Origin: a virus
DNA: 22,231 nucleotides
IMG/VR virus record: IMGVR_UViG_3300017719_000245
Span: 1 to 22,231 of that record
Direction: 5' to 3' (one strand)
The notes under the pieces are model-generated. The model made no database searches, had not been told where the DNA came from, and was given only the letters and a program-made list of their open reading frames with translations. Below are positions 1 through 22,231 of the stretch, in pieces (position 1 is the first letter of the stretch; each line of letters begins with the position of its first letter). The translations under genes were made by a program, and so were the position numbers.

Positions 1-668
1 CCAACAGTTTGACCTATACCAAATGCGGCAAGTGCAACACCCATAGACGTTAGAGTTGCAGTAAATGCTACTACGTTAGCCCCATCTGCACCAGGTAAGT
101 CAGGAATAGATAGAAGTGTTTCTACTTCATCTTTTATATTTTGTGTCCAGTCTTTTCCTTGTGTAGCCCAACCTGCGAGTGCGGTTGCTCCTTGACCGAC
201 AGCAAATATTGTTAGTCCTGCGCCTATGCCTGCGAGTGCTAACCCTAAAGATCCACCTTCTTTGAGAAATTCAACGTTGCTTTCATAGCCTTCGCCAATA
301 GATAATAGAGTTTCAACGCCTTCTTTGATTCCATCTGGATCGAATTGATCCATTATTGTGCTGAATCCTAATAGGGCAGCACCGATGCCCATTCCGGCAA
401 AACCTATACCTTTACCAACTCCACCGATAAGACCGCCAATACCGCCTAACACATCACCTGTGCCAGACATTATACCACCGCCAGTTTTACTGCCAGATCC
501 TCTAGCACTGCTACTAGACGCAGACCCTTTGGCTAACCTTGCAGCCCTCTGTGCGTCTTTTGCTGATTCTTCCTGCGCCGAAACGAATCCTGTCAAAGCC
601 TCTGTTTGCTTTTTCAGTTCTAATTCGATGCTCTGAAAGATTGGCATCATATCTGCGGTTGTGGCCAT
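1..668 (-). CDS. Tape-measure-like repeat protein, N-terminal part (runs off left edge)
   Basis: This open frame is absent from simple ATG-to-stop lists because it has no stop inside the window. It begins at ATG 668-666 (MATTADMMPIF...) and stays open for 222 codons to the left edge. Residues 10-45 are a charged helix with coiled-coil character, 46-65 are Ser/Gly-rich, and 66-105 are a Gly-rich hydrophobic stretch able to cross or associate with a membrane. Two copies of a unit then start at VETLLSI (residues 118 and 182), each followed by a hydrophobic Ala/Gly segment ending in FxxGQ (155-159 and 216-220). AAAAGG lies 7 nt upstream of the start, inside the preceding gene. Its place directly after gp26 and the gp51-like gene, and its Ala/Gly-rich helical repeats, fit a tape-measure protein (role of T4 gp29: sets tail length, fills the tube). 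Function is inferred from position and composition; another virion protein with membrane-active repeats is possible. Confidence 0.6.
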   Translation of the reverse strand, partial: MATTADMMPIFQSIELELKKQTEALTGFVSAQEESAKDAQRAARLAKGSASSSSARGSGSKTGGGIMSGTGDVLGGIGGLIGGVGKGIGFAGMGIGAALLGFSTIMDQFDPDGIKEGVETLLSIGEGYESNVEFLKEGGSLGLALAGIGAGLTIFAVGQGATALAGWATQGKDWTQNIKDEVETLLSIPDLPGADGANVVAFTATLTSMGVALAAFGIGQTV

Positions 669-672
669 TTAC

Positions 673-849
673 TTACCTTTTGCTTCTCGATTTCTCTTTT
701 ACGTCTTCGAGATGATCTATTAGCATCTCCATGTATATGTCTCGCTCATATGGTAAAAGCTCTTCTAATTCTGTTAGGCTATAATTGTGGTGTTGCGCCA
801 TAGCGAAAATACTTTGGTAATAATTTACCAGTGTATTATGACTCAACAT
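673..849 (-). CDS. Small gp51-like baseplate hub assembly protein (58 aa)
   Basis: A 58-aa frame too short for the usual cutoffs. It starts at ATG 849-847, which shares one base with the TGA of gp26 (TGATG), and stops with TAA 675-673, four bases before the tape-measure-like start. It is rich in charged and aromatic residues with a core of YSLTELEELLPYERDIYMEML (residues 23-42) and a basic tail (KEKSRSKR). That core resembles the short proteins called gp51, 'baseplate hub assembly catalyst', in marine T4-like phages, though T4 gp51 itself is much longer. No good ribosome binding site precedes its ATG, so it probably depends on coupling to gp26 or on a -1 frameshift from gp26 (see 855-861), which enters this exact frame. 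An internal ATG at residue 17 is an alternative start. The coding call is firm; the gp51 label is moderate. Confidence 0.72.
   Translation of the reverse strand: MLSHNTLVNYYQSIFAMAQHHNYSLTELEELLPYERDIYMEMLIDHLEDVKEKSRSKR
815..830 (-). other. Small inverted repeat inside the gp51-like gene
   Basis: Minus strand TGGTAA-ATTA-TTACCA forms a perfect 6-bp stem with a 4-nt loop. Allowing a 2-nt bulge, the stem can also be extended by ACT/AGT. There is no following U-tract, so it is not a terminator. It lies 24 nt past the slippery heptamer, too far for a classical frameshift-stimulating stem, so its role is uncertain. Confidence 0.3.
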
Positions 850-1556
850 CACATGAAAAAACTTTCTATACCCTCAATAACAAACTTCTTATCTTCGCCA
901 GTTGGTGTCTGATATGGACACTCAATTCTCATTGCTGGCATACTAGTGAAGAATGTTTGAATCTTCTCTAAAGCACTACCAGATAAATCATCAATAAAGC
1001 TATCGACTTCTTCTTTGCTGAAATCTTTCATACGAAAAATTTGCTCACCATCAGATGACATGACTTCGTTGATACAACTGATCATGACGTTGAAACTACC
1101 TTCACCCTCTTTAGAGTCAACCATAGTATGTAACTCTTTCAGTGTAGGATATCTCATCGTAATAGTCCAATCGTCACTGACAGCAATCTTAGGATCAAAA
1201 TCTCCTAGTCTTGCTATCTCTACTTTGTTCACATCAAATGAAAGAGAAATCTTACGACCCTCAATCTCTGGATCATTCACTTCGAATTCCACAGTATCAT
1301 TTACTGCTTTTCCTCGAATGTGCATTAGAATGTACTCGAGGTCAAATGTTGCTAATTCACTTACGTCAATATCGTCCTGAATACAGTTCGTAATGACTTG
1401 CTCAATAGATAAAAAGATTTGACTTACATCACCGCTTTCACGGCCAATCAAAAGAATCTTTTCTTCTTTGACTGTAAATGGTCTAATCTTTATCTTCTTT
1501 TTTGTTGATGGGATCGTAATCTCAAACAACGGTTGTTGTATTTTTGGTAATGGCAT
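849..1556 (-). CDS. 26: Baseplate hub subunit gp26-like (T4_baseplate family)
   Basis: A 235-aa protein, close to T4 gp26 (about 208 aa). The N-terminus (MPLPKIQQPLFEITIPSTKK, then a basic stretch IKIRPFTVKEEKILL) and an acidic, helical middle match the gp26 family of T4-like baseplate hub proteins. In T4, gp26 takes part in hub assembly together with gp51. The start at ATG 1556 is supported by AGGAG 7 nt upstream in a 20-nt gap after the tube-protein gene. The last codons read AGT TTT TTC ATG TGA, and the TGA overlaps the ATG of the 58-aa gene by one base. The T-run forms a canonical slippery heptamer, so the gene probably makes both the 235-aa protein and a 294-aa fusion with the gp51-like frame. 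That would make it behave like the 'G' part of a G/GT tail-assembly chaperone. Family assignment is good; the chaperone role is inference. Confidence 0.8.
   Translation of the reverse strand: MPLPKIQQPLFEITIPSTKKKIKIRPFTVKEEKILLIGRESGDVSQIFLSIEQVITNCIQDDIDVSELATFDLEYILMHIRGKAVNDTVEFEVNDPEIEGRKISLSFDVNKVEIARLGDFDPKIAVSDDWTITMRYPTLKELHTMVDSKEGEGSFNVMISCINEVMSSDGEQIFRMKDFSKEEVDSFIDDLSGSALEKIQTFFTSMPAMRIECPYQTPTGEDKKFVIEGIESFFM
855..861 (-). other. Candidate -1 programmed frameshift site (T TTT TTC) at the gp26/gp51 junction
   Basis: Read on the minus strand in the gp26 frame, codons TTT (860-858) and TTC (857-855) are preceded by T861, giving the X XXY YYZ heptamer T TTT TTC two codons before the gp26 stop (851-849). 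A one-base backward slip continues as CAT GTG ATG TTG AGT, the reading frame of the 58-aa protein, giving a fusion of 234 + 2 + 58 = 294 residues. A Shine-Dalgarno-like GAGGG (875-871) ends 9 nt upstream, near the spacing known to stimulate -1 shifting in E. coli dnaX. A 6-bp hairpin follows (830-815), but 24 nt downstream, farther than usual stimulators. Seen directly: the heptamer, frames and GAGGG. Inferred: that slippage occurs. Confidence 0.6.
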
Positions 1557-1576
1557 AGTATACTCCTATAATATAA

Positions 1577-2332
1577 TTATCGTAAAGATCCAAGAATTGT
1601 ATTCACATCTGTTACAGTGTTTACGAGGTCTTGGATATTTCTCGGTCTGTTCAAGTTATTTAGTGCTTGTCCAAATGTATTTAGTGAAGACAGTAGTCCC
1701 AATATGCCATTAGCACTATTAGTATCACCTGTTAGTTCACCAGTTGTAGTCGCTTCAACTTTCATACCGTCAAATGCAAACTGCACCGGTAAAGTCATTA
1801 CTTCACCAGCATTCTCCCAAGCGACTTGCTGAGAGCCTACGTTCACGGGATATGCATTGTAGAACTTGTATGAATATGTTTTATCTGTTTGGTTCTGAGA
1901 GAATACAGTGACTTCAATAGTACACGCATAGTCATCTCTATAACCAAACTCGTATGGTCGTTGACCACCATTGATCTCAGATAGGTATCCAGCGTCAATA
2001 TCGTAGTTTACGATATCTTGCATCCATCTGTGAAAGAACCTCATCACAGCAAAATTACTGTCTACCATAAACACAGTAGGCAATAACGGCAATTCAAAAG
2101 CGTTTGGTCGCTTCTCAGATGGACCATAGCCACGAGGCTTGAAGTCTACAGTCTGTACTGCGACTTCTGGTACTTCTGCGCTACGACACAAGAACGTCAT
2201 GTCTTGCGTAGGTATGTTCTCTTCTAAAAACGTCAAGTTTTCGTTGAGCGTAATCTTTAGAATGAACAGGTTACTCTTAGCTAGACCATGCTTATTCAGT
2301 TGTGCATTGAAATCTTTTATGCTGAATGCCAT
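1577..2332 (-). CDS. gp19/gp54-type tail tube protein, probably the baseplate tail tube initiator
   Basis: A 251-aa protein with the layout of the T4 tail-tube fold (Phage_T4_gp19 family). It has an N-terminal IKDFNAQL...LAKSNLFILKI, a loop with VDFKPRGYGPSEKRP, a PLLPTVFMVDSNFAVMRFF segment, and a C-terminal half with YSYKFYNAYPVNVGSQQVAWEN followed by LPVQFAFDGMKVE. T4 carries this fold in gp19 (tube), gp54 (tube initiator) and gp48 (tube cap). This copy lies beside gp26 and away from any sheath or portal gene, which favours gp54; a gp19 tube subunit cannot be ruled out from sequence alone. The C-terminal 50 residues (LLSSLNTFGQALNNLNRP...) look helical and flexible. ATG 2332 has AGGA 8 nt upstream and follows the 196-aa gene by 4 nt. 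Confidence 0.7.
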   Translation of the reverse strand: MAFSIKDFNAQLNKHGLAKSNLFILKITLNENLTFLEENIPTQDMTFLCRSAEVPEVAVQTVDFKPRGYGPSEKRPNAFELPLLPTVFMVDSNFAVMRFFHRWMQDIVNYDIDAGYLSEINGGQRPYEFGYRDDYACTIEVTVFSQNQTDKTYSYKFYNAYPVNVGSQQVAWENAGEVMTLPVQFAFDGMKVEATTTGELTGDTNSANGILGLLSSLNTFGQALNNLNRPRNIQDLVNTVTDVNTILGSLR

Positions 2333-2336
2333 ATCT

Positions 2337-2927
2337 TTATCCTATCATGCGTCTTGAATCTTTGAAGACGGTTGCTTTGCTTGCGCCTTGGAATCTTTCT
2401 AGCGGCATAAATAGCGCCATGTCCCATTCTGATGGGTAGATGTAGAGAAATTTACTTCTCAACTGGCTAGTAAGATAGTGCTTTATACAAGGCTTGAAGT
2501 AACTGAATTTCGATGAGGAGTTCAGTAACTTGTATGAGAGATTGAGTTTAGTTGTTTCATCATATCGTGAATTAGATGCTACATCATACAGAGCATCCAT
2601 AAGCTTTGCTCTATACTGTAATGGCAAGTAGTGTAGGTTCAATCCCATAAACCCACCCTTGACTTTCTTATACGGAAATACCAGAGGAAATCTATCAAAG
2701 TATGGAAGCGTCTCTTTATGCTTTGCATCGTAATAGTACATATACATTTGACCAACTAGAGGTCTAGCAGTGAGACGATCTTTATCACCTCTCATTAGCT
2801 TACCTTCGTTGACACGCTTGTACGTACCAGCGGCATCTCTGTACCAATTACGAGCCTTCTGCTCACGTGCTGGAATCTGACCTGCACGTACACCCTTAGT
2901 TAGAATTTCATCAAATACTATTGCCAT
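2337..2927 (-). CDS. Conserved T4-like phage protein of unknown function (196 aa)
   Basis: I do not recognise a function. The protein starts MAIVFDEILTKGVRAGQIPA, followed by a short amphipathic segment (REQKARNWYRDAAG). The middle is aromatic-rich (MYMYYYDAKH at 61-70, LPYFDRFPLVFPY at 74-86, GGFMGLNLHYLP at 91-102). The end is dense in conserved-looking blocks (FKPCIKHYL 144-152, PSEWDMALFMPLERF 165-179, DSRRMI 190-195). The density of W/Y/F/G/P positions suggests a compact globular protein under strong constraint, probably virion-associated or an assembly factor given its neighbours. No transmembrane segment or signal peptide is seen. Its ATG shares one base with the TAA of the nuclease gene (TAATG), so the two are likely translationally coupled, with a weak GGA 8 nt upstream. 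The similar layout I recall in other marine T4-like phages is from memory, not a search. Confidence 0.85.
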   Translation of the reverse strand: MAIVFDEILTKGVRAGQIPAREQKARNWYRDAAGTYKRVNEGKLMRGDKDRLTARPLVGQMYMYYYDAKHKETLPYFDRFPLVFPYKKVKGGFMGLNLHYLPLQYRAKLMDALYDVASNSRYDETTKLNLSYKLLNSSSKFSYFKPCIKHYLTSQLRSKFLYIYPSEWDMALFMPLERFQGASKATVFKDSRRMIG

Positions 2928-3370
2928 TAGATTTCCACTACGCCTTCTTCTATAAGTCGTTCACGATTTTTCATGTGTGCTTCGTGGACATCATCTTTAG
3001 ATTGCCCGTGATAAGCAACAGCATGTCCATCTTCAATCATAATCTCAGTAAGTCTTTTCACCGTATCGCCTTCTTCAATCAAGAAGTCGCCTAGAATACG
3101 ACCAAACTTACCTTTCTTATCTTCGCCACTCTTATCTACTTCGGTCTTCAATATCTGAGTAGAGCCAAGAGGTAGCATATCTTTGACGTGAGACTTAGCG
3201 GCAAGACCAAACTTCTTCTCTACCTTATCTCTCGTTCTGGATTCTGGAGTATCGATACCCATGACACGTACTCGCTCACGGTGAAGCCAGATACCAAAAC
3301 CTAGATCAATATCTACGTCTACTGTGTCGCCATCGACTACTCTTAGAATTTTACATTTATATTCGTACAT
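2927..3370 (-). CDS. Staphylococcal nuclease-like (SNase family) endonuclease
   Basis: A 147-aa single-domain thermonuclease homologue, predicted to be a Ca2+-dependent phosphodiesterase acting on DNA or RNA. All active-site positions are visible. D13-G-D15-T matches the DGDT calcium site, R35 lies in VRVMG, D40-T-P-E43 is the DTPE motif with the metal and general-base residues, and R91 in KFGRILGDF matches Arg87 of the staphylococcal enzyme. No signal peptide is present, so the protein stays in the cytoplasm or virion, unlike secreted relatives. The start has GGAG upstream within the end of the 89-aa gene; that stop (TAG) abuts this ATG. It sits two genes below gp4, itself a PD-(D/E)XK nuclease, so its substrate may be packaged phage DNA ends or host DNA; this is inference. 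Fold and catalysis are secure. Confidence 0.92.
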   Translation of the reverse strand: MYEYKCKILRVVDGDTVDVDIDLGFGIWLHRERVRVMGIDTPESRTRDKVEKKFGLAAKSHVKDMLPLGSTQILKTEVDKSGEDKKGKFGRILGDFLIEEGDTVKRLTEIMIEDGHAVAYHGQSKDDVHEAHMKNRERLIEEGVVEI

Positions 3371-3640
3371 CTATTTTTTCTCCATAAAACAGTTGCGCTG
3401 GGTTGTTTTATTGATTGCTTGTTGTGCCCAGTCCAACTCCTGGATTATTCTATTATACCATTTAGAGTCCATCTCACTGTTATGTGGGTTATCTCTCTCG
3501 ACAGATAGTTGCTCCATTCTCATGTTGATGTAGTTCTCTGCCGCTTTAGCTTTTCTTGCTTCAGACCTTTTTACCTGATTATCGATTATATGCTTCTTTG
3601 TCGGTGTCAAACATTCGACATTGTTACCTCTATAATTCAT
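3371..3640 (-). CDS. Hypothetical protein (89 aa)
   Basis: Unrecognised. It is a hydrophilic, mostly helical protein. Residues 20-50 (VKRSEARKAKAAENYINMRMEQLSVER) have heptad-like charged periodicity, and 60-80 (KWYNRIIQELDWAQQAI) form an amphipathic helix with two Trp. There are two Cys (C10, C84), no membrane segment and no signal peptide. It is supported as a gene by position and signals: AGGAG 9 nt upstream of ATG 3640, one nt after the gp4 stop, and its own stop directly abutting the nuclease start. No opposite-strand frame here is better supported. The helix-rich character could suit a small adaptor or assembly factor, but nothing in the sequence fixes this. Confidence 0.7.
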   Translation of the reverse strand: MNYRGNNVECLTPTKKHIIDNQVKRSEARKAKAAENYINMRMEQLSVERDNPHNSEMDSKWYNRIIQELDWAQQAINKTTQRNCFMEKK

Positions 3641-3641
3641 A

Positions 3642-4103
3642 TTACTTTACTCCTAGGTGTCCTTCGTGCATTATTTGAAACTTCCACCCACGATCTTTAC
3701 AAAAGTCTTCAGCGGCTTGCCACTTAGCTTGGTTTATACCCCAAGTCTTCACCTCGTTTATATACCTTCTGCTTAGTTTTCCTGTAGACGTATTCTTCTT
3801 TGATATGTCTGGCGGAACAGTCTGCGCTTTTGGCTTTACCTCAATCAGGACAGTTTCTTTTCTCTTATCTCTATTTATCTGTTTTACTAAGAAGTCTGGA
3901 AAATATCTATGCATTCTTCCGTCAATAGGTGAGCGATACGGAACTATAAGCTCCTCACTGCCCCACTCTATAACATCTGGGTGTACATCCAGATATCTCA
4001 TCAATTTGAACTCCCACCCACTTCTATAAATAATGTTAGTGGGGTCTCCCATGTACTTTTTAGGATTCTTCGGTTTGAAGCGTCCTTGATAATATTTTGC
4101 CAT
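3642..4103 (-). CDS. 4: gp4 head completion protein, PD-(D/E)XK nuclease-like
   Basis: A 153-aa homologue of T4 gp4 (about 150 aa; also called gp50), needed late in head completion before tail joining. The start MAKYYQGRFKPKNPKKYMGD matches the family's conserved opening. Nuclease-fold residues are visible: E31 in the RSGWEFKLMRYLD helix, D70 in RYFPDFLV, and E88-V-K90 in VLIEVKPK, the PD...ExK signature shared with TnsA-like endonucleases. The C-terminal KWQAAEDFCKDRGWKFQIM is the usual closing helix and strand. It is the first gene of the leftward arm, with a perfect minus-strand late promoter (4147-4154) about 44 nt upstream. In T4, gene 4 is next to gene 53; here gene 4 sits close to genes 48 and 53 but on the opposite strand. 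The start at 4103 is the first in-frame ATG after the promoter. Confidence 0.9.
   Translation of the reverse strand: MAKYYQGRFKPKNPKKYMGDPTNIIYRSGWEFKLMRYLDVHPDVIEWGSEELIVPYRSPIDGRMHRYFPDFLVKQINRDKRKETVLIEVKPKAQTVPPDISKKNTSTGKLSRRYINEVKTWGINQAKWQAAEDFCKDRGWKFQIMHEGHLGVK
4025..4032 (+). promoter_or_regulatory. Weak candidate late promoter box inside gp4 (antisense)
   Basis: A perfect TATAAATA on the plus strand lies within the minus-strand gp4 gene, about 133 nt before the gp48 start. It could add rightward late transcription, but such an octamer is expected by chance in AT-rich coding DNA (here it is the complement of codons for Ile-Ile-Tyr). Confidence 0.2.
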
Positions 4104-4127
4104 ATCATAACCGATCTTGGTATTACG

Positions 4128-4135
4128 TATAAATA
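4128..4135 (+). promoter_or_regulatory. T4-type late promoter, rightward (gp48 operon)
   Basis: Perfect TATAAATA, the T4 late promoter -10 element used by gp55-type sigma factors. With standard spacing the start is near 4141, giving a leader of about 25 nt with AAGGG (4154-4158) 7 nt before ATG 4166. It lies in the only real intergenic gap of the window, upstream of the plus-strand tail operon. Confidence 0.75.
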
Positions 4136-4146
4136 AGTGATAAAGC

Positions 4147-4154
4147 TATTTATA
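4147..4154 (-). promoter_or_regulatory. T4-type late promoter, leftward (gp4 operon)
   Basis: Perfect TATAAATA on the minus strand (TATTTATA as written). With standard spacing its start is also near 4141, giving a leader of about 38 nt before ATG 4103. It faces the rightward promoter at 4128-4135. The two boxes form an 8-11-8 inverted repeat, and the leftward box overlaps the leader of gp48. Confidence 0.7.
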
Positions 4155-4165
4155 AGGGTTAGCAA

Positions 4166-5080
4166 ATGACAGTAGATTCAGATATGGAGAAGGCGAGGTC
4201 AACGAATAACTTCACACAGTATTCGTATCCTCTAACTCCTGGTCAACATAACATGGTTTTAGTCTTCAAGGACTATAACTACAAAAGCGCAACAAGCAGT
4301 GGATTCGTTCGTGGTGAAGACCGTTCAGTATCAGCGAAGATTGATGCTAGTGTCAGTCTTCCTATCCCCAACAACTTGACAGACACATACAACGTAAAGG
4401 TAGGACCGTATGAGTTGGGAGTAACTGGAGCATTAGCACTTGATACTTTAGGCGGAACGGGTCGTGCTGATCTGATGGCAGATGCGAGAAAAGCTTTTTC
4501 TGCTGGATCAGAAGGCGGAGTTGATACTGGAGATGCTGTATCAACTGCCGGTAGTACATTCAAAGTTGCTAGTGCATTTATGGGAAGAAACGTATTAGAC
4601 AAATTACCTGGTGCTGGTGGTATCAACACTGCTATCGATATGAGAACTGGCAATACTGTAAACCCTCACGTAGCATTGAAGTTTGATGGCGTTGACTTGA
4701 AGCAACACACATTCAACTGGCAGTTATCGCCCAGAAGCGAAGCAGAAGCAAGACAACTAAAAGACCTTTTACAATTCGTCAAAGCCCGAATGTTACCAGC
4801 ATATGCACTCAACGGAGAATCTTCAGTTTCAAGAGCCCTTCTCACTTATCCTAATTTGGTTGACATCTTCTTTACAGGCATCGATCAAAACTATTTCTAT
4901 TACTTCAAGCCTGTTATGATCAACACATTTACTACAGACTTCACGCCACAAGGACTAGCCTTGAACAAAGGTGGTCGACCATCGTTTATCAACTGTACGA
5001 TGACAGTTACAGAAGCACAGATTCACACTAGAAGTGATATCGAGGGTATGAGTCGAGCGGCTGGAGACGGAGGAGAATAA
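4166..5080 (+). CDS. 48: gp48-like baseplate tail tube cap
   Basis: A 304-aa protein (T4 gp48 is about 364) that would cap the baseplate hub and start tube growth together with gp54. The N-terminus is a short extension ending in a strand NMVLVFKDYNY. A Gly/Ala-rich central region (about 90-165) follows, then the tube-like C-terminal domain: ALKFDGVDLKQHTFNWQLSP, an amphipathic helix EAEARQLKDLLQFVKARMLP, LLTYPNLVDIFFTG, and the closing FINCTMTVTEAQIHTRSDI. The 'P...LxFxxxxxxxxFxW.LxP' and terminal 'TVTEAQ' features fit the gp48 group. It is the first gene of the rightward arm, directly under the late promoter. Its TAA overlaps the gp53 ATG by one base, with a strong GGAGG nearby. T4 pairs gene 48 with 54; here the presumed 54 lies on the other arm. 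Confidence 0.75.
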   Translation: MTVDSDMEKARSTNNFTQYSYPLTPGQHNMVLVFKDYNYKSATSSGFVRGEDRSVSAKIDASVSLPIPNNLTDTYNVKVGPYELGVTGALALDTLGGTGRADLMADARKAFSAGSEGGVDTGDAVSTAGSTFKVASAFMGRNVLDKLPGAGGINTAIDMRTGNTVNPHVALKFDGVDLKQHTFNWQLSPRSEAEARQLKDLLQFVKARMLPAYALNGESSVSRALLTYPNLVDIFFTGIDQNYFYYFKPVMINTFTTDFTPQGLALNKGGRPSFINCTMTVTEAQIHTRSDIEGMSRAAGDGGE

Positions 5081-5670
5081 TGCCTAGATATTTCAGATAT
5101 TTTCCAACGACTAAGCATCAAGGTCAATTACTACTTGACATTACAAAACGTGCTAAGTTCAAAAGTACGATTGCAGAGAACCCACGTGTATATCTACCAT
5201 ACACAGTAAAGAATGATGAGTCGGCAGAAGAAGTGGCACATCTATACTACGGTGATGTAAATTTAGTTTGGCTTGTTTATCTCGCAAACGATATCATTGA
5301 CCCATATAAAGATTGGCCAATGGAACAAGAAAACTTCTACGATTACGTTGCTGACAAATACAAAGAAGAATATAAAGAAAGTACTGGCTCTGCTACAGCA
5401 CCTAGACAATTGGTTCTTGATTGGTCAATGAACGAGACCATTGATGATAATGTTTTATACTATGAGAATGATGACGGTGATCAAATCAGTCTTGAGACAT
5501 TCACATTGGGTGCAACATTCGATCCAGATTTTGATGCAGATGAGTGGTCAAAGATGACTGTATTCAGAGTAGAGAATATAGAGAATGAAAATAAGCGCCA
5601 GATACAAGTAATAAACAAAATCTATGCAGAGCAAGTGGATAAAGAATTCAAGAGATTGATGAATGACTGA
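5080..5670 (+). CDS. 53: gp53 baseplate wedge protein
   Basis: A 196-aa protein, the same length as T4 gp53, which joins baseplate wedges to the hub. The N-terminal MPRYFRYFPTTKHQG, the central DESAEEVAHLYYGDVNLVWLVYLANDIIDPYKDWPM (about 47-82) with its Trp/Asn/Pro positions, and the following FYDYVADKY are hallmarks of the family; the AEEVAHLYYGD part resembles a LysM-like fold. The C-terminal third is acidic, ending in a charged helix (NKRQIQVINKIYAEQVDKEFKRL). The start is fixed by a strong GGAGG 8 nt upstream and the TAATG overlap with gp48. The 3' end overlaps the gp27 start by 8 nt. Confidence 0.9.
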   Translation: MPRYFRYFPTTKHQGQLLLDITKRAKFKSTIAENPRVYLPYTVKNDESAEEVAHLYYGDVNLVWLVYLANDIIDPYKDWPMEQENFYDYVADKYKEEYKESTGSATAPRQLVLDWSMNETIDDNVLYYENDDGDQISLETFTLGATFDPDFDADEWSKMTVFRVENIENENKRQIQVINKIYAEQVDKEFKRLMND

Positions 5671-7051
5671 AGCGGCTAATCAATCACCAGCAGGTACTTA
5701 TGTACTGAATGGCTTTTATTTGATGCCTTCTACGGCTGATTCTAAAAGGCAAGCTGTTGGTGCTACCGAAAATCCTGATGCAGTATTGAGTGAAGATGAT
5801 ATTCTAGACATAAAGATGATCATTCACACATGGAGTATCAAAGAAAGTTTTACTAAGGGTCACATTAGTGGCTCTGCTAAGGTATATGACTCAGAAGGAG
5901 TCTTCTATTCGTTTCCTTTGCGTGGGCAAGAAAGAGTAAGAATCGTCTACACAGACTTTGTTGGCGTAGAGCGCCAAGAAGATATGTTCTTATATGCAGT
6001 GACAGATGTTGCTACACCCAAAGCAAGTGACGATAGCGTACTAGAGTATAACATACACTTCGCTTCTTACGGTAAGTTCTGGTCAGATAGGTTTTCTGTA
6101 TCACGCTGTATTGCAGAGGGTAGCGGTTCTACTAGAAAATACATTCCTATTAGTGAACAAGTAGAGACTATATTCGAAGATTATTATAAGACATCAGATA
6201 GTGGTACAGATAAAGAAATCTTAGTACATGAAACAGAAGGCAATCAAAAGATTGTCATTCCTAATATGCGACCTGAGTCTGCAATGCATCTCATGTCACG
6301 TAAGTCTTACACATCATCTTTTCCATCGTCTCACTATAGGTTCTTTGAAACTAGAGAGAAGTATAACTTTATCAATCTAGAGGAAACATTCTCGACAGGT
6401 GAAAGTAAGGGTAAGTATACTTATGTATCTGGTCCACAAGATGAGACGCCTCAGGGTGAATTGAATAAAATGTCTGGTATCATTAGCATAGACTTTCATA
6501 AGCCTGTAGATACGTTTGACGCCATGAAGAATGGCGCTTACTATAGAAAAGTAGAAGAAGTAGATATCACTAATAGAATGGTGAAGTCACACGAATACAC
6601 ACACGAAGATGAATATAAGGATTACAAATATCCAGGCGCATCAGATCCCAAAGATTCTAAACGTGTACTAAGACATACATCCGACTTTATCAAAACTCAC
6701 ATGAACGATTGGTCATCTACATATGTTATAAAAGATTACCCAGATGCAGATATGCCTAATGCGTATGGTGTACGACCAAAGCCATATTATGGTGAGATAA
6801 TCAATAATAAAAATGCTCATATTTATGACTATAGAGCGACTAGACTTACGATATCAATATATGGTAATAATGAATTGTTCCCTGGTGATCTAATTGAGTT
6901 AGAGATTCCTTACTTCAATGTGTACGGAAGTATCGATGAAGAGCGATCAGGAATCTATTTGATAGAAAGTATAGATAACATATTCTACGAGAATTCTTAC
7001 ATGCAAAAGTTGCAAGTATCACGTGGACCAATGAATGAGGTGAAAGAGTAA
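5663..7051 (+). CDS. 27: gp27-like baseplate hub protein
   Basis: A 462-aa protein, somewhat longer than T4 gp27 (391 aa), expected to form the trimeric hub ring that holds the central spike and links to the tube. It has a tube-like N-terminal domain (IKMIIHTWSIKESFTKGHISGSAKVYDSEGV, 50-80, then RGQERVRIVYTDF), a second beta domain (DMFLYAVTDVATPKA), a helical IPISEQVETIFEDYY element near 165-180, and a C-terminal strand pair (NELFPGDLIELEIPYF; GIYLIESIDNIF). This order matches gp27 and the wider hub family (phage Mu gp44, VgrG). In T4, gp27 lies between 51 and 28; here it has moved to the operon carrying the spike genes. Translation begins inside the gp53 gene (8-nt overlap) and its TAA overlaps the next ATG by one base. 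Homology is judged by pattern, not by search. Confidence 0.75.
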   Translation: MTEAANQSPAGTYVLNGFYLMPSTADSKRQAVGATENPDAVLSEDDILDIKMIIHTWSIKESFTKGHISGSAKVYDSEGVFYSFPLRGQERVRIVYTDFVGVERQEDMFLYAVTDVATPKASDDSVLEYNIHFASYGKFWSDRFSVSRCIAEGSGSTRKYIPISEQVETIFEDYYKTSDSGTDKEILVHETEGNQKIVIPNMRPESAMHLMSRKSYTSSFPSSHYRFFETREKYNFINLEETFSTGESKGKYTYVSGPQDETPQGELNKMSGIISIDFHKPVDTFDAMKNGAYYRKVEEVDITNRMVKSHEYTHEDEYKDYKYPGASDPKDSKRVLRHTSDFIKTHMNDWSSTYVIKDYPDADMPNAYGVRPKPYYGEIINNKNAHIYDYRATRLTISIYGNNELFPGDLIELEIPYFNVYGSIDEERSGIYLIESIDNIFYENSYMQKLQVSRGPMNEVKE

Positions 7052-7410
7052 TGTTCAACAGTAAAGATGGAATAAACCCATATTGGTTTATTGGCGAAGT
7101 TGTCGATAAGAATGATCCAACTAATAGTGGTCGTGTACGTGTTCGTGCAATAGGCATACACCCAGCAAGCGGATCTGAAATCAAAACTGACAAGACAGAA
7201 CTTGACTACGTAGAGGATCAAGACTTACCGTGGGCATTCTGTATCAACGGGACATATGGCAAGATGCAAGCAATACCTGATGAGAGTGATTGGGTGTTTG
7301 GATTCTTTGCTGACGGAAGAGACGCACAACACCCTTTCATCTTAGGAACAATGTTTGGTCAGAACATCGATGACAATGGATTCGCAGATCCACCGGCAGG
7401 GGCAGAATAA
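7051..7410 (+). CDS. 5: gp5 N-terminal OB-fold domain as a stand-alone protein
   Basis: A 119-aa protein equivalent to the first ~130 residues of T4 gp5. NPYWFIGEVVDKNDPTNSGRVRVRAIGIHP (9-38) has the W-F-x-G-x-V...D...GRVRVRxxGxHP signature of the gp5/VgrG OB fold. The second half gives LPWAFCING (59-67), DWVFGFFADGRDAQHPFILGTMFG (80-103), again typical. In T4 this domain sits on the gp27 ring and is fused to lysozyme and beta-helix domains; here the frame stops (TAA 7408-7410) after the OB fold. The next protein starts in the stop (TAATG), with AGGGG upstream. No slippery heptamer is present, so fusion by frameshift is unlikely; the two probably assemble after coupled translation. The function as spike adaptor is a strong inference. 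Confidence 0.85.
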   Translation: MFNSKDGINPYWFIGEVVDKNDPTNSGRVRVRAIGIHPASGSEIKTDKTELDYVEDQDLPWAFCINGTYGKMQAIPDESDWVFGFFADGRDAQHPFILGTMFGQNIDDNGFADPPAGAE

Positions 7411-8423
7411 TGGCAAAAGTATCAAAAGATTTTATTGACAGCTACGGTAATGCCCCTCTATCGCCATGGATGAGTGGAGAGCAAGGCAAACGTACTGCTT
7501 CAGTTGTGCAGGGTGCAAGCCGTAAAGAAGAAAACAAAATCGGACTATCAGAAGATCAAACGTGGTCAGAGCCTGATGTAATCGCACCATCTAGAAGTAT
7601 GAACACTGTAGTCTTTCAAGCAAAGAATGGTGGTAATACTGTTGTAGTCAATGACGAAGGCTCAGATGGCACGGGTTACATCATGATTACTCATAACACA
7701 GGTTCTGTTGTACAGATAGATCAGAATGGTAACGTGCTTATCAAATCATTTGGTGATACTCATAACACAAGTGAAGGTGTACAGCATCAGAGATCAGAGG
7801 GTAATTACAATCTGAACGTAGGTGATGATTGGAACGTAAGAGTAGAGGGCGGTTCTAACAACGTGTATGTTCAAGGCGATGTAAACATTCAGTGTGAGAA
7901 CTTCAATGTAGAAGCACGTGGTAAAGCAACAATCAATGCCGCAGAAGCGTTAGAGTTACGTGGTGCTAAAGTAAGTATCGAAGCAAGTGCTACTGATATC
8001 GATATGGCATCATTCTCAAATATTAGAGCGAGTGCCTTGACTGGCGGTATTAGTATGGGTTCTACTCTTGGCATGTCACTGAACAGTCTCACGTCTTTGA
8101 ACTTAGGTTCTGGTGTAGCAACTAATATTGGATCTCTCGGGCTTGTCAACACTAAAGTTGGCGGTGCGTATATCGTACAAGCAGGTGGACTTGTAGACAT
8201 CAAAGCAACTGGTCTAGCGTATTTTGACGGTCTTCTAGTAAGACTTGGTGAATCAATCAGTCCTCCTATACCGTTGCCTGCTAAACCAGACAATGCAGAG
8301 TTGCCTAAGCTAAAGACTCCAGAAGCAAGACGCCCAGCAACAAATAGCCAAGACAATATAAATACTGTTATGCCATCTCCTGAAGGTATATCAGATCGGG
8401 CTGGAGACGATACAAAACAATGA
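7410..8423 (+). CDS. Central spike protein, gp5 C-terminal beta-helix equivalent
   Basis: A 337-aa protein. After a Gly/Ser-rich N-terminal arm (1-60) it enters short alternating beta repeats: NTVVVNDEGSDGTGYIMITH, GSVVQIDQNGNVLIKSFGD, then YNLNVGDDWNVRVEGGSNNVYVQGDVNIQCENFNVEARGKATINA in octad-like spacing, typical of the triple-stranded beta-helix of T4 gp5C and VgrG spikes. Ala/Ser/Gly-rich repeats follow (ASFSNIRASALTGGISMGSTLGMSL...). The C-terminus (SPPIPLPAKPDNAELPKLKTPEARRP) is Pro-rich and probably extended. No HxH metal-binding tip is visible and no PAAR gene follows. It overlaps the OB gene by one base and the M15 gene by four (ATGA). It probably trimerises to puncture the outer membrane. 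The lysozyme domain that separates these modules in T4 gp5 is absent. Confidence 0.78.
   Translation: MAKVSKDFIDSYGNAPLSPWMSGEQGKRTASVVQGASRKEENKIGLSEDQTWSEPDVIAPSRSMNTVVFQAKNGGNTVVVNDEGSDGTGYIMITHNTGSVVQIDQNGNVLIKSFGDTHNTSEGVQHQRSEGNYNLNVGDDWNVRVEGGSNNVYVQGDVNIQCENFNVEARGKATINAAEALELRGAKVSIEASATDIDMASFSNIRASALTGGISMGSTLGMSLNSLTSLNLGSGVATNIGSLGLVNTKVGGAYIVQAGGLVDIKATGLAYFDGLLVRLGESISPPIPLPAKPDNAELPKLKTPEARRPATNSQDNINTVMPSPEGISDRAGDDTKQ
8357..8364 (+). promoter_or_regulatory. Candidate internal late promoter upstream of the M15 gene
   Basis: Perfect TATAAATA inside the 3' end of the beta-helix gene, on the sense strand, 55 nt before ATG 8420; the predicted start is near 8370. Chance occurrence is plausible. 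Support comes from its orientation, its closeness to a gene start with poor ribosome-site spacing, and a similar placement of other NATAAATA boxes. Confidence 0.35.
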
Positions 8424-10069
8424 CATGTAGACCAACAACAATAGCAAGTAGATATTCGGAATCTGTTATCCAAACAGGGTTTGCTCCTGCGTTCAGTGTA
8501 GTTGATATATTGAACAAAGAAGCTAATCCAGCGGATAGCTATGACGCTACTACATTGCTTAGATTATCACAGAACTTGAATAAGACAGTAATCAGTTCAG
8601 ATACCTCTGCGTTTCCTCTCCTGAATCAAAGATATCAACAATCACCTATTCTTTTTAGTGAGGTTGCTGACTTCTTAGATCAGAGTGGTTTGAATATCAA
8701 TACAGTTGATACGCACCTCGCTGACTATCAAAATACTATAACGCCAAATCAGTACGTACCCGCTGACTCTATTCCGTCAGACATACGTGATATCTATTCT
8801 CAGTTAGAGTTTTACTATAGCGAGAATATGGCTAATTCTATTTCTGGTGGTCTGTGTAGCGCAATCGCAAATCCATTTGATAAACTTATTCCGCTGTTAG
8901 ATGTGTTGACATTTGCTGGTAGTATTCTTGATACTATTCTCAGTTTCGATTTAGCATCTCTCGCAAATCCTCTAGAAGCACTCAAATCTAAATTAGAAGA
9001 GTTAGTAGACGAACTTGCAGAGACACTAAAGAAGCAACTAGAAGGTATTGTAGAATCTGCTACTCAGTTTGTGACAAACATCAAAGCTGGCGCAGAGAAA
9101 ATGATCAAGAAGATCAAGCGTATGATAAACAACGTGAAGAACTTCTTACAGAATACTACTGTTGACAGTATCAAAGCTGACATCAAAAAGTTTATCGATA
9201 AGTCTGTAGAGCAATTCAAAAGTCTTACACCTAACGCTATCGCACTGTTGCTTTTCCGCTTCTGTCAATTTACAGAAATGGTACAAGCGTTTATGATGGG
9301 ACCTATCGATGCACTTAGACAGTTCGCAGTAAACCTAACTTTACAAGAGCAACTAGTAGATAAGATCGGTGAGTATAGAACTAAAGATGCAGTGAACGCT
9401 GGTGCAGTAAGAGTTGATGAAGAGGGTGTAGACAAAGCTAAGAAACGGCTAGTCGAAGGACAGAATAGGGCCGCTAAGAAACAAGACGAAGAACGTTTCG
9501 TTTTCGAACGACCTTCTTCAGAGTTCTATGTATCCGCAAATAAGCTAACTGACAAAGAGCGTGAAGGCTTACTAAATCTAGGTGATGAGGGACTAGAAGG
9601 TAGATTCAAGTTCAATAGTTCTGTTTTGAATATGGGCAAATTTGTAAGTGACGCTGTAGAGGGCGACGGATACAGAAACGTTCAGCCAGAAGTATGGACA
9701 AAGTTGACAATTGTTGCCAGACGAATGAGTAAGACTTTTACGATCAACAGTGGATATAGATCACCTCAGTATAATGATCAAGTCGGTGGTGCTAAGAACT
9801 CATCACACAAAAGTGGACTTGCTATTGATGTGAGTATGTCTGGTATGTCAGATGAAGACATCCGCAAATTTATTCGTACAGCAAGTCAAGAAGGCTTTAT
9901 GGGTGTTGCTTATTACTCAGGTAGTAATTTCGTACACTTAGACATGGGAGCAAGAAGATCGTGGCTTAGAGGTCACAGATTTGACAATTATATCGCTATG
10001 CACTTAGATGATGGATTTAGAACAGGATCTTCTAGTCAAATTAGCTACCCACAGACCCAAGTGTCATAA
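8420..10069 (+). CDS. Tail hub-associated protein with C-terminal M15-type zinc peptidase domain
   Basis: A 549-aa protein in two parts. Residues 1-140 are poorly typed. About 150-350 is a long amphipathic helical region (LEALKSKLEELVDELAETLKKQLEGI..., MIKKIKRMINNVKNFL) with coiled-coil character. Residues about 400-520 form a peptidase of the M15/YcbK (DUF882-like) type: INSGYRSPQYNDQVGGAKNSSH, with H463 and D470 in SSHKSGLAIDV and H506-L-D508 in FVHLDMGARRSW, the expected zinc ligands and adjacent acidic residue. Such enzymes cut peptide crosslinks in peptidoglycan. It follows the spike genes, where T4 gp5 would carry lysozyme, so it likely opens the cell wall during injection; substrate and location are inferred. 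The only start is ATG 8420, overlapping the spike stop by 4 nt; GGAG lies unusually far upstream (13 nt), suggesting coupling. Confidence 0.85.
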   Translation: MTCRPTTIASRYSESVIQTGFAPAFSVVDILNKEANPADSYDATTLLRLSQNLNKTVISSDTSAFPLLNQRYQQSPILFSEVADFLDQSGLNINTVDTHLADYQNTITPNQYVPADSIPSDIRDIYSQLEFYYSENMANSISGGLCSAIANPFDKLIPLLDVLTFAGSILDTILSFDLASLANPLEALKSKLEELVDELAETLKKQLEGIVESATQFVTNIKAGAEKMIKKIKRMINNVKNFLQNTTVDSIKADIKKFIDKSVEQFKSLTPNAIALLLFRFCQFTEMVQAFMMGPIDALRQFAVNLTLQEQLVDKIGEYRTKDAVNAGAVRVDEEGVDKAKKRLVEGQNRAAKKQDEERFVFERPSSEFYVSANKLTDKEREGLLNLGDEGLEGRFKFNSSVLNMGKFVSDAVEGDGYRNVQPEVWTKLTIVARRMSKTFTINSGYRSPQYNDQVGGAKNSSHKSGLAIDVSMSGMSDEDIRKFIRTASQEGFMGVAYYSGSNFVHLDMGARRSWLRGHRFDNYIAMHLDDGFRTGSSSQISYPQTQVS

Positions 10070-10072
10070 ATA
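10065..10072 (+). promoter_or_regulatory. Probable late promoter upstream of gp25 (CATAAATA)
   Basis: CATAAATA matches the relaxed NATAAATA late box described for T4-like cyanophages. It spans the stop of the M15 gene and a 21-nt gap. The predicted start is near 10078, leaving a 13-nt leader with AAAGGA 7 nt before ATG 10091. It would separate the hub/spike genes from the wedge genes gp25-gp6-gp7-gp8. Confidence 0.5.
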
Positions 10073-10090
10073 TCAATAAAGGACCTATAG

Positions 10091-10501
10091 ATGGCAATCA
10101 AGACACCACTCAACGCTAAGAAGTCTCTCTACTCAGACTTTCACATGGATCTATTTAGGAATCCCGTGAGTTTGGACTTAGCCGTAAATAGGGATGAAGA
10201 AGCAGTAAAACAATCAATAAAAAATCTGTTGTTGACTGACAGAGGTGAAAGACCGTTTCAGCCTGATCTGGGCAGCGACATTCGTAAGATGCTTTTCGAA
10301 AATCTTACACCTAATACCTCTCTTGTTATGAGAGAGATGATTCGTGAAACCGTAGAGCAATATGAGCCTCGTGCAAATCTTATTGGAGTGGATATAATCG
10401 CCACGCCAGATAATAATGCTGTACGTGTGGTGGTTGTATTCAACGTCATAAATAGTGAAGAAGAAGTAACATTAGTCACAACACTAACTAGGGTAAGGTA
10501 A
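10091..10501 (+). CDS. 25: gp25 baseplate wedge protein (GPW/gp25 family)
   Basis: A 136-aa protein (T4 gp25 is 132 aa), part of the wedge core that contacts the sheath initiation ring. It carries the GPW_gp25 signature: VKQSIKNLLLTDRGERPFQPDLGSDIRKMLFE (39-70) with the GERPFxPxxGS loop, and the EPR motif at 92-94 followed by the strand pair VDIIATPDNNAVRVVVVFNV. The family was once described as lysozyme-like, but that activity is not supported for gp25. AAAGGA precedes the start. The gene ends in TAATG, sharing one base with gp6, its direct structural partner in the baseplate. Confidence 0.95.
   Translation: MAIKTPLNAKKSLYSDFHMDLFRNPVSLDLAVNRDEEAVKQSIKNLLLTDRGERPFQPDLGSDIRKMLFENLTPNTSLVMREMIRETVEQYEPRANLIGVDIIATPDNNAVRVVVVFNVINSEEEVTLVTTLTRVR
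10447..10454 (+). promoter_or_regulatory. Weak candidate late promoter box before gp6 (CATAAATA)
   Basis: CATAAATA on the sense strand inside gp25, 46 nt before the gp6 ATG. It matches the relaxed late box but encodes part of 'VINSEE', so it may be only codon chance. Confidence 0.22.
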
Positions 10502-12291
10502 TGGCAAATCAGGCACCATTTACAGAATTAGATTTCACACAGATCAAAAGTAATCTGAAGACCTTCTTGAAATCTCAAGAGAACTTCAGAGACTATGATT
10601 TTGAAGGATCTAACATGAACGTCTTGCTAGACATTCTGGCAAAGAATACGTTCCAAAACAATTTCTATAACAACATGGCATTCTCAGAAATGTTCCTTGA
10701 CTCGGCGCAGTTGAGAGAGAACGCTATGTCTCACGCAAAGGAATTAGGATATACTACTGGCTCACGTAACAGTTCAAGATCGAATCTTGCCCTTACGTTC
10801 AACGCAGATGATAATCCAGCTTTCGTAACAATTCCTAAGGGCACAAAATTCAATGCCCAATGTGGTACAAAGACTTATACATTCTTGACTGATGCTGTAC
10901 GAGTAGTAAAGCCTGATGCTACTGGTGCATATACTATCGATGATCTAAAAGTTTTTGAAGGAAAGTACATAAAAGAGTATTATACTGTTGACAACACGAA
11001 GAAACAAGAGTATATTATAAACAATGAGAACGTTGACTCTGAAAGTATCAGGGTAAATATATACGATTCATCTGCCGCTAATGCTAACTCAACGGAATAC
11101 GTAAGAACAAATACTATCTTCGGTGTTGAGCCAGATGATAACGTTTTCTATGTAGACACTCATTTCGACAATCTATACAAAGTAGAGTTTGGTCGTGATC
11201 GTTTTGGTAATGAGCCAGAGAATGCTACAGTAATTGAAATTGAATATCGTGTGACGAAAGGTGAAGAAGCAAATGGCGCTGGTAACTTTAGCACTATTGG
11301 TAACATTGGCGGGTACTCTGCTACTGTCACAAACAACGCTACAAACAATGCCACTCAGGGTTCAGAACGAGAGTCACTTGATGACATCAAATTCTTTGCA
11401 CCCAAGTCTATCCAAGTACAGGAACGTGCAGTAACAAAGAAAGACTACGAAGTTCTACTGTCACAACAGTTCCCAAATATTCAGACTATTTCTGTTTATG
11501 GGGGTGACGAAGTTGATCCTCCTCAGTTTGGTAAAGCAATTATTTCTGTTGACGTGTTCAATGCAGACGGTGCTAGTGAGAATGACATCAAAGCATTCAG
11601 AGATTACATTCGCACAAAGACGCCTCTGACTATTGAGCCTGTGTTCTTACCTGCTAAGTTTATGTATATTGATCTTGCTATCAATACTGCATTCGACACA
11701 AAAACAACATCTAAGGGAGCGGCACTGCTTGAATCGTTGATCGAAGAAGCAATCATTACATACAATGATACATCACTCAATAAGTTCAACTTTACACTTA
11801 GACAGTCCAGACTCTCAAATATTATTGACACTAGTGATCCTTCTATAGTATCTACCGATATCGTTGCACGTCCGATAATCGAATACAAACCTGTTCTCGG
11901 TGATTTGGCAAACCCATCATTCGATTTTAGTGCTGAACTTGTTGTCCCTTATACGTTCAATGAAGTCATTGGATTCAATGCGTATAAGCCAGCTATCTCA
12001 ACTTCAAGGTTTACACTGAACGGATCATTAGTGTCTCTTCAAGATGATGGTCAAGGTAACATTATCGCAATCACTGCCGACACTGCAACACCTAGCGTAT
12101 TCAAGAAGTCAATCGGTACTGTAGATTATACAACTGGTATTGTAAGACTGACTAACTTTGAAGTAGATAACTATGTTGGAAAAGCAATCAAGTTTTATGC
12201 AAACACCATAAAGAAAGACATTAGTTCAACTAAAGACAGAATATTAGTAATTCGCCGTGAAGATATAAACATAACTATGACTACAGTATAG
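10501..12291 (+). CDS. 6: gp6 baseplate wedge protein
   Basis: A 596-aa protein (T4 gp6 is 660 aa), the ring-forming wedge subunit that dimerises and joins gp25, gp53 and gp7. The N-terminus is diagnostic: FTELDFTQIKSNLKTFLKSQ, then DYDFEGSNMNVLLDILAKNTFQNNFYNNMAFSEMFLDSAQLRENAMSHAKELGY (35-88), where every core aromatic and Gly/Asn of the family is present. The region around residues 290-380 (FFAPKSIQVQERAVTKKDYEVLLSQQFPNI, then VSVYGGDE-like strands) is the Baseplate_J-like core. The C-terminus (about 500-596) is a beta domain that may differ from T4. AGGG lies 8 nt upstream of the start. A 10-nt gap separates it from the next gene. Confidence 0.93.
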   Translation: MANQAPFTELDFTQIKSNLKTFLKSQENFRDYDFEGSNMNVLLDILAKNTFQNNFYNNMAFSEMFLDSAQLRENAMSHAKELGYTTGSRNSSRSNLALTFNADDNPAFVTIPKGTKFNAQCGTKTYTFLTDAVRVVKPDATGAYTIDDLKVFEGKYIKEYYTVDNTKKQEYIINNENVDSESIRVNIYDSSAANANSTEYVRTNTIFGVEPDDNVFYVDTHFDNLYKVEFGRDRFGNEPENATVIEIEYRVTKGEEANGAGNFSTIGNIGGYSATVTNNATNNATQGSERESLDDIKFFAPKSIQVQERAVTKKDYEVLLSQQFPNIQTISVYGGDEVDPPQFGKAIISVDVFNADGASENDIKAFRDYIRTKTPLTIEPVFLPAKFMYIDLAINTAFDTKTTSKGAALLESLIEEAIITYNDTSLNKFNFTLRQSRLSNIIDTSDPSIVSTDIVARPIIEYKPVLGDLANPSFDFSAELVVPYTFNEVIGFNAYKPAISTSRFTLNGSLVSLQDDGQGNIIAITADTATPSVFKKSIGTVDYTTGIVRLTNFEVDNYVGKAIKFYANTIKKDISSTKDRILVIRREDINITMTTV

Positions 12292-12301
12292 AGAGAGTAT
12301 C

Positions 12302-14635
12302 ATGGCCGTTAGAGACAACGTAAGCAGATCAAGAGAGAATATCTACACAGATATTCCTAGTCAATTTCCTAGTATCTATAGGGAAGAGGGTCAGCTATTC
12401 GTAGAATTTGTCCAAGCATATTATGAGTATGTAGATACAACTTTACCAAAGTTTCGTGATGCGTTCTATGCACGTAATGTCGATACCACTGATTTTGACA
12501 AGTTTCTATTGTACTTCAAAAATAAGTACATGGACAATCTGCCGTTTGATTCGTCAACCGATTTACGATTTGTTATCAAACATATTACAGACTTCTATAG
12601 ACGTAAGGGCACCGAGGAATCGTTGCGTCTTTTCTTTCGTATGTTTTTCAACGAAGAAGTCGAAGTATTCTATCCTAGTTCATCTATTCTAAAGCTATCT
12701 GATTCTATTTATGGATCAAGCCAGTACTTAGAAATGAAACCAGTTTCTAGTATTAGAGATTATCCTATTGTTCGTGGCGCAAAGATTGTGGGCGATACGT
12801 CAAAAGCAGAAGCGTTTATAGATGAAGTGATATTCAAAAACTTCAATGGTTCTATTACACCAATCGCTTTCATATCAAATGTCAATGGTAAGTTTATATC
12901 GGATGACGTGTTGACTTCTACTTTAGGTGATATCGTAAATAATGTAGGTAAACTTATCAAGGGCAGTATTAGTAATGCAACAGTACAGAATGAAGCAAGA
13001 CTTCCTGGTAACAACATCGGCGATGATCTAAAACTTATTTCTACTGACAACGGTGTCTACGGCAAAGCAGTAGTAGATACAGTTCGTGAAACTACGACAG
13101 GCGTTATTGAGTTTGAAGTAGAAGATGGTGGCTATGGATATGCCGTGCAACAAGACGGTGTAAACAACGCAACTCTAAATGACTATTTGATCACTAATCA
13201 AGTTTTAGTTGTCGATACTAATAGTGGATATGACGTAAAGCCATTCGATACTATTACATTTACTTCCGCAGAAGTTAGATATATCAGTAATGATCAGCAA
13301 GTACCTGGGTTTAGTGCAGTAAGCATAACTGTTACAGTGGTAAAATTCGAAGGCTCTGTAATCTATTGTGTTGTGCCGAGTAACGATCTGCCTGTATTAC
13401 CAGATAACTCGTACCTAGAAGGGACGAATGATAGAACTAGTGCAACTATTCGTACTACTAAAACATCTGCTTACTTACCTCAAGCACAGTATCGTGTTAG
13501 CACAATCAAGGATGCCGAAACTGTTACGTTGATTCCAGATATATTATCTGATTTCTTGAACGTAACGCTAAACTCAAGTGACTATGGCATGTCTGGCTCT
13601 GGTGCTGAAACTGTCAACACAACTATTCGTGATGCATTTACTCCTGTCACATATCAGATTGGACAAATTGACACTATCAATGTATTAGACTCCGGACAAG
13701 GATATCAAAACGATCTTCCATCAATTGTTAGAATGCCTGAGATCAATAACTTCTTACACAAAGATATCGGACTCACTTTCAACAACACTGAGTTTCTACT
13801 TCTAGTCGGAGATGTGATTACTCAGGTAAGACAGATTGAAGACTTGAGCGATTGGACTACCTCTAATACTACAACGTATGTGAACTATACTGTAAAGCTG
13901 AAGTTCTTACGTAGAGACGGTGATATATTTTACTTCAAGCCTCTGTCATTCTATCAAATAGACCCAGAAGTTCAGATAAACATCAAGGGCAATATGTACG
14001 ATATCGTTGATTCTTTCGAAGATGTCAATTCATTGCCTATGGGACGAAATGCAAATATAACTGGCACAGCATTTTTTGCTTCTGGTCAAATAGATACTAT
14101 TACCGTCACTGACACAGGATATAAATATAACAATGGTGAAAGACTTTCTATAGTAAATAATAATCCCGATAGCGATCTATACGGTACTGCGGTAGCAACA
14201 GTTGAAGTTGAGACACGTGGTAGTGGATTTACTGAAGGAAAGTGGCAGACAACTACATCATTTTTGAATGAAAAGACTAAGGTTATTAGAGATAATGATT
14301 ACTATCAAGAGTACTCGTATGACATATCCTCTATTGTAAATCCAGATAAGTATGAAAGTTTAGTAAAAGAAGAAGTTTCTGTAGCAGGCACAAAACTGTT
14401 CAGTTCTCCTCTCATAAATAGTGTAAACAAGTTTGAAACAGACGTGAATATTGATTTTGAAGTATTCACATTAGACGAAGAATTGAACGTTGCAAATAAC
14501 TTTGTGGAAGTTGGTCCTCTATACAGAAGACAATTCTTTGCTCCACCAGTTGTTGGCACAGACGAATTGGTTGCAACAGTGGCGAACATCGTATCAGATG
14601 TCACGCTAAGAGTTCAATCAGATATAAACAGCTAA
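12302..14635 (+). CDS. gp7-like baseplate wedge protein (shares the C-terminal module of T4 gp7)
   Basis: A 777-aa protein in the gene-7 position between gp6 and gp8. Its first ~125 residues (PSIYREEGQLFVEFVQAYYEYVD..., FDKFLLYFKNKYMDNLP, ITDFYRRKGTEESLRLFFRMFFNEEVEVFYP) match by pattern a segment near the C-terminus of T4 gp7 that also carries FYSTKGIE and a NEEVE motif. T4 gp7 (1032 aa) has about 700 residues before this; here none exist. The rest (about 130-777) is beta-rich, with recurrent 'V.D.G.GY' turns (near 280, 460 and 600) typical of phage fibrous and wedge proteins. It likely forms the gp6-gp7-gp8 wedge core. The start has GAGAGAG upstream, 10 nt after gp6. The T4 comparison uses recalled sequence, so alignment limits are approximate. 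Confidence 0.72.
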   Translation: MAVRDNVSRSRENIYTDIPSQFPSIYREEGQLFVEFVQAYYEYVDTTLPKFRDAFYARNVDTTDFDKFLLYFKNKYMDNLPFDSSTDLRFVIKHITDFYRRKGTEESLRLFFRMFFNEEVEVFYPSSSILKLSDSIYGSSQYLEMKPVSSIRDYPIVRGAKIVGDTSKAEAFIDEVIFKNFNGSITPIAFISNVNGKFISDDVLTSTLGDIVNNVGKLIKGSISNATVQNEARLPGNNIGDDLKLISTDNGVYGKAVVDTVRETTTGVIEFEVEDGGYGYAVQQDGVNNATLNDYLITNQVLVVDTNSGYDVKPFDTITFTSAEVRYISNDQQVPGFSAVSITVTVVKFEGSVIYCVVPSNDLPVLPDNSYLEGTNDRTSATIRTTKTSAYLPQAQYRVSTIKDAETVTLIPDILSDFLNVTLNSSDYGMSGSGAETVNTTIRDAFTPVTYQIGQIDTINVLDSGQGYQNDLPSIVRMPEINNFLHKDIGLTFNNTEFLLLVGDVITQVRQIEDLSDWTTSNTTTYVNYTVKLKFLRRDGDIFYFKPLSFYQIDPEVQINIKGNMYDIVDSFEDVNSLPMGRNANITGTAFFASGQIDTITVTDTGYKYNNGERLSIVNNNPDSDLYGTAVATVEVETRGSGFTEGKWQTTTSFLNEKTKVIRDNDYYQEYSYDISSIVNPDKYESLVKEEVSVAGTKLFSSPLINSVNKFETDVNIDFEVFTLDEELNVANNFVEVGPLYRRQFFAPPVVGTDELVATVANIVSDVTLRVQSDINS

Positions 14636-14645
14636 AGGCATATAG

Positions 14646-16415
14646 ATGGCTAAGATTATTACAGAAAATTTTAGAGTGCAAACCACGAACGAACTATATC
14701 GTTCGTTTACCGAGGGCAATCAAACTATCGTTACAGACTTTACTGCCGACATGAATACTTATGTCGATAGTGGTGCTATTAGCCTTTCGAACTCAGACAA
14801 GACTACACTCTTCAATTACTTTCCAGCATCTCTATTAGAGATTATGAATGCGTCTCAACCAGACAGTACGTATTACGTAATGGCGTCCTCGATTACTAAA
14901 GGCGCTACAATTGAAAACACACAGTTTCAAAAGCGAGAGTTTCAACGCAGGGTTATCTTTGGCAATAAAGTTACGCAATCAGACATTCGATATATGTTTG
15001 ACATCAATGCTTGGAATAGTGGCACTGTCTATGACGCTTATGATGATAGAGAAGACATCTCTACCCTCAATATGTATGTAACAGTTCTTGATGGCACAAT
15101 AAACGAAGGTTCCTATAAAGTGTATAAGTGCTTAGGAAACAACGGTGGTACTGCGTCAGTAGCCGCACCATCGACTAGTGACGTAGATGCAGTGTATGAG
15201 ATACAATCAGACGATGGATATGTTTGGAAATATATGTTCTCGGTACCGCCAGCTGAATACATTACTTATGCCACAGCAACATCTTTGCCTTACTACGCTG
15301 ATGCTACAGTAGTATCTGCGGCAGTTGAATCTATCTCTGACATTATAATTACAAAAACAAAGAATCAATTGTTCGGTGCAAACACTGGTGCATACAATTT
15401 AGGAAATCTAACTATACAAGCTGTGAACTTGGTCGATAGTGTTTCGAATAGATGGGAAATTGAAGTAAAAACAGATTCTTCTGCTAGTACTCCAACACAT
15501 GAACCTAACGCATACACTAACATGTATATTAGAACAGACAATGGCGCACTTTATGACATCGATGCTTCTGACTCACCAGCTGGCGCTGATGCATCAACTA
15601 AAACATTCTTTGTTTATATAACTTCAGTTGGTGCACCTTCACTGAGTTCCGATCAAGCCGCATTCATTGTACCGAAAGTAGAAGTAAGTGCTTCAGGCGG
15701 TACAAGAGCGTTAGCATACGGAGAGTTGAATGCAAGTGGTACACTTATAGATGTAAAGATTGATACTAAAGGTACACATTATAAGTATGCAACATCGACA
15801 TTGAAATTGCCACCAGCACTACAAGATCAATCAGCAACAACAGAACTTAGAGCAATCATGTCACCTCGTGGAGGGCATGGCTCTGATCCAATTTCAGAAC
15901 TGTATATGTCAAAGTTAGCAGTTATCACAAACTTCTTTACGAGTAGTTTGAATAACATTCCTGACAGTAACACATATACACGTGTAGGTCTAGTGAAGAA
16001 TCCAGTATTCGCAGACGCCACTTCACCTACATCTTTAGATAATAGAATGGAAGTTCGTGTATCGGGAGACATTAGTTCTGCCGTAAATGCAAATCAAGTC
16101 ATCGTTCAAACAGTCGGAAGCGAGACTTTTTCTGCCAAAATACATGAAGTAAAGTACACAACTGGGAGCCCTGGCTATACGTCATTGTTCCTAGTAGACT
16201 ACGTAGGCGACCATAACGCTACATTTGCTACAGGCAGTATTGACATAAAAGATTCGGTAACTTCGGATGTTACTGGTACGTATAGCATAAATAATGTTGT
16301 GAACACAGGTAAATACGTAGACTACAGCGGCGATCTTCTTCACTTTGTGGATTTCGATGCAATTGCAAGAGAACCAGAAAGACGTGAGAAAATCAAATTC
16401 GTTTTCGACTTCTAG
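14646..16415 (+). CDS. 8: gp8-like baseplate wedge protein, enlarged
   Basis: A 589-aa protein against 334 in T4 gp8. Shared marks are an N-terminal block with 'YYVMASSI' and 'SDIRYMFDINAW', the SYKVYKCLGNNGG strand, DGYVWKYMFSVPPAEYI (about 188-204; T4 has a DGYVWEYLFEIPP-like motif), the SKLAVITNF strand near 415-425, and the terminal REPERREKIKFVFDF, which parallels the T4 C-terminus. The extra ~250 residues fall between these marks (about 205-410 and 430-560) as beta-rich insertions, including a 'DVKIDTKGTHYKYA' turn like those of the upstream gp7-like protein. T4 gp8 dimers bind gp7 and gp10 in the wedge; partners here are probably the gp7-like protein and the 1836-aa protein. AAAGG lies 8 nt upstream of the start; gaps of 10 and 15 nt flank it. 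Confidence 0.82.
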   Translation: MAKIITENFRVQTTNELYRSFTEGNQTIVTDFTADMNTYVDSGAISLSNSDKTTLFNYFPASLLEIMNASQPDSTYYVMASSITKGATIENTQFQKREFQRRVIFGNKVTQSDIRYMFDINAWNSGTVYDAYDDREDISTLNMYVTVLDGTINEGSYKVYKCLGNNGGTASVAAPSTSDVDAVYEIQSDDGYVWKYMFSVPPAEYITYATATSLPYYADATVVSAAVESISDIIITKTKNQLFGANTGAYNLGNLTIQAVNLVDSVSNRWEIEVKTDSSASTPTHEPNAYTNMYIRTDNGALYDIDASDSPAGADASTKTFFVYITSVGAPSLSSDQAAFIVPKVEVSASGGTRALAYGELNASGTLIDVKIDTKGTHYKYATSTLKLPPALQDQSATTELRAIMSPRGGHGSDPISELYMSKLAVITNFFTSSLNNIPDSNTYTRVGLVKNPVFADATSPTSLDNRMEVRVSGDISSAVNANQVIVQTVGSETFSAKIHEVKYTTGSPGYTSLFLVDYVGDHNATFATGSIDIKDSVTSDVTGTYSINNVVNTGKYVDYSGDLLHFVDFDAIAREPERREKIKFVFDF

Positions 16416-16430
16416 GAAAGAGACTTATAC

Positions 16431-19400
16431 ATGGGCATTAATAAAGACCTAAACATTGATCCTTACTATGAGAATTTTTATGATTCTGCTAACCCTCAGT
16501 ATAAGCAGTACAATAAAGTTCTCTTTAGACCAGCACGTGCTGTACAAGCCCGTGAACTGACTCAATTGCAAACAATCCTGCAGGAGCAGGTTGAACGCTT
16601 TGGTTCAAATGTCTATCAAGAAGGAACAGTAATTACTGGTATCAACGTCACTGAGCGTACAGATATCTTCTACGTAAAAGTGAATGACACAGCGTCTTTG
16701 CCAGACCCTACTCTATATGAGCCATCAACTTCAGTTGACGTAAATACTGGAGAAGAAGTCACAACAGAATACACGCTGAGAACTTTAGTCGGTACCCAAT
16801 ATCTTACTGCTAAAATTCTAAAAGCCTCTAACGGCTTCCAAACACGTGACCCTAATCTCAAAACATTTTTCGTCAACTATCTAACTACAGTTCAGGCAGC
16901 CGACGGAACAGACATCAAGCAATTTTCTCCTGGTGATGTGCTAGAAGTTCTTGATAGCGATGGTAATCCAGTTAGCGGTGTATCTGCTACTGTTGCATCA
17001 GTGAACAATCCAGTTGGACACGCTTTTGGTGCCTCTGTAGATGAAGGTGTTATCTTTCAGAAGGGACACTTCGTATTCGTAGAAGATCAATTGATCATCA
17101 TCGAAAAGTATTCTTTGACTCCTAGAGATGTTGCTCTTGGTTTCAACATTCAAGAAAATATTATCACATCTGGTCAAGACTCGACACTGCTTGACAACGC
17201 ACAGGGATACAATAATGATAATGCCCCTGGTGCGGACAGATTACAACTCAAGCCAATTCTTACAGCATATGAAGCGGCAGATGAGCCAGACGATTTCTTT
17301 GCTCTAGTTCGCTTTGAAAATGGCGAAGCAGTTACTATTCGTAACGTAACACAGTTCAACTCTATTGCACAAACAATGGCACGTAGAACGTTTGAGGAAT
17401 CAGGCGACTATGTAACACGTGGCATGAACTTGTCGCTAGAAGATGACGGCACTAATATTCAAGCCGTAGTATCTCCTGGTAAAGCATACGTGAACGGTTA
17501 TGAAGTAGAGTCAGTCGGTAAGAGATACTTAGACGTTGCACCTTTAGGATCTAGTGACACGATCACTAGAAATAATGAAGGTACAGGCGCACATTTTGGT
17601 CAATACTTAGAGTTCAGTTGGCAAGCGCCCACAGGTACTACTAATAGTGCAATTAGACTAAACCCATTTGAGATGGACGGTACTCGTTACCCCATGTATG
17701 ATAATGGTAACAATCAGATAGGTACATGTTCTATAGGTAGCGTCTCACAAGGAACATCAATAAATGGAACTCAGCAAGGTAGACTGTATATCTATGCAGT
17801 AGATAAAGATCCTCTGTATATCAATACTGACATATACAGAATAGGCGGTAACTCTGATAACACTGTACCTGGAACTATTATAACTGCCGGTCTGTTTGAT
17901 GTCAATAATTCTGCTCTAGTATTTCCTCTCGGAAGTAATCACGTAAAACAGATTAGTGATCTTGTGTTTGTTAGACGTGTACGTGAGACAATAAGTACAG
18001 CAACAGGTGCATTCGTACTTGAGCCTACTCCTACAACTCAGCCATTAGCAGAAAACATTCTAATGGTGAACACAGTCGCACAGTTAGTACCACCTATCAC
18101 TGGCGGTAATTCTGGTATCACTACTTCGACATATCCAAGTGGCGGAACTCAGATCAACATTGCCGCACCTGATCAATTAGGCGATGGCGTATTACAATTT
18201 GTGTATTATGATCGTCTAGAAAAAGAAGTGGCAGCCGACTCACTCTCTGCTATCGATGCTTATATGACCCTTACATATGATGAGACCGCTGATAGAGGTA
18301 ATATTGGTCTACCAAATGGTGTCAAATTGCTAGAAGTGATTGACGATAATGGTTCTGGTGAAAACATCACAGAGAGATTCAGACTTGTAAACAATCAAAA
18401 AGACAGTTACTATGATCTTTCATATATTCAGTTGAAGAAAGGTCAAGCACTAAACAATACAACAGGAACAGGTCAAGCACTACGAGTACGAGTGACAGTT
18501 CTACGTAGAACCTCTACTGTAGGTAATGGATATCTGACCGTAGATAGCTACTCAGGAATCGATAAGAAACTCCTGAAACGCTTTAGTACATTATCTGGTC
18601 TTGCAATTGACTTGCCAAATGCAATCGATTTCAGACCATACGCAACACCGGCTATCATCTACTCGACCGGTATTGCTGGCGCACCCGCAGTTCAAGCAGT
18701 CACAAAGAGTATTGTGCCTAATGTTGCTCTCGCTGATAGATCAACAATTCTTGCAACGCACGAAGTATTCCTTCCACGAATTGACTCTGTAGTAGTTGAC
18801 TCACGTGGTGAATTTGACATCGTTCAAGGTTCACCCTCAGAGAAGCCTAGTATTCCAGAAGTCAAAGATGTATTTCAACTAGGAGAAATTTATATCCCAG
18901 GAGCGGCATTGACGCTCAAGGGTTCGAACCCAGTGAAGATTAGTACGAAGACTATTCGTAACTACACTATGAAAGACATCACTCATTTCGACACTAGAAT
19001 AAAAAGACTTACAGAAGCAGTAGCACTAAATGCTCTTGAAAAAGCGGCATCTGAGATGTTCATTCCAGATTCGTCTGGCGATAACAGATTCAAAAATGGT
19101 TTCTTAGTAGATACGTTTGGTAGCTTTGCAACGTCCGATGTTGCAGATCCAGAATTCAAAATGGCTATTGATCCCTCATACAAAGTTGGTATGCCTGCGC
19201 TCAAGACATTCAACGTTGATTTGAAAAGACGTACAACTACATCGTCTGGAATCTCTCCATTTGGAGAGTTTACAACCCTAGCAGAAGACGGTTCACGTAC
19301 TGTACAGATTGAACAGCCATATGCAACAAACTTTAGAAACTGTGTATCTAACTTCTATAACTATGAAGGCTCAGTAGATATCAGTCCTAAGTTTAGTTCA

Positions 19401-21941
19401 GACTATGATACTATCAGAAATCCTGACACAAACATTAGTATAGACCTTGCTACTCCTATGATAGATTTCATGGAAAATCTACAGGAGTTTCTCCCTCTGA
19501 CAACTGATAGAGAAGTAGGTGACGTTTTCTTAGCAGGCAGTTCTACTGCACCAGATAGAAGAGAAGGAAATACCATAATTGGCGGTGTAAACGAAACATG
19601 GCGCCAAGAGTGGGAAACCCTATCTATGGGTGTAGACACAAACGAAAACACTCAAGAAGGCGTTGGAGATTTCGTAACGGATATTTCACTACGTCCATAC
19701 GTCAAAGCAAAAGAAGTAAAGGTACTTGTAACTGGATTACGTCCTAACACACGTCACTATTTCTACTTTGCAGATGGTGTAGATGTAAACGCACACGTAA
19801 CACCAGGGCAATACGTTGCACAAGATAACGGTGACGGCACACTAGCTGTTGGTGTTCAAAATGTATTTGCTAAGAAGGGACAATCAGGTGCGACTACAGC
19901 TCCAGGTCAAGCAGTAACTAGTGACAACAAAGGCGTTCTGGCAGCTATCTTCAACATCCCAGGTGGAACATTCTTTGCTGGCGAAAACAAATTAGAAGTA
20001 AGTGACGTATCACAGTACTCAAGTATTGAGTCTGCTGGTACATCTTACGGTACAGTAACATACCGTGCATACAGCTTTGGTATTAGTAAGTCTGCACTAG
20101 ATGTTACAACACGTAGTCCAGATTTTAGAACAGATGTTGTTGACACATTCTCTACAGATAACGTATCATTCCGTGAAACATGGAGAAGAAGAACTGATCC
20201 ATTGGCACAAACATTCTTTATCAAGTCTGGTATGGGTCAAGGCGCTAAGTCAATCTACGTAAAAGATATCGACTTGTTCTTCAAGAGAAAAGATGCTGTT
20301 GTAGGATTTACTTTAGAAGTACGTGAAGTCATCAACGGATATCCATCATCTAAGGTTTTACCATTTGGTCGTAAGTACATGACTTCATCTGAAGTATCTG
20401 TATCAGACACTGGTACTGCCGCAACAACTGTATCGTTTGACAATCCAATCAAGTTGGATGTTGAGCGTGAATATGCATTCGTTGTTCTACCAGATGCTAA
20501 CTCACCTGAGTACTTGATCTGGACATCTAAAGTTGGCGGTACTGATCTAGCATCAGGCGCTGGTACTCCAGTCACACAGGACTGGGGTGAAGGTGTACTA
20601 TTCACATCTACAAACAACAGAGCATGGAAGTCTTACCAAGATGAAGACGTGAAGTTCAGAATCAAGAAACTAAACTTTGCAACGTCAACTGGTTATGTTG
20701 ATCTTGTGCCAAATAATCCAGAGTTCTTGACTATTACTAGTTCTGTGGGTGCCTTCGAAGACGGAGAATTTGCATATGTCAAGAAAACTAGTGGCGGATC
20801 ATATACATCTAGTGGTAACAACACACTGACTGGAGATGGACGTGAAGTAACAATCAATCAATCTACTGCATTCGCAGTGGGCGACTACATTGTATTAGAA
20901 AAAGGCTCTGAAAAGAAAGTCACTAAGATTCTCGCCAAATCAGAAGTCTCGGGAATCACTACACTTACAGTAGATAGTCCTGTGATCTTCAATACGGCAG
21001 TTGTCGGTAGCATTACAGCGACATTTGTTGTAGGTGGTTACGTACAGTTCTTCAACTCTAGTAAGCCCACAGAACTACACTTGACAGAATCTTCTGCAAG
21101 ACAGAACTTTAGAATTATTGGTAACGGCACTGAGACTATCACGGGTGAAAAATCTGGAGCTGGTGCTACAGTATCAAATGTATTTGACGCTGATATCTCA
21201 TACTTCCAGCCAATTATTCATAAGTTCAACTCACTCAAGACTTCTACAAAACTGAAGCTTATGTCTGGTGACCCAACACTAGATGGTACTCCTGGCAGTC
21301 AAATGGTTTCAGACAAGAGTATTGCTGGTAACAGTTCAGTATATCTGACTGGTAATCCTAGAAGTATTCCAAGTCAATCTAATATTGTTGATGCTGGACA
21401 AAGTGTATCAGAAGACTTTGCTATTCGTATAGACATGAACAATAACGCATACACATCAACCTCACCTTCGGTAGATGATGATCTATCGATGTTGACAGTT
21501 TATCAATACGATATTACAAATTCAGACTTGACATCATCAACTTACGTATCTAAAAAGGCAACCCTGTCAGATAGAATGTATGCTGTTGGCTTGAAAGTTT
21601 TAGTGGGAGCATATAGACCTGCGGGTACGATGCTTGACGTATATGCAAGATTTGTTATTCCAACAAACGTTGAGAATTTCACTGACTGGATGCAACTGTC
21701 CCAGGAAACTACAGAAGTATTCTCTTCATCACATAATATTCGTGATCATAGAGAAATTGAGTATAACTTGCCAGAGGCAGATGCAAACTTCTTGGGTACA
21801 AATGAATATAGCGCATTTCAAATAAAAATTGTAATGAGGCACATGACGCAATCAGAGTTAGATGCTAACTCTCAGCCAATCACTACAGGCGCTCATTTAT
21901 ATCCACATATAGCAGATTATAGGGCAATAGCGATCACATGA
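16431..21941 (+). CDS. Giant baseplate/tail structural protein with DUF4815-type N-terminus (1836 aa)
   Basis: The largest gene in the window. Residues 24-68 (YKQYNKVLFRPARAVQARELTQLQTILQEQVERFG...) are the hallmark of the DUF4815 family found in marine T4-like phages, and SPGKAYVNGYEVE near 348 belongs to the same domain. A long middle follows (about 550-1250). Residues about 1255-1410 form a second conserved module: DPLAQTFFIKSG, IDLFFKRKD, REVINGYPSSKVLPFG, VEREYAFVVLPD, and GVLFTSTNNRAWKSYQDEDVKFRI, a jelly-roll-like pattern. The C-terminal 400 residues are beta-rich. It occupies the place of T4 genes 9-12, so it may connect wedges to fibres or act as the peripheral baseplate; this is inference. 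AGGAAAGAG precedes the start. The stop overlaps the next ATG (ATGA). Confidence 0.82.
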   Translation: MGINKDLNIDPYYENFYDSANPQYKQYNKVLFRPARAVQARELTQLQTILQEQVERFGSNVYQEGTVITGINVTERTDIFYVKVNDTASLPDPTLYEPSTSVDVNTGEEVTTEYTLRTLVGTQYLTAKILKASNGFQTRDPNLKTFFVNYLTTVQAADGTDIKQFSPGDVLEVLDSDGNPVSGVSATVASVNNPVGHAFGASVDEGVIFQKGHFVFVEDQLIIIEKYSLTPRDVALGFNIQENIITSGQDSTLLDNAQGYNNDNAPGADRLQLKPILTAYEAADEPDDFFALVRFENGEAVTIRNVTQFNSIAQTMARRTFEESGDYVTRGMNLSLEDDGTNIQAVVSPGKAYVNGYEVESVGKRYLDVAPLGSSDTITRNNEGTGAHFGQYLEFSWQAPTGTTNSAIRLNPFEMDGTRYPMYDNGNNQIGTCSIGSVSQGTSINGTQQGRLYIYAVDKDPLYINTDIYRIGGNSDNTVPGTIITAGLFDVNNSALVFPLGSNHVKQISDLVFVRRVRETISTATGAFVLEPTPTTQPLAENILMVNTVAQLVPPITGGNSGITTSTYPSGGTQINIAAPDQLGDGVLQFVYYDRLEKEVAADSLSAIDAYMTLTYDETADRGNIGLPNGVKLLEVIDDNGSGENITERFRLVNNQKDSYYDLSYIQLKKGQALNNTTGTGQALRVRVTVLRRTSTVGNGYLTVDSYSGIDKKLLKRFSTLSGLAIDLPNAIDFRPYATPAIIYSTGIAGAPAVQAVTKSIVPNVALADRSTILATHEVFLPRIDSVVVDSRGEFDIVQGSPSEKPSIPEVKDVFQLGEIYIPGAALTLKGSNPVKISTKTIRNYTMKDITHFDTRIKRLTEAVALNALEKAASEMFIPDSSGDNRFKNGFLVDTFGSFATSDVADPEFKMAIDPSYKVGMPALKTFNVDLKRRTTTSSGISPFGEFTTLAEDGSRTVQIEQPYATNFRNCVSNFYNYEGSVDISPKFSSDYDTIRNPDTNISIDLATPMIDFMENLQEFLPLTTDREVGDVFLAGSSTAPDRREGNTIIGGVNETWRQEWETLSMGVDTNENTQEGVGDFVTDISLRPYVKAKEVKVLVTGLRPNTRHYFYFADGVDVNAHVTPGQYVAQDNGDGTLAVGVQNVFAKKGQSGATTAPGQAVTSDNKGVLAAIFNIPGGTFFAGENKLEVSDVSQYSSIESAGTSYGTVTYRAYSFGISKSALDVTTRSPDFRTDVVDTFSTDNVSFRETWRRRTDPLAQTFFIKSGMGQGAKSIYVKDIDLFFKRKDAVVGFTLEVREVINGYPSSKVLPFGRKYMTSSEVSVSDTGTAATTVSFDNPIKLDVEREYAFVVLPDANSPEYLIWTSKVGGTDLASGAGTPVTQDWGEGVLFTSTNNRAWKSYQDEDVKFRIKKLNFATSTGYVDLVPNNPEFLTITSSVGAFEDGEFAYVKKTSGGSYTSSGNNTLTGDGREVTINQSTAFAVGDYIVLEKGSEKKVTKILAKSEVSGITTLTVDSPVIFNTAVVGSITATFVVGGYVQFFNSSKPTELHLTESSARQNFRIIGNGTETITGEKSGAGATVSNVFDADISYFQPIIHKFNSLKTSTKLKLMSGDPTLDGTPGSQMVSDKSIAGNSSVYLTGNPRSIPSQSNIVDAGQSVSEDFAIRIDMNNNAYTSTSPSVDDDLSMLTVYQYDITNSDLTSSTYVSKKATLSDRMYAVGLKVLVGAYRPAGTMLDVYARFVIPTNVENFTDWMQLSQETTEVFSSSHNIRDHREIEYNLPEADANFLGTNEYSAFQIKIVMRHMTQSELDANSQPITTGAHLYPHIADYRAIAIT

Positions 21942-22132
21942 TACATACAGACGCATATCTTTCAAGAACGGACTCTAACAATATTATCAATAATGACAGA
22001 ACTGGTTATGCGGCTGCCAAACTGCGCCGTCAACGTGAAGGTTATATTGCTGGTTTAGAGGTTCGAATAAATAAGCTTGAAGACTGCGTAAACTGTTTGC
22101 AACAAACATTAGAAGAGATTAGAAACAAATGA
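21938..22132 (+). CDS. Small coiled-coil protein with CxxC (64 aa)
   Basis: Unrecognised. The first 24 residues are polar (MIHTDAYLSRTDSNNIINND). Residues 25-62 form one amphipathic helix with hydrophobic a/d positions (LEVRINKLEDCVNCLQQTLEEI), suggesting a short parallel coiled coil. C50 and C53 form a CxxC on the helix, which could crosslink chains or bind metal. It overlaps the giant gene by 4 nt (ATGA) and the next gene by 4 nt (ATGA), so it is almost certainly co-translated with both structural genes. It may be an oligomerisation or chaperone factor for a fibre or whisker; that is a guess from context. Confidence 0.72.
   Translation: MIHTDAYLSRTDSNNIINNDRTGYAAAKLRRQREGYIAGLEVRINKLEDCVNCLQQTLEEIRNK
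22066..22073 (+). promoter_or_regulatory. Weak candidate late promoter box before the last gene (AATAAATA)
   Basis: AATAAATA on the sense strand lies 55 nt before ATG 22129, fitting the relaxed NATAAATA form. It lies within the 64-aa gene, and a chance match is quite possible. Confidence 0.2.
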
Positions 22133-22231
22133 GTGAAAATTTAGATCCAATCGTAACTACAGGAACCTTTGGCACCTGGATTACTCGTACAAACGAAATC
22201 ATAACTGAGTTGCAGACTACAGCTCAGCTAG
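22129..22231 (+). CDS. Virion structural protein, N-terminal fragment (runs off right edge)
   Basis: ATG 22129 overlaps the stop of the 64-aa gene (ATGA), with AGAAGAG about 11 nt upstream. The 34 visible codons give MSENLDPIVTTGTFGTWITR followed by TNEIITELQTTAQL. The 'TFGxWxxRTNEII' segment resembles the opening of tail-fibre-like or baseplate structural proteins in marine myoviruses, where it forms an attachment helix; this is from memory. The remainder lies outside the window, so domain content and length are unknown. Position in the tail operon supports a virion protein. Confidence 0.7.
   Translation, partial: MSENLDPIVTTGTFGTWITRTNEIITELQTTAQL

Follow-up and report, generated by a model that had tools for sequence, protein, structure and literature searches.

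The gp26 gene and the -1 frame that follows it appear, from sequence, to constitute one gene that encodes two tail assembly chaperones through a -1 frameshift, a reading to which we assign a probability of about 0.9. The gene lies in the window, i.e., the whole stretch of 22,231 nucleotides of viral DNA analysed here (IMG/VR record IMGVR_UViG_3300017719_000245); all window features given with coordinates below are on the minus strand. Five lines of evidence support this frameshift reading: a slip site shared by relatives, -1 frames that in part lack a usual start codon, constraint on synonymous positions, stimulators flanking the site, and the predicted protein fold. Comparison with relatives shows a conserved slip site followed by the -1 frame, together with the stimulators and, for a structure model, a chaperone-like N-terminal fold; of the 104 gp26 genes compared, 100 bear signs of frameshifting, although T4, the model phage, manages without it. 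An earlier reading made from the window's letters alone (the sequence-only reading) had proposed a -1 programmed frameshift that yields a short and a long chaperone form, and the gene counts, the constraint, the stimulators, and the fold all agree with it.

In the course of events that we infer (including the slip and its rate, the action of the stimulators, and binding to the tape measure and the tube), most ribosomes would terminate at the TGA at 851-849 and release a short form of 235 aa (TAC-N). Some ribosomes, a minority, would pause at T TTT TTC, held there by pairing of GAGGG with 16S rRNA and by the downstream stem-loop; both Phe tRNAs would then re-pair one base back, and translation would continue to the end of the -1 frame, yielding a long form of 294 aa (TAC-NC). 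If lambda G/GT is a guide, the product of the next gene, the presumed tape measure protein, may be coated by the short form, and tail tube subunits may be recruited through the additional C-terminal domain of the long one.

Organization of the locus in the window

The gp26 gene (849..1556) encodes the putative short form of 235 aa, which matches PF12322 (T4_baseplate; E 2e-50; 171.9 bits, above the curated cut-off of 24.5) and phrog_150 (E 3.5e-57), and which gave a structure model with a pLDDT of 87.9. Upstream of gp26 lies the tail tube protein gene (1577..2332), which matches phrog_45 (tail tube) with E 4.3e-35. The gp26 gene closes with GAG GGT ATA GAA AGT TTT TTC ATG TGA, a stretch that includes a Shine-Dalgarno (SD)-like GAGGG (871..875), which ends 9 nt before the slippery heptamer T TTT TTC (855..861; zero-frame codons TTT TTC). 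The -1 frame for the C-terminal domain (TAC-C; 673..852, with its stop codon at 675-673) matches phrog_634 (E 5.3e-23), a family labelled baseplate hub assembly catalyst, and is homologous to the C-terminus of T4 gp51; it also matches weakly (E 0.053) the C-terminal part of phrog_150, to which gp26 belongs. This frame is listed among the open reading frames with 59 aa from GTG 852, equivalent to 58 aa from ATG 849, and a -1 slip would fuse 234 + 60 residues into a product of 294 aa. The gp26 coordinates, the heptamer at 861-855 and its phase, GAGGG, the -1 frame, and the 4-nt gap to the next gene, all given by the sequence-only reading, were re-derived from the sequence and agree.

That next gene begins at an ATG at 668, 4 nt from the stop of the -1 frame, and is cut by the end of the window (1..668). 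Its position, length, and internal repeats, the corresponding ORF in the near-identical locus L003 having 745 aa with repeats, suggest that it encodes the tape measure, as the sequence-only reading had proposed, while comparison of this candidate with family models gave no match. The gp26 gene thus lies 3' of the tube gene and 5' of an ORF assigned as tape measure by position, length, and repeats; in HTVC008M, phiM12, and Cr30, a tape-measure annotation or note is found nearby, after one small ORF.

The heptamer at the end of gp26 represents more than chance. A scan of 19 main genes, which did not extend to the truncated tape-measure ORF, found 11 in-phase X XXY YYZ heptamers; none of the other ten falls within the last 60 bases of its gene, and TTTTTT[TC] has a single further occurrence in the window, antisense to a gene. 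Near its start (1497-1503), gp26 contains another in-phase slippery heptamer, A AAA AAG; it was rejected as a conserved site, with A AAA AA[AG] present in the first 40 codons of only 3 of 100 genes. An Rfam scan of window positions 1-3000 gave a single, sub-threshold match (SNORD29 at 2509-2568; 24.5 bits against a gathering threshold of 48), which is probably due to chance.

Conservation of the slip site and nucleotide-level selection

The relatives fetched initially were the best 80 of 566, of which one (L004), lacking a complete 3' end, was left out of all counts. Further loci came from four more scans and from 20 named phages that were the author's choice from match lists; the phiM9 seed provided 60 loci (most at 23-29% identity), the KVP40 seed two, and the T4 seed six, while no relatives were obtained when the protein of Vibrio phage D533 served as seed. 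The 164 complete genes were reduced to 104 non-redundant ones, each with under half of its 12-mers in common with any kept gene; these 104 are a sample set by the search seeds, not a census. Loci L155, L165, L169, and L171, which are partial matches, were left out of the junction comparison, and four added phages (AG-345-F15, S-RIM44, K475, and K448) stand outside the 104. Adjacent C-terminal frames were identified with a TAC-C profile built from 33 of the searched sequences.

All 79 relatives with the gp26 stop codon on the contig carry the heptamer, which begins 10 nt before the stop; in these 79 loci the -1 frame crosses the heptamer into a conserved domain of 53-61 residues, with the contig end cutting two. 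By profile search, 100 of the 104 non-redundant genes are followed by an adjacent TAC-C that lies in the -1 frame, and all 100 carry T TTT TTN (TTTTTTT in 78, TTTTTTC in 17, including the window, and TTTTTTG in 5). Both the heptamer and a significant adjacent TAC-C are missing from the remaining four, i.e., FBB1 (L096), L166, and L170, which are of the T4 kind, and Vibrio phage D533 (L098). Among +1 stretches of 60 nt or more, the best match to TAC-C had an E value of 0.44. The heptamer was present in 18 of the 20 chosen named phages, among them S-PM2 (TTTTTTC), a cultured relative that infects Synechococcus; of the four added phages, AG-345-F15 and S-RIM44 have TTTTTTC, and K475 and K448 have no heptamer. 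Conservation of the heptamer across relatives, which the sequence-only reading had made a test of its proposal, holds for all 100 non-redundant genes with a significant adjacent TAC-C.

Selection at this site acts on the nucleotides. The codon before TTT encodes Asp (37), Thr (29), Ser (32), or Asn (2) in the 100 genes, with T as its third base in every case; at other positions of these genes the T-ending fraction for the same amino acids is 0.67, 0.37, 0.42, and 0.59, respectively. In five of the 100 genes the second heptamer codon is TTG (Leu), so that the residue is changed and T TTT TTN is kept. When synonymous constraint was scored in a codon alignment of 48 non-redundant genes of the window's lineage, the two Phe codons ranked 1 and 2 of 200 scored columns, and the codons flanking them ranked third and fourth. 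The constraint at the junction that the sequence-only reading had predicted is hence present, with the heptamer codons the most constrained of gp26. PMC4066793 includes U_UUU_UUC in its list of heptamers whose shifting in E. coli, with no stimulators, exceeds 0.10%. In three loci (L150, L151, and L153) the zero frame continues for 8 codons beyond the heptamer, which would give a short form with an extra tail; the -1 entry is unchanged.

Flanking signals and alternative explanations

The RNA signals expected to favour the slip are exceptionally distinct in this phage. Motifs upstream of the heptamer were scored with the letters of the SD consensus. A 4-nt SD match beginning 11-18 nt before the heptamer was found in 95 of the 100 genes, compared to a mean of 15.1 and a maximum of 38 when the same interval was moved upstream by 190 steps; conservation of an SD-like element at this place, which the sequence-only reading had expected of GAGGG, is thereby borne out. 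The commonest form is GGAGGG (37 of 100), and Glu at this element is encoded by GAG in 57 of 72 cases, against 617 of 2084 elsewhere.

Downstream of the heptamer, the 66 nt fold more stably than synonymous recodings of the same stretch in the window's lineage (48 genes; mean z -3.89, 96% below -1.645; -2.94 for the window itself), as compared to a mean z of -0.43, with 14% below -1.645, for an upstream control. (Separate earlier shuffles were mononucleotide.) The signal is not general, with a mean z of -1.77 in 18 isolates (half below -1.645) and of -0.69 across the other set, which comprises 34 genes (18% below -1.645). In the window's lineage, it corresponds to an 11-pair stem (columns 13-23 with 62-72) that starts 5 nt after the heptamer, which places a stem-loop within the 5-8 nt downstream typical of dnaX-type signals. 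The window's own arms are at 839..849 (5') and 790..800 (3'), where 9 of the 11 pairs form and one of the two mismatches is the outermost pair; a nested hairpin within the loop (809..836) comes from the minimum-free-energy fold of the window sequence only.

Evidence for this stem comes from pairing and covariation over the 48 sequences. Pairing was observed in 87.9% of stem cells, versus 22.5-41.9% when the arms were slid by 1-3 columns, and there were 22 double-change cells versus 9.5 after shuffling (0 of 500 shuffles as high), a comparison that ignores relatedness. The number of pairs changed on both sides was unexceptional (4 versus 2.8; 60 of 500 shuffles as high). Pair 16/69 (15/68 in an alternative numbering) changed from T-A to C-G at synonymous positions, the first base of a Leu codon and the third of a Gln codon, in most sequences; on a tree, it showed 4 same-branch double changes versus about 1 expected, and three other pairs showed 3, 1, and 1 versus 0.5, 0.8, and 0.04, the change at one of these three being to a non-pair. 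RNAalifold alone recovered only the inner 5 of the 11 pairs. Single-sequence folds of S-PM2, P-SSM2, and Cr30 contain different strong hairpins near the heptamer.

The presence of the fold follows the spacing between heptamer and stop. With one codon in between, the fold was found in 47 of 48 genes of the window's lineage, in 6 of 14 isolates, and in 3 of 6 genes of the phiM9/KVP40-seed set; with the stop directly after the heptamer, the signal is nearly absent in the phiM9/KVP40-seed set (mean z -0.34, 3 of 27; L108-L164 of the phiM9 set) and present in 2 of 3 isolates. The SD-like element accompanies both arrangements (65 of 68 and 28 of 30, respectively). The stem-type and stop-abutting groups also differ in ancestry, so that lineage and design are confounded; we infer that the stop codon stands in for the stem as the pausing element. 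The stem versus stop-abutting split offers a natural experiment on how phages tune a fixed two-protein ratio.

These signals bear on three other explanations of the junction. It is improbable that translation of TAC-C begins independently at GTG 852 or ATG 849, coupled to the overlapping stop, so as to give a small protein of its own, with the heptamer incidental. In the window, ATGTGATG does overlap the stop and a start; a usual start codon lies near the -1 entry in 75 of the 100 genes, window included (ATG in 57, GTG in 4, and TTG in 14), which makes coupled re-initiation a possible reading of this virus taken by itself; and TAC-C is frequently annotated as a separate gene in databases (e.g., in S-PM2, P-SSM2, and KVP40). 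However, the other 25 genes have no nearby ATG, GTG, or TTG (CTG- and ATA-type starts aside), as had 20 of 68 in an earlier, smaller count over a slightly different interval, so that an independent start at a usual codon is not general. A separate start also does not account for a heptamer that is found in 100 of 100 genes and is absent from the four without a significant adjacent TAC-C, or for T4 gp51, which carries both domains in one protein.

The T run itself might be read differently. RNA polymerase slippage, by which some mRNAs would gain a frame-joining insertion or deletion, fits the seven consecutive T in 78 of the 100 genes and has been offered as a possible reason for the rarity of UUUUUUU in E. 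coli genes (PMC4066793); by contrast, the window and 16 other genes (TTTTTTC) and another five (TTTTTTG) have only six T, and the conserved SD-like element and covarying stem fit a signal read by ribosomes, which makes this explanation very unlikely. The heptamer could also reflect nothing but protein constraint on a terminal Phe-Phe combined with T-rich codon usage: in two protein alignments Phe 233 never varies and Phe 234 varies hardly or not at all, and TTT is the commoner Phe codon elsewhere (386 to 182). This account, to which we give almost no weight, is already contradicted at the sequence level, as the T4-type genes examined keep Phe-Phe without a heptamer, the Leu codon replaces the second Phe with the T run kept, and the constraint on the heptamer codons exceeds what each gene's own codon usage predicts.

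Protein fold, T4-type exceptions, and related systems

A structure comparison with G-type chaperones, suggested along with the frameshift proposal, supports a chaperone-like fold for the N-terminal domain of the gp26 model. The best VIA-align row, at Z 7.9, was 2ob9, a tail assembly chaperone of HK97 (model residues 1-85, 84 of 107 residues), followed by 3fgx (Z 7.6) and 3klu (Z 6.7), with Z values under 8 also possible for a common arrangement; the best row taken as unrelated had a Z of 4.6. We take 3fgx and 3klu to be chaperones as well. Foldseek alone was not significant, with nothing at E 0.001 against the PDB and 2ob9 at rank 50 (E 2.7), and a viral structure library returned gp26-type hub proteins (best E 1.8e-17), which restates the family. 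The gp26 alignment gave a best E of 0.048 against sequences of solved structures, taken as chance, and hhalign detected no similarity between gp26 and lambda G (probability 0.2%); known tail assembly chaperones are very diverse, so this dissimilarity says little. The TAC-C model consists of three helices (pLDDT 76.7).

T4 appears to hold the same two domains in another arrangement. T4 gp26 aligns with the TAC-N profile (hhalign E 2.2e-18), as does T4 gp51 (E 2.5e-6; residues 3-248 of 249 match phrog_150), and the TAC-C alignment matches gp51 residues 211-242 (hhalign E 2.6e-4, probability 42%), so that gp51 looks, from these alignments, like TAC-N plus TAC-C in one protein. Unlike in the window, T4 gp26 and gp51 are two separate, divergently transcribed genes, and none of the T4-type loci examined has a heptamer at the end of gp26; these genes keep Phe-Phe (mostly as TTC TTT, in L170 as TTT TTT), and the preceding codon ends in G or A, which precludes a heptamer. 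In Vibrio phages D533 (L098, 2839-3760), K475 (L172, 2252-3255), and K448 (L173, 2339-3260), gp26 is followed by a TAC-C-like -1 frame with TAATG at the junction and no heptamer; D533 gp26 belongs to PF12322, and its -1 frame is below significance against the TAC-C profile (E 1.6). This Vibrio lineage has possibly turned to a separate start, a third way to make the C-terminal domain. The sequence-only reading had named, among others, two kinds of observation as evidence against itself, a heptamer not conserved in relatives that keep the frame, and genes set apart or in another relative frame. The former, its main one, did not tell against it, while the two genes do lie apart in T4-type phages and the three Vibrio phages have the -1 frame without the heptamer; these exceptions leave the window's lineage untouched.

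Taken over all T4-like phages, we give an even chance to a scheme in which two interchangeable designs are built on a shared T TTT TTN and SD-like element, one with a stem and one sense codon before the stop and the other with an abutting stop and no stem, and in which the system was then dismantled at least twice, in the T4 group by means of a fused gene 51 that stands apart, and in the Vibrio lineage through loss of the heptamer with a stop-overlapping ATG.

In its abstract, the 2022 paper by Vladimirov, Gautam and Davidson reportedly describes frameshifting as retained in several groups of T4-like phages, with genes 26 and 51 serving in T4. The heptamer of dnaX is A-rich. Bacterial dnaX-type signals resemble the gp26 junction in their SD-like element, heptamer, and downstream stem-loop, as described in PMC5600365, PMC7282821, and PMC4066793, and differ from it in that gp26 has T TTT TTN and a lineage-specific stem. 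Lambda G/GT consists of a short and a -1 frameshifted long chaperone encoded between the tube gene and the tape measure (PMC5009743), an arrangement that the window, with its tape-measure candidate, probably shares; gp26 has no detectable sequence similarity to lambda G. The Vandenendeviridae chaperone of phage Adele has a conserved GTTTTT motif at the end of TAC-N and a -1 frame open in 56 unique alleles; it belongs to another family and has another motif, and the account in PMC12846349, as far as consulted, describes neither stem nor SD element.

Frameshifting in T4-like phages had been reported before. A 2016 review describes chaperone frameshifting of the lambda kind as conserved in other long-tailed phages except T4 (PMC5009743), and the sequence-only reading knew of no description for T4-type phages; Vladimirov et al. 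2022 (PMID 34826709) did report it. PRFect (PMC10885494) cites that paper for T4-like phages in which a short gene is accompanied by a longer, fused one, and the Adele paper (PMC12846349) cites it for T4-like TAC-N genes with poly-T slip sites. Judged by these citing papers, their chaperones are the same system as the window's; the frameshift idea for T4-like phages is not new, and the window phage is very likely a further case. What is new here are the flanking RNA signals and the two designs, subject to Vladimirov et al. 2022, which might describe them; the titles and opening abstract lines searched mention no SD-like element or stem at these sites.

For genome annotation, these results mean that the records of cyanophages and pelagiphages can contain wrong annotations for gp26 and gp51. 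In the public records of S-SSM4 and ACG-2014e the C-terminal frame is omitted, and in those of HTVC008M and Melnitz it is annotated from an internal start (loci L085, L091, L092, and L101), as expected for a frame without its own start.
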